From assembly GCF_030056815.1 (NCBI RefSeq), contig NZ_JASHKR010000005.1:1-64000 (forward strand): 64,000 nt of DNA. The letters run 5' to 3'. Both the position numbers and the translations under genes were made by a program. Below the pieces are notes generated by a model. It did no database searches, was not told the origin of the DNA, and saw nothing but the letters and a program-made list of their open reading frames with translations. Shown here piece by piece: positions 1 to 64,000 of this stretch; positions within the stretch are counted from its first letter, which is position 1; each line of letters begins with the position of its first letter. The stretch comes from Rhodococcus sp. IEGM 1379 (GTDB lineage Bacteria > Actinomycetota > Actinomycetes > Mycobacteriales > Mycobacteriaceae).

Positions 1-72
1 GCCCCGTCGTCTAGCGGCCTAGGACGCCGCCCTCTCAAGGCGGTAGCGCGGGTTCGAATCCCGTCGGGGCTA
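1..72 (+). tRNA. tRNA-Glu (CTC anticodon), lacking its first base at the window edge
   Basis: The cloverleaf reads cleanly. The anticodon stem is CCGCC/GGCGG around the loop CTCTCAA, which gives anticodon CTC (Glu, codon GAG). The T-loop is TTCGAAT and the D-arm contains TCTAGCGGCCTAGGA. The 3' acceptor strand CGGGGCT at 65-71 pairs with GCCCCG at 1-6 only if one more base, outside the window, pairs with T71. The gene therefore begins one base before position 1. Base 72 is the discriminator A, and no CCA is encoded. Confidence 0.96.
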
Positions 73-78
73 CAAAAG

Positions 79-115
79 AAAGACCTTCCAATCATTGATT
101 GGAAGGTCTTTTCTT
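79..115 (+). terminator. Intrinsic terminator of tRNA-Glu
   Basis: A near-perfect inverted repeat, AAAGACCTTCCAATCA against its complement, is followed by TTTTCTTATT. It begins only seven bases after the tRNA and is the expected end of that transcript. Confidence 0.85.
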
Positions 116-137
116 ATTGATACTGAGATCGAGTGAA

Positions 138-175
138 AACAATCACCCCAGCCGAATTCGACTGGGGTGATTGTC
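138..175 (-). terminator. Intrinsic terminator of the minus-strand DUF5302/PPOX/IclR group
   Basis: CAATCACCCCAG at 140-151 pairs with CTGGGGTGATTG at 162-173. Read on the minus strand the hairpin is followed by TTTTCACTC. It lies downstream of the small DUF5302 gene and faces the tRNA terminator, so the two transcription units are insulated from each other. Confidence 0.75.
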
Positions 176-219
176 ATCTCATACGTGCTTGTTCACCTCA
201 GACGTATGGGGTGTGCGGC

Positions 220-417
220 TTATCCGCTCTTGCGGCGGAATTCGCGCTTGTGGTCAGCGGAGCCGTGAGTGTTGTGGACTTTGGACTGACCGTCACGATG
301 ATCGGCCGACGTCGCATTGCCGTGGTTCTTGCGATCGAGTGCTTCGCGGAACTTGCGCTTGTTGGCCTCCGCTGGTGTTTCGGACTCCGGCGGGGTGCTG
401 CTGTCCTGCTCGCTCAT
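220..417 (-). CDS. DUF5302 family small hydrophilic protein
   Basis: This is a 65-residue charged protein ending in HKREFRRKSG, with a KRKFREALDRKN segment near the N-terminus. The pattern matches the short actinobacterial DUF5302 family, which has no assigned function. I chose the ATG at 417 because AAGGAG sits seven bases upstream; a longer reading frame starts upstream but has no ribosome site. No membrane segment or signal peptide is visible. It lies 50 bp downstream of the PPOX gene and just before a terminator, so it is probably the last gene of that transcript. Its high content of Lys, Arg, His, Asp and Glu suggests a disordered or nucleic-acid-associated protein, but that is only inference. 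Confidence 0.8.
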   Translation of the reverse strand: MSEQDSSTPPESETPAEANKRKFREALDRKNHGNATSADHRDGQSKVHNTHGSADHKREFRRKSG

Positions 418-467
418 CTGTGTACTCCTTCGTTGCGGCCTGTTGGTGAAGCTTGGGGCCTTGATGG

Positions 468-977
468 TCAAGCTACGCCCTCATGGGCGGGAGCTGTAGA
501 CCCGGACAGCGGCATGGCCGGCATGGCGAGCTTGCGGTGATCCCACGACCGAGTGCGCGCGGGCACGAATCGCACTGCCACACGCTTGTGGAGCATGGCG
601 TCGACAGCGGGGCGGAGATCCTCGGAATAGGGTCCGGTGTATCGCTCCCAGACACTGACACCCACGGCAAAAAGCGCCTCGGGGTCGTCGACGATTTCTC
701 CGACCCCTTCCATCGAGACTCCGCGCAGGGTGTCGTAGGTGAGGCCGTCCTCGATCAGTATCGACATCCGCGAGTCGCGTCGAAGGTTTACAGCTTTCTG
801 GGACTTCGCTTTTGTCTCGAACCAGATTTCGCCGTCCACGATCGCGAACCACATCGCGATGAGGTGAGGCATGCCGTCTGCGCTCAGCGTGGCCATCGTT
901 GCGGTGCGGTTCTTTTCGACGAACTCCGAAATTTCGGAGCCGGTCATCGTGATCTGACTGCGCTGTTTCCCTGTCAT
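468..977 (-). CDS. PPOX-class flavin/F420-dependent oxidoreductase
   Basis: The 169-residue protein has the split-barrel fold signature of the pyridoxamine-5'-phosphate-oxidase-like family. It has an early NRTATMATLSADG strand pair, IAMWFAIVDGEIWFET, KSQKAVNLRRDSRMSILIEDG and a C-terminal RFVPARTRSWDHRKL. The last motif is typical of the F420-binding members. In M. tuberculosis the gene at this place (Rv2991) belongs to this family and is described as binding F420, so F420 is the likelier cofactor; the F420 gene fbiD lies 7 kb away. The substrate is unknown. Start 977 is an ATG; an in-frame ATG at 947 is an alternative. It is probably cotranscribed with the IclR gene upstream. Confidence 0.85.
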   Translation of the reverse strand: MTGKQRSQITMTGSEISEFVEKNRTATMATLSADGMPHLIAMWFAIVDGEIWFETKAKSQKAVNLRRDSRMSILIEDGLTYDTLRGVSMEGVGEIVDDPEALFAVGVSVWERYTGPYSEDLRPAVDAMLHKRVAVRFVPARTRSWDHRKLAMPAMPLSGSTAPAHEGVA

Positions 978-1063
978 GACGGCGGAGCTCTCCTCGATCG
1001 TGGTTGGGAGGTGCGGTTCTTGAAGTCCTTACTGTGGCACGGATTACATGATTACGTGTCCGA

Positions 1064-1765
1064 TTACAGGCGCTTGTGCAGCGCTTCTGCCGCTGCGAGA
1101 AGATCGGCTGCCCATCGTGCTCCCGGGCGTCGACCCATCCGGTCGATCGGTCCGGAAACCGAAATCGCCGCCACCACCGTGCCGGCCGAGTCCCGTACGG
1201 GCGCTGCCACGCTGGCGACTCCGGGTTCGCGTTCGGCTGCGCTCTGCGCCCAACCGCGCCGGCGGACTTCGAGAAGAACTCGCTCGCCGAAGGTTGCGTC
1301 GGCGAGAACAGTGCGCTGTGTCTGCGGATCTGCCCACGCGAGAAGGACCTTGGCGCCCGAGCCGGCATTCATCGGCAGTCGTGCGCCGACCAGGACGGTG
1401 TCACGCAGACCGGTCGGTGGTTCCATCGACGCGACGCAGACGCGCTGCGTACCTTCGCGTCGATACAGTTGGACACTCTCGCCGGTGATCTCGCGTAACC
1501 GGGGGAGGATGAGACCTGCAGCGGCAATTAGAGGATCATTGGCAGTGGCAGCCAATTCGGCGAGTCCGGGACCGGGGCACCACAGGCCGTCGGAATCACG
1601 GGCGAGGAGTCGATGGACTTCGAGGCCGACGGCGAGGCGGTGAGCCGTTGCCCTCGGTAGCCCTGTGCGCGCACAGAGTTCGGTGAGGCTGCACGGTTCT
1701 TCGGCTACTGCATGAAGCACGCCCATTGCTTTGTCCAGCACGCCGATGCCGCTATGCTGTCTCAT
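1064..1765 (-). CDS. IclR-family transcriptional regulator (NdgR/LtbR-like)
   Basis: The 233-residue protein has an N-terminal winged helix (about residues 6-65; LTELCARTGLPRATAHRLAVGL is the helix-turn-helix) and a C-terminal IclR effector domain with GSGAKVLLAW and APVRDSAGTVVAAISVSGP. It is divergent from leuC across 180 bp. This is the arrangement of NdgR in Streptomyces and LtbR in Corynebacterium, which control leuCD and other amino-acid genes. Regulation of leuCD by this protein is therefore the natural inference. I could not identify its operator with confidence in the intergenic region. The next gene downstream is the PPOX protein. Confidence 0.92.
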   Translation of the reverse strand: MRQHSGIGVLDKAMGVLHAVAEEPCSLTELCARTGLPRATAHRLAVGLEVHRLLARDSDGLWCPGPGLAELAATANDPLIAAAGLILPRLREITGESVQLYRREGTQRVCVASMEPPTGLRDTVLVGARLPMNAGSGAKVLLAWADPQTQRTVLADATFGERVLLEVRRRGWAQSAAEREPGVASVAAPVRDSAGTVVAAISVSGPIDRMGRRPGARWAADLLAAAEALHKRL

Positions 1766-1945
1766 AGGTCGATACCAGTTTCTCGCATAGTGGGATAGTA
1801 GCGCATGATCTCCTACAGGTCACCAGCTTCCACTTCCGGGGATTAATGCGCAGCATGAAAAGTGTTGGGCTGTCGGACTTATCTTCACGCGCGGCGGGCC
1901 AGCCCGTAGTTCGTCGACGCGAGGCTACGTACAGAGGTGGAAGAC

Positions 1946-3358
1946 ATGGCACAGAAAGCACGCACTCTCGCCGAGAAGGTGTGGGACGACCACGTTGTCG
2001 TGAAGGGCGAAGGTCAGAATCCAGACCTGATCTACATCGACCTTCACCTCGTCCATGAAGTGACGAGCCCGCAGGCATTCGACGGACTGAGATTGGCGGG
2101 ACGGAAGTTGCGTCGCCCCGATCTGACGATCGCGACCGAGGATCACAACGTCCCGACCATCGACATCGACAAGCCGATTGCCGATCCCGTCTCCAAGACT
2201 CAGGTCGATACGCTGCGCCGAAATTGTGAGGAATTCGGAGTTCGCTTGCACCGCATGGGCGATCTGGATCAGGGGATCGTGCATGTCGTCGGACCGCAGC
2301 TCGGTCTGACTCAGCCGGGAACGACTGTCGTCTGTGGTGACTCGCATACCTCGACCCACGGCGCTTTCGGTGCTCTGGCAATGGGAATCGGCACCAGCGA
2401 GGTCGAGCATGTGATGGCGACACAGACACTGTCGCTGCGCCCCTTCAAGACAATGGCGATCACCGTCGACGGTGAACTGCAGCCCGGTGTCACGAGCAAG
2501 GACCTGATCCTCGCCGTCATCGCCAAGATCGGCACCGGTGGCGGGCAGGGATATGTTCTGGAATACCGCGGCGAAGCGATCCGCACATTGTCGATGGAAT
2601 CGCGTATGACCATCTGCAACATGTCGATCGAGGCTGGTGCCCGCGCCGGCATGATCGCACCGGATGAGATTACCTACGAGTTCATCAAGGGTCGCCCGCA
2701 CGCGCCGACAGGCGCGGACTGGGATGCCGCAGTGGCGGCTTGGGAACAGTTGAAGACCGACGACGGAGCGGTATTCGACAACGAGGTTCGCATCGACGCG
2801 AGTTCACTGACACCGTTCGTCACGTGGGGAACCAACCCGGGACAGGGCGCACCGCTGGGTGATCGTGTGCCGAATCCGGAAGAGATCGTCGACGAGAACG
2901 AACGTCAGGCAGCCGAGAAGGCGCTTACCTACATGGGTCTCGACGCAGGAATGCCGTTGCGCGATATTTCCGTCGACACCGTTTTTGTCGGCTCGTGCAC
3001 CAACGGGCGAATCGAAGACCTGCGTGAGGTTGCGGGCGTTCTCGAGGGTCGCAGTGTGGCAGAAGGTGTTCGGATGCTGATCGTTCCCGGCTCCATGCGG
3101 GTCCGGGCGCAGGCCGAAAGTGAAGGCCTCGGAGACATCTTCGTAGCGGCGGGCGCGGAATGGCGTCAGGCGGGTTGCTCGATGTGCTTGGGCATGAACC
3201 CGGATCAGTTGGCGCCGGGGGAGCGTTCGGCATCGACCTCGAACCGGAATTTCGAAGGCCGACAAGGCAAAGGTGGCCGGACTCATCTGGTTTCACCACT
3301 CGTCGCAGCCGCCACCGCAGTCCGTGGAACTTTGTCGGCACCGTCCGATCTGGCCTGA
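1946..3358 (+). CDS. leuC: 3-isopropylmalate dehydratase, large subunit
   Basis: With LeuD this protein isomerises 2-isopropylmalate to 3-isopropylmalate in leucine synthesis, in the cytoplasm. The 470-residue protein shows the aconitase-family [4Fe-4S] ligands: Cys351 in GSCTNGR, and Cys411 and Cys414 in [11 protein letters not shown]. It also has [15 protein letters not shown] and MATQTL. The ATG at 1946 follows GAGGTGG with good spacing; an in-frame GTG at 1937 lies inside that ribosome site and is rejected. leuD starts 29 bp after the stop, so the pair is an operon, divergent from the IclR regulator. Confidence 0.98.
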
Positions 3359-3387
3359 CGTACCTACACACTCGAGGAGAATTTTCG

Positions 3388-3996
3388 ATGGAATCCTTTA
3401 CCACGCACAAGGGTATCGGCGTACCGATGCGACGCTCGAATGTCGATACCGACCAGATCATCCCCGCCGTTTACCTGAAACGGGTGACGCGCACCGGATT
3501 CGAGGACGGACTGTTCGCCGGATGGCGTAGCGATCCGAACTTCATCCTCAATGTCGCGCCTTACGACAAGGGCAGTGTCCTTGTGGCCGGACCCGATTTC
3601 GGAACGGGATCCTCGCGGGAGCATGCCGTTTGGGCGCTATCCGACTTCGGTTTTCGGGTCGTGATCGCTTCGCGCTTCGCAGATATTTTCCGCGGCAACG
3701 CCGGAAAAGCGGGTCTGCTGGCAGCACAGGTCGAGCAGAGTGACGTCGAATTGCTGTGGAAGTTGCTCGACGAGCAGCCCGGACTCGAATTGACTGTCGA
3801 TCTCGAAAATCGGACAGTGACAGCCGGAACGACGGTGGTGCCCTTTACGATTGACGACTACACACGGTGGCGTCTGCTCGAAGGACTCGACGACATCGGA
3901 CTGACATTGCGGCAGGTAGAAGCGATTTCCGAGTTCGAAAAGTCAAGGCCTTCATGGAAACCGACTACCCTCCCGGCCCAAATTTCGCAGGGCTGA
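3388..3996 (+). CDS. leuD: 3-isopropylmalate dehydratase, small subunit
   Basis: The swivelling small subunit (202 residues) that completes the LeuCD isomerase. It has the family start region [19 protein letters not shown] and the [13 protein letters not shown] motif that contacts substrate, followed by [15 protein letters not shown]. The ATG at 3388 is preceded by CGAGGAGAATTTTCG, a good ribosome site, which rules out the longer upstream extension overlapping leuC. It is cotranscribed with leuC. A 157-bp gap with its own promoter separates it from the HU gene. Confidence 0.97.
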
Positions 3997-4050
3997 ACGG
4001 AAATCGCCGATAGCGGCGAGAGAGAGAAATAGGTCACCATTTCGGGGTTA

Positions 4051-4080
4051 CGTTGATTGAGAATTGGCGTGGCACATAGA
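4051..4080 (+). promoter_or_regulatory. Candidate promoter of the HU gene
   Basis: TTGATT (4051-4056) and TAGACT (4075-4080) are 18 bp apart, about 74 bp before the HU start codon. A 7-bp stem, ACCGTAG (4101-4107) with CTACGGT (4121-4127), would lie in the 5' leader. The assignment rests on motif match only. Confidence 0.5.
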
Positions 4081-4153
4081 CTCTTGCCGTTATCAGGTTT
4101 ACCGTAGTTCTCAGTCGGTCCTACGGTGGACCATTATTTGCGGAGGAATTTCA

Positions 4154-4702
4154 ATGAACAAGGCAGAGCTCATCGATGTTCTGACTGAGAAGCTGGGTTC
4201 GGACAGGCGCACAGCAACCGATGCAGTGGAGCATGTCGTGGACACCATCGTCCGCGCCGTCCACCGTGGCGAGAGCGTGACGATCACCGGTTTCGGCGTC
4301 TTCGAACAGCGTCGTCGTGCGGCACGTGTCGCACGCAACCCGCGTACCGGCGAGACCGTCAAGGTCAAGCCGACGTCGGTTCCGGCTTTCCGTCCGGGTG
4401 CGCAGTTCAAGGCCGTTATCGCTGGCGGCCAGAAGCTTCCGGCCAGTGGCCCGGCAGTCAAGCGTGGCGTAGCCGCACCGGCTACCAAGGCAGCAGCCAA
4501 GAAGGCAGCAGCCAAGAAGGCAGCAGCCAAGAAGACGGTAGCCAAGAAGGCTCCGGCCAAGGTTGCAGCCAAGAAGACGGTTGCCGCTAAGGCTCCCGCC
4601 AAGAAGGCTCCGGCCAAGGTTGCAGCCAAGAAGGCTCCGGCCAAGGTTGCAGCCAAGAAGGCTCCCGCCAAGAAGGCTCCGGCCAAGCGCGCTTCCAAGT
4701 AG
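4154..4702 (+). CDS. hupB: HU-type nucleoid protein with long lysine-rich tail (HupB/MDP1)
   Basis: Residues 1-90 are a classical HU fold ([51 protein letters not shown]). They are followed by about 80 residues made of [10 protein letters not shown] and KVAAKKA repeats, the histone-H1-like tail typical of mycobacterial HupB. The protein compacts DNA, and in mycobacteria it also affects growth rate and iron-linked genes. The ATG at 4154 follows GGAGGAATTTCA. The tail is encoded by near-identical DNA units, so its length may vary between strains. A strong hairpin terminator follows. The gene order leuD-hupB-mutT1 matches mycobacteria. Confidence 0.97.
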
Positions 4703-4731
4703 TCGCTTTCGGGTGAAATACCCGATGCAGT

Positions 4732-4781
4732 AAAAGAAGAGGCGCAGTCGCGATCGAAATCGCGACTGCGCCTCTTCTTTT
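4732..4781. terminator. Bidirectional intrinsic terminator between hupB and mutT1
   Basis: A perfect inverted repeat of more than 20 bp starts with AAAAGAAGAGGCGCAGTCGC and is closed by a short GAAA loop. It has A-run and T-run flanks on both strands. It serves the convergent HU and MutT1 transcripts. Confidence 0.9.
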
Positions 4782-4833
4782 GTATTCGACGTTTATGAAT
4801 TCGTCTGCCGGTCAATACTTTGCGTAACTACCT

Positions 4834-5760
4834 TTATGCGTTGGAGACCTTGGGGAGGGGGCTGTCCAGATGATCGGCTGCAACCAATTGGTCGCCGACG
4901 AAGGACAGCACCCAGGTGCTCGCTTTGCGGTTGCGTGCGGACGGCAGTGTTACACCGGCTGATTGGCTCCACCAAGCCATCAGATCCGGAATGACGCCTC
5001 CTTGGCTGCAGATGACCGGTGTGCCGCCTGCAGACGCAATCTCGAGGATTCGCGCCCGAGCGGCCGCTGTATCCGCCTCGTAACCCTCTTCGCTCAGAAG
5101 GGGTTCCGCCGTAACCTCGACTCCCAGCGCTTCGGCGAGTGGCAACACGGTATCGATGCATCGAGTTCGGTCGGCGGCATAGACGGAGTCGGCGCCGAAG
5201 ATCCGTAGCTGACTTGCCAACGCCGCGGCCTGTTCCTTGCCTGTGGCATCGAGAGGCCGGAGAGTGTCATCGCCGTTGTACCGCTTGCGACTTCCCGCCT
5301 TCGCATGACGTACCAGCAGGACCGTCCGGGTATCGGTCGGTACCGCGACGAAGCGGCGCAGGATCATCCGATCCATCGGATACGAGAGATGGTCCGGGAC
5401 TTCGTCGATGGGAAGCCAATGCAGTACGTCGACCTCGCTGTTCGCGCCGAACTCTCCGCCGACTGATTCAGCCGCCCAGTATTCGACTCGTTTCAGCTTG
5501 CGGTGCCCCGGAATCGGATAAGTGACACCGCCGAGATGACGACCGAGCCGAACACTCATCGACGTTTCTTCCTGAACTTCGCGGACTGCGGCTGTCAGGA
5601 AGGTCTCACCCGGATCGAGTTTTCCCTTGGGGAAAGACCAATCATCGTATTTGGGGCGATGAATGACTGCGATCTCGATCGACTGCGGATTATCGGGTGC
5701 CTTTCGCCATAACACTGCGCCGGCGGCAAAGATATTCGCTTTCACAGGTTTGTCAGTCAT
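4834..5760 (-). CDS. mutT1: Nudix hydrolase fused to histidine-phosphatase domain (MutT1 type)
   Basis: The 308-residue protein has two domains. An N-terminal Nudix domain carries the Nudix box at residues 46-68 (GKLDPGETF, then REVQEET). A C-terminal SixA-like histidine phosphatase has LLVRHAKAG with the RH pair at 151-152, and a later SQGG motif in place of the second catalytic His region. In mycobacteria this fusion (Rv2985) hydrolyses 8-oxo-guanine nucleotides and diadenosine polyphosphates, which keeps oxidised G out of nucleic acid. The ATG at 5760 lies 14 bp after the ppk1 stop, so the two genes are an operon. A longer frame reaches into ppk1 but has no support. Confidence 0.93.
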   Translation of the reverse strand: MTDKPVKANIFAAGAVLWRKAPDNPQSIEIAVIHRPKYDDWSFPKGKLDPGETFLTAAVREVQEETSMSVRLGRHLGGVTYPIPGHRKLKRVEYWAAESVGGEFGANSEVDVLHWLPIDEVPDHLSYPMDRMILRRFVAVPTDTRTVLLVRHAKAGSRKRYNGDDTLRPLDATGKEQAAALASQLRIFGADSVYAADRTRCIDTVLPLAEALGVEVTAEPLLSEEGYEADTAAARARILEIASAGGTPVICSQGGVIPDLMAWWSQSAGVTLPSARNRKASTWVLSFVGDQLVAADHLDSPLPKVSNA

Positions 5761-5774
5761 GGTGATCGCGACCG

Positions 5775-8051
5775 TCAGGATCCGCTGGAGGTACGACTTC
5801 GCATCAACGAATGTTGATGCTCGCGTACATCCTCGCCGTGTTCGGGAGACGCAACCCAACTTCCGTCGGGATGCAGTACCCAGCAGCGGGTGCGGGGGTC
5901 GAGCGAGGAATCGAAGACTTCGCTCAACTGCCTGGCCAACTTCGGATCCTTGACCTGAACCATGACCTCGACGCGCCGATCGAGGTTGCGATGCATCATG
6001 TCTGCGCTGCCGATCCAGAACTCGTCGGCGGCGCGGAAATGGAACATACGTGAATGCTCGAGGAATCGTCCGAGGATGGAACGGACTTCGATGTTGTCGC
6101 TGAGTCCAGGCACTCCCGGCTTGAGAGCGCAGATGCCGCGGACCACGATCTGAACCGGCACGCCGGCTTTGGAGGCGCGGTACAGTGCGTCGATAACCTG
6201 TTCGTCGACAAGCGCATTCGCCTTCATACGAATGGCTGCGTCACGCCCCGCGAGTTTGTGCGCGATTTCCGCTTCGATGCGTTCGATGATTCCGCGTCGC
6301 ACTCCATAGGGAGCAACCAGAAGGTTCCGGTAATCGGTCTTACGCGAGTAGCCGGTCAGGGAGTTGAAGAGGTCGGTGAGGTCGGCACCGACCTCCGGTG
6401 CGGCTGTGAACAATCCGACGTCCTCGTACAACCGCGCGGTCTTCGGATTGTAGTTTCCGGTACCGATGTGGCAGTAACGACGGATGGTGGAGCCTTCACG
6501 CCGGACCACGAGGCAAGTCTTGCAATGCGTCTTGAGTCCGACAAGTCCGTAGACGACATGCACTCCGGCTTGTTCGAGTTTGCGAGCCCACTTGATGTTG
6601 GCCTGCTCGTCGAAACGAGCCTTGATCTCGACGAGAGCGACAACTTGCTTGCCGGCTTCGGCGGCGTCGATGAGTGCGTTGACGATCGGTGAATCACCGG
6701 ATGTCCGGTAGAGGGTCTGTTTGATCGCGAGAACCTGCGGGTCGGCGGCAGCCTGCTCGATGAATCGCTGAACGCTGGTGGAAAACGAATCGTAAGGGTG
6801 GTGGACGAGAACGTCGCCGTCACGCAGTGTGGAGAACACGCTCTTCGGTGTTTCGCGTTCACCGAACGCGGGGTGCGTCGCCGGAACGAACGGTGCGTCT
6901 TTGAGCGCGGGTCGGTCGACGGCGTAAACCTGCCAGAGGCAAGACAAATCGAGCAGACCCGAAACTTCGATGACATCGGCCGGGTCGACATCGAGTTCGC
7001 GAAGCAACAATTCGAGCATGTGCTCGGTCATGTCGTCAGCCACTTCGAGTCGGACGGGAGATCCGAAACGACGGCGCGCGAGTTCACGCTCCAATGCTTG
7101 GAGGAGGTCCTCGTCGCGGTCCTCCTCGACTTCGAAGTCGGCGTTGCGCGTGATCCGGAAGGCGTGGTGCTCCACGATTTCCATTCCGGGGAACAAGACG
7201 TCGAGGTGCGCCGAGATCAGTTCTTCCATCGGAATGAACGAGTCGATCGTCGACGACGATGTCGTGCTCTTCACGCGAACGAAGCGGCCGACGTTGTCCG
7301 GCACCTTCACGCGGGCGAAATGCTCGCCGCCAGTGACGGAATCCTTCACGGTCACTGCGAGGTTGAGACTTAGGCCGCTGATGTAGGGGAACGGGTGCGC
7401 GTGATCAACGGCCAACGGCGTGAGCACGGGGAACACCTGTTCGGTGAAATGAACCGACAGTCGCTCGTGATCGTCCTCGCTGAGATCGGACCACCGGACG
7501 ATCGAGATTCCTTCTGCCGCTAGAGCCGGGCGGACGGATTCGAGAAAAACGTGCGCATGCTTGTCTGCGAGTTCCTGCGTCCGACGCGCGATCAATGCCA
7601 GTTGTTCGCGCGGTGAAAGTCCGTCAGCGGAACGGACGGACAGTCCGGTCTCGTCGCGGCGCTTGAGGCCGGCGACCCGAACCATGAAGAACTCGTCGAG
7701 GTTCGACGCGAAGATCGCCAGGAATTTTGCACGTTCCAGGAGGGGGAGCGACTCGTCGGCAGCCAAAGCAAGAACGCGGGCGTTGAAGTCGAGCCAACTC
7801 AGTTCACGATTGAGATAACGATCTTCGGGTAACCCGCCGAGGAGCTCGGCCGGAATTGCCTTGGTGGCGGCCGGCGGCGCGCTCGGAATGTGGGTGACTG
7901 AACCCGGAATCGGGGGTCGCACATGAACTGACGCAGCAGAAGGTTGATGCCGGTCCCCGGTTTCCGATGCGCCGGTGACAGTTCCGTCCGGGCTGCTGGT
8001 GCCTGTGTTGTTTGCGGACTTGCGGTGCTCGAGTGCTTCGCCGTTGCTCAC
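5775..8051 (-). CDS. ppk1: Polyphosphate kinase 1
   Basis: The 758-residue enzyme reversibly transfers the gamma-phosphate of ATP to polyphosphate. It shows the family entry motif [34 protein letters not shown], the autophosphorylated histidine region [16 protein letters not shown], and the second phospholipase-D-like motif [20 protein letters not shown] prefer the GTG at 8051 (VSNGEAL) because AGGGGA lies about 10 bases upstream and this matches the mycobacterial N-terminus. The frame extends to a TTG at 8087, which has no ribosome site. The gene sits between fbiD (52 bp upstream) and mutT1 (14 bp downstream). Confidence 0.96.
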
Positions 8052-8080
8052 ACGTCGATCATCCCCTACAAGCGCGCGCT

Positions 8081-8094
8081 TCGACAATTGTCGA
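8081..8094. other. 14-bp perfect palindrome between fbiD and ppk1
   Basis: TCGACAATTGTCGA is an exact palindrome 30 bp upstream of the preferred ppk1 start. It could be an operator, but I cannot link it to a known regulator. Confidence 0.35.
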
Positions 8095-8103
8095 CAAAGA
8101 AAG

Positions 8104-8865
8104 TTACCGCGTGTTCGACGCAGTTCGGTTGAGCCGTTTCAGGGAAGCTCGTGTGGCCGGCCCGACGCCCAATGCGCGCACCGTTTCCAAGTCGGTCCCC
8201 GTATCGACATCCGTGCGAAGCCCCGGCCAGTCTCCGACGAGCCGGCGCGCACCGGAATCTGTATGCCCACGAGCGGATTCGGGTCCGAATCGTGGATCGA
8301 GAGGCAGATCGGGATCGCAAGAGAACAATGCCGCCGTACCGGTCCCGTGGTGATCGACGACTATCGACCGGCCACCGGTTCGGGCGTCGGTGAGGGCTTC
8401 GAAAAGTTCGCCGGGCTGCAGCGACGGGAGATCAGCTTGCAATACAACGAGATCCACCCGGCCGGACTCGGCGCGGATGTGGGTTGCCGCCGCGCTGAGT
8501 GCGGAATTGAGAGAGCTTTCCTTGCCCGACGCCTGACTTGTTCCGGGCGCTTCACTGCGCTGCGACGACGTCGGGTCGGCGTACACGTGAACGCCCGCTG
8601 CGTAGGCAAGTGCGGCAACCGTCGGATCCGGCGTCACAACAGTTACCCCGTCGATGGCGGCGACGTCGGAGACCGCGGCAAGAGTGTCGTGGAGCATCGC
8701 CAGCACCAGATCGGCACGTGCGTCGGCATCGAGTTCGGTGGCCAACCGGGACTTCGCAGATCGGAGGTCCTTGACCGCGACGATGGCATGCATGGGGCGA
8801 CGCCCTGACGGGACGGGTAGAGGCCGACTCTCCGATCTCGGCGTGCTCGGCTCTACTGTGCTCAT
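8104..8865 (-). CDS. fbiD: Phosphoenolpyruvate/2-phospholactate guanylyltransferase for F420 (FbiD/CofC)
   Basis: The 253-residue nucleotidyltransferase activates phosphoenolpyruvate (mycobacterial FbiD) or 2-phospholactate (archaeal CofC) with GTP as an early step of F420 biosynthesis. It has the family start [17 protein letters not shown], a central [16 protein letters not shown] with the metal-binding Asp region, [10 protein letters not shown], and [15 protein letters not shown]. The ATG at 8865 is chosen because it places the conserved domain about 24 residues in; the longer upstream frame overlaps the divergent gpsA region. It is followed by ppk1 and mutT1 on the same strand, as in mycobacteria. 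Confidence 0.92.
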
Positions 8866-9034
8866 ACTGCGATCTTGCCAGTCGTCTCCCGGCGTGTCTG
8901 TCTCTACCTGCCGAGTCTGGGCGTCGACCGCCCTGACCGGGGGACTGGCGATAGTCTGTGCACACGATTTCTTTGCTGGTCGCAACACAACCGGCGTCTT
9001 GGCGAACGTCACGAGGGGTAGACGAGGTGACTGT

Positions 9035-10033
9035 GTGAGTAAAGCAGCAGTATTGGGCGCAGGTTCATGGGGAACGGCCCTGGCCAAGGTCATGGCGGAG
9101 GCAGGCACCGACGTGACGATGTGGGCTCGGCGGGCGGAGGTCGCCGAGCGGATCAACGACGCGCACGAGAACAGTGACTATCTTCCCGGCATCCTCCTAC
9201 CCGAGTCCATCCGTGCGACGGACCGGCACGAGGACGCGATGGAGGGAGCCGACTTCATAGTTCTGGCAGTTCCGTCGCAGTCTCTCCGGGGAAATTTGGA
9301 GGGGTGGAAGGATTCGATCGGCCCGGACGCAACTCTGCTCAGTCTGGCAAAGGGAATCGAAACCGGCACCCTGATGCGGATGAGCCAGGTGATCGTGTCG
9401 GTCACCGGCGTCGAACCCGGTCGTGTCGCCGTGTTGTCGGGACCGAATCTGGCGTTCGAGATCGCCAGTCGGCAGCCCGCTGCAACGGTCATTGCGTGCT
9501 CGGATTCTTCGCGGGCATTGGCTCTTCAAAATGCCTGCGCGACAGGATATTTCAGGCCATATACCAATTCCGACGTGATCGGCTGTGAGATCGGCGGGGC
9601 CTGCAAGAACGTGATCGCGTTGGCTTGCGGCATGGCTGCCGGTAGCGGATTCGGCGACAACACGATTGCCAGCATCATCACCCGGGGTCTGGCCGAGACA
9701 ATCCGCTTGGGAGTTGCACTCGGCGCCAAGGCGTCGACTCTCGCCGGTCTCGCGGGAATCGGCGATCTGGTTGCAACCTGTACATCGGACCTCTCACGAA
9801 ACCGCACTTTCGGTGAACGGCTGGGGCGCGGCGGTTCGATGGAATCGGCGCAGAAAGCAACCAACGGACAGGTAGCCGAAGGCGTGAAATCTTGTACGTC
9901 GGTGCGCGCGCTCGCTGCAGGCTACGACGTTGAGATGCCGCTGACCGACGCAGTCCACCGGGTCTGCCACGAAGGCATGGCCGTCAGTGATGCCATCGGT
10001 CAGTTGCTCGGGCGTCGGACCAAACCTGAATGA
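9035..10033 (+). CDS. gpsA: NAD(P)-dependent glycerol-3-phosphate dehydrogenase
   Basis: This enzyme makes sn-glycerol-3-phosphate for phospholipids from dihydroxyacetone phosphate. The 332-residue protein begins with the Rossmann motif [13 protein letters not shown]. It contains [20 protein letters not shown], the catalytic-Lys region [19 protein letters not shown], and [20 protein letters not shown]. The GTG at 9035 follows GAGGTGACT; the frame extends much further upstream, but only as an overlap with fbiD on the other strand. The next gene starts 13 bp after the stop. Confidence 0.97.
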
Positions 10034-10046
10034 CGGCACCGTTCAT

Positions 10047-11198
10047 ATGACGGCAGCAGACGGTTACGGTGATTCCACCCGGTGCGTGAGCGGGGTCGCC
10101 GGACCACTCGTGCCCGGTCAACCGATGCAGGTCGGTCCGGTATTTGCTGCGCCGTATCAGCTTTCGGCAGACGAGGGCTCCGAAGAAGATACGTATGCGC
10201 GGGCCTCCCATCCGGGGTGGCGGGCTCTCGAAGCTGTGCTCGCCAACCTCGAAGGTGCCGACCGCGCCGTCGTGACGGGATCGGGGATGTCCGCCGTCAC
10301 GATCACATTGCGAAGCCTGCTGGCGTCCGGGGATACCGTGGTCGTGCCGTCGGACGGCTACTACCAGGTGCGCCTGTACGCCGAAGAGGCTTTGGCCCCC
10401 CGGGGAATCGGTGTCCGCGAGGTGGCGACGCCTGCGATGGGTGATCCGGGTTTCGCGAATCTTCTGGCGTCGCTGCTGGGGAGAGTGGTGGTTCTCGCGG
10501 AGACGCCGTCCAACCCCGTGCTCGATGTAGTGGATCTGCGTGCGCTGGCGCAGATGTGTCATGCATCGGGCGCAGTTCTGGTGGTGGACAACACCACTGC
10601 CACACCACTTGGTCAGCGTCCACTGGAGTTGGGCGCGGATGTTGTCGTGGCCAGCGGAACGAAGTCACTGAGCGGGCACAGTGACCTGTTGATGGGATAC
10701 GTCGCAACGTCCGATGCCGATATAGCCGCGAAGATCGAACGTGAACGAACACTGTCCGGAACGGTGCTCGGTCCGTTCGAGACGTGGCTCGCTCATCGCA
10801 GCCTCGGGACGGCCGGTCTTCGGTTCGGCCGACAATGTGAGAACGCGCAAGCGCTGGCCGAGATGTTGACGCAGCATCCGGCCGTGCGGTCGGTGCGCTA
10901 TCCCGGGTTGTCGAACGACCCGTCGTTCGACATCGCGTCCACCCAGATGCGTAGGTTCGGCGGCCTCGTCAGTATCGAGCTGGAATCTGCGTCGGCATTC
11001 CATTCGTTTGTCGCGGCGAGCAAACTTGTGTCCTCGGCTACCAGCTTCGGTGGCATTCATACGACAGCTGATCGGCGGGCGAGGTGGGGTGATCGTGTCA
11101 GTGAGGGGTTTGTCCGGATCTCGTGCGGCATCGAGGACACCGCCGATTTGCTCGCCGATGTCGAGCGCGCGCTTACCGGACGTCCGTTCGGTCCATAG
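10047..11198 (+). CDS. Cystathionine gamma-lyase-like PLP enzyme
   Basis: A 383-residue member of the Cys/Met-metabolism PLP family (fold type I). It has SGMSAVTITLRSLLASGDTVV, ETPSNPVLDVVDL, VVDNTTATPLGQRPLELGAD, and the PLP-lysine motif SGTKSLSGHSDLLMG; the C-terminal part includes SSATSFGGIHTTADRRARWG. Members cleave cystathionine or act as gamma-synthases or methionine gamma-lyases. The sequence favours cystathionine gamma-lyase, but substrate choice cannot be read with certainty. It lies between gpsA and ddl, a position empty in M. tuberculosis as I recall it. The ATG at 10047 gives no overlap with gpsA; an upstream start would overlap by more than 40 bp. Confidence 0.85.
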   Translation: MTAADGYGDSTRCVSGVAGPLVPGQPMQVGPVFAAPYQLSADEGSEEDTYARASHPGWRALEAVLANLEGADRAVVTGSGMSAVTITLRSLLASGDTVVVPSDGYYQVRLYAEEALAPRGIGVREVATPAMGDPGFANLLASLLGRVVVLAETPSNPVLDVVDLRALAQMCHASGAVLVVDNTTATPLGQRPLELGADVVVASGTKSLSGHSDLLMGYVATSDADIAAKIERERTLSGTVLGPFETWLAHRSLGTAGLRFGRQCENAQALAEMLTQHPAVRSVRYPGLSNDPSFDIASTQMRRFGGLVSIELESASAFHSFVAASKLVSSATSFGGIHTTADRRARWGDRVSEGFVRISCGIEDTADLLADVERALTGRPFGP

Positions 11199-11285
11199 AT
11201 TCAGGGTCGGGGCGAGCGAAGCGACGGGGGAATCGACACGGCCCTGCGCGCATGCCGAACGCTATTCGACGGTACGGTTTGACGC

Positions 11286-12392
<1,107 letters not shown>

Positions 12393-12398
12393 TGCCTT

Positions 12399-12977
12399 TT
12401 AAGGCACCGCGATCGGCGCCGGGTCCAGAGGTTGTTGCGGAAGCGTCGCGGAGATGGTGTCCGAGAACTCCTGGATCGGCGTCGGGCCGTTCCCGTCGGG
12501 AACGGTGATTCCGATGTACTCACCGCGGTCCACCGCAAACCAGGTGCTGGCCGCCAAACCGATGTCGGTTCCCGAGACCTGGAACCACTGGACACCGTTC
12601 ACAACCTGCAGTGCTGCGGCCTGATCGAACTCGGCCGGTCGGTCGAGTCCGCAGCGCAGGACGATCGGTTCGCTCTCACTGCGCTGCCAGGCCGCGGCAC
12701 CGGCAGGGGCTGGTTCTAGGAGTTCGGCGCGTTCGAAGTCGCCGATGGTCTCGGGGAGCGCTCCGAGAAGTGATACGCATGCAGCGGAATCCGCAGTCGG
12801 GGCCGGAACCGGGCCCAGAGCCACGGGTTCGAGTTCCGGATTCTTGCCGGCAACAACGGCAGCGATCACCAAACCGATGATCAATGCCACGGGAAGCGCG
12901 GTGGCGGTGGCGATCAACGCCGGGCTACGACGCTCGACGGCTTCGGCGTTCTCTTCTGGGGACGTGTTTTCAGACAT
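12399..12977 (-). CDS. DUF3515 family membrane-anchored protein
   Basis: The 192-residue protein has one N-terminal membrane segment (residues about 20-45, PALIATATALPVALIIGLVI), a short Pro-rich linker, and an extracytoplasmic domain with two conserved cysteines (DSAACVSLLGALP and VLRCGLDRP). This matches the actinobacterial DUF3515 family, found next to ddl and thiL in mycobacteria (Rv2980); no function is established. I use the ATG at 12977; a TTG eight codons upstream is possible. It is convergent with ddlA and divergent from thiL. Confidence 0.88.
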   Translation of the reverse strand: MSENTSPEENAEAVERRSPALIATATALPVALIIGLVIAAVVAGKNPELEPVALGPVPAPTADSAACVSLLGALPETIGDFERAELLEPAPAGAAAWQRSESEPIVLRCGLDRPAEFDQAAALQVVNGVQWFQVSGTDIGLAASTWFAVDRGEYIGITVPDGNGPTPIQEFSDTISATLPQQPLDPAPIAVP

Positions 12978-13185
12978 GCTCAGTTCTTCGCTCGGTTCCA
13001 AGTTCGGTCACTTGAGGGGTACGCACGTGCTCATCGGTAGGATTGCCGATGCACCCGTGAGCTACCCGATAAGTTCAGGGCCACAGCTTTTAAGGTACCG
13101 CAGGCCGTTTTCATCGGCCCTGCGCCGGCAATTGGGAGAGCCCATCTCGTCATCAGGATCGACCCCGAGCGAAGACACACGAACA

Positions 13186-14136
13186 GTGGCCGACGTGGGG
13201 GAGTTCGGTGTCATCTCGCGCTCACTCGAGGGCCGAATTCAGCCGCTCACGACGGAGTTGGGTCCGGGTGACGATGCTGCAATCGTCACTGCTGCCGACG
13301 GTCGCGTCGTCATCTCTTCGGACATGCTGGTCGAGGGCAGGCATTTTCGGCTCGATTGGTCCTCGCCACGAGACGTCGGGCGTAAAGCGGTGGCGCAGAA
13401 TGCTGCCGACGTTGTCTCGATGGGGGCTCGGGCAACGGCGTTCACGGTATCCATCGGCTGTCCGCCGTCGACGCCGATCGAAATCGTGGACGGGATCTCT
13501 GCCGGAATCTGGGACGCTGCAACAGATCTGGGCGCGGGGGTCGTCGGTGGTGATCTGGTCCAGTCGCAGGAAATTGTGGTGTCGGTGACAGTTCTCGGTG
13601 ATCTCGGAGGAGGGCAGGTCGTAACTCGCGCGGGAGCGCAGGTAGGCGATCGTGTCGCCGTTTCCGGGCTGTTCGGTTGTTCTGCAGCGGGATTGGCACT
13701 TCTCCTGGCCAAGCGTCGAACCTTCCCGGATCTGTTGGCGAGGCACCGGGTTCCGCAACCGCCTTACCAATCTGCTTGGACTGCAGCCGGCACAGCCCAT
13801 GCCATGACCGACATCTCGGACGGACTGATTGCTGATCTTCGTCACCTGGCGACTGCGTCCGGCGTACAGATCCGGATCGGTTCGAGTTCCGTCCCAACGT
13901 CTCCGGATGTGGCAGACGCGGCAGCTTCATTGAATGTCGATCCGCTGGAATGGATTCTGTCCGGTGGTGAAGATCACGGATTTGCAGCCACGTTTGCTCC
14001 TGACAACGAACTGCCGACTGGTTGGACCGTGATCGGGGATGTGGTGGCCGGTTCCGGTGTTGTGGTGGACGGCGCCATTCGGCCCTCGGGCGGCGGATGG
14101 AACAGCTTTTCTGCCACCGGCACCCCCGCGGTATAG
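13186..14136 (+). CDS. thiL: Thiamine-monophosphate kinase
   Basis: ThiL phosphorylates thiamine monophosphate to thiamine pyrophosphate. The 316-residue protein has the AIR-synthase-type fold with LGPGDDAAIV, ISSDMLVEGRHFRLDW, DVGRKAVAQNAADVVSMGA, VGGDLVQSQ, and AMTDISDGLIADLRHLA. The GTG at 13186 precedes the conserved GEFGVISR start. An in-frame TTG about 18 codons earlier gives an N-terminus of length similar to the mycobacterial protein, so the start is uncertain by that amount. The gamma-carbonic anhydrase follows after 9 bp. Confidence 0.94.
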   Translation: MADVGEFGVISRSLEGRIQPLTTELGPGDDAAIVTAADGRVVISSDMLVEGRHFRLDWSSPRDVGRKAVAQNAADVVSMGARATAFTVSIGCPPSTPIEIVDGISAGIWDAATDLGAGVVGGDLVQSQEIVVSVTVLGDLGGGQVVTRAGAQVGDRVAVSGLFGCSAAGLALLLAKRRTFPDLLARHRVPQPPYQSAWTAAGTAHAMTDISDGLIADLRHLATASGVQIRIGSSSVPTSPDVADAAASLNVDPLEWILSGGEDHGFAATFAPDNELPTGWTVIGDVVAGSGVVVDGAIRPSGGGWNSFSATGTPAV

Positions 14137-14145
14137 GTTCTCTTC

Positions 14146-14667
14146 ATGGCTGTTTATGCACTAGGAGACAAAGTTCCGGACATTCACCCGGAGGCATACG
14201 TGCACCCGGATGCAGTGGTCATCGGGAACGTGAAACTTGCGGCGGGTACATCGATCTGGCCGCAGGCTGTTTTGCGCGGCGACTACGGAACAATTTCCGT
14301 CGGTGCCGGATCGAATATTCAGGACGGCACTGTGATTCACTGCACTGCCACCGACCCTACGATCATCGGGGCGGGATGTGTTGTGGGCCATAATGCGCAC
14401 ATCGAAGGCTCCACCATCGGCGATGGTTGTCTGATCGCGTCGGGATCGATCGTCCTCAACCGATCGGTGATCGGAGCGGGCTCGATAGTCGGCGCAGGCG
14501 CCGTGATCGCGCGCGGCTTCGAGGTTCCGCCGCGCAGGATGGCTTTGGGCGTACCGGCCAAGATTCGGGAAGGCTACGAGGTTCCTCTGGGGCATCTCGA
14601 ATCTAATGTGGCGATGTACTCCGCCAATGCCGCGCACTATCGAGACGCATTGCGCAGGATCGACTGA
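14146..14667 (+). CDS. Gamma-carbonic anhydrase family protein
   Basis: The 173-residue left-handed beta-helix protein is made of hexapeptide repeats ([34 protein letters not shown]). The three expected zinc histidines are present: one in DGTVIHC and two in VGHNAHIEG. This fits reversible hydration of CO2 or a related acyl-transfer role; many family members have unproven activity. Its stop codon overlaps the start of ung (TGATG), so the two are translationally coupled, and thiL lies 9 bp upstream. Confidence 0.9.
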
Positions 14668-15368
14668 TGGTGCCGCTCACGGACCTCATGGAACCGGGCT
14701 GGGTCACTGCGCTCGAACCCGTTTCGGAGCAGATCTCGGCGATGGCCGATTTCTTGGATAGCGAGATCGCCGCCGGGCGAGAGTATCTGCCACGACGTGA
14801 GAATGTCCTGCGCGCGTTCACAAATCCGTTCGACGACGTCAAAGTGCTGATTGTCGGCCAAGATCCGTATCCGACACCCGGTCATGCTGTGGGCCTGAGC
14901 TTCGCGGTGGCCCCGGACGTTCAACCCATCCCGCGGAGCCTGACCAACATCTACAAGGAATATCATCAGGATCTTTCATTGCCGATTCCTGACAACGGAG
15001 ATTTGACGCCGTGGTCGAATCAGGGTGTGTTGCTTCTCAATCGAGTGCTCACAGTAGCTCCGGGGTTGGCAGCATCACATCGGAAGAAGGGGTGGGAACC
15101 GGTGACGGAGCAGGCGATTCGCGCACTTGTGGCCAGGACCACGCCGATGGTGGCAATTCTGTGGGGCCGCGACGCAGCAACTCTGGCACCGCTACTGGGC
15201 GATACGCCCATCATCGAATCTGCGCACCCGTCACCGCTTTCGGCCTCGCGAGGGTTTTTCGGATCGCGGCCGTTCAGTCGGGCAAATCAACTGCTGACCG
15301 AGCGGGGTGCCCAGCCGGTCGACTGGAATCTGGGATCGACCGCAGGCGTGACCGAACCGCTGTGGTGA
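14667..15368 (+). CDS. ung: Uracil-DNA glycosylase
   Basis: Ung excises uracil from DNA in base-excision repair. The 233-residue protein carries the water-activating loop [17 protein letters not shown] and the minor-groove loop [18 protein letters not shown], with [13 protein letters not shown] between them. The ATG at 14667 shares a base with the stop of the carbonic anhydrase gene. It is the last gene of the thiL-ung run and is convergent with the enoyl-CoA isomerase. Confidence 0.98.
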
Positions 15369-15392
15369 GAGGGTTCGGTCACGCAGATCGGA

Positions 15393-16196
15393 TCAGGCCT
15401 GCTTTGCGGCCACAAAATCGGGGCGACGCTTCTCGACAAACGCGTCAACGCCCTCGCGGCCGATAGGACCGTTGGCGGCACGCGCGATCGATGCGGCTTC
15501 GGCATCGAGTTGCTCGGCGAGCGTGTTGGTGCGTGACGAGCGCAACAGTTCCTTGATACCGGCGTACGACGAACTCGGTCCGTGCGCGAGGGTACGGGCG
15601 AGGCGGAGGGCTTCTTCCTGAACTTCGTCGTCGCCGACAAGGCGCGTCAGGATGCCCAGGCGTACGGCTTCGTCGCCGCCGAGGACGGAATCGTTGAGCA
15701 GGATCTCGCGGGCGCGTGCTGCCCCGACGATGCGGGGGAGCGTCCAGGACATTCCGCCGTCCGGGGTGAATCCGATCGACGGGTACGCGGGGCGAAGTTT
15801 GGTGCTGGTGCCACCGATGGCGACATCTGCGAGGCAGACCAGACTCATGCCGGCGCCCGCTGCCCAGCCGTGAACTCCGGCAACAACCGGAGCCGGTGCG
15901 GCGTCCAGTGCACGTACGAAGTTGTGGAATGTCCGGGCAACCTGGCCGACGTATTCGCCGCGATCCGGCGCAGACGCGAAGGCTCGAACGTTGCCGCCTG
16001 CGCAGAAGTTGGAGCCTTCGCCGACCAGGAGAATGCTGCCGACGTCGTTACCGAGAGTTTCCAGAGCTTGTGCGCCCTGTTCCATGCCCTCGCCGTCGAG
16101 TGAGGTGCCGTTGGCGGCGGTGGAAATGGTGATGCGGAGAACGCCCTCGTCGAGCGTCACTTTGCTGAGGTCATCGATGGAAGTCACCTCAAGCAC
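15393..16196 (-). CDS. Enoyl-CoA hydratase/isomerase family protein (isomerase-like)
   Basis: A 267-residue crotonase-fold protein with the oxyanion-hole motifs LVGEGSNFCAGGNVRAFA and GVHGWAAGAGMSLVCLAD. The segment PSIGFTPDGGMSWTLPRIVG has Asp where hydratases carry the second catalytic Glu. This resembles PaaG-type isomerases more than true hydratases, so I favour a CoA-ester isomerase role. The substrate is unknown. It is a single gene on the minus strand, between ung and the L28 terminator. Confidence 0.85.
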   Translation of the reverse strand: MLEVTSIDDLSKVTLDEGVLRITISTAANGTSLDGEGMEQGAQALETLGNDVGSILLVGEGSNFCAGGNVRAFASAPDRGEYVGQVARTFHNFVRALDAAPAPVVAGVHGWAAGAGMSLVCLADVAIGGTSTKLRPAYPSIGFTPDGGMSWTLPRIVGAARAREILLNDSVLGGDEAVRLGILTRLVGDDEVQEEALRLARTLAHGPSSSYAGIKELLRSSRTNTLAEQLDAEAASIARAANGPIGREGVDAFVEKRRPDFVAAKQA

Positions 16197-16254
16197 ATTA
16201 CGGGTGCTGTGCGCGCCTACTCACAGGGGTATCGCCGGGTGAAGCAACCTGCAA

Positions 16255-16297
16255 AAACAGCTCTGCCCCCGACACCGGAAGTGTCGGGGGCAGAGCT
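16255..16297 (-). terminator. Intrinsic terminator of rpmB
   Basis: AGCTCTGCCCCCGACAC (16259-16275) pairs perfectly with its complement at 16281-16297 around a 5-base loop. On the minus strand it is followed by GTTTTTGC, and it lies 22 bp after the L28 stop. Confidence 0.9.
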
Positions 16298-16319
16298 TGC
16301 AATTATTGTGCTCGGGCAA

Positions 16320-16511
16320 TCAGCCCCGAGCGACCTTGCCTGCCTTCAGGCAGGAGGTGCACACGTTGACCTTACGGGTGTTACCCGGGGCAACCTCGGT
16401 ACGAACAGACTGAATGTTCGGGTTCCAGCGACGATTGGTTCGCCGGTGCGAGTGCGAGACCGACTTACCGAAGCCGGGCCCCTTGGCGCATACGTCGCAG
16501 ACGGCAGCCAT
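16320..16511 (-). CDS. rpmB: 50S ribosomal protein L28, zinc-binding form
   Basis: The 63-residue protein begins [20 protein letters not shown] and contains [14 protein letters not shown], then [10 protein letters not shown] near the end. The two CxxC pairs make it the zinc-ribbon (C+) form of L28. The ATG at 16511 has GGAG ten bases upstream. A strong terminator follows. A C+ paralogue often coexists with a zinc-free, Zur-controlled one elsewhere in the genome; I see no clear Zur site here. Confidence 0.97.
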
Positions 16512-16865
16512 AGTCGCGAACTCCTTGTTAGAAATGAATATTGAAGTGGTTACCCTACATTGCAGGGCGGCCGGAATAACAATTCGAATATACGCTGTCG
16601 ATGACTGCGATACCGAATCGGTCTTACGTCGCTCATTGTGTAGCTCATTGTGTAGTCGAACGTTGCAACAGTGAACACTGTTGTAGACAATGTGCCAAAA
16701 TCGCACGGTTTGCAGCAGTGTTTGGTGTAGCCCGTTCGAGGCAACCGTGTAACAGTAACTGTTGACCGGTGGATTGACCAAACCGGCTGCCGTGACGCCG
16801 TCTGCGGTGCCCGCCGGACTACCCTCGACGGCATTCGTCTGGTCCGTACCGAGGGGAGCTGTTCA
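16512..16865. other. Divergent intergenic region rpmB / DAK kinase with repeats
   Basis: These 354 bp hold no supported gene. They contain an exact tandem duplication of GCTCATTGTGTA (16631-16642 and 16643-16654) and a perfect 8-bp inverted repeat with a 2-bp centre, CAACAGTGAACACTGTTG (16666-16683). The region must carry the promoters of both flanking genes; the inverted repeat looks like an operator, but its regulator is unknown. Confidence 0.6.
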
Positions 16866-18566
16866 GTGGGGGAAGTGCAGCGGCTGAGCACCGGTGGGAC
16901 TGCGGACGGGAGTGCTGACGGACTCTTGTTGCGCCGGTGGGCGCGGCGCTCGGTCGATTGCCTGGAGACGCGGCGTGGAGAGATCAACAGTCTCAACGTC
17001 TTTCCCATCCCGGATTCCGATACCGGTACAAACCTTCTGTTTACCATGCGCGCTGCGCTGGACTCGGCCGAAGCATTGGACGCCGACGTCACCAGTGCCG
17101 GTCGGGTAGCCAATGCGCTTGCTCGGGGAGCGGTGTCGGGGGCCCGCGGTAACTCCGGCGTCATCTTGTCGCAGGTGCTGCGTGGGATTGCCGAGTCAGT
17201 GCGGGGTGACTACATCGACGGCCACGACCTCGCGGTGTCGTTGAAGACGGCAACCACACTGGCAACACGTGCGGTCACGGACCTCGTCGAAGGCACCATC
17301 GTGACGGTTCTCCGGGCTTCGGGCGAAGCGGCCGAGGCGTGCGTCGGTGCCGACCTTGGTTCGGTGGCGCTCGTTGCGGCGGATGCGGCGGCGCAGGCGT
17401 TGATCAAGACACCTGAGCAACTGGAGGTCCTGGCGTCGGCGGGTGTCGTCGATGCCGGTGGGCTCGGCCTGGTGGTGATTCTGGACGCCTTGGTCGAATC
17501 CGTGACCGGACGAACTCTCGATCGGACGGACCTCGGCGACCTCGGGTGCAGCCCCGGGCTTATCGCCGATATCAGCAGGCTGGACCACGATTGGGCCAGG
17601 AAATCAGGCCCGGTCGAGTGTGGTGACGATTCGGCTCAGGACTTCGAAGTGATGTATCTCGTCGACGATTCGGACGACGAGAGGATGGCAGCTCTGCGCA
17701 CCCGGTTGGCAGTGATGGGCGACTCCATCGTGATCGTGAGTGACGGTTTCGGAGGTTGGTCAGTTCACGTGCACTGCTGTGATGCGGGTGCCGCGGTCGA
17801 GGCAGGCCTCGAAGCCGGACGAGTTCACGGGATTCGAATCAGCAGTTTCCTCGTCGACGAACGTGATCAGTTGGTGGCGCGTCGTGAGACGAAGTTCAGT
17901 GGCTACGACGCTCGTGGGGTGCTTGCCGTGGTCGCGGGCGACGGTGCGGCAGCGTTGTTCGAGAGCGAAGGTGCCTCGGTGCTGCGGTGTGACGACGCCC
18001 CGGTGACCCGCGCTCAGTTGCTGGGCCGCATCCGGACGATGGACCGCAGTGAAGTACTCGTACTACCGAACGGTGCGTTGAGTGCGCAGGAGTTGGTCGC
18101 GGTGAGTGCTGCCGCTCGTGACCCCCTTCACCAGGTGCTTCTACTGTCGACGTCCTCGATGGTCCAGGGATTGGCTGCGCTCGCAGTCCACGACGGCACT
18201 CGCAATGTCGCTGACGACGGATTCACCATGTCGGAATCAGCGGCGGCTACCCGCTGGGGCTCGCTGCGGATCGCAGTGGAGCGGTCGTTGACCTATGTCG
18301 GCACGTGCGACCCGGGAGACGCCATCGGTTTGATGGGCCACGAGGTGGTGGTCATCGGACCCGACGTGGTGGCGTCGGCGTCACGATTGATCGATTTGGC
18401 CTTGGGGTCCGGCGGAGAATTAGTGACGCTTCTCATGGGTGCCGACGCGACGGACGGTTTGGCCGGGCGGTTGCAGGAGCATGTCGAGGCCACGTATCCC
18501 GGCGTTGACGTGCTTGTTTATCAGGGTGATCAGCCCGGAGACCTGTTTCAACTCGGCGTTGAGTGA
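16866..18566 (+). CDS. DAK2-domain kinase, FakA-like
   Basis: The 566-residue protein has an N-terminal DhaL/DAK2 nucleotide-binding domain (residues about 20-215) with FPIPDSDTGTNLLFTMRAA, whose Asp residues bind Mg-ATP, and GARGNSGVILSQVLRG. A FakA-type C-terminal half follows. FakA phosphorylates fatty acids held by a DegV-like FakB partner; no degV gene is in this window. It is the counterpart of Rv2974c, next to recG in mycobacteria. The start is a GTG at 16866, after GAGGGGAGCT. Confidence 0.88.
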   Translation: MGEVQRLSTGGTADGSADGLLLRRWARRSVDCLETRRGEINSLNVFPIPDSDTGTNLLFTMRAALDSAEALDADVTSAGRVANALARGAVSGARGNSGVILSQVLRGIAESVRGDYIDGHDLAVSLKTATTLATRAVTDLVEGTIVTVLRASGEAAEACVGADLGSVALVAADAAAQALIKTPEQLEVLASAGVVDAGGLGLVVILDALVESVTGRTLDRTDLGDLGCSPGLIADISRLDHDWARKSGPVECGDDSAQDFEVMYLVDDSDDERMAALRTRLAVMGDSIVIVSDGFGGWSVHVHCCDAGAAVEAGLEAGRVHGIRISSFLVDERDQLVARRETKFSGYDARGVLAVVAGDGAAALFESEGASVLRCDDAPVTRAQLLGRIRTMDRSEVLVLPNGALSAQELVAVSAAARDPLHQVLLLSTSSMVQGLAALAVHDGTRNVADDGFTMSESAAATRWGSLRIAVERSLTYVGTCDPGDAIGLMGHEVVVIGPDVVASASRLIDLALGSGGELVTLLMGADATDGLAGRLQEHVEATYPGVDVLVYQGDQPGDLFQLGVE

Positions 18567-18631
18567 GTTTCTCTGTCGGTGGCAACTGGTAGATGAAGAG
18601 CTGTGTTTATCGACAACCTGCGGAGGAATTG

Positions 18632-20893
18632 ATGGCGACGCTTGCCGACGGGCTCGATCAGTTGCTGGGAAAGAAGACTGCGGACGCCCTGGCCGAGGCC
18701 TTCGAGATTCGCACGGTCGAGGACCTGCTGCGTCACTACCCGCACCGCTACGCGTCGGCGGGCAAGGGCCTTGCCGACAAGGAGCCGCCGGAAGGCGAGC
18801 ACCTCACGATCATCGCGCGTGTGGCGTCCGCGACGGTGGTGAACATGAAGAACCGGACCGGGCAGATGCTCAAGGTCTCGCTCACGACGGATACGCAGAC
18901 GGTGGACGTCACTTTTTTCAACCCGTACAAGGTGAAGCATGCCATCAAGCCTGGCGTGCGAGCGATGTTCTCGGGCACGGTCAAGTACTTCCGGAACAGT
19001 TGGAGTTTGACGCACCCCAGTTATCTGATTCTTCCGGAACCTCTTGTCGGGGAAGAAGATTCGGTGGTTCCACTGAAGTCGGTCAAGGGTGCCGGTGACC
19101 TTGCGGGCTTGGCCCGGGCAAGCTCCGGTCCGGGTGCAGAACTCGACTATTCGATCTTCGAACGCGATTTCATCCCACTGTATCCGGCAACCCGCGAGGT
19201 CGAAAGTTGGACGATCATGCGGTGTGTCCGGCAAATCCTCGATCAACTTGATCCGGTTCCGGAACCCCTGCCCTCCGACACTCTTTCCGAACACAAGTTC
19301 GTCGGGTTGGACGAGGCGCTGCACACGGTGCATCTACCCGATACCAAGGAAGACATCGAACGTGCGCGGGAGCGACTGCGATTCGATGAAGCACTGTCTT
19401 TGCAGTTGGTTCTCGCAATGCGTCGACACGATAATTCCGAGCGAGTGGCACCGGCGTGTACACCCGTCGCGGGCGGTATCGCCGAGCAATTCGAGGAGAT
19501 GCTTCCCTTCACTCTGACGGAGGGGCAGCAAGCGGTCGCGGCGGAAATCTCGGCAGACCTTGCCCGAACGCAACCGATGAGCAGACTCCTGCAAGGCGAG
19601 GTGGGCTCCGGAAAGACAATCGTCGCCCTGCGCGCAATGCTCCAGGCCGTCGACGCGGGGTATCAATGTGCGCTGCTCGCGCCGACGGAGGTGCTGGCCA
19701 ATCAGCACGCGCGGTCCCTGCGCGCAATGATGGGTCCGCTCGCTACCGGCGGCGAACTGGGCAGCGTCGAGCACTCCACCCGCATCGCCCTGCTCACCGG
19801 CTCACTTCCGGTCGCAGCCAAACGCGCCGCGCTACTCGACGCCGTGACGGGTGACGCGGGAATCGTGATCGGGACGCATGCGCTCATTCAGGACACCGTC
19901 GAGTTCTTCAACCTCGGCATGGTTGTTGTCGACGAGCAGCACAGGTTCGGCGTCGAGCAGCGTGATCAACTGCGCTCCCGGGCCCGTGAGGGTCTGAGTC
20001 CGCACCTTCTTGTCATGACGGCGACGCCGATCCCACGAACTATCGCGATGACGGTGCTCGGCGACCTCGAGGTGTCGACGCTGCGCGAACTTCCGCGGGG
20101 ACGGACACCGATCAAGAGCAGTGTGGTGCCGGCAAAACAGAAACCGCAGTGGGTGGATCGTGCCTGGGAGCGGATTCGTGAGGACGTCGCGGACGGACGT
20201 CAGGCGTACGTCGTGTGCTCGCGGATCGGTGACGGAGAACAAGCTGCCGGGGAGGATCAGTTCACCGAGGAGAAGCAACCCGAAACCAAGTCTGCTGTGG
20301 ACGTCTTCGAAGAGTTGTCGAGTGGACCGATGGCAGACTTGCGGGTCGGACTCCTCCATGGACGCTTACCGTCGGACGAGAAGGACGTCGTGATGAGCGC
20401 GTTCAACGTCGGCGACATCGACGTGCTGGTCTGCACTACCGTCGTCGAGGTCGGTGTGGACGTCCCCAACGCGACGGTCATGGTGATCGTCGACGCGGAG
20501 CGTTTCGGTGTCAGCCAGTTGCATCAGTTGCGTGGTCGAGTCGGGCGCGGAAAGCACCAGGGTTTGTGCATTCTGGTGACGGGAAGCAGCCCCGGCGGGC
20601 CGGCATACGCACGGCTTTCGGCCGTTGCCGCCACCAACGACGGATTCGAGTTAGCGCAACTCGACCTCGCGACGCGACGCGAAGGAGACATCCTCGGTGC
20701 GGCGCAGTCCGGCACAACGTCGAACCTGCGATTGCTGTCACTGATAGCGCACGGAGGCATCCTCGAATCGGCCCGGGAGTTCGCTTCCGGAATCATCGAG
20801 CGTGATCCCACACTCGATGCGCATCCCGCACTCGCGTCGATGGTGACGGCGGCCTTGGACTCCGATCGGATCGAGTACCTCGAAAAGTCGTGA
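18632..20893 (+). CDS. recG: ATP-dependent DNA helicase RecG
   Basis: RecG reverses stalled forks and processes recombination intermediates. The 753-residue protein has an N-terminal wedge/OB domain (HYPHRYASAGKGLADKE, then TVDVTFFNPY), Walker A in LLQGEVGSGKTIVALRAML, the RecG-type box VVVDEQHRFGVEQRDQLR, VMTATPIPRTIAMTVLGDL, and helicase motif VI in QLRGRVGRGKHQG. The ATG at 18632 is preceded by GGAGGAATTG, which decides the start against an upstream in-frame ATG. Confidence 0.97.
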   Translation: MATLADGLDQLLGKKTADALAEAFEIRTVEDLLRHYPHRYASAGKGLADKEPPEGEHLTIIARVASATVVNMKNRTGQMLKVSLTTDTQTVDVTFFNPYKVKHAIKPGVRAMFSGTVKYFRNSWSLTHPSYLILPEPLVGEEDSVVPLKSVKGAGDLAGLARASSGPGAELDYSIFERDFIPLYPATREVESWTIMRCVRQILDQLDPVPEPLPSDTLSEHKFVGLDEALHTVHLPDTKEDIERARERLRFDEALSLQLVLAMRRHDNSERVAPACTPVAGGIAEQFEEMLPFTLTEGQQAVAAEISADLARTQPMSRLLQGEVGSGKTIVALRAMLQAVDAGYQCALLAPTEVLANQHARSLRAMMGPLATGGELGSVEHSTRIALLTGSLPVAAKRAALLDAVTGDAGIVIGTHALIQDTVEFFNLGMVVVDEQHRFGVEQRDQLRSRAREGLSPHLLVMTATPIPRTIAMTVLGDLEVSTLRELPRGRTPIKSSVVPAKQKPQWVDRAWERIREDVADGRQAYVVCSRIGDGEQAAGEDQFTEEKQPETKSAVDVFEELSSGPMADLRVGLLHGRLPSDEKDVVMSAFNVGDIDVLVCTTVVEVGVDVPNATVMVIVDAERFGVSQLHQLRGRVGRGKHQGLCILVTGSSPGGPAYARLSAVAATNDGFELAQLDLATRREGDILGAAQSGTTSNLRLLSLIAHGGILESAREFASGIIERDPTLDAHPALASMVTAALDSDRIEYLEKS

Positions 20894-21013
20894 GAGGTAT
20901 GACGACAAGCTGAAAACGAATAGCAGCAGGACCACGGGGTTTGTTTCTCGATTCAGTCCGAAATATGAGATGCCGCCCGCCGGCACCAAGTGAAATCGGG
21001 GTAGTTTTCTCCA

Positions 21014-24000
21014 ATGTTCTCCAAAGTGCTCGTCGCGAACCGTGGCGAAATTGCGATCCGTGCCTTCCGTGCCGCCTACGAACTAGGCGCCGGAACTGTC
21101 GCGGTGTTTCCGTACGAGGATCGGAACTCGATCCACCGTCTCAAGGCAGATGAGAGCTATCAGATCGGGGAGAAGGGGCACCCGGTTCGGGCGTACCTGT
21201 CGGTCGAGGAAATCGTGGCCGCGGCACAAAATGCCGGTGCCGACGCTATCTACCCCGGCTACGGATTCCTGTCCGAGAACCCCGACCTGTCGGCAGCCTG
21301 TGCGGAGGCGGGCATCAAGTTCGTCGGCCCCTCCGCGGAGATTCTGGAACTGACCGGAAACAAGGCCCGCGCCATCGCTGCGGCGAAGGCGGCCGGCCTG
21401 CCGGTGCTCGCATCGTCCGAGCCCTCCTCCGATGTAGCCGAACTGCTGGCTGCAGCCGAGAACATGACGTTCCCGATCTTCGTGAAGGCTGTTGCCGGCG
21501 GCGGTGGCCGCGGTATGCGCCGCGTCGCCGAACGTTCCCAGCTCAAGGAATCCATCGAAGCCGCTGCACGCGAAGCCGAGTCGGCGTTCGGCGATTCGAC
21601 GATGTTCCTCGAACAGGCGGTCATCGATCCGCGGCACATCGAAGTGCAGATTCTGGCGGACGAGCACGGCAACGTCATTCACCTCTTCGAGCGGGACTGT
21701 TCCTTGCAGCGTCGCCACCAGAAGGTGATCGAAATTGCTCCGGCGCCCAACCTTTCCGAGGAACTGCGCGCCAAGATCTGCGCTGACGCCGTGGCGTTCG
21801 CGAAACAGATCGGTTACACGTGCGCGGGCACCGTGGAGTTCCTGCTCGACAAGCGTGGCAATCACGTCTTCATCGAGATGAATCCGCGAATTCAGGTGGA
21901 GCACACGGTCACCGAAGAGGTTACCGATGTTGATCTCGTTCAGTCGCAGCTCAAGATCGCATCCGGTTCCACTCTCGAAGAGTTGGGCCTGACGCAGGAC
22001 AAGATCAAGCTTCGGGGCGCTGCGCTTCAGTGCCGCATCACCACCGAGGATCCGGCCAACGGTTTCCGCCCGGACACCGGACGTATCACCGCATACCGCA
22101 CTCCGGGCGGCGCGGGCATCCGCCTGGACGGCGGTGCGACCTTGGGCGCCGAGGTCGGCGCCTACTTCGACTCGATGCTGGTCAAGCTCACTTGCCGTGG
22201 CCGTGACCTCGAGGCTGCCGTGGCACGTGCGCGGCGTGCGGTTACCGAGTTCCGTATCCGCGGCGTCTCCACCAACATCCCGTTCCTGCAGGCAGTTCTC
22301 GACGACGAGGACTTCCGTGCCGGCCGCGTCACCACCTCGTTCATCGAGGAACGCCCCCAGTTGCTGACACTGCGCAGTTCGGCCGACCGCGGTACCAAGA
22401 TCCTCACGTACTTGGCCGATGTCACGGTCAACAAGCCTCACGGTGAGCGCCCGTCGTCGGTGTACCCGCAGGACAAACTGCCGGTCATCGATCTCTCGAC
22501 GCCGCCGCCGGCCGGTAGCCGTCAGCGTCTGCTCGAACTCGGCCCCGAGGGTTTCGCGAAGGCGTTGCGCGCGCAAAAGGCCGTCGCCGTCACGGACACA
22601 ACTTTCCGTGATGCGCACCAGTCGTTGCTGGCCACGCGCGTCCGCACCAGCGGACTCCTCGGAGTTGCCGGTCACGTTGCGCGGTTGACACCGGAACTGC
22701 TGTCCATCGAAGCGTGGGGCGGCGCGACTTACGATGTGGGACTTCGCTTCCTGCACGAGGATCCGTGGTATCGCCTCGCCGCACTGCGCGAGGCAGTCCC
22801 CAACATCTGCCTCCAGATGCTCCTGCGTGGCCGAAACACGGTGGGCTACACGCCGTATCCCGAGAAGGTCACTCGAGCATTCGTGCAGGAGGCTACCGAT
22901 ACCGGAATCGACATCTTCCGAATCTTCGACGCGCTGAACAACGTCGACCAGATGCGACCGGCCATCGACGCGGTCCGCGAGACCGGAACTGCGGTTGCCG
23001 AGGTGGCGCTGAGCTACACCGGTGACCTGTCTGATCCGAACGAGACGCTGTACACGCTCGACTACTACCTCCGTCTCGCGGAGGAAATCGTCGACGCCGG
23101 TGCTCATGTTCTGGCCATCAAGGACATGGCAGGACTCCTGCGTGCGCCGGCGGCCACCAAGCTCGTGACTGCCCTGCGCAGCAACTTCGATCTTCCGGTG
23201 CACGTGCATACCCACGACACCCCCGGCGGGCAGTTGGCGACCTACTTCGCGGCCTGGCAAGCGGGTGCCGACGCCGTCGACGGTGCTTCGGCCGCGATGG
23301 CTGGTACCACCAGCCAGCCGGCGCTCTCGGCCATCGTCGCTGCTGCGGCGCATTCGGAGTTCGATACCGGCCTGAACCTCGAGAACGTCTGTGACCTCGA
23401 GCCGTACTGGGAGGCGCTGCGAAAGGTGTACGCGCCGTTCGAGTCCGGGCTTCCGGCCCCGACCGGACGCGTCTACACGCACGAGATCCCCGGCGGTCAG
23501 CTGTCCAACCTTCGCACTCAGGCTGTCGCTCTCGGACTGGGTGACCGCTTCGAGGAAGTCGAAGCCAAGTACGCCGACGCGGACCGCATGCTCGGCCACC
23601 TGGTGAAGGTCACGCCGTCGTCGAAGGTTGTCGGTGACCTTGCGCTGCACCTGGTCGGTGCCGGTGTTCCGTCCGAGGAATTCGCTGCTGATCCGGCCAA
23701 GTTCGACATCCCCGATTCGGTGGTCGGCTTTCTGCGCGGAGAACTGGGCACACCTCCCGGCGGCTGGCCGGAACCGTTCCGCAGCAAGGCGCTCGAAGGC
23801 CGTGGACCGGCCAAGGCCGAAGCGGCGCTCTCGCCGCAGGACGAGGCTCTGCTCGAAGGTTCGTCGAAGGATCGTCAGGCAACGTTGAATCGTCTGCTGT
23901 TCCCCGGTCCCACCAAGGAATTCCTGGAACATCGCGACAAGTACGGTGACACCTCGCGGCTTTCGGCCAACCAGTTCTTCTACGGACTGCGACGCAGCGA

Positions 24001-24418
24001 AGAACACCGGGTTGAACTCGCACCGGGTGTGCAGTTGATCATCGGACTCGAAGCCATCTCCGAGCCTGACGAGCGCGGTTACCGCACCGTCATGTGCATC
24101 CTGAACGGGCAGTTGCGTCCGGTCTCGATTCGCGACCGCTCGATCGCCAGCGATGTTCCGGTGGCCGAGAAGGCCGACAAGAACAACCCCGGACACGTTG
24201 CCGCGCCGTTCGCGGGTGTTGTCACACTCGCCGTCGCCGTAGGCCAGAAGATCGAGGCCGGCGATACCGTCGCCACGATCGAGGCCATGAAGATGGAAGC
24301 GGCAATCACCTCGCCGCGCGCCGGCATCGTTTCCCGTATCGCGATCAGCGCTGTCCAGCAGGTTGAAGGCGGCGACCTCCTGGTCGTCGTGTCGACAGGG
24401 GAGAGCGCAGCAGAGTGA
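21014..24418 (+). CDS. pyc: Pyruvate carboxylase
   Basis: This biotin enzyme makes oxaloacetate from pyruvate, bicarbonate and ATP, the main anaplerotic step. The 1134-residue chain has all three modules: biotin carboxylase (residues 1-450, with KAVAGGGGRGMRRV and EMNPRIQVEHTVTEE); carboxyltransferase (about 525-1000, starting at DTTFRDAHQSLLATRVRT); and a biotinyl domain with EAMKMEA, Lys1093 being the biotin site. The rsmD start overlaps its stop as GTGA, so the genes are coupled. Gene order pyc-rsmD-coaD matches mycobacteria. Confidence 0.98.
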   Translation: MFSKVLVANRGEIAIRAFRAAYELGAGTVAVFPYEDRNSIHRLKADESYQIGEKGHPVRAYLSVEEIVAAAQNAGADAIYPGYGFLSENPDLSAACAEAGIKFVGPSAEILELTGNKARAIAAAKAAGLPVLASSEPSSDVAELLAAAENMTFPIFVKAVAGGGGRGMRRVAERSQLKESIEAAAREAESAFGDSTMFLEQAVIDPRHIEVQILADEHGNVIHLFERDCSLQRRHQKVIEIAPAPNLSEELRAKICADAVAFAKQIGYTCAGTVEFLLDKRGNHVFIEMNPRIQVEHTVTEEVTDVDLVQSQLKIASGSTLEELGLTQDKIKLRGAALQCRITTEDPANGFRPDTGRITAYRTPGGAGIRLDGGATLGAEVGAYFDSMLVKLTCRGRDLEAAVARARRAVTEFRIRGVSTNIPFLQAVLDDEDFRAGRVTTSFIEERPQLLTLRSSADRGTKILTYLADVTVNKPHGERPSSVYPQDKLPVIDLSTPPPAGSRQRLLELGPEGFAKALRAQKAVAVTDTTFRDAHQSLLATRVRTSGLLGVAGHVARLTPELLSIEAWGGATYDVGLRFLHEDPWYRLAALREAVPNICLQMLLRGRNTVGYTPYPEKVTRAFVQEATDTGIDIFRIFDALNNVDQMRPAIDAVRETGTAVAEVALSYTGDLSDPNETLYTLDYYLRLAEEIVDAGAHVLAIKDMAGLLRAPAATKLVTALRSNFDLPVHVHTHDTPGGQLATYFAAWQAGADAVDGASAAMAGTTSQPALSAIVAAAAHSEFDTGLNLENVCDLEPYWEALRKVYAPFESGLPAPTGRVYTHEIPGGQLSNLRTQAVALGLGDRFEEVEAKYADADRMLGHLVKVTPSSKVVGDLALHLVGAGVPSEEFAADPAKFDIPDSVVGFLRGELGTPPGGWPEPFRSKALEGRGPAKAEAALSPQDEALLEGSSKDRQATLNRLLFPGPTKEFLEHRDKYGDTSRLSANQFFYGLRRSEEHRVELAPGVQLIIGLEAISEPDERGYRTVMCILNGQLRPVSIRDRSIASDVPVAEKADKNNPGHVAAPFAGVVTLAVAVGQKIEAGDTVATIEAMKMEAAITSPRAGIVSRIAISAVQQVEGGDLLVVVSTGESAAE

Positions 24419-24981
24419 CACGCATTATCGCCGGACTCGCAGGCGGCCGACGTCTGCGAGTCCCGCCGGTCGGCACCCGGCCCACTTCGGACCGGGTTCG
24501 TGAGGCTTTGTTCAGTGCACTCGAGGCGCGGATCGACCTCGACGGTTGCGCCGTTCTCGATCTGTTTGCCGGTTCGGGAGCCCTTGGCCTCGAAGCGCTT
24601 TCGCGGGGCGCCGAGCATGTGATGCTCGTCGAATCCGACGCGAAAGCTGCCGCTGTGATCAAGGACAACATGGCAACGGTCTCATTGACCGGAGCGGTTC
24701 TGCGGGCCGCTCCGGTCTCGGCCGTCGTGTCGGGGCCGAGCGCGCGGGAATACGACATCGTGATCGCCGACCCGCCGTACGCGATTACCGACGAGGACGT
24801 GATCTCGATGCTCGAAAATCTTCGCAGTAACAAGTGGGTAGGGGAGGGGACGATCGTGGTGCTCGAACGCTCGTCCCGCTCACCCGAGACTGCGTGGCCG
24901 GAGGGCTTCGAGGCGGTCAAGGCCAAGAAGTACGGCGAAGCCCGGATCGAACTTGCAACCTGCTACGGTCTGGACTCATGA
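24415..24981 (+). CDS. rsmD: 16S rRNA (guanine966-N2)-methyltransferase
   Basis: The 188-residue SAM-dependent methyltransferase has the RsmD start [15 protein letters not shown] and [18 protein letters not shown], the SAM-binding [19 protein letters not shown], and the catalytic [12 protein letters not shown] (DPPY motif). The GTG start overlaps the pyc stop by 4 bp, and its stop overlaps coaD by 4 bp (ATGA), so it is translated as part of a coupled trio. Confidence 0.95.
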
Positions 24982-25472
24982 CTGGCGCCGTTTGCCCCGG
25001 ATCCTTCGACCCCGTGACCAATGGTCACCTGGATGTAATCGGAAGAGTTGCTGCGCAATTCGACGAGGTTGTCGTCACGGTGATGATCAACAAGAGCAAG
25101 CGTGGGATGTTCACCGTCGACGAGCGAATCGAGATGCTCGAAGACGCGACGAGCCATCTGCCCAATGTGCGCGTGAGTTCGTGGCACGGGCTCCTGGTCG
25201 ACTACGCGAAGCAGGAAGGCCTCACCGCGATCGTCAAGGGCCTTCGCGGTGCCAATGACTTCGATTACGAACTGCAGATGGCTCAGATGAACCAGAAGCT
25301 CAGTGGCGTCGATACGCTCTTCGTTGCGACCAACCCCACGTACAGCTACCTCTCCAGCTCGCTGGTCAAGGAAGTCGCGACTTTCGGTGGCGATGTAGCC
25401 GACATGCTGCCCGAGAACGTACACACCCGGTTGCTCGCCCGCATCGCGGAACGTGCCGCCGAAAACAGCTGA
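24978..25472 (+). CDS. coaD: Phosphopantetheine adenylyltransferase
   Basis: CoaD transfers AMP to 4'-phosphopantetheine in coenzyme A synthesis. The 164-residue protein begins with the nucleotidyltransferase motif [17 protein letters not shown] and has [20 protein letters not shown] and the C-terminal [18 protein letters not shown]. The ATG at 24978 overlaps the rsmD stop. In M. tuberculosis the large PDIM/phenolic glycolipid locus lies beyond this gene; here sepIVA follows after 131 bp. Confidence 0.98.
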
Positions 25473-25603
25473 TCCCCGACACACCGCACCCGCACACACC
25501 TGGTGAGCCCATCTTCCGGCAAACTTGACGAGGAACGGGCACAGGTTCATGTGAACCCGTGACGATGTGGGCCGACATTGGCCGGTAAAGATTGGGGTTG
25601 CTT

Positions 25604-26365
25604 GTGTACCGGGTATTCGAGGCGCTGGACGAACTGGTCGCGATTGTCGAAGAGGCACGCGGCGTCCCCATGACTGCCGGGTGCGTCGTCCCCCGTGGCG
25701 ACGTGCTCGAGCTGCTCGACGATGTTCGTGACGCTATTCCGAGTGAACTCGACGACGCTCAAGACGTCCTCGATCACCGTGACAAGCTGGTTTCGGACGC
25801 ACGCTCCACTGCCGACAAGACGGTCAGTAGCGCCAACGCCGAAGCAACCTCGACGGTCGAAAATGCACGCGATGACGCCGATCGGATCCTTTCCGACGCG
25901 AAGGCCCAAGCCGATCGGATGGTTTCCGAGGCGCGCGCGCACGCCGATCAGCTGGTCGCCGATGCCGAGGAAGAAGCAGAACGTACCGTCACCGACGGTC
26001 GACGTGAGTACGACGCCGTCACCGGGCGGGCACGCACTGAGTCCGAGCGCATGATCGACGCCGGCAAGGCGTCGTACGACCGTTCTGTCGCCGAGGGAAG
26101 CGCCGAGCAGGCGCGACTGGTGTCGCAGACCGAGGTCGTCCAGAACGCGCACACCGAATCGGCTCGGGTGATCGATGCCGCGCATGCGGAATCCGATCGA
26201 ATGCGCTCCGAGTGCGATCGGTACGTCGATACCAAGCTTGCGGAATTCGAGGAGTTCCTGAGCGGGACGGTGAGGTCCGTCGGCCGGGGTCGTCAGCAAT
26301 TGCGGACCGGTTCAGGTGTGCCGGACTACCTCGACGAGGAGCGGCGTCCCGAGCGTCGACGCTGA
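25604..26365 (+). CDS. sepIVA: SepIVA-like coiled-coil cell-division protein
   Basis: The 253-residue protein starts VYRVFEALDELVAIVEEARG (DivIVA-like N-terminus), then MTAGCVVPRGDVLELLDDVR. A long coiled coil follows (residues about 50-215), rich in Ala, Asp, Glu and Arg with a heptad pattern. It matches Rv2927c/MSMEG_2416, the septum factor SepIVA of mycobacteria, needed for division and polar growth. The GTG at 25604 is chosen because it matches that N-terminus; a TTG four codons upstream is possible. A strong terminator follows. Confidence 0.88.
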   Translation: MYRVFEALDELVAIVEEARGVPMTAGCVVPRGDVLELLDDVRDAIPSELDDAQDVLDHRDKLVSDARSTADKTVSSANAEATSTVENARDDADRILSDAKAQADRMVSEARAHADQLVADAEEEAERTVTDGRREYDAVTGRARTESERMIDAGKASYDRSVAEGSAEQARLVSQTEVVQNAHTESARVIDAAHAESDRMRSECDRYVDTKLAEFEEFLSGTVRSVGRGRQQLRTGSGVPDYLDEERRPERRR

Positions 26366-26374
26366 ATATTTTGT

Positions 26375-26416
26375 GAAGTAGAGGGGCTCATCCGCAAGGG
26401 TGAGCCCCTCTACTTC
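26375..26416 (+). terminator. Intrinsic terminator of sepIVA
   Basis: GAAGTAGAGGGGCTCA (26375-26390) pairs exactly with TGAGCCCCTCTACTTC (26401-26416) around a 10-base loop, 10 bp after the sepIVA stop. There is no long T-run after it. Confidence 0.8.
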
Positions 26417-26498
26417 TATCCGGATTCGGTCTGGCCTGCATTCTCGGGTATTGTTGAATGGTTGCCCATCCCAGTTTCAACAGTTAGGTGAGTTCTCT

Positions 26499-27110
26499 TT
26501 GTCGAAGTATCGCCGCAATTCATCGCATCAGTCTTCTGATGTGGGATTTTTGCTGGACACGGTCAAGCTTGGTCGGCGTCCAGGGTCGATGCGCACCGTC
26601 GAGAGAACTTTTCCTTCCCCGAGCCGCGTCGGTCTTGATCTGATCGCGATCGAAGTAGGTTCGGACATAGATCTCGACCTCCGCATGGAAGCGGTATCCG
26701 AGGGCGTTCTCGTCACCGGTACCGTGCACGCACCCACTGCGGGTGAGTGCTCGCGTTGTCTGGAGCCGTTCACGAGTGTTGTGGACGTCTACCTCACGGA
26801 GTTGTTCGCTTACCCGGACAGCACCACCGAGGAGACAACGGAGGAGGGTGAGGTTTACCGGGTCGAAGACGAAGAAATCGACCTGGAACCGGTCATCGTC
26901 GATGCAGTAGGACTGGCGCTTCCGCTCCAGCCTTTGTGCAGTGACGATTGCTTGGGATTGTGCTCAGAATGTGGCATTCGCCTGGCGATTGCGGAATCTG
27001 GGCATGGGCATGACATACTTGACCCTCGCTGGGCTGGTCTCGCGGCCAAATTTGGCGTGGAATCAAACACCAGTGAAAATCTTGTGATCACCGAAGCCGA
27101 GGAGAAGTAG
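26499..27110 (+). CDS. DUF177/YceD family protein
   Basis: The 203-residue protein of the YceD family is encoded just before rpmF, as in most bacteria, and is linked to 23S rRNA accumulation and large-subunit assembly. It has the metal-ribbon-like cysteines GECSRCLEPF and CSDDCLGLCSECGI, plus an acidic stretch (TTEETTEEGEVYRVEDEE). The start is probably the TTG at 26499 (LSKYRR), with AGGTGAG upstream at good spacing. The longer frame upstream runs through the sepIVA terminator and is rejected. Confidence 0.9.
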   Translation: MSKYRRNSSHQSSDVGFLLDTVKLGRRPGSMRTVERTFPSPSRVGLDLIAIEVGSDIDLDLRMEAVSEGVLVTGTVHAPTAGECSRCLEPFTSVVDVYLTELFAYPDSTTEETTEEGEVYRVEDEEIDLEPVIVDAVGLALPLQPLCSDDCLGLCSECGIRLAIAESGHGHDILDPRWAGLAAKFGVESNTSENLVITEAEEK

Positions 27111-27112
27111 AA

Positions 27113-27295
27113 GTGGCTGTCCCCAAGCGCAAAATGTCGCGATCCAACACGCGGTCGCGTCGTAGCCAGTGGAAGACCACTGTGCCCACCCTCGTTACCT
27201 GCCCCAACCGTGGCTGTGGCGAGAAGACCATGCCCCACATCGTGTGCCCGTCCTGCGGTACATACAAGGGCCGCCAGGTAACCGCTGCTGCGTAA
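27113..27295 (+). CDS. rpmF: 50S ribosomal protein L32
   Basis: The 60-residue protein [20 protein letters not shown] has two zinc-ribbon cysteine pairs ([10 protein letters not shown] and [10 protein letters not shown]; the first pair is spaced CPNRGC). The GTG at 27113 follows GAGGAGAAGTAGAA. It is 2 bp after the DUF177 stop and 19 bp before rnc, so it is one operon. Confidence 0.98.
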
Positions 27296-27314
27296 TTCTC
27301 CCCGGAGAATAACT

Positions 27315-28088
27315 ATGACAAGCGACAATACAGTTTCAGCCGTTGGCGGCGAGGGCAATCATGACAAGCTCCTCGCCGCTATCGGCGTCGAAATAGAGCC
27401 CGGTCTTCTGACCCTGGCTCTTACTCACCGCTCGTACGCGTACGAGAACGGTGGATTACCTACGAACGAACGTCTCGAGTTTCTCGGGGATTCAGTTCTG
27501 GGTCTCACCGTCACGGAAAATCTTTACCTGACCCATCCGGATAAATCCGAGGGCGATCTCGCGAAGATTCGTGCGAGCGTGGTCAACATGCACGCACTCG
27601 CCGAGGTTGCCCGGACTCTGGGTGAGGGTGGGCTCGGAGCGCATCTGCTGCTGGGCAAGGGCGAAGAAATGACGGGTGGCCGTGACAAGCCATCCATCCT
27701 CGCCGACGGCATGGAATCCATTCTGGGGGCCATTCACCTGCAGCACGGAATCGAAACCGCGCGACGCGTGGTTCTCGATTTGTTCGACGATCTTCTGACT
27801 CGTGCTCCGCTTCTGGGTGCCGGTCTGGATTGGAAGACGAGCCTTCAGGAACTGACCGCTGAGCACGGCGCCGGTGTTCCCGTTTACGAGATCACCGCTA
27901 CCGGACCCGATCACGACAAAGAGTTCACGGCCACGGTCCTCATCAGTGGCAAGCCTTTGGGTATGGGTGTCGGTCGTTCCAAGAAGGAAGCTGAGCAGAA
28001 GGCAGCCAGCACTGCGTGGAAGGCTATGTCGGAGAAAGCATCCGAAGAGGCTCCCAACGCGATTGTTGTCACCGATCTTGCCGGCTGA
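27315..28088 (+). CDS. rnc: Ribonuclease III
   Basis: The double-strand RNA endonuclease for rRNA processing. The 257-residue protein has the catalytic signature [14 protein letters not shown], the second acidic motif [14 protein letters not shown], and a C-terminal dsRNA-binding domain ([14 protein letters not shown], then [18 protein letters not shown]). It lies between rpmF and fpg, the order found in mycobacteria. Confidence 0.98.
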
Positions 28089-28096
28089 GTTCTGCT

Positions 28097-28972
28097 GTGC
28101 CTGAACTTCCCGAAGTCGAAGTCGTTCGCCGCGGCCTACAGTCTCATGCTGTGGGTGCGGCGATCGAGGCCGTCGAAGTTCTCCATCCCCGCGCTGTCCG
28201 GCGGCACGTTCTCGGATCCGAGGATCTGATCGGTCAGTTGACCGGGCAGACCATCGCTTCTGCCGAGCGCCGCGGAAAGTACCTGTGGCTGGTTCTGGAA
28301 CCCGCCGGTGTCGGCGTGGTGGTTCATCTCGGAATGAGCGGCCAGATGTTGGTCCAGCCTCCGAGTGTGGACTGGGAAAAGCACCTCCGTATCCGTCTGG
28401 CACTGGATTCCGGGGCCGATCTCAGATTTGTCGATCAGCGCACTTTCGGTGGCTGGTCGATTTCGCCGTTGGTGGAGGTCGACGGGACACTGCTGCCGGA
28501 ATCGGTGGCGCACATCGCCCGAGATCCGATGGACGAGGCTTTCGACCTCGAATCCGTTGTCAGCGTTTTGCGCGGTAAACACACCGAAATCAAAAGGGCA
28601 TTACTGGATCAGACCGTGATTTCCGGTATCGGCAATATTTATGCCGACGAATCCTTGTGGCGGGCACAGGTTCACGGCAACAGAATTGCCGAGACCCTGG
28701 CCAAGCCGAAATTACGTGAATTATTGACCGCGGCCCACAGCGTGATGGGTGAAGCGCTCGAGCAGGGCGGCACGTCCTTCGACGCCTTGTATGTCAACGT
28801 CAATGGCGAATCCGGCTACTTCGACAGGTCACTGTCGGCCTACGGCCAGGAGAATCTTCCTTGCCCGCGTTGTGGCGCCCCGATCAAGCGTGAGAAGTTC
28901 ATGAACCGATCGTCGTTCAGTTGCCCGCGTTGTCAGCCGGCGCCTCGTATGAAGCGAAGCGCCAAGATATAA
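28097..28972 (+). CDS. mutM: Formamidopyrimidine-DNA glycosylase
   Basis: The bifunctional glycosylase/AP-lyase removes 8-oxoguanine. The 291-residue protein begins [13 protein letters not shown] after the initiator; Pro and Glu there are the catalytic residues. It has [10 protein letters not shown], the H2TH region [15 protein letters not shown], and a C-terminal Cys4 zinc finger ([13 protein letters not shown], then SFSCPRCQP). The GTG at 28097 is 8 bp after the rnc stop. Together with MutT1 at 5 kb this gives two parts of the oxidised-guanine defence in one window. Confidence 0.97.
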
Positions 28973-29030
28973 GCAGTGTGAAGCGTTAGGTCCGCGCACT
29001 TCCTTTTTGTCGGAGTGGCAAGATTGCGGC

Positions 29031-29471
29031 ATGGCTGAACAGACCCCTGACAAGACTGCATCCACCGAACTCTGGGTAGAGCGCACCGGAACCCGCCGGT
29101 ATACCGGCAAGAGTTCTCGCGGCGCCGAGGTGTTGATCGGCTCGGAATCCGTACCGGGAGTGTTCACGCCGGGCGAACTCCTCAAGATTGCATTGGCAGC
29201 CTGCTCGGGTATGAGTTCCGATTTCCCCATCTCGCGGCGTCTCGGTGACAACTACGACGCCACCATCCGGGTATCGGGGACGGCGGATCGGGAGAACGAG
29301 GTGTACCCGCAACTGGACGAGGTCCTTGAACTGGATCTCAGCGAACTCGACGCGGACGCCCAGGAGCGATTGATCACGTTGATCGAACGTTCCGTCGAGA
29401 AGGTCTGCACCGTCGGTCGCACCCTCAAAGCCGGTACCAAGGTCACGCTGACAATCGACACGGACGCTTGA
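29031..29471 (+). CDS. OsmC/Ohr family peroxiredoxin-like protein
   Basis: The 146-residue OsmC-fold protein has TPGELLKIALAACSGMSSDF, carrying the first cysteine of the family, and VEKVCTVGRTLKAG with the second. Both peroxidatic and resolving cysteines are therefore present, which fits organic hydroperoxide reduction. It is the counterpart of Rv2923c, downstream of fpg. The ATG at 29031 gives the conserved N-terminus; an upstream ATG eight codons earlier lacks a ribosome site. The next gene overlaps its stop. Confidence 0.9.
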   Translation: MAEQTPDKTASTELWVERTGTRRYTGKSSRGAEVLIGSESVPGVFTPGELLKIALAACSGMSSDFPISRRLGDNYDATIRVSGTADRENEVYPQLDEVLELDLSELDADAQERLITLIERSVEKVCTVGRTLKAGTKVTLTIDTDA

Positions 29472-30388
29472 TGCTCCGCGCCGGCGGTGTCGTCGCTGCG
29501 CTGGCAGTGAGTTACGCTGTGGCAGTTGCAGGTCCGGCGGCTGCGTCAGTCGGGGACGGTTGCGGTCAGTGGACGTCGACGCTCGTCACTTCCGGCGCGG
29601 GGATGCTCGAAAATCTGGAGTTCGACAGGGCCGGGTCGATGGTGCTGTCGCAATCGGCCCTCGTCGGTCAGGGTTCACTGCTGACGGTGTCCCCGGACGG
29701 AAGTCGAAAGACTCTGGTGAACAACGTGAACGGGGCTGGCGGGCTGGTTGCACAAGATGGTGCTGTGTATTTCACCACCGGAAACTCCACTGTCTCAGGC
29801 CTGTTCGGGATCTCGGATGGAACACTGGGACGGGTTGATACCTCAGATGGTTCGGTGACCACCGTCGCCAATTCTCTGGTGATGCCCAATGGCCTTGTCG
29901 CACTCGGTGGTGATCGTTTTCTGACGACGCGAACTCTTACCGATCCAGGACTCACGGTGATCGGGCGTGACGGCCAGGTGACGGTGGTGCGCAAAGATCT
30001 GGGGACCGTCAATGGTTTGGCACGTTCGGGCCGGAATGTCTTTGTCACAACAACGTTCGACCTCACAACGGCGATCCACATTCTCGACGCCGACGATCTG
30101 ACTGGGCCGGTGAGGACCATCACGCTTCCGGGCTTCGGGCCGGTCAACATGGCTGACGATCTCACAGTTGGTCCGGATGGGGCGTTGTACGTGGCGTTCA
30201 ATGCCGGTGGGAAGGTTGTGCGAGTGGATCCGGAGTGGGGCACGTCGTGTGAAATTGCAGTCGGTCTGCCGTTGACGTCGGCGGTGAAGTTCGGCGGCGG
30301 ACCGGGCTGGGATCCGAATGCGTTGTACACCACCAGTTTTCTGGGTGACGTGCACCGCCTTGACCGAGTGAGCGGTGCTCCGGCGTGA
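29471..30388 (+). CDS. Exported SMP-30/beta-propeller-like protein
   Basis: The 305-residue protein has a signal peptide (residues 1-27, ending VAGPAAAS). It is followed by repeated propeller-type strands, such as LEFDRAGSMVLSQSAL, LVAQDGAVYFTTGNS, LTVGPDGALYVAFNAGGKVVRVD. The repeated DG-x-hydrophobic motifs resemble the gluconolactonase/SMP-30 and NHL groups, but I see no definite active site, so the function is unassigned. The ATG at 29471 shares a base with the osmC stop, and the acylphosphatase start overlaps its stop, so it is translated within that operon. I do not recall a counterpart here in mycobacteria. Confidence 0.8.
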   Translation: MLRAGGVVAALAVSYAVAVAGPAAASVGDGCGQWTSTLVTSGAGMLENLEFDRAGSMVLSQSALVGQGSLLTVSPDGSRKTLVNNVNGAGGLVAQDGAVYFTTGNSTVSGLFGISDGTLGRVDTSDGSVTTVANSLVMPNGLVALGGDRFLTTRTLTDPGLTVIGRDGQVTVVRKDLGTVNGLARSGRNVFVTTTFDLTTAIHILDADDLTGPVRTITLPGFGPVNMADDLTVGPDGALYVAFNAGGKVVRVDPEWGTSCEIAVGLPLTSAVKFGGGPGWDPNALYTTSFLGDVHRLDRVSGAPA

Positions 30389-30663
30389 CTGATCAGGTGC
30401 GGTTGACCGCGTGGGTACACGGATTTGTCCAGGGCGTCGGGTTCCGTTGGTGGACCCGCGCGCGTGCCTTGGAGTTGGGTTTGGTCGGGTACGCGTCGAA
30501 TCAACGAGACGGTCGCGTTCTCGTTGTCGCCGAAGGTGATCGAGAGTCCGCTGACAGGCTGCTCGCGCTGTTGCGTTCGGGTAGCACTCCGGGAACCGTC
30601 GACCTGGTGGTGGAGAGTTGGGACACAACGCGGGGAGACCTGTCCGGGTTCGTCGAACGCTGA
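30385..30663 (+). CDS. acyP: Acylphosphatase
   Basis: The 92-residue enzyme hydrolyses acyl phosphates. It has the signature [18 protein letters not shown] with the phosphate-binding Arg, and [17 protein letters not shown] with the catalytic Asn. The GTG start overlaps the upstream stop by 4 bp. smc begins 25 bp after its stop, the acyP-smc arrangement seen in mycobacteria. Confidence 0.95.
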
Positions 30664-30688
30664 CTCCGAGGACGGTAAAGTTTCATCC

Positions 30689-33600
30689 ATGCACCTCAAG
30701 AGTCTGACGCTCAAAGGCTTCAAGTCCTTTGCGTCGGCAACGACTCTTCGGTTCGAGCCTGGCATCACGTGCGTCGTCGGGCCCAATGGTTCCGGAAAAT
30801 CCAATGTCGTCGACGCGCTCTCCTGGGTGATGGGTGAGCAGGGCGCCAAGGCGCTTCGCGGCGGAAAAATGGAAGACGTCATCTTTGCGGGAACGTCCGG
30901 CCGAGCACCACTGGGCCGCGCCGAAGTGACGTTGACCATCGACAACTCCGACGGCGCGCTCCCGATCGACTACTCCGAGGTGTCGATTACCCGTCGGATG
31001 TTCTTGGGCGGCGCCGGCGAATACGAGATCAACGGCTCGTCGTGCCGGTTGATGGACGTACAGGAACTGCTCAGCGACTCGGGAATCGGTCGCGAGATGC
31101 ATGTGATCGTCGGGCAAGGCAGGCTCGCTGCGATCTTGGAGTCGCGCCCCGAGGATCGTCGAGCGTTCATCGAGGAAGCCGCCGGCGTCCTCAAACATCG
31201 GCGCCGCAAGGAAAAAGCAGTACGCAAGCTCGATTCGATGCAGGCCAACCTCGCTCGGCTGAGCGACCTCACGGCAGAATTGCGACGCCAACTCAAACCA
31301 CTCGGACGTCAGGCTGAGGTTGCTCGCCGCGCCCAGACGGTGCAGGCAGACCTGCGTGATGCCAAGATGCGATTGGCTGCCGACGATCTGGTGACCAAGC
31401 GCACCGATTTGAACGACCAAGCGCAAGACGAGAAGGCGGCGCGCGAGCAGCACAATCAGGTGGCGGCCGCGCTTGACGAAGCCAATCTGGAACTGGGTCG
31501 GCAAGAGCAAGCGTTGGCGCGGCTCACGCCCGGTGCAGAAGCTGCGGCGCAGAGTTGGTTTCAGCTGTCGGCTCTCGCCGAACGCGTCAATGCAACGGTG
31601 CGCATTGCCCGGGAACGTGCGCGTCATCTCGATACCGAACCCGTCGGTGGCCGCACCCAGGATCCTGACGAGATGGAGGCGCGCGCCGACCGTTTGGCAT
31701 CGGAGGAAGCCGAACTGGTCGAGGCTGTCGAGATTGCGCGCGCAGCCTCCGAAGCAGCCCGTGAACAACTGTCGGCTACCGAAGACGCTGCCGCAGAAGC
31801 GGAACGCGCTCACATAGCGGAAGTTCGGGCCGTCGCAGACCGCCGTGAAGGCTTGGCCAGGTTGTCGGGTCAGGTAGATACTCTCCGGACGCGAGTCGAA
31901 TCGGTGGATGCCGATATGGCTCGACTCACCGAAGCCGTCGAGGAGTCGACGCGCCGCGCCGCCACTGCCGAGGAAGAGTTCGAGGCGGCGTCGGCGAGCA
32001 TCGGCGATCTCGACGCCGGTGAGGTCGGACTCGACATCAATCACGAACGGGCGCTCGAGGCTCTTGGTCTGATCAATCGGCGAGTCGACGAGTTGCGTGC
32101 CGAAGAGAAGTCGAGCGGACAACGCATTGCTTCGCTCCGCGCACGCGTCGAAGCACTGTCAATGGGGTTGCAGCGCAAGGACGGCGCCGGTTGGCTCCTC
32201 GAGCACCTCGAAGGCGTTACCAGCTCGCTGGCTGGCGAGATGCGTGTGGAACAGGGAGACGAAACCGCGATTGCCGCGGCCTTGGGCCCGGCAGCGGATG
32301 CCGTTGTCGCGCAATCGCTGAACGTTGCTCAGTCGGCGGTGGCAGCTCTCGTGGAACGCGATGGTGGTCAAGCGTCGTTGATCGTTCGCGGTGAGGGCGA
32401 GACTTCTGTATCGGTCGATCTCCCTCCGGGTGTTCGACGCGCCGTCGACGTCATCGAGTGCCCCGACGATCTGAGGGCCGGAATCAATGCCTTACTGGGC
32501 GACGTCGTTCTGGTTGAGAACCTCGACGATGCGGTTCGAATAGTAGCTGAGCACCATGCAATTCGCGCCGTCGACAAATCCGGAAACCTCCACGGAACGG
32601 GTTGGCTCATCGGCGGCTCCGATCGACGTCCGAGCACACTCGAAGTCCAAGCCGCTATCGACATCTCTGCCGCAGAGTTGGACCAGACGCAGGCGCGGTC
32701 CGAGGAATTGGAAGCAGCATTGGCAGGGGGACTGGCCGAGCAGGCTGCACGGCAGGAAACCGCGGAACAGACTCTGGCTGCGCTCAACGAGTCGGACGCA
32801 GCGATGTCCTCCATCTACGAACATTTGGGACGCTTGGGTCAGGCAGTCCGTACCGCGAACACAGAATCGGAGCGGTTGAGCGCCCAGCGCGATCGCGTGG
32901 AATCAGGTCGGGATGAATCTCTCACTGCGCTAGCAGAATTGGAAGAACGTCTCAGGCTTGCCGAGAGTGACGGGTCCGCCGAGGCGGGAGCGCCGGAATC
33001 AACCGCCACCGACCGCGAGATGGCAGCAGCGGCACTAGCCGAAGTGCGCATCGTCGAAATGGATGCGCGGCTCACCGTGCGAACTGCCGAGGAACGAGCC
33101 GAATCCGTTCGAGGCAAAGCAGATTCGCTGCGCCGCGCCGCGGCGGCTGAACGGGAGGCACGGGTTCGCGCCGAGCGGGCACTGAAAGCGCGCGCTCACG
33201 CCGCCGAAGTTGCTGCGGCTGTTGCAGAATCCGGCCGACGAGTGGCGACGGAACTCGAGGGCGTCGTCGCGTCGGCGCTGGCGCATCGTGACGAACTGTC
33301 ACAGGCGCGAACCGAATGCATGGCAAAACTCGATCAGGTTCGAGAGATCGTCAAAGCGCTCACCGGGCAGTTGGCGTCGTTGACCGATGCGGTTCACCGC
33401 GACGAGGTGGCCAAGGCCCAGGCCGCGCTGCGCATCGAGCAGCTCGAAGAGTCCATTCTCGAGCAGTACGGGATCGGCCTCGACGATCTGATTTCCGAGT
33501 ACGGACCAGATGTGGAACTGCCCCCGACAGCGCTGGAGTTGGAAGAGTACGAGCAAGCCAAGGAGTGCGGCGAGCAGGTCACCGCGCCGGTGCCCGCGCC

Positions 33601-34273
33601 GTACGAGCGAACCACCCAGGAGCGTCGAGCCAAGCGAGCCGAGAAAGACCTCGCGACTCTCGGCCGGGTCAATCCGTTGGCGCTGGAAGAATTTGCCGCG
33701 CTCGAAGAGCGATACACCTTCTTGTCCACACAACTCGAGGACGTCAAAACGGCGCGCAAGGATCTCCTGGACGTGGTGGCGGACGTCGACGCCCGGATCC
33801 TCCAGGTGTTCACCGAGGCCTTCGCGGACGTCCAGCGCGAGTTTGTCGGAGTCTTCGCGACACTATTTCCCGGGGGAGAAGGCCGACTGGTCCTCACCGA
33901 CCCGTCGGACATGCTGACCACCGGCATCGAGGTCGAAGCTCGCCCGCCGGGAAAGAAGGTAAAGCGGCTGTCTTTGCTCTCCGGTGGCGAGAAGTCGCTG
34001 ACCGCCATCGCGATGCTCGTGGCGATCTTCCGCGCCAGGCCGTCACCGTTCTACGTCATGGACGAAGTGGAAGCGGCACTCGACGACACCAATTTGCGTC
34101 GACTCATCGGTTTGTTCGAACAGTTGCGTGAAAAATCGCAGTTGATCGTCATCACGCACCAGAAACCGACCATGGAAATTGCCGACGCGCTGTACGGCGT
34201 CAGCATGCGCGGCGACGGAATTACCGCCGTCATTTCACAACGATTACGCGGCCAAGACCTCGCCGTGCGGTAA
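30689..34273 (+). CDS. smc: Chromosome segregation ATPase SMC
   Basis: The 1194-residue condensin subunit has the N-terminal Walker A in [20 protein letters not shown], two long coiled coils, and a hinge around residues 510-650 ([15 protein letters not shown] onward). The C-terminal ABC signature is [17 protein letters not shown] and Walker B is [13 protein letters not shown]. The ATG at 30689 starts the conserved [14 protein letters not shown]. The frame extends upstream through acyP, but only as an overlap. Confidence 0.98.
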
Positions 34274-34315
34274 GCCCTGGTCACTTTCTCTTGCCGAGCC
34301 TGAAAGAATAGCTCG

Positions 34316-35824
34316 GTGACTACCCAGGCTTGGATCATCATCGCGGCTGTAGCGGCCGTAATACTCATTGCCCTCGTGGCTGGTTTCCTGCGCTACCGCA
34401 GCAGTCAGGTGTCGCTCAAGGCACCGGAGACGAAGCCGGAACTCGGTGCCCCCGAGAAGGACAAGTCAGGCGGCTACAAGGCCGGTGGCGGGTTCAGTTT
34501 CAGTGAGGGGTCCACCGCGACGGCACCGCCGGTGACGGTGGAACCGGAAAAGCCCGTCGAGCCGAAACCGATTCCGGTTGTCGAGGAACCGGTCGTCGGG
34601 AAGGCTCCGGTTGTTGAAGGGCCGGTTGTTGAAGGGCCGGTTGTTGAAGAGCCGGTTGTTGAAGAGCCGGTTGCCGAGAAGACGCCGGTCGAAGAGGCGC
34701 CGGTCGAAGAGGCGCCGGTCGAAGAGGCGCCGGTCGTTGAGGAACCCGTCGTCGAAGAGGCGCCGGTCGTCGAGGAACCGGTCGTTGTCGAGGAACCCGT
34801 CGTCGAAGAGGCGCCGGTCGTTGAGGAACCCGTCGTCGAAGAGGTTCCGATCGTCGAAGAGCCCGTTGTCGTGGAACCCGCGCCTCGGGTTCTCGACGAG
34901 ATCGACCCGACCGAGGGCCGGCTTGATCGCCTGCGCGGTCGACTTTCACGTTCGCAGTCCGCGGTCGGTAAGAGCTTGCTCGGCCTTCTTGGTGGCGGCG
35001 ACCTGGACGAGGATTCGTGGGAAGAGGTCGAGGACACCCTGCTGATTGCTGATATCGGCTCGGCGACGACGGAGAAGATCGTCACCACCCTGCGGGCGCA
35101 GATGGCGGCTCGCAGTGTTCGAACCGAGGCGGCCGCACGCGCTCTGCTGCGTGAGGTCCTGATCGCGGAGCTGCGTCCCGAGCTGGATCGCTCGATCCGG
35201 GCAATTCCGCACGACAACCACCCCGCCGTCCTCTTGGTCGTCGGTGTCAACGGAACCGGCAAGACCACCACGACGGGCAAGTTGGCTCGGGTGTTGGTCG
35301 CGGACGGACGACGGGTAATTCTCGGTGCTGCAGATACGTTCCGCGCCGCTGCGGCCGATCAGCTTCAGACGTGGGCTGAGCGTGTCGGCGCCGAGGTGGT
35401 TCGGGGTAAGGAAGGTGGAGACCCCGCAGCGATTGCCTTCGATGCGGTAGCACGCGGTATCGACGAGGGTGTCGACGTAGTACTGATCGACACTGCCGGC
35501 CGCTTGCACACCAAGACCGGTTTGATGGACGAGCTTGGCAAGGTCAAGCGCGTTATCGAGAAGAAGGCATCGGTAGACGATGTTCTGCTGGTTCTCGACG
35601 CCACAGTCGGCCAGAACGGGCTCGCTCAGGCTCGTGTATTCGCTGAGGTTGTCGACATCACCGGCGTTGTGTTGACCAAGTTGGACGGCACGGCCAAGGG
35701 CGGAATCGTCTTCCAGGTTCAGCATGAACTCGGCGTTCCGGTCAAGCTTGTCGGCCTCGGAGAAGGCGCCGACGATCTGGCTCCGTTCGAGCCGGGAGCG
35801 TTTGTCGACGCCCTTCTGGGCTGA
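34316..35824 (+). CDS. ftsY: Signal recognition particle receptor FtsY
   Basis: The 502-residue GTPase receives SRP-ribosome complexes at the membrane. It has an N-terminal transmembrane segment (residues about 6-25, WIIIAAVAAVILIALVAGFL). A Pro-Val-Glu repeat region follows (about 85-190). The C-terminal NG domain has GVNGTGKTTTTGKLA, DTFRAAAADQL, LIDTAGRLH and LTKLDGTAKGG. Its partner Ffh is encoded 4.5 kb downstream. The start is a GTG at 34316. A large inverted repeat follows the stop. Confidence 0.97.
   Translation: MTTQAWIIIAAVAAVILIALVAGFLRYRSSQVSLKAPETKPELGAPEKDKSGGYKAGGGFSFSEGSTATAPPVTVEPEKPVEPKPIPVVEEPVVGKAPVVEGPVVEGPVVEEPVVEEPVAEKTPVEEAPVEEAPVEEAPVVEEPVVEEAPVVEEPVVVEEPVVEEAPVVEEPVVEEVPIVEEPVVVEPAPRVLDEIDPTEGRLDRLRGRLSRSQSAVGKSLLGLLGGGDLDEDSWEEVEDTLLIADIGSATTEKIVTTLRAQMAARSVRTEAAARALLREVLIAELRPELDRSIRAIPHDNHPAVLLVVGVNGTGKTTTTGKLARVLVADGRRVILGAADTFRAAAADQLQTWAERVGAEVVRGKEGGDPAAIAFDAVARGIDEGVDVVLIDTAGRLHTKTGLMDELGKVKRVIEKKASVDDVLLVLDATVGQNGLAQARVFAEVVDITGVVLTKLDGTAKGGIVFQVQHELGVPVKLVGLGEGADDLAPFEPGAFVDALLG
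34574..34882 (+). repeat. Tandem repeat encoding PVVEE/PVEEA units in FtsY
   Basis: About 300 bp consist of 15-bp-like units such as GCCGGTTGTTGAAGA and GGTCGAAGAGGCGCC, encoding PVVEGPVVEEPVVEE and PVEEAPVEEA blocks. Several copies are identical at DNA level, for example three successive CCGGTCGAAGAGGCG units at about 34686-34730. This is a minisatellite in the linker between the membrane anchor and the GTPase, and copy number is likely to vary between strains. Confidence 0.85.
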
Positions 35825-35827
35825 CGC

Positions 35828-35875
35828 CCCTGTGCGCCTTTTTGGTAGCGACCACTACCAAAAAGGCGCACAGGG
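35828..35875. terminator. Perfect 21-bp inverted repeat after ftsY
   Basis: CCCTGTGCGCCTTTTTGGTAG (35828-35848, 21 bases, two arms exactly complementary) pairs with 35855-35875 around a 6-base loop, 4 bp after the ftsY stop. The T-run lies inside the stem, not after it, so it is an atypical but very strong RNA hairpin. It probably ends the smc-ftsY transcript or protects its 3' end. Confidence 0.7.
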
Positions 35876-35893
35876 TTCGCAAAACCCCACTAC

Positions 35894-35909
35894 GAAACTT
35901 ACTTGCAAC
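35894..35909. promoter_or_regulatory. Candidate GlnR box upstream of amt
   Basis: GAAAC-TTACTT-GCAAC fits the half-site pattern of the actinobacterial nitrogen regulator GlnR (two AC dinucleotides nine bases apart, each in a GNNAC/GNAAC half-site). It lies 118 bp upstream of the amt start, where GlnR sites occur in mycobacteria and streptomycetes. It would activate amt-glnK-glnD under nitrogen limitation. Confidence 0.55.
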
Positions 35910-36026
35910 AAAATTGGGTAATTGGTTCACGTCCGCGAAACGCGAGCGCGCCACGGACGAAACACCAGCCCAGCAGTCTTCTACTCAACGACGTGCTACC
36001 CGGCACGTGCGACTAGGAGGTAGTAA

Positions 36027-37331
36027 GTGAGTACCGACGAATTGTTGGCGAACTCCGGTAACGCCGCATGGATGCTGATGGCCGCGTCCCTGGTCCTGCT
36101 GATGACACCTGGCGTCGCATTCTTCTACGGTGGAATGTCTCGCTCCAAGTCCGTGCTCAACATGATGATGATGTCGTTCGGTTCGATGGCCGTTATCGGT
36201 GTCATTTACGTGCTGTGGGGATGGTCGATGTCCTACGGCACCGAAAACATCGGTGGCATATTCGCGAACCCCTTCGAGTTCTTCGGACTCAAGGACAGCA
36301 TCACCGACGCGGACGGTAATTTCATCGCCGGCGCCTGGGGTTATCCCAACGTCATCGATATTGCTTTTCAGGTGACTTTCGCAATTATCACGACCGCACT
36401 TATCAGCGGTGCTTTGGCTGAGCGCGTGAAGTTCAGTACGTGGATGCTCTTCTCGGGCATCTGGGTCACGATTGTCTACTTCCCGCTCGCTCACATGGTG
36501 TGGGGCGGCGGATTGCTTTCGGGTTCCGAGGACGGCATTGCCGCGAAGATGTTCGGAACCATGGTCAATGACGACGGAGTTACCGTCGCCAATGTCGCAC
36601 CGATCGACTTTGCCGGTGGCACGGTCGTTCACATCAACGCCGGTATTGCCGCGCTGGTTCTCGCTCTGATCGTCGGCAAGCGTGCCGGATTCGGCAAGAC
36701 CGCGTTCCGTCCGCACAACCTGCCGTTCGTCATGCTCGGTGCAGCGCTTCTGTGGTTCGGTTGGTTCGGCTTCAACGCAGGTTCGGCCTTTGCTGCTGAC
36801 GGCAATGCCGGTCTCGCTTGGGTCAACACCACCACTGCAACGTGCGCTGCGATCCTCGCTTGGTTGCTCACGGAACGTATCCGCGACGGCCACGCCACCA
36901 GCCTCGGTGCCGCTTCCGGCGCTGTTGCCGGTCTGGTTGCCATCACTCCGGCTGCCGGTGCGTTGAGCCCGGTCGGCTCGATCTTCCTCGGCGCTGTTGC
37001 CGGCATTCTGTCCGCTCTGGCTGTCGGCCTGAAGTTCCGCTTCGGCTTCGACGATTCGCTCGACGTTGTGGGTGTCCACTTGGTTTCCGGTCTGTGGGGC
37101 ACTATCGGTATCGGATTCTTCGCTACGTCGACAGGGTTGTTCTACGGCGGCGACTACAAGCAGTTGGTGGTTCAAATCGTGATTGCACTTTCAGCTCTCA
37201 TCTTCACCGGTGTTCTCACCGCGATTATCGGCTTTGCTCTCAAGCCTCTCGGCTGGCGAATCTCGCCCGAGGAAGAAGCTCGCGGCATTGACGAGACCCA
37301 ACACGCAGAGACCGCATACGACCTCGCGTGA
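36027..37331 (+). CDS. amt: Ammonium transporter
   Basis: The 434-residue membrane protein has about 11 transmembrane helices and family motifs: LMTPGVAFFYGGMSRSKSVLNM, DFAGGTVVHINAGIAAL (first of the twin histidines), LLWFGWFGFNAGSA, and VVGVHLVSGLWGTIGIG (second histidine). It imports ammonium or ammonia and is gated by the PII protein made from the next gene. The GTG at 36027 follows AGGAGG at good spacing. Confidence 0.98.
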   Translation: MSTDELLANSGNAAWMLMAASLVLLMTPGVAFFYGGMSRSKSVLNMMMMSFGSMAVIGVIYVLWGWSMSYGTENIGGIFANPFEFFGLKDSITDADGNFIAGAWGYPNVIDIAFQVTFAIITTALISGALAERVKFSTWMLFSGIWVTIVYFPLAHMVWGGGLLSGSEDGIAAKMFGTMVNDDGVTVANVAPIDFAGGTVVHINAGIAALVLALIVGKRAGFGKTAFRPHNLPFVMLGAALLWFGWFGFNAGSAFAADGNAGLAWVNTTTATCAAILAWLLTERIRDGHATSLGAASGAVAGLVAITPAAGALSPVGSIFLGAVAGILSALAVGLKFRFGFDDSLDVVGVHLVSGLWGTIGIGFFATSTGLFYGGDYKQLVVQIVIALSALIFTGVLTAIIGFALKPLGWRISPEEEARGIDETQHAETAYDLA

Positions 37332-37351
37332 TCAGCACTTGATTAGAGTGA

Positions 37352-40223
<2,872 letters not shown>

Positions 40224-40240
40224 AGACACTCCGGGACGGT

Positions 40241-40274
40241 TACGTCCGCATCGGCTGGGATCGGTGCGGACGTA
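40241..40274. terminator. Hairpin between glnD and ffh
   Basis: TACGTCCGCA (40241-40250) and TGCGGACGTA (40265-40274) form a perfect 10-bp stem with a 14-base loop, 17 bp after the glnD stop. There is no T-run, so it is a possible Rho-aided or weak terminator. Confidence 0.4.
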
Positions 40275-40337
40275 GCGGCTAGGCTGGTGCCCGAGAATAT
40301 CCACGGCCAACTCGCACGACATTCAGGAGCGCACTCG

Positions 40338-41915
40338 GTGTTCGAATCCCTTTCCGACAGATTGACCGGATCTCTCAAGGATCTGCGTGGTAAGGGTCGT
40401 CTGTCCGGCGCCGATATCGACGCTACGGCCCGTGAGATCCGCCTCGCACTTCTCGAGGCCGACGTGGCGCTGCCCGTGGTGCGCAGCTTCATCGCCAAGG
40501 TCAAGGAACGCGCGAAGGGCGCCGAGGTTTCCGGCGCACTCAACCCGGCCCAGCAGGTCGTCAAGATCGTCAACGAAGAACTCGTTCAGGTTCTCGGCGG
40601 CGAAACGCGTCGACTGCAGTTCGCCAAGAACCCGCCGACGGTCATCATGTTGGCCGGTCTGCAGGGTTCCGGTAAGACCACGCTGGCCGGAAAGCTGGCC
40701 AAGTGGCTCAAGGACCAGGGCCACACGCCCCTTCTGGTCGCCTGCGACCTTCAGCGCCCCGGCGCCGTCACCCAGCTGCAGATCGTCGGTGAGCGCGCCG
40801 GAGCAGCAGTCTTCGCGCCGCATCCCGGCACCTCCATCGGTGGTGGCGACAACGCGCTCGGTGTCTCCGCTGCCGACCCCGTCGAGGTAGCTCGCGCGGG
40901 TGTCGAAGAAGCACGTAACAAGCATTACGACGTGGTCATCGTCGATACCGCCGGTCGCCTCGGTATCGATTCGGAGTTGATGGCTCAGGCCGCCGGCATC
41001 CGTGACGCCGTCAACCCCGACGAAACCATTTTTGTTCTCGACTCGATGATCGGTCAGGACGCGGTCAGCACCGCCGACGCTTTCCGTGAGGGAGTCGGCA
41101 TCACCGGCGTCGTCCTCACCAAGCTCGACGGCGACGCCCGAGGCGGCGCCGCGCTGAGCGTCCGTGAAGTCACCGGCCAGCCGATTCTGTTCGCGTCCAC
41201 GGGCGAGAAGCTCGAAGACTTCGACGTCTTCCATCCGGACCGCATGGCCAGTCGCATCCTCGGTATGGGCGACGTTCTCAGCCTCATCGAGCAGGCCGAG
41301 CAGGTCTTCGACGCCGATCAGGCCGAGGCAACGGCCGCCAAGATCGGCTCCGGTCAGCTCACTCTCGAAGACTTCCTCGACCAGATGATGGCCGTGCGCA
41401 AGATGGGCCCGATCGGCAATCTCCTGGGGATGCTCCCCGGTGCCGGCGGCATGAAGGACGCGCTCGCCAACGTCGACGAGAAGCAACTCGACCGCATTCA
41501 GGCCATCATTCGCGGTATGACGCCGGCCGAGCGTGAAGATCCCAAGATCATCAACGCGTCGCGTCGCCTGCGTATCGCCAACGGCTCGGGCGTCAAGGTT
41601 TCCGACGTCAACCAGCTGGTGGACCGGTTCTTCGACGCTCGAAAGATGATGGCCGCCATGGCCGGACGTATGGGCCTGCCCGGCGCACGTAAGCAGGTGC
41701 GTAGCAAGAAGGGCAAGAAGGGCAAGAAGGGCGGCAAGGGCCCGACGCAGCCCAAGATGCGCGGAGGCTTCCCCGGTATGGGCGGATTCCCGGGTATGCC
41801 TGGCGGAATGCCCGCGGGAATGCCGGATCTCTCCGGGATGCCTCCAGGACTCGACCAGTTGCCTCCCGGGCTCGAAGGCATCGACCTTTCCCAGCTCAAG
41901 CTCCCCAAGAAGTAA
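40338..41915 (+). CDS. ffh: Signal recognition particle protein Ffh
   Basis: The 525-residue SRP54 GTPase has the N domain, G domain (MLAGLQGSGKTTLAGKLA, VIVDTAGRLG, LTKLDGDARGG) and Met-rich M domain (DQMMAVRKMGPIGNLLGMLP). A basic KKGKKGKKGGKG stretch and a Pro-Gly-Met repeat tail (FPGMGGFPGMPGGMPAGMP) follow. The GTG at 40338 has AGGAG eight bases upstream. It binds signal sequences with 4.5S RNA and docks on FtsY. The amidohydrolase gene starts 3 bp after its stop. Confidence 0.98.
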   Translation: MFESLSDRLTGSLKDLRGKGRLSGADIDATAREIRLALLEADVALPVVRSFIAKVKERAKGAEVSGALNPAQQVVKIVNEELVQVLGGETRRLQFAKNPPTVIMLAGLQGSGKTTLAGKLAKWLKDQGHTPLLVACDLQRPGAVTQLQIVGERAGAAVFAPHPGTSIGGGDNALGVSAADPVEVARAGVEEARNKHYDVVIVDTAGRLGIDSELMAQAAGIRDAVNPDETIFVLDSMIGQDAVSTADAFREGVGITGVVLTKLDGDARGGAALSVREVTGQPILFASTGEKLEDFDVFHPDRMASRILGMGDVLSLIEQAEQVFDADQAEATAAKIGSGQLTLEDFLDQMMAVRKMGPIGNLLGMLPGAGGMKDALANVDEKQLDRIQAIIRGMTPAEREDPKIINASRRLRIANGSGVKVSDVNQLVDRFFDARKMMAAMAGRMGLPGARKQVRSKKGKKGKKGGKGPTQPKMRGGFPGMGGFPGMPGGMPAGMPDLSGMPPGLDQLPPGLEGIDLSQLKLPKK

Positions 41916-41918
41916 AAA

Positions 41919-42998
41919 ATGAGTGTTCTGCATCTGCGGGGGATCGGTCTGCCCGATGCTGCGCCCATCGAACTGTGGGTTGTCGACGGCCGGATCACCT
42001 TCGAACCGGTCGCCGGCGCCGAGACCGTCGTGGAATCGGGCTGGATCGCTCCGGGACTAGTCGACGCGCATTGCCATGTCGGAATCCGCTTCGGCGGTGG
42101 TGGCGGGGAGAGCATCGAGGGTCTGATTGCGCAGGCCGAAACCGAGCGTGACGCCGGAGTGCTGTTGTTGCGCGACGCCGGTTCACCCGTCGATACCCGG
42201 TTCATCGATGAGCGTCTCGATCTTCCGCGGATCATTCGCGCCGGTCAGCACATTGCTGCGCCCAAGCGATACATCCCGGGACTGCCGGTCGATCTCGACG
42301 ACGAATCGCAGCTCCCCGCCGAGGCAGCGCGTCAAGCGCGGGCCGGCGACGGCTGGGTAAAACTCGTCGGCGACTGGATCGATCGTTCCGTGGGGGACCT
42401 CGCGCCGCTGTGGAGTGACGAGATTCTGGTCGAGGCGATTGCGGCGGCCCATGCCGAAGGTGCCAAGGTGACGGCGCATGTGTTTGCCGAAGACGCTTTG
42501 CCCGGTCTGATCAACGCCGGTATCGACTGCATCGAACACGGCACGGGGTTGACGGACGAGACCATCGATTTGATGGTCTCCCGCGGCACCGCGCTGGTTC
42601 CGACGCTCATCAACATCGCGACATTCCCCGGAATTGCAGACTCGGCAACGCGGTACCCGATCTACGCCGCGCACATGCGCGATCTGCATGCGCGGCGTCA
42701 TCAGACGATCGGCGCAGCCCATGAAGCGGGCATTCCGATCTATGCCGGCACCGATGCCGGGGGATCGATCCTGCACGGACGGATCGCGGACGAGGTGGCC
42801 GAACTCCACTTGGCCGGGCTGTCGGCGCACGACGCTCTCGGGGCGGCTTGCTGGGACGCACGTGGCTGGCTGGGGGCGCCGGGGATCGTCGAAGGGGCGC
42901 CCGCTGACCTCGTTGTATTCGAGGAAGATCCGCGCGGAAACACAGCTGTGCTGTCGAAGCCCACTCGAGTGATGCTTCGCGGAAACTTTTTCGACTGA
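41919..42998 (+). CDS. Amidohydrolase-family metal-dependent hydrolase
   Basis: The 359-residue TIM-barrel hydrolase has all the expected metal ligands: HCH in LVDAHCHVGIRF, the bridging Lys in GWVKLVGDW, His in VTAHVFAED, His in DCIEHGTGLT, and Asp in IYAGTDAGGSIL. It resembles imidazolonepropionase/prolidase-like members. It follows ffh directly, as Rv2915c does in M. tuberculosis. The substrate is unknown. Confidence 0.88.
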   Translation: MSVLHLRGIGLPDAAPIELWVVDGRITFEPVAGAETVVESGWIAPGLVDAHCHVGIRFGGGGGESIEGLIAQAETERDAGVLLLRDAGSPVDTRFIDERLDLPRIIRAGQHIAAPKRYIPGLPVDLDDESQLPAEAARQARAGDGWVKLVGDWIDRSVGDLAPLWSDEILVEAIAAAHAEGAKVTAHVFAEDALPGLINAGIDCIEHGTGLTDETIDLMVSRGTALVPTLINIATFPGIADSATRYPIYAAHMRDLHARRHQTIGAAHEAGIPIYAGTDAGGSILHGRIADEVAELHLAGLSAHDALGAACWDARGWLGAPGIVEGAPADLVVFEEDPRGNTAVLSKPTRVMLRGNFFD

Positions 42999-43014
42999 AT
43001 TCGGCTCCCCGGAT

Positions 43015-43043
43015 TTCACCAGGGGAACCGGATCTGGCACAAT
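43015..43043 (+). promoter_or_regulatory. Candidate promoter of the rpsP operon
   Basis: TTCACC (43015-43020) and CACAAT (43038-43043) are 17 bp apart, inside GATCTGGCACAATAGACG. The same TCTGGCACAAT-GACG block precedes rplS, the other ribosomal-protein transcription unit nearby. The transcript would have a leader of about 140 bases containing two hairpins (43109-43128 and about 43147-43169). Confidence 0.5.
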
Positions 43044-43187
43044 AGACGACTGTTCGTCGCAATCGGTTACGTACCGCTGCGACGGTCACAGGTTAGAGGC
43101 AAAACCGGACTCACAAATTCGTGTGAGTTGCTGAATTGCACGTGACACGCGCGCCGCATTCGTGCGCGCTGAAGGAGTACCACAGCC

Positions 43188-43643
43188 ATGGCTGTCAAGA
43201 TCAAGCTCACCCGCCTCGGCAAGATCCGCAACGCCCAGTACCGCGTTGTCATTGCCGACGCTCGCACCCGTCGCGACGGCCGTTCGATCGAGACGATCGG
43301 CAAGTACCACCCGAAGGAAGAGCCTTCCTTCATCGAGATCGACTCCGAGCGCGCACAGTACTGGTTGGGCGTTGGCGCACAGGCCACCGAGCCTGTCGAA
43401 GCTCTCCTCAAGATCACCGGTGACTGGCAGAAGTTCAAGGGCCTCCCGGGCACCGAAGGCACCCTGCGTGTCAAGGAAGCTAAGCCCACCAAGCTCGAAC
43501 TCTTCCAGGCTGCCCTCGCGCAGGCTGAGAGCGAGCCGGTTGCAGAAGCAATCACCCCCAAGAAGAAGAAGGCCGCCAAGGTCGAAGAGGTCGAGGCTGC
43601 TGCCGAGGCTCCCGCTGCAGACGCCGAGGCTGCTGACAAGTGA
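43188..43643 (+). CDS. rpsP: 30S ribosomal protein S16
   Basis: The 151-residue S16 begins [20 protein letters not shown] and has [20 protein letters not shown]. After the core (about residue 105) it carries the long actinobacterial tail rich in Lys, Ala and Glu ([14 protein letters not shown]). The ATG at 43188 has AAGGAG upstream. It is first in the rpsP-khpA-rimM-trmD operon, with the KH gene overlapping its stop. Confidence 0.98.
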
Positions 43644-43882
43644 GTGCCGTCGTCGCTGATGCGGTAGAGCATTTGGTTCGCGGCATTGTCGCCAATCCTG
43701 ACGACGTTCGCGTCGAACTGATGACCGGACGCCGTGGACGTACCGTCGAGGTGCATGTGCATCCTGACGATCTCGGCAAGGTCATCGGCAGGGGCGGACG
43801 TACCGCGACCGCTCTGCGGACCCTGGTCTCCGGTATCGGTGGCCGTGGCATTCGCGTCGACGTCGTCGACACCGATCAGTAG
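43640..43882 (+). CDS. khpA: KH-domain RNA-binding protein KhpA
   Basis: The 80-residue single KH domain has the GxxG loop in [18 protein letters not shown]. Its GTG start overlaps the rpsP stop by 4 bp. KhpA-type proteins pair with KhpB/Jag to bind RNA and influence cell elongation in Gram-positive bacteria. Its place between rpsP and rimM is conserved. Confidence 0.95.
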
Positions 43883-43894
43883 ACGGCAGAAACA

Positions 43895-44452
43895 GTGGAA
43901 CTCGTAGTCGGCCGTGTCGCAAAGTCACACGGCATCAAAGGTGAGCTTGTCGTCGACGTTCGTACTGACGAACCCGAAGAACGCTTTGCCGTAGGCGCCG
44001 TGCTGAACGGACACAAGCCGCGCGAGTCGACACTGAAGTCGTACACGGTGGAAGCTGCCCGGAATCATTCCGGGCGGCTTCTGCTGCGCCTTGTCGGCAT
44101 CGCCGATCGAGGCGAAGCAGATGCCTTGCGGGGCACGATGTTTGTCATCGACACCGCAGATCTCGAACCGTCCGACGATCCGGACGAGTTCTACGATCAC
44201 GAACTCGAAGGTCTGAAGGTCGTACTGGCCGACGGCACCGAAGTTGGTTCCGTGATCGAGGTATTGCATTCCGCCGCAGGCGAATTGCTCTCAATCAGGC
44301 GCACCGGTGAGACATCCGGCGAGTTGTTGGTTCCGTTTGTCGCTGCAATCGTGACAAAGGTGTCCACCACTGACGGTCTCATCGAGATCGCACCCCCGGA
44401 AGGGCTTCTCGACCCGGACTTCGGCGACAAAGCTAATTCCGATAGCGACTGA
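43895..44452 (+). CDS. rimM: 16S rRNA processing protein RimM
   Basis: The 185-residue ribosome maturation factor for the 30S head has the N-terminal motif [27 protein letters not shown] (split family motif; it begins at residue 5) and a C-terminal PRC barrel ([18 protein letters not shown], then [10 protein letters not shown]). It acts with S19 in 30S assembly. The start is a GTG at 43895, 12 bp after the khpA stop; trmD follows after 7 bp. Confidence 0.96.
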
Positions 44453-44459
44453 TCTCTTC

Positions 44460-45164
44460 ATGCGTCTCGACGTAGTCACAATCTTTCCCGAGTATCTCGA
44501 ACCGCTTCGTGCTGCCCTGTTGGGCAAGGCAATCGAACGTGGCTTGATCTCGGTGGACGTTCACGATCTTCGATCCTGGACGCAAGACGTTCATAAGGCC
44601 GTCGACGATTCCCCGTACGGCGGGGGACCGGGCATGGTCATGAAGCCCACGGTCTGGGGTCCCGCCCTCGACGACGTCATCGGACGTTCCGAATCCGAAG
44701 GGCCGGACGACGCGGAAACAATTCTGGTGGTGCCCACTCCCGCCGGTGTTCCGTTTACTCAGGCCACGGCGGAGCGTTGGTCGAAGGCAAGACATCTGGT
44801 CTTCGCGTGCGGTCGGTACGAGGGTATCGATCAGCGAGTCTTCGACGACGCGGCCAAGCGTGTGCGTGTCGAGGAAGTCAGCATCGGTGACTACGTGCTG
44901 ATCGGCGGTGAAGCGGCTGTCCTCGTGATGGTTGAAGCTGTTGTCCGTCTGATGCCCGGTGTTCTCGGCAATCAGCTTTCACACCAAGAGGATTCGTTCT
45001 CCGACGGACTTCTCGAAGGCCCCAGCTACACACGCCCGGCGGTGTGGCGAGATCTCGAGGTTCCGCCGGTTCTGCTGTCCGGCGATCATGCCAAGGTCAA
45101 GGCGTGGCGTCGTGAGCAGTCCTTGCAGCGCACCGCCGAGCGTCGACCGGATCTGCTTCCCTAG
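44460..45164 (+). CDS. trmD: tRNA (guanine37-N1)-methyltransferase
   Basis: The 234-residue trefoil-knot methyltransferase has the start RLDVVTIFPEYLEPLR, DDSPYGGGPGMVMKP, ACGRYEGIDQRV and SIGDYVLIGGEAAVLVMVEA. It modifies G37 to prevent frameshifting. It ends the rpsP operon. The stop codon overlaps the end of the minus-strand reductase remnant, which marks the edge of the accessory insertion. Confidence 0.98.
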   Translation: MRLDVVTIFPEYLEPLRAALLGKAIERGLISVDVHDLRSWTQDVHKAVDDSPYGGGPGMVMKPTVWGPALDDVIGRSESEGPDDAETILVVPTPAGVPFTQATAERWSKARHLVFACGRYEGIDQRVFDDAAKRVRVEEVSIGDYVLIGGEAAVLVMVEAVVRLMPGVLGNQLSHQEDSFSDGLLEGPSYTRPAVWRDLEVPPVLLSGDHAKVKAWRREQSLQRTAERRPDLLP

Positions 45165-45387
45165 TTATTTCTCGTCAGCCAGGTGACGCTCGCGCCGTTG
45201 TCGAAAGACTCGGTGGCGGTGGGGGCGAACAGTGTCGGCTCGAAAGTTCCGGCAAACATCGGCACTCCCGCACCGGCCACCACTGGATATCTCTTGATAA
45301 TCAACCCATCGATTTCGGGAAGCAGCGCTCCCGCGAGTATTCCGTCGCCGTACAGCCAGATATCTTGTCCTTCTTGCCTCGCGACTA
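45161..45387 (-). pseudogene. C-terminal remnant of a RibD-C/DHFR-family reductase
   Basis: One minus-strand frame reads QEGQDIWLYGDGILAGALLP, then EIDGLIIKRYPVVAGAGVPM, then FAGTFEPTLF, ending in a TAG at 45161-45163. This is the last third of the dihydrofolate-reductase-like (RibD C-terminal) family, which normally has a GKDIWLxGGG motif followed by LLPEID. No start codon or N-terminal part is present, because the frame runs into the end of the gtrA gene. It is a truncated relic, not a gene. Its 3' end overlaps the trmD stop. Confidence 0.85.
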
Positions 45388-45831
45388 GGGCTGGCCAGCC
45401 GGGCTGCGCCGGAACGAGAAGTAGCGGTGCCCGAAGAAGCTCACTCCGGCCACGATCAGCATCACCACTGCCTGCGCCGGTAGTGGTGGCGCATGGAAAA
45501 CGGACACGGCAATTGTCGCCAGAATCAGGTTGAGAGCAAGTCCGCCTGAGTTGACGACGACAAACGCCGCGAGATCGCGGGCCACCTGGCCGCGTACCCG
45601 GAAAACCAGTGTCCGGTGCAGCACAAACGCTATGAGAACGCTGACGCTGTAGGCGCCGATCAGTGCAACCTGGTACAGCTTCTCATTGTCGAGGATCAGC
45701 ATCCACACAACGAACAGCAGGTACCCGATCACCGTATTTGCCACTCCGACAATGGCAAACGCGATCGGCTGATGTTTCACGATCCGCAGAAGCGGCCCGG
45801 GGTCGGCCGTGTGGGCATCTTCGGTGCTCAC
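45385..45831 (-). CDS. GtrA-family small membrane protein
   Basis: The 148-residue protein has four transmembrane segments (AFAIVGVANTVIGYLLFVVW, ALIGAYSVSVLIAFVLHRTL, a third at LAAFVVVNSGGLALNLIL, and VVMLIVAGVSFFGHRYFSFR), ending in the family's HRYFSFR motif. GtrA/GtcA proteins are thought to flip or present polyprenyl-phosphate sugars. Its GTG start overlaps the stop of the YfhO-type gene by 4 bp, so the two are coupled. Mycobacterial Rv3789 is a family member involved in arabinogalactan. Confidence 0.9.
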   Translation of the reverse strand: MSTEDAHTADPGPLLRIVKHQPIAFAIVGVANTVIGYLLFVVWMLILDNEKLYQVALIGAYSVSVLIAFVLHRTLVFRVRGQVARDLAAFVVVNSGGLALNLILATIAVSVFHAPPLPAQAVVMLIVAGVSFFGHRYFSFRRSPAGQP

Positions 45832-48029
45832 GGTAAAGCGCTCGGAGCATTGGCAATTCGGTCACGTCGACGGCCGCGCAGGTACATCCATTCGAGGACG
45901 CCGAGTCCGGCCAATCCTGCGATCGCCGAGGCGGCACCGATCTTCCAGCCCGGGGGTCGCCAGGTCAGAACCAGTTCGGCATCTTTCGTGCCGGCCGGAA
46001 CGTCCACGGTGACAAAGGACTTCGCGACTACGTCGATGGGTACCGACTCGCCGTTCAACGTCGCCCGGTAGCCCGGCCAGCCCAAGCGTGCGAAGACGAC
46101 CTTTCCGCCGCTCTCCGAACTCACTCGAAGAGTGCTCGACATGTTCGATTCGGCGATCGACGTTGCTTCTACGCCTTGGGTATCGGAGATTCGACCGTTC
46201 CGCGTCGAGACCGGTCCGTCGACCCGTTCGAGTCCCGAAATGAAATTCTCGTGGCCGGGGTAGTCGACCCATTTCCAGCCGTCGGGCGCGGGCCCGCTGC
46301 GAGCATTCGGATACAGGGCGTTCTGCAGGACAACTCGGTCTACGTTCATCAGATCGACGAAGGTGCGGCCGGTGGCCGGTTCGACGCTGAAGGCGCGTCG
46401 GAAAGCGTCGGAGCACACGCTCATGTCCCAACGCATGCACAGGATATCGCCGAAGTAGTAGTGCCCGTTGGGGGTGTAGCCGCTGGTGTAGGTGAGCCCC
46501 AGATCCTTGGGGTAGTTGCCGAATGCGAGTGATCCGTAGGCGCCGCTCAATGTGCGGTCGCCCGGTGCGATCAGAGCGCGATCCGCGAGCTGCAGTGTTG
46601 TGCCGTCGAAATCGGGGAAAGCTGCAGTCATGTCCGAGCGAGATTCGGGAAGATTCCAGCTCATCGGCGTCGGCTGTGCGGCCCGAACCTGGGCGTAGGC
46701 AATGGGGGAGACGGCGACGATCGCGACGATGCAGGCCGCGGCGGTGCCCTTGTTGCAGCCGAGCCAGACCACGGCTGCCCCGAGGCCCGCTACCAGAACG
46801 GCTGAGACGAGGTGCCACTCGAGCAGGCTGGGAGCGGCTGACGCGGAACGCACCAGCAGCAGCCCGATCAGGAGTACCGCAGCGGTGGCGCGGCGTCGCA
46901 GGTTGTCGGTGGTGGCGTATCGGCCCAGGAGCGTGCAGACCAGCACCAGCAGTCCGATTGCAACCATCGGCAGCACGCGGGCAGGCCACCGCAAGGGGCC
47001 GATATTGCTCGGTCCGGCAGTCCACATCAACACGGCCACCGTGAAGATTCCGACGCTGGTCAGTTCGCGCGCCGCACTGCGGGCCTTGCCCCAGTCGATG
47101 AATGCCAGCGCGGGGATCAGGAACCAGGCGATGTAGACCATCGGCATCGTCTGGATATAGCCCCACCAGGAGGTGAAGGCAGGCATGGTGCTGGGCAGGC
47201 TGGCGTTCAGAGATTCCGACCAGGGAACAGCGAGGAATTGGTCGTTCTTGATCTCGGATGCGCCCCGCCAGGTGACATCGGCGGTGAGCACACTCGGGAT
47301 ATACGTGGCCATGCCGGCCAGCGCGGCGCTTGCAGCCACCGCAAGTAGTCGCAGCGACGGTGCCCAGCGTCGTTGGTAGACAACCTCGCCGATGGCCACC
47401 GCAGCGATCATCAGGGCGGATTCGACGGCCGGAAAGACATATTGGACGGATATCGCCAGATACAGGAACACGAAGGTCGGTATAGGCCCGCTCTTGCCGC
47501 GGGAGTACCGGATCGCCGACGCCCACGCCTGCACCATCCAGGCGGTGCCGGTGAACGCTGTCATCCAGCTGGCCTCGTCGAAGAACAGTAAGAATCCGGT
47601 GAAGGGAATTGATACCCCGGCGACCGCAGCCCAAGCCGGCTTCGAACCGTATTCGAGACAGATCCGATACACGCCGAGCCCGAGAATGATCGCAAAGACC
47701 AACTTTACGAGCGTGGCGTACAACGCCAAGTTGTCGAACGACGGCGCGATCAGGTTGATCAGGAGTTGCGGTGGGTTGAGAAGGCCGGCTTCCTCGATGG
47801 CGTAGTTGCCCGCCATCCAATGCTCGGGGATCAACACCGGTAGGTTGCCTGCGCGCAGGTGCTGTCCGAGCATTACCCACAGAGGGGCGTACTGGGACTC
47901 GGTGTCGTCGGTGTAGAAATGGCGAGCATTGGCGAGGATGACCGCCACATATCCCGCGATCACACCGACTGCTGTAACAGCGCCCCATTTGTACACATCG
48001 AGTCGGGCGTGACCACGAGTTTCCACCAC
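45828..48029 (-). CDS. YfhO-type GT-C superfamily membrane glycosyltransferase
   Basis: The 733-residue protein has about 13 transmembrane helices. The first extracytoplasmic loop has the acidic FYTDDTESQYAPLWVML, typical of GT-C enzymes, and the second half is a large external domain (about residues 455-695). The C-terminus has the YfhO hallmark: VVFARLGWPGYRATLNGESV, then VPAGTKDAELVLTWRPPGWK, then a last helix. YfhO proteins use polyprenyl-phosphate sugars to glycosylate surface polymers. It is coupled to gtrA downstream and divergent from the GT2/aminotransferase pair. Starts are GTG codons at 48029 or 48026. Confidence 0.88.
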   Translation of the reverse strand: MVETRGHARLDVYKWGAVTAVGVIAGYVAVILANARHFYTDDTESQYAPLWVMLGQHLRAGNLPVLIPEHWMAGNYAIEEAGLLNPPQLLINLIAPSFDNLALYATLVKLVFAIILGLGVYRICLEYGSKPAWAAVAGVSIPFTGFLLFFDEASWMTAFTGTAWMVQAWASAIRYSRGKSGPIPTFVFLYLAISVQYVFPAVESALMIAAVAIGEVVYQRRWAPSLRLLAVAASAALAGMATYIPSVLTADVTWRGASEIKNDQFLAVPWSESLNASLPSTMPAFTSWWGYIQTMPMVYIAWFLIPALAFIDWGKARSAARELTSVGIFTVAVLMWTAGPSNIGPLRWPARVLPMVAIGLLVLVCTLLGRYATTDNLRRRATAAVLLIGLLLVRSASAAPSLLEWHLVSAVLVAGLGAAVVWLGCNKGTAAACIVAIVAVSPIAYAQVRAAQPTPMSWNLPESRSDMTAAFPDFDGTTLQLADRALIAPGDRTLSGAYGSLAFGNYPKDLGLTYTSGYTPNGHYYFGDILCMRWDMSVCSDAFRRAFSVEPATGRTFVDLMNVDRVVLQNALYPNARSGPAPDGWKWVDYPGHENFISGLERVDGPVSTRNGRISDTQGVEATSIAESNMSSTLRVSSESGGKVVFARLGWPGYRATLNGESVPIDVVAKSFVTVDVPAGTKDAELVLTWRPPGWKIGAASAIAGLAGLGVLEWMYLRGRRRDRIANAPSALP

Positions 48030-48197
48030 GAGTTCCAGACCTTAACATCGGTGACCGGGCGCACGGCGACGCGTGTGTCCGAACTGCCGGGATCATTCGG
48101 GTCCGTCACGTATGCGCGTGTTAAAGTTCGCGACGGTGTGAGGCCGGTGGCGCACATTCTCGGCACAAGCCGAGACCCTCGAAGGGAGCAGAAGCGA

Positions 48198-49214
48198 GTG
48201 CACTCGATTTCCGTCGTAGTGCCCGTTTACCAGGGCGAAAAGACCATTACGGCGTTGGTCGAGGAATTGGATGGACTCTCCGGTCCGTGTGTCAGTTCCG
48301 CCGGTGCCAATTTCAGGGTCGACGAGATAGTTCTGGTTCACGACAACGGACCGGACCGGTCCGATGTTGTTCTTCTCGAGTTGGAACGTCGCTTCGAGCA
48401 GGTTCGTGTTGTCTGGCTCAGCCGCAACTACGGCCAGGACGCTGCGACGATCGCCGGGATGGCTGCTGCTCGCGGTGATTGGGTAGTCACGATGGATGAG
48501 GACGGGCAGCATGATCCGGCCTGTATAGGTTCCTTCCTGGACACGGCACTAGCCGAGCGTGCCGACCTCGTTTATTCCAAGCCAACCAACACCCGTCCGC
48601 ACGGATTCTTGCGAAACGTGACGTCGAGGGGCGCAAAAACTGTTCTGGGGACGATATTTTCGTTCCCGGCATCAGCGCGATTCGAAAGCTTCCGGCTCAT
48701 CCGCGGTGATATCGGTCGGCAACTTGCCGAGGTCGCCGCCAATGGTGCTTACCTTGACGTCGCCTTGACCTGGGTGGTGGGAAACACCGCGTCGGTCCCG
48801 GTTGCTCTGCGCGCCGAAGGGCGCGAGGAGTCCGGATACAACTATCGCCGGCTGTTCTCGTTGTTCTGGAAGATGGTCTTGTGCAGTGGAACCCGCGGCC
48901 TGCGGGTGGTCAGTCTGCTCGGTGTGACTCTTGCGCTCGCCGGTGTGATCGTGGCTGCGGTGATCTTCGTTCAAGCAGTGACCGGCGACAACAACGACCC
49001 CGAGGGGTGGGCGTCGATGATCGTGGCGCTCCTCGTGTGCTCGGGCGCAATCCTGTTCTCACTCGGCCTCATTGCCGAGTATCTCGGTGTGGCACTGCAC
49101 ATCCTGGTGGGCAAACCGCTGTATCTGAAGGTGGATTCGCCGCGGTGGGCGGATTCAGGTTCGAGTCGGCCGAGCGCTGCATGTGAAACGAATGGCGTAG
49201 CTCGTGAACACTGA
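48198..49214 (+). CDS. GT2 polyprenyl-phosphate sugar synthase (GtrB/CsbB-like)
   Basis: The 338-residue protein has a GT-A fold beginning ISVVVPVYQGEKTITALVEEL, the metal-binding motif VVTMDEDGQHDP, and WLSRNYGQDAATIAGMAAA. Two C-terminal transmembrane helices follow (LGVTLALAGVIVAAVIFVQA and IVALLVCSGAILFSLGLIAE). This is the layout of GtrB/CsbB/DPM1-type enzymes, which load a sugar onto polyprenyl phosphate at the inner leaflet. The GTG at 48198 is preceded by GGGAGCAG; an upstream GTG is possible. It overlaps the next gene by 11 bp. Confidence 0.9.
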   Translation: MHSISVVVPVYQGEKTITALVEELDGLSGPCVSSAGANFRVDEIVLVHDNGPDRSDVVLLELERRFEQVRVVWLSRNYGQDAATIAGMAAARGDWVVTMDEDGQHDPACIGSFLDTALAERADLVYSKPTNTRPHGFLRNVTSRGAKTVLGTIFSFPASARFESFRLIRGDIGRQLAEVAANGAYLDVALTWVVGNTASVPVALRAEGREESGYNYRRLFSLFWKMVLCSGTRGLRVVSLLGVTLALAGVIVAAVIFVQAVTGDNNDPEGWASMIVALLVCSGAILFSLGLIAEYLGVALHILVGKPLYLKVDSPRWADSGSSRPSAACETNGVAREH

Positions 49215-50343
49215 CCGCATCATTTTCAGTCGCCCCTACCGCGCCGCAAACGAATTGAACAATCTGGCAACAGTTTTGGAGTCGGATCACATCCACGGAG
49301 ACGGCCGATTCACCGCGTCGTCGACGGCCAGAATCAAGGAGATCACCGGCTCGAAGCATGCACTGCTGACCACGTCCTGCACCCATGCGCTCGAACTGGG
49401 CGGGCTTCTGCTGGAACTCGGACCGGGCGACGAGGTGATCGTGCCGAGTTTCGCATTCAGTTCCGCGGCCACCGCAGTGGCGCTACGAGGCGCGACCATC
49501 GTGTTTGTCGACATCGACTTGGCGACCGGAAACATCGACCCCGCAGCAGTTGCCGACGCAATCACAGCGCGCACCAAAGCTGTACTCGTCATGCACTACG
49601 GCGGTGTGGCCGCTGACATGGAACCGTTGTCGGCGCTCGCCCAGCAGAATGGAATCGCTCTCATCGAGGACAATGCACACGGATTGGGCGGTTCCTGGCG
49701 GGGACGCAAACTCGGCACCATCGGGGCGGTCGGCACCCAAAGTTTCCACGATACGAAGAACATTCACTGCGGCGAGGGTGGCGCATTGTTGCTCTCCGAC
49801 GACACGCTCATGGAGCGCGCCGAGATCATCCGGGAAAAGGGCACGAACCGGGCTCGGTTCCTCCGAGGTCAGGTGGACAAGTACTCGTGGCAGGACATCG
49901 GGTCGAGCTATCTCCCCAGCGAACTGAATGCGGCGGTGCTGGACGCTCAACTGTCCGAGTTCGAAACAGTCCAGGCGCAGCGGCATCGAGTGTGGGACGG
50001 CTACCGCACGGGCTTGGCGGACTGGGCGCAGGAGCGCGACGTCCATCTCATGACGGTCCCGCCGGATTGCGAGCACACCGCTCACCTGTTCTACGTCAGA
50101 ATGCCGAACGAGCAGATTCGTGACGCAATGATTCGCCATGTGGCTGAGCAGGGAATCGTGGCACCGTTTCACTATGTGCCGCTCGATTCCAGTGCCGCCG
50201 GCAAACGCTACGGCAGAACGCCGCAACCGTGCGTCCGCAGTGAATTGTTTTCTACGACTATTCTGCGACTTCCCTTGTGGCCCATGTTGAGCGCAGATCA
50301 GCAAGCTCGTGTTGTGGATGCGGTGACGTCGTACCGCTGGTGA
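49204..50343 (+). CDS. DegT/DnrJ/EryC1 sugar aminotransferase (WecE/RffA-like)
   Basis: The 379-residue PLP enzyme has LTTSCTHALELGGLLLELGP, DEVIVPSFAFSSAATAVALR, IALIEDNAHGLGGSWRGR and the PLP-lysine motif SFHDTKNIHCGEGGALLL. The last two are close to WecE/RffA, which makes dTDP-4-amino-4,6-dideoxygalactose from the 4-keto-6-deoxyglucose nucleotide. The exact product cannot be fixed from sequence alone. It overlaps the GT2 gene by 11 bp, so the aminated sugar is probably what that enzyme loads on polyprenyl phosphate. It is convergent with lppW with 3 bp between. Confidence 0.88.
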   Translation: MNTDRIIFSRPYRAANELNNLATVLESDHIHGDGRFTASSTARIKEITGSKHALLTTSCTHALELGGLLLELGPGDEVIVPSFAFSSAATAVALRGATIVFVDIDLATGNIDPAAVADAITARTKAVLVMHYGGVAADMEPLSALAQQNGIALIEDNAHGLGGSWRGRKLGTIGAVGTQSFHDTKNIHCGEGGALLLSDDTLMERAEIIREKGTNRARFLRGQVDKYSWQDIGSSYLPSELNAAVLDAQLSEFETVQAQRHRVWDGYRTGLADWAQERDVHLMTVPPDCEHTAHLFYVRMPNEQIRDAMIRHVAEQGIVAPFHYVPLDSSAAGKRYGRTPQPCVRSELFSTTILRLPLWPMLSADQQARVVDAVTSYRW

Positions 50344-50346
50344 GAA

Positions 50347-51345
50347 CTACCGGCCCGAAGCTTCCTGTGCCGGTTGATCATTCGGCGTCTGGGGTTTCGA
50401 CCAATCGTCGATTGCTCCGTCGGGGAAGAGGATTTGTGTCACGCCCGTCACGGTGTCGCGTGCATGAAGCGCGCTGTCGTCGTCGATCACATCGGTGAAC
50501 GACGTATCCGGGTAGGCGTCATCGTTGTCGTCGCCCGGATATTGAATGTTCTCGCGAGATGCAATCGCGACGATGTACCTGTTGTCCTCGCCGACGACGG
50601 CTGTGGACAGGTGGAGCCACCGATCGTTGATGCAGCACATCCACCCTTGTTTGACGCCGAGCACCGGCTCGTCGAACAGGGCTTCCGGGAGGCCGAAACG
50701 TTGGTCGTATCCATCAGCCGCTGTGGGTGCGGATTGGCGTAGGTAATTGACGAGCCGACTCGAGCGTTCTTCGCCTAGCTGCGTGACGTCGTCCAGAATG
50801 CCATCGTAGAACGTAATGAGGTCGTGGGACGTGGTCTCGGTGTTCCACCACATGCCGTCCACGGGAGCGGTTGTGGACATCAAGGAGTATCGCTGCGCGA
50901 CTCGGGTCACGACATCGGGGCCGCCGGCGGCGTCCCACAGGGTGTTGGCCGCGTTGTCGTCGGAGGCCTCGAGCATGGCTTCTATGAGCCCCCAGTCGTC
51001 GTCGCTCAGGGCTCGTTCGCCGTGTGCATCCTGCTGCAGCAGGTCTTCGGCGATGAAAAGCTTTGCAACAGATGCGGTTTCGATCTTTTGGTCGCCACCG
51101 ACTTCGAGATACCGGTTCGAGGTTCGGTCGAACACCGAAATCGACACGTCGGCGCCACGTTCGAGCGCCGCGGACTGGGCTTGAACGAGCCTGGCGTCGA
51201 GAGTCGGCGCTATGGGCACGTCGGTATCGGGGAAGGCCGGAGTTTGTGTCGCAGCGCCCACGTCGGGACTTTCCACGCCGCTGCATGATGCTGCAAAAGT
51301 AACTGCAGCCGCTATGGCGAGTATCCGGACGAACCGCGCAGTCAT
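50347..51345 (-). CDS. lppW: LppW-like lipoprotein with class A beta-lactamase/serine hydrolase fold
   Basis: The 332-residue protein has a lipoprotein signal (MTARFVRILAIAAAVTFAAS, then Cys) and a penicillin-recognising domain. SVAK (in ETASVAKLF) is the SxxK motif, SDDNAAN is the SDN motif, and VKQGW stands where KTG is expected. The changed third motif suggests weak or no beta-lactamase activity. The position between trmD and rplS is that of lppW (Rv2905) in M. tuberculosis. The ATG at 51345 has GGGGGA upstream and gives the lipobox near residue 20. Confidence 0.82.
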   Translation of the reverse strand: MTARFVRILAIAAAVTFAASCSGVESPDVGAATQTPAFPDTDVPIAPTLDARLVQAQSAALERGADVSISVFDRTSNRYLEVGGDQKIETASVAKLFIAEDLLQQDAHGERALSDDDWGLIEAMLEASDDNAANTLWDAAGGPDVVTRVAQRYSLMSTTAPVDGMWWNTETTSHDLITFYDGILDDVTQLGEERSSRLVNYLRQSAPTAADGYDQRFGLPEALFDEPVLGVKQGWMCCINDRWLHLSTAVVGEDNRYIVAIASRENIQYPGDDNDDAYPDTSFTDVIDDDSALHARDTVTGVTQILFPDGAIDDWSKPQTPNDQPAQEASGR

Positions 51346-51420
51346 CGTTTCCCCCGGCGCTCTGGAGCCGGCGCTGTCTGCCGGTCTACTTGTCACAGGA
51401 TAGCGGTAGGGTCGGATCTC

Positions 51421-53739
51421 GTGATTCTCAAGACCGTGAACCAGCGCATTGCCGAGGAACTCGACGTCCGTGAAGGGCAGGTGGCTGCGGCCGTCGACCT
51501 CCTGGACAGCGGTGCCACCGTGCCCTTTATCGCCCGGTATCGAAAAGAAGTCACCGGCACTCTCGACGACGCGCAGCTGCGACTGCTGGAGGAGCGTCTG
51601 CGCTATCTCCGCGAGCTCGACGAGCGCCGAGATGCCGTCCTCGCCGAGATCGAGTCACAGGGCAAACTAGATGATCAACTGCGTGGTCAGATCATGATTG
51701 CCGACACAAAGGCTCGGCTCGAAGACATCTATCTGCCGTTCAAGCCGAAGCGTCGCACCAAGGCGCAGATTGCCCGTGAGGCCGGTCACGAGCCCGTCGC
51801 CGACGCACTGATCGGTGATCCCACCACAGACCCAGCGCAGTACTCGGACGAGCAACGTGACGGTGCTCGCGCGATCCTGGTCGAACGTTTTGCCGAGGAT
51901 GCCGATCTCGTCGGTGATTTACGAGAGTTGATGTGGACGCGCGGACAGGTCGTTTCCGCAGTTCGTAAGGGCAAGGAAACCGATGGCTCGAAGTTTGCTG
52001 ACTACTTCGAATTCTCGGAGCCCTTCGCGAAGTTGCCCTCACACCGGATTCTTGCCGTTCTTCGCGGCGAGAAAGAAGAAGTCCTGTCGGTGACCATGGC
52101 GGCCGACACCGAGGAATTGGCGCCGGGGGAGCGGACCGTCTACGAAGGACGAATCGCCACCCGGTTCGACATCGCGGACCGTGGGCGCGCAGCCGATCGC
52201 TGGCTCCTCGACACCGTTCGATGGGCCTGGAAGACCAAATTTGCGGTCACACTCGGAGTCGATGTGCGCATGCGTCTGCGTCAGTCCGCGGAGAAGGACG
52301 CCGTCGACGTATTTGCGACCAACCTCAAGGACCTTCTCCTCGCGGCGCCGGCGGGCGCCCGTCCGACCATGGGCCTCGATCCCGGACTTCGGACCGGCAC
52401 CAAGGTTGCCGTCGTCGACGGAACGGGCAAGGTTCTGGCTTACGAAACGATCTATCCCCATCAGCCGCACAACAAGTGGGATGCCTCGCTCGCGGTTTTG
52501 ACCGGGCTGGTTACCAAGTACGGCGTCGAGTTGATCGCCATCGGCAACGGCACCGCCTCGCGTGAGACCGACACCCTCGCCACCGAACTGATCGCCAAGA
52601 CCGGCGCCCCGAATCTGACGAAGATCGTCGTGTCCGAAGCGGGAGCCTCCGTCTACTCCGCCTCGGCGTATGCGTCCCAAGAACTTCCGGACCTCGACGT
52701 GTCGATCCGTGGAGCGGTGTCCATCGCCCGTCGTCTCCAAGACCCGTTGGCCGAGTTGGTCAAGATCGACCCCAAGTCCATCGGTGTCGGCCAGTACCAG
52801 CACGACATCACCGAGTCGCTTCTCTCCCGCTCGCTCAATGCGGTGGTCGAAGATGCGGTGAACGCTGTCGGCGTCGACGTCAACACCGCCTCTGTGCCAC
52901 TACTGGCCCGCGTCTCCGGCATCGCCGGTTCGCTGGCGGAAAGCATTGTTGCGCACCGAGATCAAAATGGACCGTTCCGAACGCGCAAGGCGCTCAAGGA
53001 TGTTTCGCGGTTGGGGCCCAAGGCATTCGAGCAGTGTGCGGGCTTCCTTCGAATCGTCGAGGGTGACGATCCGCTCGACGCGTCGAGCGTGCATCCGGAG
53101 GCGTACCCCGTTGTCCGCAAGATCGTTGCCGGTGCCGGCGGAGATGTGCGGAGCATCATCGGGAACACCACGGCTCTGCGATCGGTGCGCGCCGCCGATT
53201 ATGTCGACGAACGATTCGGTCTCCCGACCGTCACGGACATCATCTCCGAACTGGAAAAGCCAGGTCGTGACCCGCGCCCGGAATTCAAGACGGCCACCTT
53301 CGCAGCCGGTATCGAAAAAGTGTCACACCTCAAGCCGGGCATGGTTCTCGAAGGTGTTGTCACCAACGTCGCTGCCTTCGGAGCGTTTGTCGACGTGGGC
53401 GTGCACCAGGACGGATTGGTTCACGTTTCGGCGATGTCCCACAGCTTTGTCAAAGATCCGCATGAAGTCGTGAAGTCGGGTGACGTCGTGAAGGTCAAGG
53501 TTCTCGAGGTCGACGAGGCGCGTCAGCGGATTGCACTGACACTGCGCCTGGACGACGAGGTGGGCGCACCGCGTAAGCCGGAAGGCTCGCGCGGCGGCCA
53601 GAGTGCGAGTCAGGGCCAAGGTGGTCAGCAACGCCGCGGCGGCGCCCAGCAGGGCGGTCGAGACAAGCGTCCCGACAACCGCGCGCCGGCGGCGGGTTCG
53701 ATGGCTGATGCCTTGCGAAACGCGGGTTTCGGAAAATAG
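51421..53739 (+). CDS. tex: Tex-family RNA-binding transcription accessory protein
   Basis: The 772-residue protein has the Tex N-terminal helical region (VPFIARYRKEVTGTLDDAQL, LEDIYLPFKPKRRTKAQIAR), a YqgF/RNase-H-like domain (MGLDPGLRTGTKVAVVDG), helix-hairpin-helix motifs (NTASVPLLARVSGIAGSLA), and a C-terminal S1 domain (LEGVVTNVAAFGAFVDVGVH). It ends in a Gly/Gln/Arg-rich tail. Tex binds nucleic acid and rescues transcription complexes. The start is a GTG at 51421, divergent from lppW. Confidence 0.95.
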   Translation: MILKTVNQRIAEELDVREGQVAAAVDLLDSGATVPFIARYRKEVTGTLDDAQLRLLEERLRYLRELDERRDAVLAEIESQGKLDDQLRGQIMIADTKARLEDIYLPFKPKRRTKAQIAREAGHEPVADALIGDPTTDPAQYSDEQRDGARAILVERFAEDADLVGDLRELMWTRGQVVSAVRKGKETDGSKFADYFEFSEPFAKLPSHRILAVLRGEKEEVLSVTMAADTEELAPGERTVYEGRIATRFDIADRGRAADRWLLDTVRWAWKTKFAVTLGVDVRMRLRQSAEKDAVDVFATNLKDLLLAAPAGARPTMGLDPGLRTGTKVAVVDGTGKVLAYETIYPHQPHNKWDASLAVLTGLVTKYGVELIAIGNGTASRETDTLATELIAKTGAPNLTKIVVSEAGASVYSASAYASQELPDLDVSIRGAVSIARRLQDPLAELVKIDPKSIGVGQYQHDITESLLSRSLNAVVEDAVNAVGVDVNTASVPLLARVSGIAGSLAESIVAHRDQNGPFRTRKALKDVSRLGPKAFEQCAGFLRIVEGDDPLDASSVHPEAYPVVRKIVAGAGGDVRSIIGNTTALRSVRAADYVDERFGLPTVTDIISELEKPGRDPRPEFKTATFAAGIEKVSHLKPGMVLEGVVTNVAAFGAFVDVGVHQDGLVHVSAMSHSFVKDPHEVVKSGDVVKVKVLEVDEARQRIALTLRLDDEVGAPRKPEGSRGGQSASQGQGGQQRRGGAQQGGRDKRPDNRAPAAGSMADALRNAGFGK

Positions 53740-53818
53740 CGTCTTCGATGATGCACAAAGCCCGCTCTGCCACTCCTGATCGGGACCTGGTGGATTACCG
53801 GCAGGAACGAGGGCAGTG

Positions 53819-54706
53819 ATGGGAGAGTGGCTCGAACGCGAGATCATCGGCCACGGAAGACTCCCGTTGCTGTTTTTTCTCCTCGGGTTTCTGTCCGCGT
53901 TCCTGTTGATTCGGCTGAGTGTGCGGATGATCCGCGCCCAGGTGAAATGGTGGCCGGGCAACATCACGCCGGGTGGCCAGCATGTTCACCATGTGGTGTT
54001 CGGGGTTGTCGCGATGATGATCTCCGGTGGCGCTCTGATAGCCGTCTACGTGGACGGCTCTCAGACAACAGGCGCTGTACTCGCCGCGATCTTCGGTATG
54101 GGCGCGGCGCTGGTACTGGACGAATTTGCGCTGATCTTCTATCTCAAGGACGTGTACTGGTCGGAGCAAGGCAGGACGTCGGTTGACGCGGTATTTGTCG
54201 CCGTCGCAGTCACCGGACTCGTGCTGCTCGGTTTCCGGCCGCTCGAATTGTTGGATCTGGCAGGGTTCCGGGAGGAACGAAATCCCTGGGTCAAGCTGAT
54301 TTTTGTATTCATCGCACTGATCAATTTCGGGTTGGCTGCGATGGTGATTCTCAAAGGCAAGATCTGGACCGGTCTTGTCGGCTTGTTTGTTCTGCCGTTG
54401 CTGATAATCGGCGCGATCCGACTCAGTAGACCTGGCGCTCCGTGGGCGCGCTGGCGGTACACACGCAAACCGAAAAAGATGAGACGTGCGCTCGAGCGGG
54501 AACGGAAATGGCGTCGGCCGGTCATCCGGGCCAAGATCTACATCCAAGATGTCATCGCCGGTTCACCGAGCGTCGAACATGCGATGACAGCAGCGGAAGA
54601 AGTACTCGACCACACGATTCACCCAGCTCCGCCACCTCCGGTTTCGCCGATGGCATCGCCATCTGGCACAATGGACGGGTTGCCTGGACCAGGCAGCAGT
54701 ACTTGA
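53819..54706 (+). CDS. Conserved integral membrane protein of unknown function
   Basis: The 295-residue protein has about six membrane segments ([100 protein letters not shown]; and [20 protein letters not shown]). The histidine-rich [12 protein letters not shown] and DEFALIF motifs could bind metal. A basic cytoplasmic tail ([17 protein letters not shown]) follows. I do not recognise the family. The ATG at 53819 has GAGG six bases upstream. Its last codons contain the candidate rplS promoter. Confidence 0.82.
54643..54672 (+). promoter_or_regulatory. Candidate promoter of rplS inside the upstream membrane-protein gene
   Basis: TTCGCC (54643-54648) and CACAAT (54667-54672) are 18 bp apart, inside CATCTGGCACAATGGACG. 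The block matches that in front of rpsP. It overlaps the last codons of the membrane protein gene, about 120 bp before the L19 start. Confidence 0.5.
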
Positions 54707-54794
54707 TCTGGGCACGAACCAGACGAGCGTCGATTCGGGCAACCGGAGCGAGCGCCGCTCGGTTCCTCTGCTCCTGCAAACGCAAGGATTACAC

Positions 54795-55136
54795 ATGAAC
54801 ACTTTGGACTTCCTGGATAAGAAGTCGCTTCGCGACGACATTCCTGACTTCCGCCCCGGCGACACGCTCAACGTGAACGTCAAGGTTATCGAAGGCTCGA
54901 AGGAGCGCGTGCAGGTCTTCAAGGGCGTCGTTATTCGTCGTCAGGGTGGCGGCGTTCGCGAAACCTTCACCGTCCGCAAGGTTTCCTTCGGCGTCGGTGT
55001 CGAGCGAACGTTCCCGGTTCACAGCCCCACGCTGGCCTCCATCGAGGTTCTGACCCGCGGTGACGTCCGTCGCGCCAAGCTGTACTACCTGCGCGAGCTG
55101 CGCGGCAAGAAGGCAAAGATCAAGGAAAAGCGCTGA
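54795..55136 (+). CDS. rplS: 50S ribosomal protein L19
   Basis: The 113-residue protein has [51 protein letters not shown] and the C-terminal [21 protein letters not shown]19 lies at the 30S-50S interface. It has its own promoter-like element and is followed 12 bp after the stop by a strong terminator, so it is largely a single-gene transcript. Confidence 0.98.
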
Positions 55137-55148
55137 TCTTTCTTTCTG

Positions 55149-55190
55149 GCCCGGCACCGCGTACGCGCGGTGCCGGGCTAGTCTGTTTTT
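55149..55190 (+). terminator. Intrinsic terminator of rplS
   Basis: GCCCGGCACCGCG (55149-55161) pairs exactly with CGCGGTGCCGGGC (55166-55178) around a TACG loop and is followed by TAGTCTGTTTTT. It is a textbook terminator ending at the base before a GTG that might be mistaken for the lepB start. Confidence 0.93.
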
Positions 55191-55217
55191 GTGGAAGATT
55201 CTTCGAAGGAGCAGGCA

Positions 55218-56024
55218 TTGTCGTCCGGTACCGAGAATCACGATGAATCCGTCAGTTCCGAGGAACCGACTGCGACGAATCCCCCGAAGTCAGACAAGAA
55301 TTCACATCGTCCGCCTAAGAAGCAGCGATCGTTCTTTCGCGAACTGCCGATACTCATCGGTGTAGCGCTTGTCCTGAGCATTGTGCTCCAAGCCTTCGTC
55401 TTTCGCGTTTTTCTTATCCCGTCCGAATCGATGGAGCCGACCCTGCACGGTTGTACCGGATGTACGGGAGACCGCATCGTTGTCGAAAAAATCGGATACC
55501 GCTTCGGCGACCCGGAACCCGGCAACGTCATAGTCTTCAAAGGCCCCGATTCGTGGAACACGCGATACACGTCCAATCGGTCCGACAACACTGTGAAACG
55601 TGGCCTTCAAGAGGTCGGCTCGTGGGTTGGCCTGGTGCCACCGGACGAGAACGATCTGGTCAAGCGAGTGATCGCCACCGGCGGGCAGACCGTTGAGTGC
55701 TGCGATGAACAAGGCCGCGTCATGGTCGACGGCAAGCCGCTCGACGAGCCCTACGTCAAAATGGACTTTCCCTTCACTCCGGGCGTTTTGGATTGCACTA
55801 CCGCCGTGAAATCAGGCCGGTGCTTCGCGCCCGTCACCGTTCCCGAGGGGCATGTGTGGGTGATGGGCGACAACCGCAGCAACTCCGCCGACTCGCGCTC
55901 CCACGTCCAAGACGAGCTTCAAGGAACCATCCCGCTCGACAACGTCATCGGGCGGGCACGCTTCATCGTGCTCCCACCCTCCCGTATGGGCAGCATCAGT
56001 TCGCCTAACCCCCAAGGTAATTGA
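55218..56024 (+). CDS. lepB: Signal peptidase I
   Basis: The membrane-bound peptidase removes signal peptides of Sec and Tat substrates. After an acidic, basic-ended cytoplasmic part it has one membrane segment (LPILIGVALVLSIVLQAFVF). It then has the catalytic Ser in LIPSESMEPTLHGC, the catalytic Lys in DLVKRVIATGGQTVECC, and GHVWVMGDNRSNSADSR. I chose the TTG at 55218 (268 residues) because GAAGGAG lies six bases upstream. The in-frame GTG at 55191 follows the terminator T-run directly and has no ribosome site. rnhB follows after 12 bp. Confidence 0.95.
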   Translation: MSSGTENHDESVSSEEPTATNPPKSDKNSHRPPKKQRSFFRELPILIGVALVLSIVLQAFVFRVFLIPSESMEPTLHGCTGCTGDRIVVEKIGYRFGDPEPGNVIVFKGPDSWNTRYTSNRSDNTVKRGLQEVGSWVGLVPPDENDLVKRVIATGGQTVECCDEQGRVMVDGKPLDEPYVKMDFPFTPGVLDCTTAVKSGRCFAPVTVPEGHVWVMGDNRSNSADSRSHVQDELQGTIPLDNVIGRARFIVLPPSRMGSISSPNPQGN

Positions 56025-56036
56025 GTTTGTAAGGCC

Positions 56037-56726
56037 GTGAGTAGTTCGAATAGTTGGCCACCTCGCGTTGTCATTCGCAGATCGACAGGTTTGCGAACAA
56101 TGGAGTCTGCGCTGTATCGAACCGGGATGGGTCCGGTTGCCGGTGTCGACGAAGCTGGACGCGGTGCGTGCGCCGGCCCGCTCGTAATCGCGGCTTGTGT
56201 ATTGGCACCCAAACCTCACGTAGCCCTTGCGCGACTGGATGATTCGAAGAAGCTCACCGAACGGGCCCGCGAAGAACTCTTTCCGGTGATCAAGCGGCTC
56301 GCTCTGGCGTGGAGCGTCATTTCGGTCGCGCCTGAAGAAATTGATCGGATCGGAATTCACGTCGCCAATATCGAAGGAATGCGACGCGCTGTCGCCGGCC
56401 TCGAGACGCCGCCGGGATACGTTCTCACCGATGGCTTTCGAGTCCCCGGCCTCACCGCGCCGTCCTTACCGGTGATCGGCGGTGACGCCGCTGCTGCGTG
56501 CATCGCGGCGGCCAGTGTTCTTGCCAAGGTGACGCGTGATCACGTCATGGAAGGGATGGACGGTATCCATCCCGGATACGGATTTGCGATACACAAGGGA
56601 TACAGCACACCACTGCACATGGACGCGCTCGACGAGTTGGGTCCGTGCGCCGAGCATCGCATGACCTACGCCAATGTTGTTGCTGCGGGACTCCGGGTGC
56701 AGCAGCGTGCAGGCCATACGGGATGA
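56037..56726 (+). CDS. rnhB: Ribonuclease HII
   Basis: RNase HII removes ribonucleotides from DNA. The 229-residue protein has the catalytic [52 protein letters not shown], and [20 protein letters not shown]. The GTG at 56037 gives the N-terminus [18 protein letters not shown], similar to the mycobacterial enzyme. The lepB-rnhB-DUF2469 order is conserved. Confidence 0.96.
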
Positions 56727-56763
56727 TAGATGTTCAGACGAACTGGGAGGACTGGCTAAACCG

Positions 56764-57069
56764 ATGAGTGCCGAGGATCTCGAGAAATACGAAACCGAGA
56801 TGGAGCTTTCGCTCTATCGCGAATACCGGGACATCGTCGGACAGTTCTCCTACGTCGTGGAGACGGAACGACGTTTTTATCTCGCCAACACGGTCGAGTT
56901 GCTACCGCATAATTCGGATGGCGAAATCTACTTCGAACTGCGGATGTCCGACGCGTGGGTGTGGGACATGTACCGCCCGGCTCGATTCGTGAAGTACGTG
57001 CGCGTCGTGACGTTCAAGGACGTCAATATCGAAGAGCTGGACAAGCCGGACCTGCGTTTGCCGGACTGA
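56764..57069 (+). CDS. DUF2469 family protein
   Basis: The 101-residue acidic protein has MSAEDLEKYETEMELSLYRE and VVETERRFYLANTVELLPH, a conserved actinobacterial family of unknown function encoded after rnhB (Rv2901c position). It contains many aromatic residues (YFELRMSDAWVWDMYRPARF) and no membrane segment. The ATG at 56764 matches family N-termini; the longer frame upstream overlaps rnhB. A terminator follows. Confidence 0.93.
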   Translation: MSAEDLEKYETEMELSLYREYRDIVGQFSYVVETERRFYLANTVELLPHNSDGEIYFELRMSDAWVWDMYRPARFVKYVRVVTFKDVNIEELDKPDLRLPD

Positions 57070-57081
57070 ACCTACTCCACA

Positions 57082-57118
57082 GATGGCCCCGCCAATTGTC
57101 TTGGCGGGGCCATCCGTG
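57082..57118 (+). terminator. Intrinsic terminator of the lepB-rnhB-DUF2469 transcript
   Basis: GATGGCCCCGCCAA (57082-57095) pairs exactly with TTGGCGGGGCCATC (57101-57114) around TTGTC, followed by CGTGTTTTG. It lies 12 bp after the DUF2469 stop and also separates it from the convergent rtcB. Confidence 0.88.
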
Positions 57119-57144
57119 TTTTGCGGACCTTGTCGGTTCTGCGC

Positions 57145-58326
57145 TCAGTCGCCCTTCACATTGACTATCTGACGTAAGGTGTGGCGGATCTCGACCAAGT
57201 CATTCGCGTCGTCCATCACCACGTCGATGTCCTTGTACGCTCCGGGAATCTCGTCCAGGAACGCCGTCGACCGCTTGTATTCGATCCCGACCATAGCCTT
57301 GTCGAGATCGTCGATCGTGAAAGTCTTCCTGGCCCGGTTACGGGCGTACACACGTCCGGCTCCGTGCGGGCTGGATTTGAACGACGGCACGTTGCCCTTG
57401 CCGACTACGACGTAGCTGGCAGTTCCCATGGAGCCTGGAATCAGTCCGGGCGTGCCGACGTCGGCTTTGATCGCACCCTTTCTGCTCAGCCACACGCCGC
57501 GACCCATATGGAACTCTTTCTGGGTGAAGTTGTGGTGGCAGTTGATCCGCTCGAGTTCCTCGATGACGGCTGGCGTGCCATTACCGACGAAGTGCGCGAA
57601 GTCCGACACCACCCGATCCATCATCTCCTCACGATTCAAGAGTGCAAAATGCTGCGCCCAGTTGAGATCGTTGATGTAACAATCGAATTCGGGTGTCTTC
57701 TCGATCAGGTAAGCCAGGTCCGGGTCAGGCAAGTCGATGTGCCAGCGGGCGCACAGGTCCTTGGCGATCTTGATGTGATGGTGCGCGATCTTGTTGCCGA
57801 TACCGCGACTGCCCGAATGCAGGAACAGCCAGAGCGCGTCATTTTCGTCGACTGTGACCTCGATGAAATGGTTGCCGGACCCGAGTGTTCCGAGTTGAAA
57901 CCGCCAGTTGTTCTTGAACTGATCGTAGAACGGCAAGCGATCACCGGCCATCGTCTCGAGTTCTGCGATACGTGGTTTTGCGGTTTCGGTCAGTGCCTTG
58001 TTGTAGACACCGGCCGATAGTGGGACGGAGCGTTCGATGCTGTGGCGAAGTGTGCTCAGGTCGCGGCCTTCGATGTCATAGGCGTTGAACTGAGTCTTGA
58101 CCGCGATCATCCCGCAGCCGATATCCACGCCGACAGCAGCCGGCATGATTGCACCTTCGGTTGGGATGACCGAGCCGACCGTTGCTCCCGCACCGAGGTG
58201 TGCGTCGGGCATCAACGCCAGATGCGGCTGGACAAAAGGCATCTGGGACGTACGCAACGCTTGCTCGCGAGTCTTCTCGTCGAGAATCGATGCCCAGTTC
58301 CACAGCCTTTTGGTAATCTTCTCCAT
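57145..58326 (-). CDS. rtcB: RNA-splicing ligase RtcB
   Basis: RtcB joins RNA ends with 2',3'-cyclic phosphate or 3'-phosphate to 5'-OH ends, using GTP and Mn. The 393-residue protein shows LMPDAHLGAGATVGSVIPTE, AVGVDIGCGMIAVKT with the metal-binding Cys, LGTLGSGNHFIEV, FLHSGSRGIGNKIAHHHI, NCHHNFTQKEFHMGRGVW, and the guanylylated-His region SSPHGAGRVYARNRARKTF. The ATG at 58326 has GGGAG six to seven bases upstream. It follows a 72-residue helical-protein gene and an SOS-like promoter. No archease or rtcA gene is in the window. Confidence 0.95.
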   Translation of the reverse strand: MEKITKRLWNWASILDEKTREQALRTSQMPFVQPHLALMPDAHLGAGATVGSVIPTEGAIMPAAVGVDIGCGMIAVKTQFNAYDIEGRDLSTLRHSIERSVPLSAGVYNKALTETAKPRIAELETMAGDRLPFYDQFKNNWRFQLGTLGSGNHFIEVTVDENDALWLFLHSGSRGIGNKIAHHHIKIAKDLCARWHIDLPDPDLAYLIEKTPEFDCYINDLNWAQHFALLNREEMMDRVVSDFAHFVGNGTPAVIEELERINCHHNFTQKEFHMGRGVWLSRKGAIKADVGTPGLIPGSMGTASYVVVGKGNVPSFKSSPHGAGRVYARNRARKTFTIDDLDKAMVGIEYKRSTAFLDEIPGAYKDIDVVMDDANDLVEIRHTLRQIVNVKGD

Positions 58327-58423
58327 CATTTTCTCCCACATAGTGCACATCGGAACCTGGTGGTTCTTTTGTGGTGTGCAGGGATGACAATGCTCGCCGA
58401 GAGGTGCTGGGCGCAACCTATTT

Positions 58424-58642
58424 TCATGTGCGAAGGCCGTCGGCAAGCTCGTAAATTCTGCCGACATACTGTTCCTGGAAGGCTTTTCGGGCTGCTTCTG
58501 CTTCTTGCCGGGCACCGGCATGCGCGTAGACATACTCGAGGTGAACCAAACTCTCGCCGATATCGACGCGGCGCTGATCGAGCACCGTCAACTCGTCGAC
58601 CAATCGCTGCAACTCGTGAGTTGCCTCTGTTGTCTCGTTCAT
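58424..58642 (-). CDS. Small helical protein encoded upstream of rtcB
   Basis: The 72-residue protein MNETTEATHELQRLVDELTV is rich in Glu, Ala, Leu and Arg, with heptad-like spacing over most of its length (LVHLEYVYAHAG, ARQEAEAARKAFQEQYVGRI). This predicts a two-helix hairpin or short coiled coil. GAGGA lies nine bases before the ATG at 58642. It is 97 bp upstream of rtcB on the same strand, with no terminator between, so they share a transcript. I do not recognise the family. Confidence 0.7.
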   Translation of the reverse strand: MNETTEATHELQRLVDELTVLDQRRVDIGESLVHLEYVYAHAGARQEAEAARKAFQEQYVGRIYELADGLRT

Positions 58643-58679
58643 GGCGGTCCTCGATGTGCTCGTCGGTGCGTCCTGTTTC

Positions 58680-58709
58680 AGGTTAGCATTGTTCGAACAA
58701 ATATTCGAA
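58680..58709 (-). promoter_or_regulatory. Putative SOS-controlled promoter: LexA box upstream of the small ORF and rtcB
   Basis: On the minus strand TTCGAA (58709-58704) and TAACCT (58685-58680) are 18 bp apart. TCGAAT-ATTT-GTTCGA (58708-58693) lies across the -35 and spacer. It matches the actinobacterial LexA consensus TCGAAC-N4-GTTCGA at 11 of 12 positions. Transcription would begin about 30 bases before the ATG of the 72-residue gene. Confidence 0.65.
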
Positions 58710-58718
58710 GAATTTTGA

Positions 58719-59135
58719 TCAGCTCCCAGGGATGAATCCTGGATAGACGAAGTGGCCGGGCCCGCCGCCGGGAAGACCGGATCCCGTCACGCTCGGAAAA
58801 TTGGCCTGCAAACGCACAAGCTTGTGCGGATTTCCGTACTGATCGGCCTGCCAGCAGCCGGTCAGGGCTCCGTGAAAGGAAGTGCACACAATGCGCGTGC
58901 TGGTGCCGAACGGCGATGTCAGTCGGTCCTCGTTCACAAGCGGATTCCAGTACGCCGGGTTATCGGGGGTGAGGAAATTCGAGTTATCGAACGGCACCGA
59001 CGGGCTCGGGTACGGGGGTATCGGCGGCCACTCGTCTTGAGCCGACGCCATCCCGGTACTGCCGAGGGCAATCGCCGCAACTGATGCTGCGACTACTGCA
59101 GCCTGGGTGAGGTGGCGTGTGCGAGGTCTTGTCAT
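58719..59135 (-). CDS. Small exported protein, Pro/Gly-rich
   Basis: The 138-residue protein has a Sec signal peptide (MTRPRTRHLTQAAVVAASVA onward, cleavage near GMASAQ/D). The mature part of about 105 residues starts DEWPPIPPYPSPSVP and has two cysteines (IVCTSFHGALTGCW), likely a disulfide, and a C-terminal GSGLPGGGPGHFVYPGF. I do not recognise the family; similar Pro-rich exported proteins are common in mycolic-acid bacteria. It lies upstream of the rtcB group on the same strand and downstream of another exported-protein gene. Confidence 0.75.
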   Translation of the reverse strand: MTRPRTRHLTQAAVVAASVAAIALGSTGMASAQDEWPPIPPYPSPSVPFDNSNFLTPDNPAYWNPLVNEDRLTSPFGTSTRIVCTSFHGALTGCWQADQYGNPHKLVRLQANFPSVTGSGLPGGGPGHFVYPGFIPGS

Positions 59136-59171
59136 CTGTCGAGAATAGGACGCGACGGCCTCGGATAGAAC

Positions 59172-59221
59172 AAAACCGTGGACCTGCTCGAAGTGCGGTG
59201 GCTTCGAGCAGGTCCACGGTT
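59172..59221 (-). terminator. Intrinsic terminator of the 240-residue exported-protein gene
   Basis: AACCGTGGACCTGCTCGAAG (59174-59193) pairs exactly with its complement at 59202-59221 around an 8-base loop, followed on the minus strand by TTTTGTTC. It lies 12 bp after the stop of the gene at 59234. Confidence 0.88.
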
Positions 59222-59233
59222 AGTGGAACGGAA

Positions 59234-59956
59234 CTAGCTGCCGTTCTTGAAGATCCGGGAAATGACGTCGCCGATGAAGTCGCTGAGCGATCCGGTCGAG
59301 GACATGTTGCTGTCGGAAGATCCGAGGCCCGCTCCGTCGAGGCTGCCGGAGACCGATTCGCCGGCGTTCTTGGCACGAACGGTGAAGCAAGCGTCGAGGT
59401 TCGGCAAGTTGTTGCCGACGGCCGCGGTGCCTGCAACGGAGATGCCGCCGCTGGTGATCTCGTCGCCTACAGAAACGCCGGCAGGTACAAGGTAGGTCAT
59501 CTTGACCGTCAACGGGTTCGATGCGGTGACGGACCATCCGCTGCTAGCGACCTTGTATCCGGTGCCGTCGGCAGTCGCCGCTACGGTTTCGGTTTTCAGG
59601 CCACCGATTGCGTGGAAAGCTGTTACTTCGGCCTGGACCGGTGCGCCGAATCCGCCGGGCGCGAAGTCAGTCACTCGGTCCACGAACGGGTTTCCAATTC
59701 CGCTGGTGCTGATGACCGTCTCGTAGGTCACCTCGGTGCCGGCAGCTACCTCGGCTTCGGTCACCGACTTGGTGTAGGTGTGACCGACACCGATCAGTTC
59801 GCCAGTCGAGGCGTCCTTCTTGGTCGCGCTCGAGGACTGCTCGCAGGTCGGTGCAGCGGAGGCAATTCCGGCGCCCATTCCGACGGTGACGCCGGCGGCG
59901 ATGAGGGTGAGCGACGCGGTGGTAGCTACAGCGCGGCGTACTGAGGTGCGTGACAT
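59234..59956 (-). CDS. Exported beta-sandwich-like protein
   Basis: The 240-residue protein has a signal peptide (residues 1-35, ending GIASAAPTCE). The beta-rich mature part has Ig/DUF11-like strands (EVTYETVISTSGIGNPFVDR, LTVKMTYLVPAGVSVGDEIT) and two cysteines (TCEQSS and DACFTV). The tail is Gly/Ser-rich (SGSLDGAGLGSS) and ends in a short amphipathic segment, LSDFIGDVISRIFKNGS. It is divergent from the two Ig-like-repeat genes and has a comparable make-up, but I see no direct repeat of their N-terminal module. Function unknown. Confidence 0.8.
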   Translation of the reverse strand: MSRTSVRRAVATTASLTLIAAGVTVGMGAGIASAAPTCEQSSSATKKDASTGELIGVGHTYTKSVTEAEVAAGTEVTYETVISTSGIGNPFVDRVTDFAPGGFGAPVQAEVTAFHAIGGLKTETVAATADGTGYKVASSGWSVTASNPLTVKMTYLVPAGVSVGDEITSGGISVAGTAAVGNNLPNLDACFTVRAKNAGESVSGSLDGAGLGSSDSNMSSTGSLSDFIGDVISRIFKNGS

Positions 59957-60659
59957 GTGTGGTTCTCCATTTGGTCGGGCGGTAGTGCAATTGCAGGTCC
60001 TGGACGCCCCCGCGTCAGGCTGGGGATACTTGCCTGGTCACGATGGATTGGAAACTTCGAGACCGAACGCGACTGCCTGAGACAAGCGTCCATTTTGCGG
60101 CAAGATCCACAGTTCGGATCGTATATGAGGTTTGCGCCTTAGTGACTATTCGGTCATCCTGACTTCCTGTAACCCGTGTCACTATGGGTTGCCGGGAACT
60201 CTCGTCAGATGGCATCGTGCAATCCTTACCTGCAGGAATATGGCGCCCGCTCCCTGTTGGGTTCGGCCGTCTGCGTGGGTTTTGGGCACGATATCGGTGG
60301 ACGCATAGCTATTAACAAGCAAGTTCAATGTTGTCCGCCGGCACTTACGGTGAAGCAGTGGGACGTGTTGGACGGGATTCGTCAAGCTGTTCTGTCGACC
60401 AGAAATCTCGTTCAACAGGGTGTCGCATTCTAATGATTGGACGATTGTCCAGTCGTTTGCCCGAATCAGACGAATCGGCGGTTGCTCTGTGGTCTACTGC
60501 TCAGAACGTTGACGGTTTGGTGAGCAATCAGGATAAGGAGCCTTTCACTCGTACCTGTCGAGCTCGAATTGCCGCATGAGTGCCAATGGTCTCCGCGTGC
60601 AGGCGTCAGCGTTCGTTTCGAGAGCTCGAATTTTCGAGCGCTAACCAAGGAGTAGATGA
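59957..60659. other. 703-bp intergenic region between divergent exported-protein genes
   Basis: I find no convincing gene; the short frames here have no ribosome sites or coding character. The stretch is clearly less GC-rich than its neighbours. GAGCTCGAATT occurs twice (60560-60570 and 60623-60633), and the second copy lies in the palindrome CTCGAATTTTCGAG (60626-60639), 20 bp before the next start codon. Promoters for both flanking genes must lie here. Confidence 0.6.
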
Positions 60660-61793
60660 ATGGTATCGACGTTGGTTCGTAGAGGGGCGGTAACTGCCGC
60701 GTCCTTGGCTGGTTGCCTTGCTCTCGTAGTGGGTGGCAGCGGCATTTCATCGGCAGCGCCTGTGGATCGTCCGTTCACCGCGTCGTGCCACGGCTGGCAG
60801 TTTCCCGGGCCGATCACCCACAACGAGACGCGTGACTCCGGAGTCACGATCACCGCACCGGCTGCCGTCCCGCCGAACTCGACCTTCACGTATCGCATCG
60901 CGCCCAAACCGATGACGGTACCCAGCAGCGGCTACGACCTCAGAAACGTCGTGAACTGGACGCGCCTGAAATTCGATTTCGACATCCCCGCCGGCACAAC
61001 ATTTGTCGGCGCGCAGATCGCTGCCGGTACGAGTTCGAATCTCGGCGGCGTCGCACCGTCGGTCAATCGGATCAACGACAACGGCTCTTCCGACCCGAAC
61101 GGTGCACACCTCCGGATCTCGGGCAACAACATCACCGCCGGCAACGGGCCGAGCACCAGCAACAACAGCGGCGGCGGGATCGAGGTCGGCGGCGGGCAGA
61201 CATTCCAACTCCCCGCCGTCGATGTCACCGTAGTTTCGGGGGTAGTCGGTACCCAGATCAAGCCGATGCTGCGTGTGACCGACACCAATTCCGGTTCCTA
61301 CGACAGCGCGAACAATTACCTGACCTTCCTGCAACAGGAAACGTTGCTCGGTGGGGTGAAGTATTGGCTGACTACCAATTGCTCACCACGCGACAACAAG
61401 TCGGCTGCGCTGAACTCGGGCGGTCAGCCGCTGACAACAATCAGCGTTGATTCGAATCTGGCCCAGACCGAGACGCGAATCAGCGCACCCGCCAGTGCAG
61501 TCGTCGGGGATTCGATCGAACTGACGGCGACAGTAACTCCGATGCCGTCGGGCGGAATGGTGCAGTTCCGTGACGGCGACGTCGACCTCGGAGCTCCGGT
61601 AGCCGTGGTCAACGGCGTTGCGAAGGTAAACCGGACATTGACCGCGGCCGGTGACCGAAACATAACGGCGCACTACTTGGGTGCCACGGGATACATGGAA
61701 TCCATGTCCGGAGCCGTCACGGTCAATGTCACCGAACCATCGGTCCCCGAACCCGGGTCCGGCAGTCTCGGCAGCCTCGGATTCGGATCGTGA
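60660..61793 (+). CDS. Exported protein with novel N-terminal module and one Ig-like domain
   Basis: The 377-residue protein has a signal peptide (residues 1-31, ending GISSAAP). A module of about 240 residues runs from TASCHGWQFPGPITHNETRD to NCSPRDNKS; its two cysteines probably form a disulfide. One bacterial Ig-like domain (about 262-350; VTPMPSGGMVQFRDGDVDLG, then AHYLGATGYMESMSGAVTV) follows. The tail is GSGSLGSLGFGS. The ATG at 60660 follows AAGGAGTAGATGA. The next gene is a paralogue that starts within or just after its stop. I do not recognise the N-terminal module. Confidence 0.85.
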   Translation: MVSTLVRRGAVTAASLAGCLALVVGGSGISSAAPVDRPFTASCHGWQFPGPITHNETRDSGVTITAPAAVPPNSTFTYRIAPKPMTVPSSGYDLRNVVNWTRLKFDFDIPAGTTFVGAQIAAGTSSNLGGVAPSVNRINDNGSSDPNGAHLRISGNNITAGNGPSTSNNSGGGIEVGGGQTFQLPAVDVTVVSGVVGTQIKPMLRVTDTNSGSYDSANNYLTFLQQETLLGGVKYWLTTNCSPRDNKSAALNSGGQPLTTISVDSNLAQTETRISAPASAVVGDSIELTATVTPMPSGGMVQFRDGDVDLGAPVAVVNGVAKVNRTLTAAGDRNITAHYLGATGYMESMSGAVTVNVTEPSVPEPGSGSLGSLGFGS

Positions 61794-61822
61794 AAATTGT
61801 GAAGAGAGAACAGGATTCGTCG

Positions 61823-63568
61823 ATGAAAACAGTGTTCCGGCGCGGCAGCGCGATCACAGCAGTATCCGCGTTGGCCGGCGGCGTGCTCATGGTCGCCGGG
61901 GGTGCAACCGCCTCCGCCGACCCTGAGATCAAGAACGTGGGTTTCACAACCGCGTGTCATGTCCGCGAGATGGACGGTGCCGCAAGCCCGATCACGTTCA
62001 ACGAGACCCTTGGATCGGGGGTTACTGTCACCGCACCCGCTACGGCGACTCCGGGAGAAACCTTCACCTATCGTTTGCAGCCGAAGGAGATGAAGGCGAA
62101 CAGTGGGGGCCATGCCAGCCGGGGGGTTGTGCATTGGGCGCGGATCAAATACGACTTCGATATCCCGGCGGGGGTGGAATTCGTGAAGTCCGAACTTGTG
62201 GTGAACAGCGCCTACGGTCTCGGATCCGACAGTGCCACTCCGACTGTCACCCGAATCGACGACAGTGGAAACTTGTCCGCGACCGGTACACATCTGCGGA
62301 TTTCCGGTCTGAATCGCACGACCGGAAACGGTCCGGAATCCGCAGTTCGATCCAGTGATGGAATCATCGTCGGCGCAAACACCACATTCCGTCTGCCCGC
62401 GATCGATGTCACGGTCAAAGCCGGTGCCGCCGGCACCGAAATCAAGCCGTCGGTGCGGGTCTCCGATTCGGGTTCCGCCAATTACGACAACGACAAGAAT
62501 GCCCTCACTTTCGTCCAGCGCGAGAAAGATGTTTTCGGGGTGAATTACTGGGAGCGATACAACTGCTCCCCCCGGGACAACAAGTCGTCCGGCCTCAATG
62601 CCGGCGGTCAAGCGCTCACCACGATTTACGTCAGTCAGCCGACTACGACGACAATGCAGATGCCGGCGTCGATACAGGCGAGTACTCCGACCGAGCTCGT
62701 CGCGAATGTCGGTCCGGCTCCGGTGAGCGGCAACGTGCAGTTCCGAATTAACGGTTCCGACATTGGTTCGCCGGTTGCGCCCGGGGTCGATGGTGTTGCG
62801 CGGCTACCGTATACGTTCTATACCGCCGGAACAGCACAAGTGTCTGCGGCATTTCAGGGAGTCAACGGATTCCTGAGTTCGAGCTCGACGGAGTCCACGG
62901 TGACGGTGACCGCAGCGCCGGTAGTCAAGCAAACCGACACGATTGTGACTGTGCCCGGTGACGCCAAGACCGGTACGTCGGTGACTCTGAAGGCGCAGGT
63001 ATCACCGCTGCCCACCGCCGGTACTCTCCAATTCAAGGACGGTGCTGCAAATATCGGTGACCCCGTCACCGTGAGTGCCGACGGAAGCGCGACCTACGAA
63101 CACGTCTTCACCTCAGCGGGAACACATGCTGTGTCGGCGTATTACTCCGGCGCAACAGGATTCATGCCGTCGATGGCACCAGCACAATCGGTGATCGTGT
63201 CGGATCCGGCTCCGTCGGACGTCGCGACTTCGGCTTCGCTGACTGTTCCGGCTTCGGCGAAACAGTCTGCCGCGGTTGAACTGTCGGTGACGATCGCACC
63301 GAACCCGGGTGGGGGCTCCGTCCAGTTCTTTGACGGTGACCAGCTTATCGGCGGGTCCGTTGTTGTCGGGGCAGATGGTGTAGCACGGATGGCGCACACG
63401 TTCACCTCGATCGGCGATCATCGGATCAAGGCTGTATTCAACGGGCGCGCTGGGTTCACTCAGTCGACGTCGGATGAATCTGTTGTGAGCGTGTCGGCGA
63501 CGCCGGGAGATGGCGGCAACGGCGGAACAGGCAGCCTCGGCTCACTGGGTGGCCTGTTCGGTTCCTGA
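61823..63568 (+). CDS. Exported protein with the same N-terminal module and three Ig-like domains
   Basis: The 581-residue paralogue of the preceding protein has a signal peptide (MKTVFRRGSAITAVSALAGG onward). The shared module runs from TTACHVREMD to NCSPRDNKS, with common motifs NET, SGVTVTAP, YDFDIPAG and GTHLRISG. Three Ig-like repeats follow, each with the pattern xxVQFxxG or LQFKDG, then GxxGFxxS. The tail is GTGSLGSLGGLFGS. I prefer the ATG at 61823, which aligns with the paralogue's N-terminus. The GTG at 61790 overlaps the upstream stop by 4 bp and is possible. A perfect inverted repeat follows the stop. Confidence 0.85.
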   Translation: MKTVFRRGSAITAVSALAGGVLMVAGGATASADPEIKNVGFTTACHVREMDGAASPITFNETLGSGVTVTAPATATPGETFTYRLQPKEMKANSGGHASRGVVHWARIKYDFDIPAGVEFVKSELVVNSAYGLGSDSATPTVTRIDDSGNLSATGTHLRISGLNRTTGNGPESAVRSSDGIIVGANTTFRLPAIDVTVKAGAAGTEIKPSVRVSDSGSANYDNDKNALTFVQREKDVFGVNYWERYNCSPRDNKSSGLNAGGQALTTIYVSQPTTTTMQMPASIQASTPTELVANVGPAPVSGNVQFRINGSDIGSPVAPGVDGVARLPYTFYTAGTAQVSAAFQGVNGFLSSSSTESTVTVTAAPVVKQTDTIVTVPGDAKTGTSVTLKAQVSPLPTAGTLQFKDGAANIGDPVTVSADGSATYEHVFTSAGTHAVSAYYSGATGFMPSMAPAQSVIVSDPAPSDVATSASLTVPASAKQSAAVELSVTIAPNPGGGSVQFFDGDQLIGGSVVVGADGVARMAHTFTSIGDHRIKAVFNGRAGFTQSTSDESVVSVSATPGDGGNGGTGSLGSLGGLFGS

Positions 63569-63571
63569 CCT

Positions 63572-63620
63572 CAACCGAACACTACTGCCCCTGCTGGAGT
63601 AGGGCAGTAGTGTTCGGTTG
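63572..63620 (+). terminator. Perfect 20-bp inverted repeat after the exported-protein pair
   Basis: CAACCGAACACTACTGCCCT (63572-63591) pairs exactly with 63601-63620 around a 9-base loop, 3 bp after the stop. There is no T-run, so it acts as a strong hairpin at the 3' end. Confidence 0.7.
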
Positions 63621-63643
63621 GCAGTATTCTGTGAATGTAACTT

Positions 63644-63694
63644 TATGTTCGACAACATATTTCGGTAAATTTTCCGTACCAACTGTCGGTTGGT
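63644..63694. promoter_or_regulatory. AT-rich segment with two operator-like inverted repeats
   Basis: TATGTT-CGAC-AACATA (63644-63659) and ACCAAC-TGTCG-GTTGGT (63678-63694) are both perfect. The second resembles TetR-type operators and lies just before TCTAGAGTT, a possible -10 region. The segment precedes the ABC-F remnant. No regulator gene is in view. Confidence 0.4.
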
Positions 63695-63758
63695 CTAGAG
63701 TTTCGTCGCGGATGTCCCAGCACCGAAAATCTGGCGATTGAACTCGCTTTTTCGACGA

Positions 63759-64000
63759 ATGTCCTTGACCGCCGGCGCCCTCGCTCTCGGGGAGTTGGGT
63801 CACCCGGCGACTAAATACGCTCAGCGGTGGTCAGGTCGTATCACTCGGTCTCGCGGCGCAACTGTTGCGCCGCCCGGACGTGTTGTTGCTCGACGGGCCG
63901 ACCAATAACCTCGACCTCGAAGCGAGGCACACGCTCTATGTGGCTTCGGTCTCGCTGGCAAGGCCGCGAAATCGGAGTGGACCGTGCGTCGGAAGCTGCA
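63759..64000 (+). pseudogene. Frameshifted fragment of an ABC-F ATPase (runs off the window)
   Basis: One frame begins ATG TCC TTG and reads MSLTAGALALGELGHP before losing similarity. The next frame then reads LNTLSGGQVVSLGLAAQLLR and RPDVLLLDGPTNNLDLEARH, the ABC signature and Walker B of the second half of an ABC-F protein. Similarity fades again after HTLYV. No single frame joins the parts, the Walker A half is missing, and the fragment reaches the window end. It is a decayed remnant of a ribosome-associated or antibiotic-resistance ABC-F gene. Confidence 0.7.

Follow-up and report, generated by a model that had tools for sequence, protein, structure and literature searches.

Between trmD and lppW of Rhodococcus sp. 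IEGM 1379, the window (the whole stretch of 64,000 nucleotides that was analysed) holds four open reading frames encoding a GtrA-family protein, a YfhO-like GT-C protein, a GT2 and a WecE-type transaminase (Table 1). Together they probably form a self-contained set that would make a rare amino sugar, load it on a membrane lipid, flip it and attach it at the cell surface. This pathway reading is based on the co-occurrence and co-divergence of the genes, their overlap, one gene fusion and the presence of Rml genes. In the trmD-lppW interval the sequence-only reading had described a GT2, GtrA and GT-C set accompanied by a dedicated amino-sugar transaminase, arranged as two divergent pairs of overlapping genes. 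Both points were confirmed: all four frames are open, the GtrA and YfhO genes overlap by 4 bp (45828-45831) and the GT2 and WecE genes by 11 bp (49204-49214), and the two pairs are divergent. The gene closing the interval on the right is presumably lppW, a name taken over from that reading.

Table 1 Features of the cassette and its flanks in the window
Feature	Position	Strand	Basis
trmD, left flank of insertion	44460..45164	+	gene call; empty-site comparison
RibD_C-domain gene remnant, 74 C-terminal residues	45165..45386	-	comparison with relatives' loci
GtrA-family small membrane protein, 148 aa	45385..45831	-	PF04138; 4 hydrophobic segments
YfhO-like GT-C membrane protein, 733 aa	45828..48029	-	PF09586 below cut-off; homologues; hydrophobic segments
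Divergent intergenic region, 168 bp, separating both gene pairs	48030..48197	.	sequence
GT2, predicted polyprenyl-phosphate sugar synthase, GtrB/ArnC kind, 338 aa	48198..49214	+	PF00535; solved relatives
WecE/RffA-type PLP transaminase, 379 aa	49204..50343	+	NF008687; PDB relatives; K185
Beta-lactamase-fold gene at lppW position, right flank, outside cassette	50347..51396	-	PF13354

The RibD_C-domain gene, of which the window retains only the remnant, is intact and adjoined by a TetR-family gene in the related loci L020, L022, L155 and L160. A search of the divergent gap revealed no sigma-70-like promoter. The GT2 was taken to start at GTG 48198, the point from which relatives align, although its frame is open as far back as 47859. 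Gene calling with a model trained on the window failed to predict the GT2 and gave WecE a coding score of 35, as against 228 for YfhO, and these low hexamer-model scores indicate that the codon use of GT2 and WecE is somewhat unlike the rest of the window. The G+C content of the four cassette genes (60.2-63.2%) matches that of the window (61.6%), yet GT2 and WecE score low on the hexamer model, so that composition points neither way on a foreign origin. Concerning a phage origin, the GT2 resembled phage GtrB-type proteins at 24-28% (12 rows listed of 82 records), and the YfhO-like protein matched one unannotated faecal contig; this origin was rejected.

The small membrane protein belongs to the GtrA type by its match to PF04138 (70 bits, cut-off 26.1) and its hydrophobic segments, and is presumed to act as flippase or helper for a lipid-linked sugar. 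On the YfhO assignment of the sequence-only reading, all 38 aligned homologues of the large membrane protein matched PF09586 with E values no higher than 0.01 (lowest 1.1e-13), and the window protein itself scored 24.5 bits against a cut-off of 28.5 over just 48 C-terminal residues. By Pfam alone the label is a weak one. The protein has 11 hydrophobic segments through residue 448, none from 449 to 696 and a last one at 697-715, with a conserved Asp41-Asp42 directly after segment 1. D42 was invariant in 23 sequences including paralogues of about 30% identity, and D41 and D42 together were conserved in 38. Judged by sequence alone, twelve hydrophobic segments and this Asp pair agree with the 8-13 membrane segments and outer-loop Asp motif of GT-C proteins, topology and fold being putative. 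A profile search of solved structures with the YfhO-like protein returned no match, including none to a solved GT-C structure.

The GT2 matched PF00535 with 78.8 bits (cut-off 23.3). Among curated NCBIfam models ArnC (PRK10714) came nearest, at 97 bits far under the cut-off of 529; a match to the PgfS model was also sub-threshold, and the best solved relatives were sll0501 and ArnC. It has a DED motif at residues 100-102, each residue of which is invariant in the 16 sequences aligned. The PF00535 match, the GtrB/ArnC-type solved relatives and two C-terminal hydrophobic segments mark it, by sequence alone, as a putative membrane-anchored polyprenyl-phosphate GT2. WecE exceeded the cut-off of NF008687 (498 against 375 bits) and came just under that of TIGR02379 (423 against 434.85 bits). 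Its best PDB relatives were 6blg (328 bits) and 4piw (322 bits), followed at 161 bits by an ArnB-type enzyme. The NF008687 match and Lys185, located in SFHDTKN and invariant in 16 loci, place it among the WecE/RffA transaminases, and it is predicted to convert dTDP-4-keto-6-deoxyglucose to dTDP-4-amino-4,6-dideoxygalactose. The pair does not qualify as an Arn pair, WecE scoring below the cut-off of the ArnB equivalog (PRK11658, 201 against 631 bits) and the GT2 below that of ArnC. In the same genome, RmlA and RmlB were found over cut-off and an RmlC-like protein under it.

The sequence-only reading had staked its claim on the four genes recurring together in other genomes, and they do. Among the named loci, limited to the best 80 of 583 relatives and possibly without records near the window's own genome, WecE of about 60% identity or more was accompanied by GT2 in 55 of 55 loci, by GtrA in 50 and by a full YfhO in 46. 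Of 121 family genomes, 16 contained WecE, and precisely these 16 had the cassette-type GT2 (at least 64% identical). A hand count over 401 family genomes gave at least 70 with WecE at least 60% identical, at least 68 of which also carried the GT2; these are lower bounds because two candidates were scored per genome, and in the genomes without a scored GT2 (G130 and G233) both candidates were WecE copies. Co-location was taken from tblastn, gene calls being rough in loci of mixed composition. YfhO was reduced to a fragment in 3 of the 16 family loci. At L109, the GT2 match was split across two frames.

The linkage extends to the junctions and to sequence divergence. Of 67 distinct loci, 5 were set aside, including the fused locus described below, as no start codon lay close to the match. 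In the remaining 62 distinct GT2/WecE junctions the overlap was 11 bp in 36, 4 bp in 16 and 8 bp in 1, while 7 had gaps and 2 had the genes more than 2 kb apart. In Mycolicibacterium sphagni, GT2 and WecE are fused in one 745-aa ORF. The fusion occurs in one assembly, and no second match spanning both halves was present among the listed matches of the 401-genome survey, so it may be an assembly error. Across 43 loci the distances of the four genes correlated (Mantel r 0.75-0.92), with 0 of 2000 permutations as high. The WecE tree contained a clade of 59 rows (support 100/95), 58 of them with GT2. Cassette-type WecE is not one clade: the tree requires three changes of this label, and the five cassette rows from Microbacteriaceae fall together with nine rows that lack the GT2 and belong mostly to the same family (93/77).

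The sequence-only reading had proposed a survey of trmD loci. In all ten Rhodococcus genomes with TrmD at least 95% identical WecE lies at the trmD locus, and all four genes were confirmed there in six (the window, L020, L022, L154, L155 and L160); the nine other Rhodococcus trmD loci examined had no cassette. The sequence-only reading had placed the pathway in a mycolic-acid bacterium. Among the 55 named cassette loci (from the best 80 of 583 relatives), Nocardia accounts for 45, and for 50 with Rhodococcus, Antrihabitans and Mycolicibacterium included; the cassette lies as a whole on two Rhodococcus linear plasmids as well. On plasmid RQCS_2 the GT2-WecE pair is copied without GtrA. The setting reaches beyond mycolic-acid bacteria, since GtrA, GT2 and WecE also occur together in five loci of Microbacteriaceae. 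There the large membrane protein is another one, in which a shallow profile comparison detected no YfhO similarity. Herbiconiux and Streptosporangiaceae-type membrane proteins were rejected as YfhO relatives (profile probabilities 1.4 and 0.1%, five-sequence alignments each).

The membrane transferase and the tailoring enzyme vary among related loci. Cassettes of Nocardia and Rhodococcus sometimes have two YfhO, a GT87-like protein accompanies GT2-WecE in M. sphagni, and a 607-aa candidate transferase does so in Herbiconiux. Loci L040-L050 combine a YfhO 45-52% identical with a GT2 at about 50% and GtrA; in L040, the only annotated one, an SDR epimerase adjoining RmlA/B/C genes stands in as the extra enzyme, which looks like an exchange of the tailoring enzyme. 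The window genome has seven GtrA-like places, among them C74 and a weak match at C129. A search there for a PpgS orthologue found no separate polyprenyl GT2 beside GtrA at the four places annotated besides the window, C98, C185, C65 and C124; C65 is a GT2-GtrA fusion adjoining a PMT_2 protein. A PpgS-type search of GtrA loci in other family genomes, with rough gene calls, found no match to the cassette genes.

In the proposed pathway, WecE would aminate dTDP-4-keto-6-deoxyglucose formed by the host RmlA and RmlB, yielding a dTDP-4-amino-4,6-dideoxyhexose, most likely of the galacto form (Fuc4N). The GT2 would transfer the amino sugar onto polyprenyl phosphate at the inner face of the membrane, and GtrA would flip the lipid-linked sugar or assist in this. 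Using its conserved Asp pair, the YfhO-like GT-C would then move the sugar to an acceptor outside the membrane, proposed to be a polymer or protein of the envelope. As the cassette contains no acetylase, the amine of the exposed sugar may remain free and positively charged, as in Ara4N of Gram-negatives and in the galactosamine of mycobacterial arabinogalactan. Against this explanation counts that the donor specificity of the GT2 cannot be read from its sequence, the nearest curated model being a UDP-Ara4FN transferase.

The cassette could be a decayed or non-functional island, given the truncated RibD_C-domain gene and the YfhO fragments in three family loci. With four open frames and the WecE catalytic lysine, the GT2 DED and YfhO Asp42 invariant among aligned relatives, this is highly improbable. 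WecE might instead be a mere neighbour serving another pathway, GT2, GtrA and YfhO adding a common sugar, for example glucose or GlcNAc. Two observations speak for this: one of the 12 WecE loci in the genus, on plasmid pdjl-6-5, lies in a polysaccharide cluster with no cassette-type GT2 in the 19 kb covered, and none of the 25 named loci whose WecE falls below about 60% identity had this GT2 (among the best 80 of 583 relatives). The identical genome sets, the conserved overlap, the natural fusion and the pair copied on RQCS_2 make this reading improbable.

Two further alternatives concern the acceptor. A narrower form of the preferred reading, quite possible if somewhat short of an even chance, takes it to be arabinogalactan or lipoarabinomannan, the cassette being the Nocardia and Rhodococcus counterpart of mycobacterial PpgS-Rv3632-Rv3779, in which Rv3632 is a GtrA-family protein. 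The concentration of named loci in the four genera listed above speaks for it; Microbacteriaceae are not known to have arabinogalactan, and their five loci, with no detectable YfhO similarity in the large membrane protein, speak against it. Since GtrA, GT2 and WecE are present at these loci, an acceptor other than arabinogalactan is conceivable. Also in favour of the narrower form, a system of like logic within this bacterial order adds galactosamine to arabinogalactan by means of a GT2, its GtrA partner and a terminal transferase (PMC9671496). An exported protein or glycolipid in place of a wall polysaccharide seems rather unlikely: in its favour, GT-C transferases of other systems act on proteins and polymers alike, and flanks vary between loci and point to no single acceptor, but the GtrA and YfhO systems with known acceptor that are tabulated in PMC8035078 act on teichoic acids.

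If the preferred pathway is true, cell charge and recognition by phages and antibodies depend on a mobile cassette, and its donor-fixing and acceptor-fixing parts are cleanly separated for study. More tentatively, and with the balance tilting against it, GT2-WecE may be a portable donor module that produces a cationic 4-amino-4,6-dideoxyhexose, loads it and is paired with differing membrane transferases (YfhO, the Herbiconiux 607-aa candidate or a GT87-like protein). Transferred between Nocardia and Rhodococcus, with megaplasmids among its carriers, it would act as a surface-switching cassette altering charge and phage receptors and correspond, in Gram-positives, to Arn and to the serotype-conversion genes of phages. 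The sequence-only reading knew of no description of the set in Rhodococcus, and the best-ranked literature titles and abstract openings likewise mention it neither there nor in Nocardia. The cassette predicts that both genera carry an envelope amino sugar, one found in none of these titles and openings, and the four genes named as its makers offer a ready genetic handle.

The Arn system, consisting of ArnB-ArnC-ArnT-ArnE/F, adds Ara4N to lipid A. It shares with the cassette a DegT-family transaminase and a polyprenyl-phosphate GT2, for which ArnC is the nearest curated model. In contrast to Arn, the cassette has WecE instead of ArnB (328 vs 161 bits), no formyltransferase or deformylase, a YfhO-like GT-C, and GtrA instead of ArnE/F. 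Multi-component transmembrane glycosylation systems are described as a membrane-anchored GT2, a GtrA-type protein and a large GT-C protein (PMC8035078), and the cassette has parts like those of CsbB-GtcA-YfhO of Firmicutes. For the tabulated systems of this type the sugar added is Glc, Gal, GlcNAc or unknown, whereas the cassette includes a transaminase gene overlapping the GT2 gene.

The rffA of the Mycobacterium marinum LOS locus shares enzyme name and family with the cassette WecE; its region makes lipooligosaccharide, and the passage describing it names no GT2-GtrA-YfhO set (PMC13354803). In the pentofuranose systems of Citrobacter youngae an extra tailoring enzyme likewise sets which sugar is added, but there an epimerase is expected to act at the lipid-linked stage, with a MATE-type flippase and GT136 in place of a nucleotide-sugar transaminase, GtrA and YfhO (PMC11127046). 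Galactosamine modification of arabinogalactan is the work of PpgS-Rv3632-Rv3779, or ppgS, cgp_0393 and cgp_0658 in C. glutamicum, where the authors infer that it is needed for infection by phage Cog (PMC9671496). Likened by description, this system shares the GT2, GtrA partner and terminal transferase in a mycolate bacterium; its sugar comes from UDP-GalNAc, whereas that of the cassette is predicted to come from a dTDP-4-amino sugar.

The interval between trmD and the beta-lactamase-fold gene at the lppW position contains two divergent gene pairs: the minus strand encodes YfhO and GtrA, the plus strand GT2 and a transaminase of the WecE type. The genes overlap by 4 bp in the first pair and by 11 bp in the second. 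In profile searches GtrA passed PF04138, GT2 passed PF00535 and WecE passed NF008687. The 733-aa YfhO-like protein of the window scored below the threshold of the YfhO model, which was matched by 38 of 38 aligned homologues. Its sequence has 11 hydrophobic segments, a long segment-free stretch and a final segment, with a conserved Asp pair directly after the first segment, an arrangement that fits the layout described for GT-C transferases in PMC8035078. Beside the cassette, only a remnant of a RibD_C-domain gene is left; the compared loci L020, L022, L155 and L160 have the entire gene plus a TetR-family gene, and neither was matched in L154.

Features of the cassette, its flanks and related loci
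Feature	Record	Position	Strand	Remark
trmD	window	ends 45164		left flank
RibD_C-domain gene, C-terminal remnant	window	45165-45386	minus	
GtrA	window	45385-45831	minus	cassette
YfhO-like GT-C protein	window	45828-48029	minus	cassette
GT2	window	48198-49214	plus	cassette
WecE	window	49204-50343	plus	cassette
Gene at lppW position	window	50347-51396	minus	right flank
Second sugar locus of own genome	L035, contig C74	4335-14037		
GT2-GtrA fusion gene overlapping PMT_2/YkcB-type gene	L158, own contig C65	5808-9142		
GT2-WecE copy	L162, plasmid RQCS_2	7900-11570		

The sequence-only reading had proposed that the four genes belong together, and their co-occurrence in other genomes was borne out. WecE was present in 16 of 121 genomes of the family (E <= 1e-60) and GT2 (at least 64% identity) in the identical 16, where the neighbours of WecE included GtrA and GT2 in all 16 and a full YfhO in 13. 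The remaining three loci (L025, L026, L028) have a YfhO cut to about 88 N-terminal residues beside GT2-WecE and a YfhO of 56-57% identity at another genomic place (L036-L038); the transferase may have been replaced in these genomes. Among 80 loci with organism names, the best 80 of at least 583 relatives in a pattern scan and with several Nocardia species represented more than once, 55 had WecE at 59.5% identity or more. All 55 contained GT2 (at least 50% identity), 50 GtrA and 46 a full YfhO, which was present twice in 8 loci. The nine that lacked a full YfhO comprised one 4-kb contig, two loci with a fragment, five Microbacteriaceae and Mycolicibacterium sphagni. No cassette-type GT2 was found in the other 25 named loci; a remote GT2 was present in 12 of them and no GT2 at all in 13. 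In the Nocardia loci L073, L074, L076, L079, L080, L084, L091 and L095, one GT2 and one WecE stand with two full-length YfhO genes, suggesting one donor that serves two acceptor sites. GT2 and WecE overlapped at 53 of 62 measured junctions, 36 of these by 11 bp, after removal of the duplicates of four loci present under two names. The pairwise distances of the four genes were correlated across 43 single-copy loci. In L030-L034 all four genes share one orientation and yet are still together, so the linkage outlasts rearrangement.

Within the genus, WecE was detected in 11 of 28 genomes at 12 loci, ten of them no more than about 6 kb from trmD. These trmD-linked copies belong to ten genomes with TrmD at least 95% identical, among 27 with a TrmD match, a grouping defined by TrmD identity. 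The complete set at trmD was verified in six of the ten genomes and also in three Rhodococcus records with species or strain names; among the latter, L057 and L022 represent a single genome. In the window the set lies between trmD and the lppW position, as proposed. Nine other Rhodococcus trmD loci inspected were free of the cassette; four of them had a recognisable lppW homologue. One more genome (L144) carries all four genes at a different site. The entire cassette is also present on two linear plasmids, one from Rhodococcus ruber MSA14, typed as non-mobilizable, and one from Rhodococcus sp. DMU1, typed as mobilizable. Plasmid RQCS_2 of R. qingshengii has GT2-WecE only and a scrap of YfhO, the DNA being 94-95% identical to chromosomal L020, L058 and L022/L057; an IS3 transposase gene lies at a distance of about 2 kb. 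A 132-bp piece on this plasmid (95-96% identical) is moved and inverted; in the chromosome it adjoins GT2-WecE and spans the YfhO start. Plasmid pdjl-6-5 encodes a 65% identical WecE inside a polysaccharide cluster, in which cassette-type GT2 was absent. In a WecE tree built from the 80 named loci, the window and eight others selected (89 rows in all), the R. ruber plasmid copy stood beside N. harenae (99/88), apart from the chromosomal copies of Rhodococcus, a position suggestive of transfer from one genus to another. The cassette label required 3 changes on this tree, and none of 500 shuffles was as low. Cassette rows were not monophyletic: 58 of 63 formed part of one clade, and the remaining five, from Microbacteriaceae, belonged to the group sister to it.

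GtrA, GT2 and WecE also occur together outside mycolic-acid bacteria, in five Microbacteriaceae loci. Four of these come from Herbiconiux and one from Glaciibacter, with 41-42% identity in GtrA and 60-66% in GT2 and WecE; at the GT-C position they encode mutually homologous membrane proteins of about 600 aa that gave no Pfam match. Locus L103 also has RmlC-type isomerase and nucleotidyl transferase genes alongside. Class-wide, WecE at E <= 1e-120 was found in 10 of 296 genomes, seven of them outside the family (52-54% identity). In M. sphagni, GT2 and WecE form a single 745-aa ORF with a proline-rich linker; the 13.6 kb examined also encode a GT4 protein and a GT87-like one, the latter at 24.4 bits against a cut-off of 25, and gave no match to GtrA or YfhO.

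In the pathway that we infer from the gene families, step by step, RmlA and RmlB, both encoded on contig C74 of the same genome, would supply dTDP-4-keto-6-deoxyglucose. WecE would aminate it, GT2 would load the product onto polyprenyl phosphate, GtrA would carry the lipid-linked sugar across the membrane and YfhO would attach it outside. Arabinogalactan is a fair guess for the acceptor in Nocardia and Rhodococcus, by analogy with the galactosamine addition to arabinogalactan described in PMC9671496; the Microbacteriaceae copies call for caution. For arabinogalactan of Nocardia nova, β-glucose was reported on the galactan (PMC12794489, 2025), and a word search of that text gave none starting with amino, deoxy or galactosamine.

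The C74 locus encodes a YfhO paralogue (30%) together with RmlA/B, an RmlC-like protein, an LpxA-like acyltransferase, a PseC/ArnB-like transaminase and a dehydrogenase closest to UDP-GlcNAc 3-dehydrogenase; the last-named of these assignments lie below the cut-offs. In the same family, L040-L050 combine GT2 (about 50%), YfhO (45-52%) and GtrA, and L040, the only annotated one, encodes an SDR epimerase instead of WecE, next to genes for RmlA/B/C. Because L040 has this YfhO-GT2-epimerase set beside RmlA/B/C, the C74 locus may be a variable site. Taken together, the cassette, the L040-L050 type and the C74 locus resemble a single transfer machinery to which different sugar-making enzymes can be fitted. 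The C65 fusion and its PMT_2/YkcB-type partner are likely a further three-component system. A 31.6% YfhO relative lies on an unannotated faecal 'Bacteriophage sp.' contig (MT836422, 4549-6480), which may be mislabelled bacterial DNA. An additional GT2 of about 276-279 aa without membrane anchor goes with the variant cassettes of 17 loci, the query's own included (L040-L050, 11 of 11; L103, L106, L108, L109, L113, L144); three of four lengths taken in L040-L050 were 276-277 aa and the fourth was called 338. It had no match at E 1e-30 in the window-type loci compared.

The individual parts and the logic of the cassette are already known. For the combination with WecE, the GT2/WecE overlap and fusion, and the spread, no prior description was found among the top-ranked literature matches listed. 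C. glutamicum seems to require an extra GT2 (Cgp_0396) too (PMC9671496), and the Citrobacter set of PMC11127046 is close in construction, an extra epimerase there determining the sugar.
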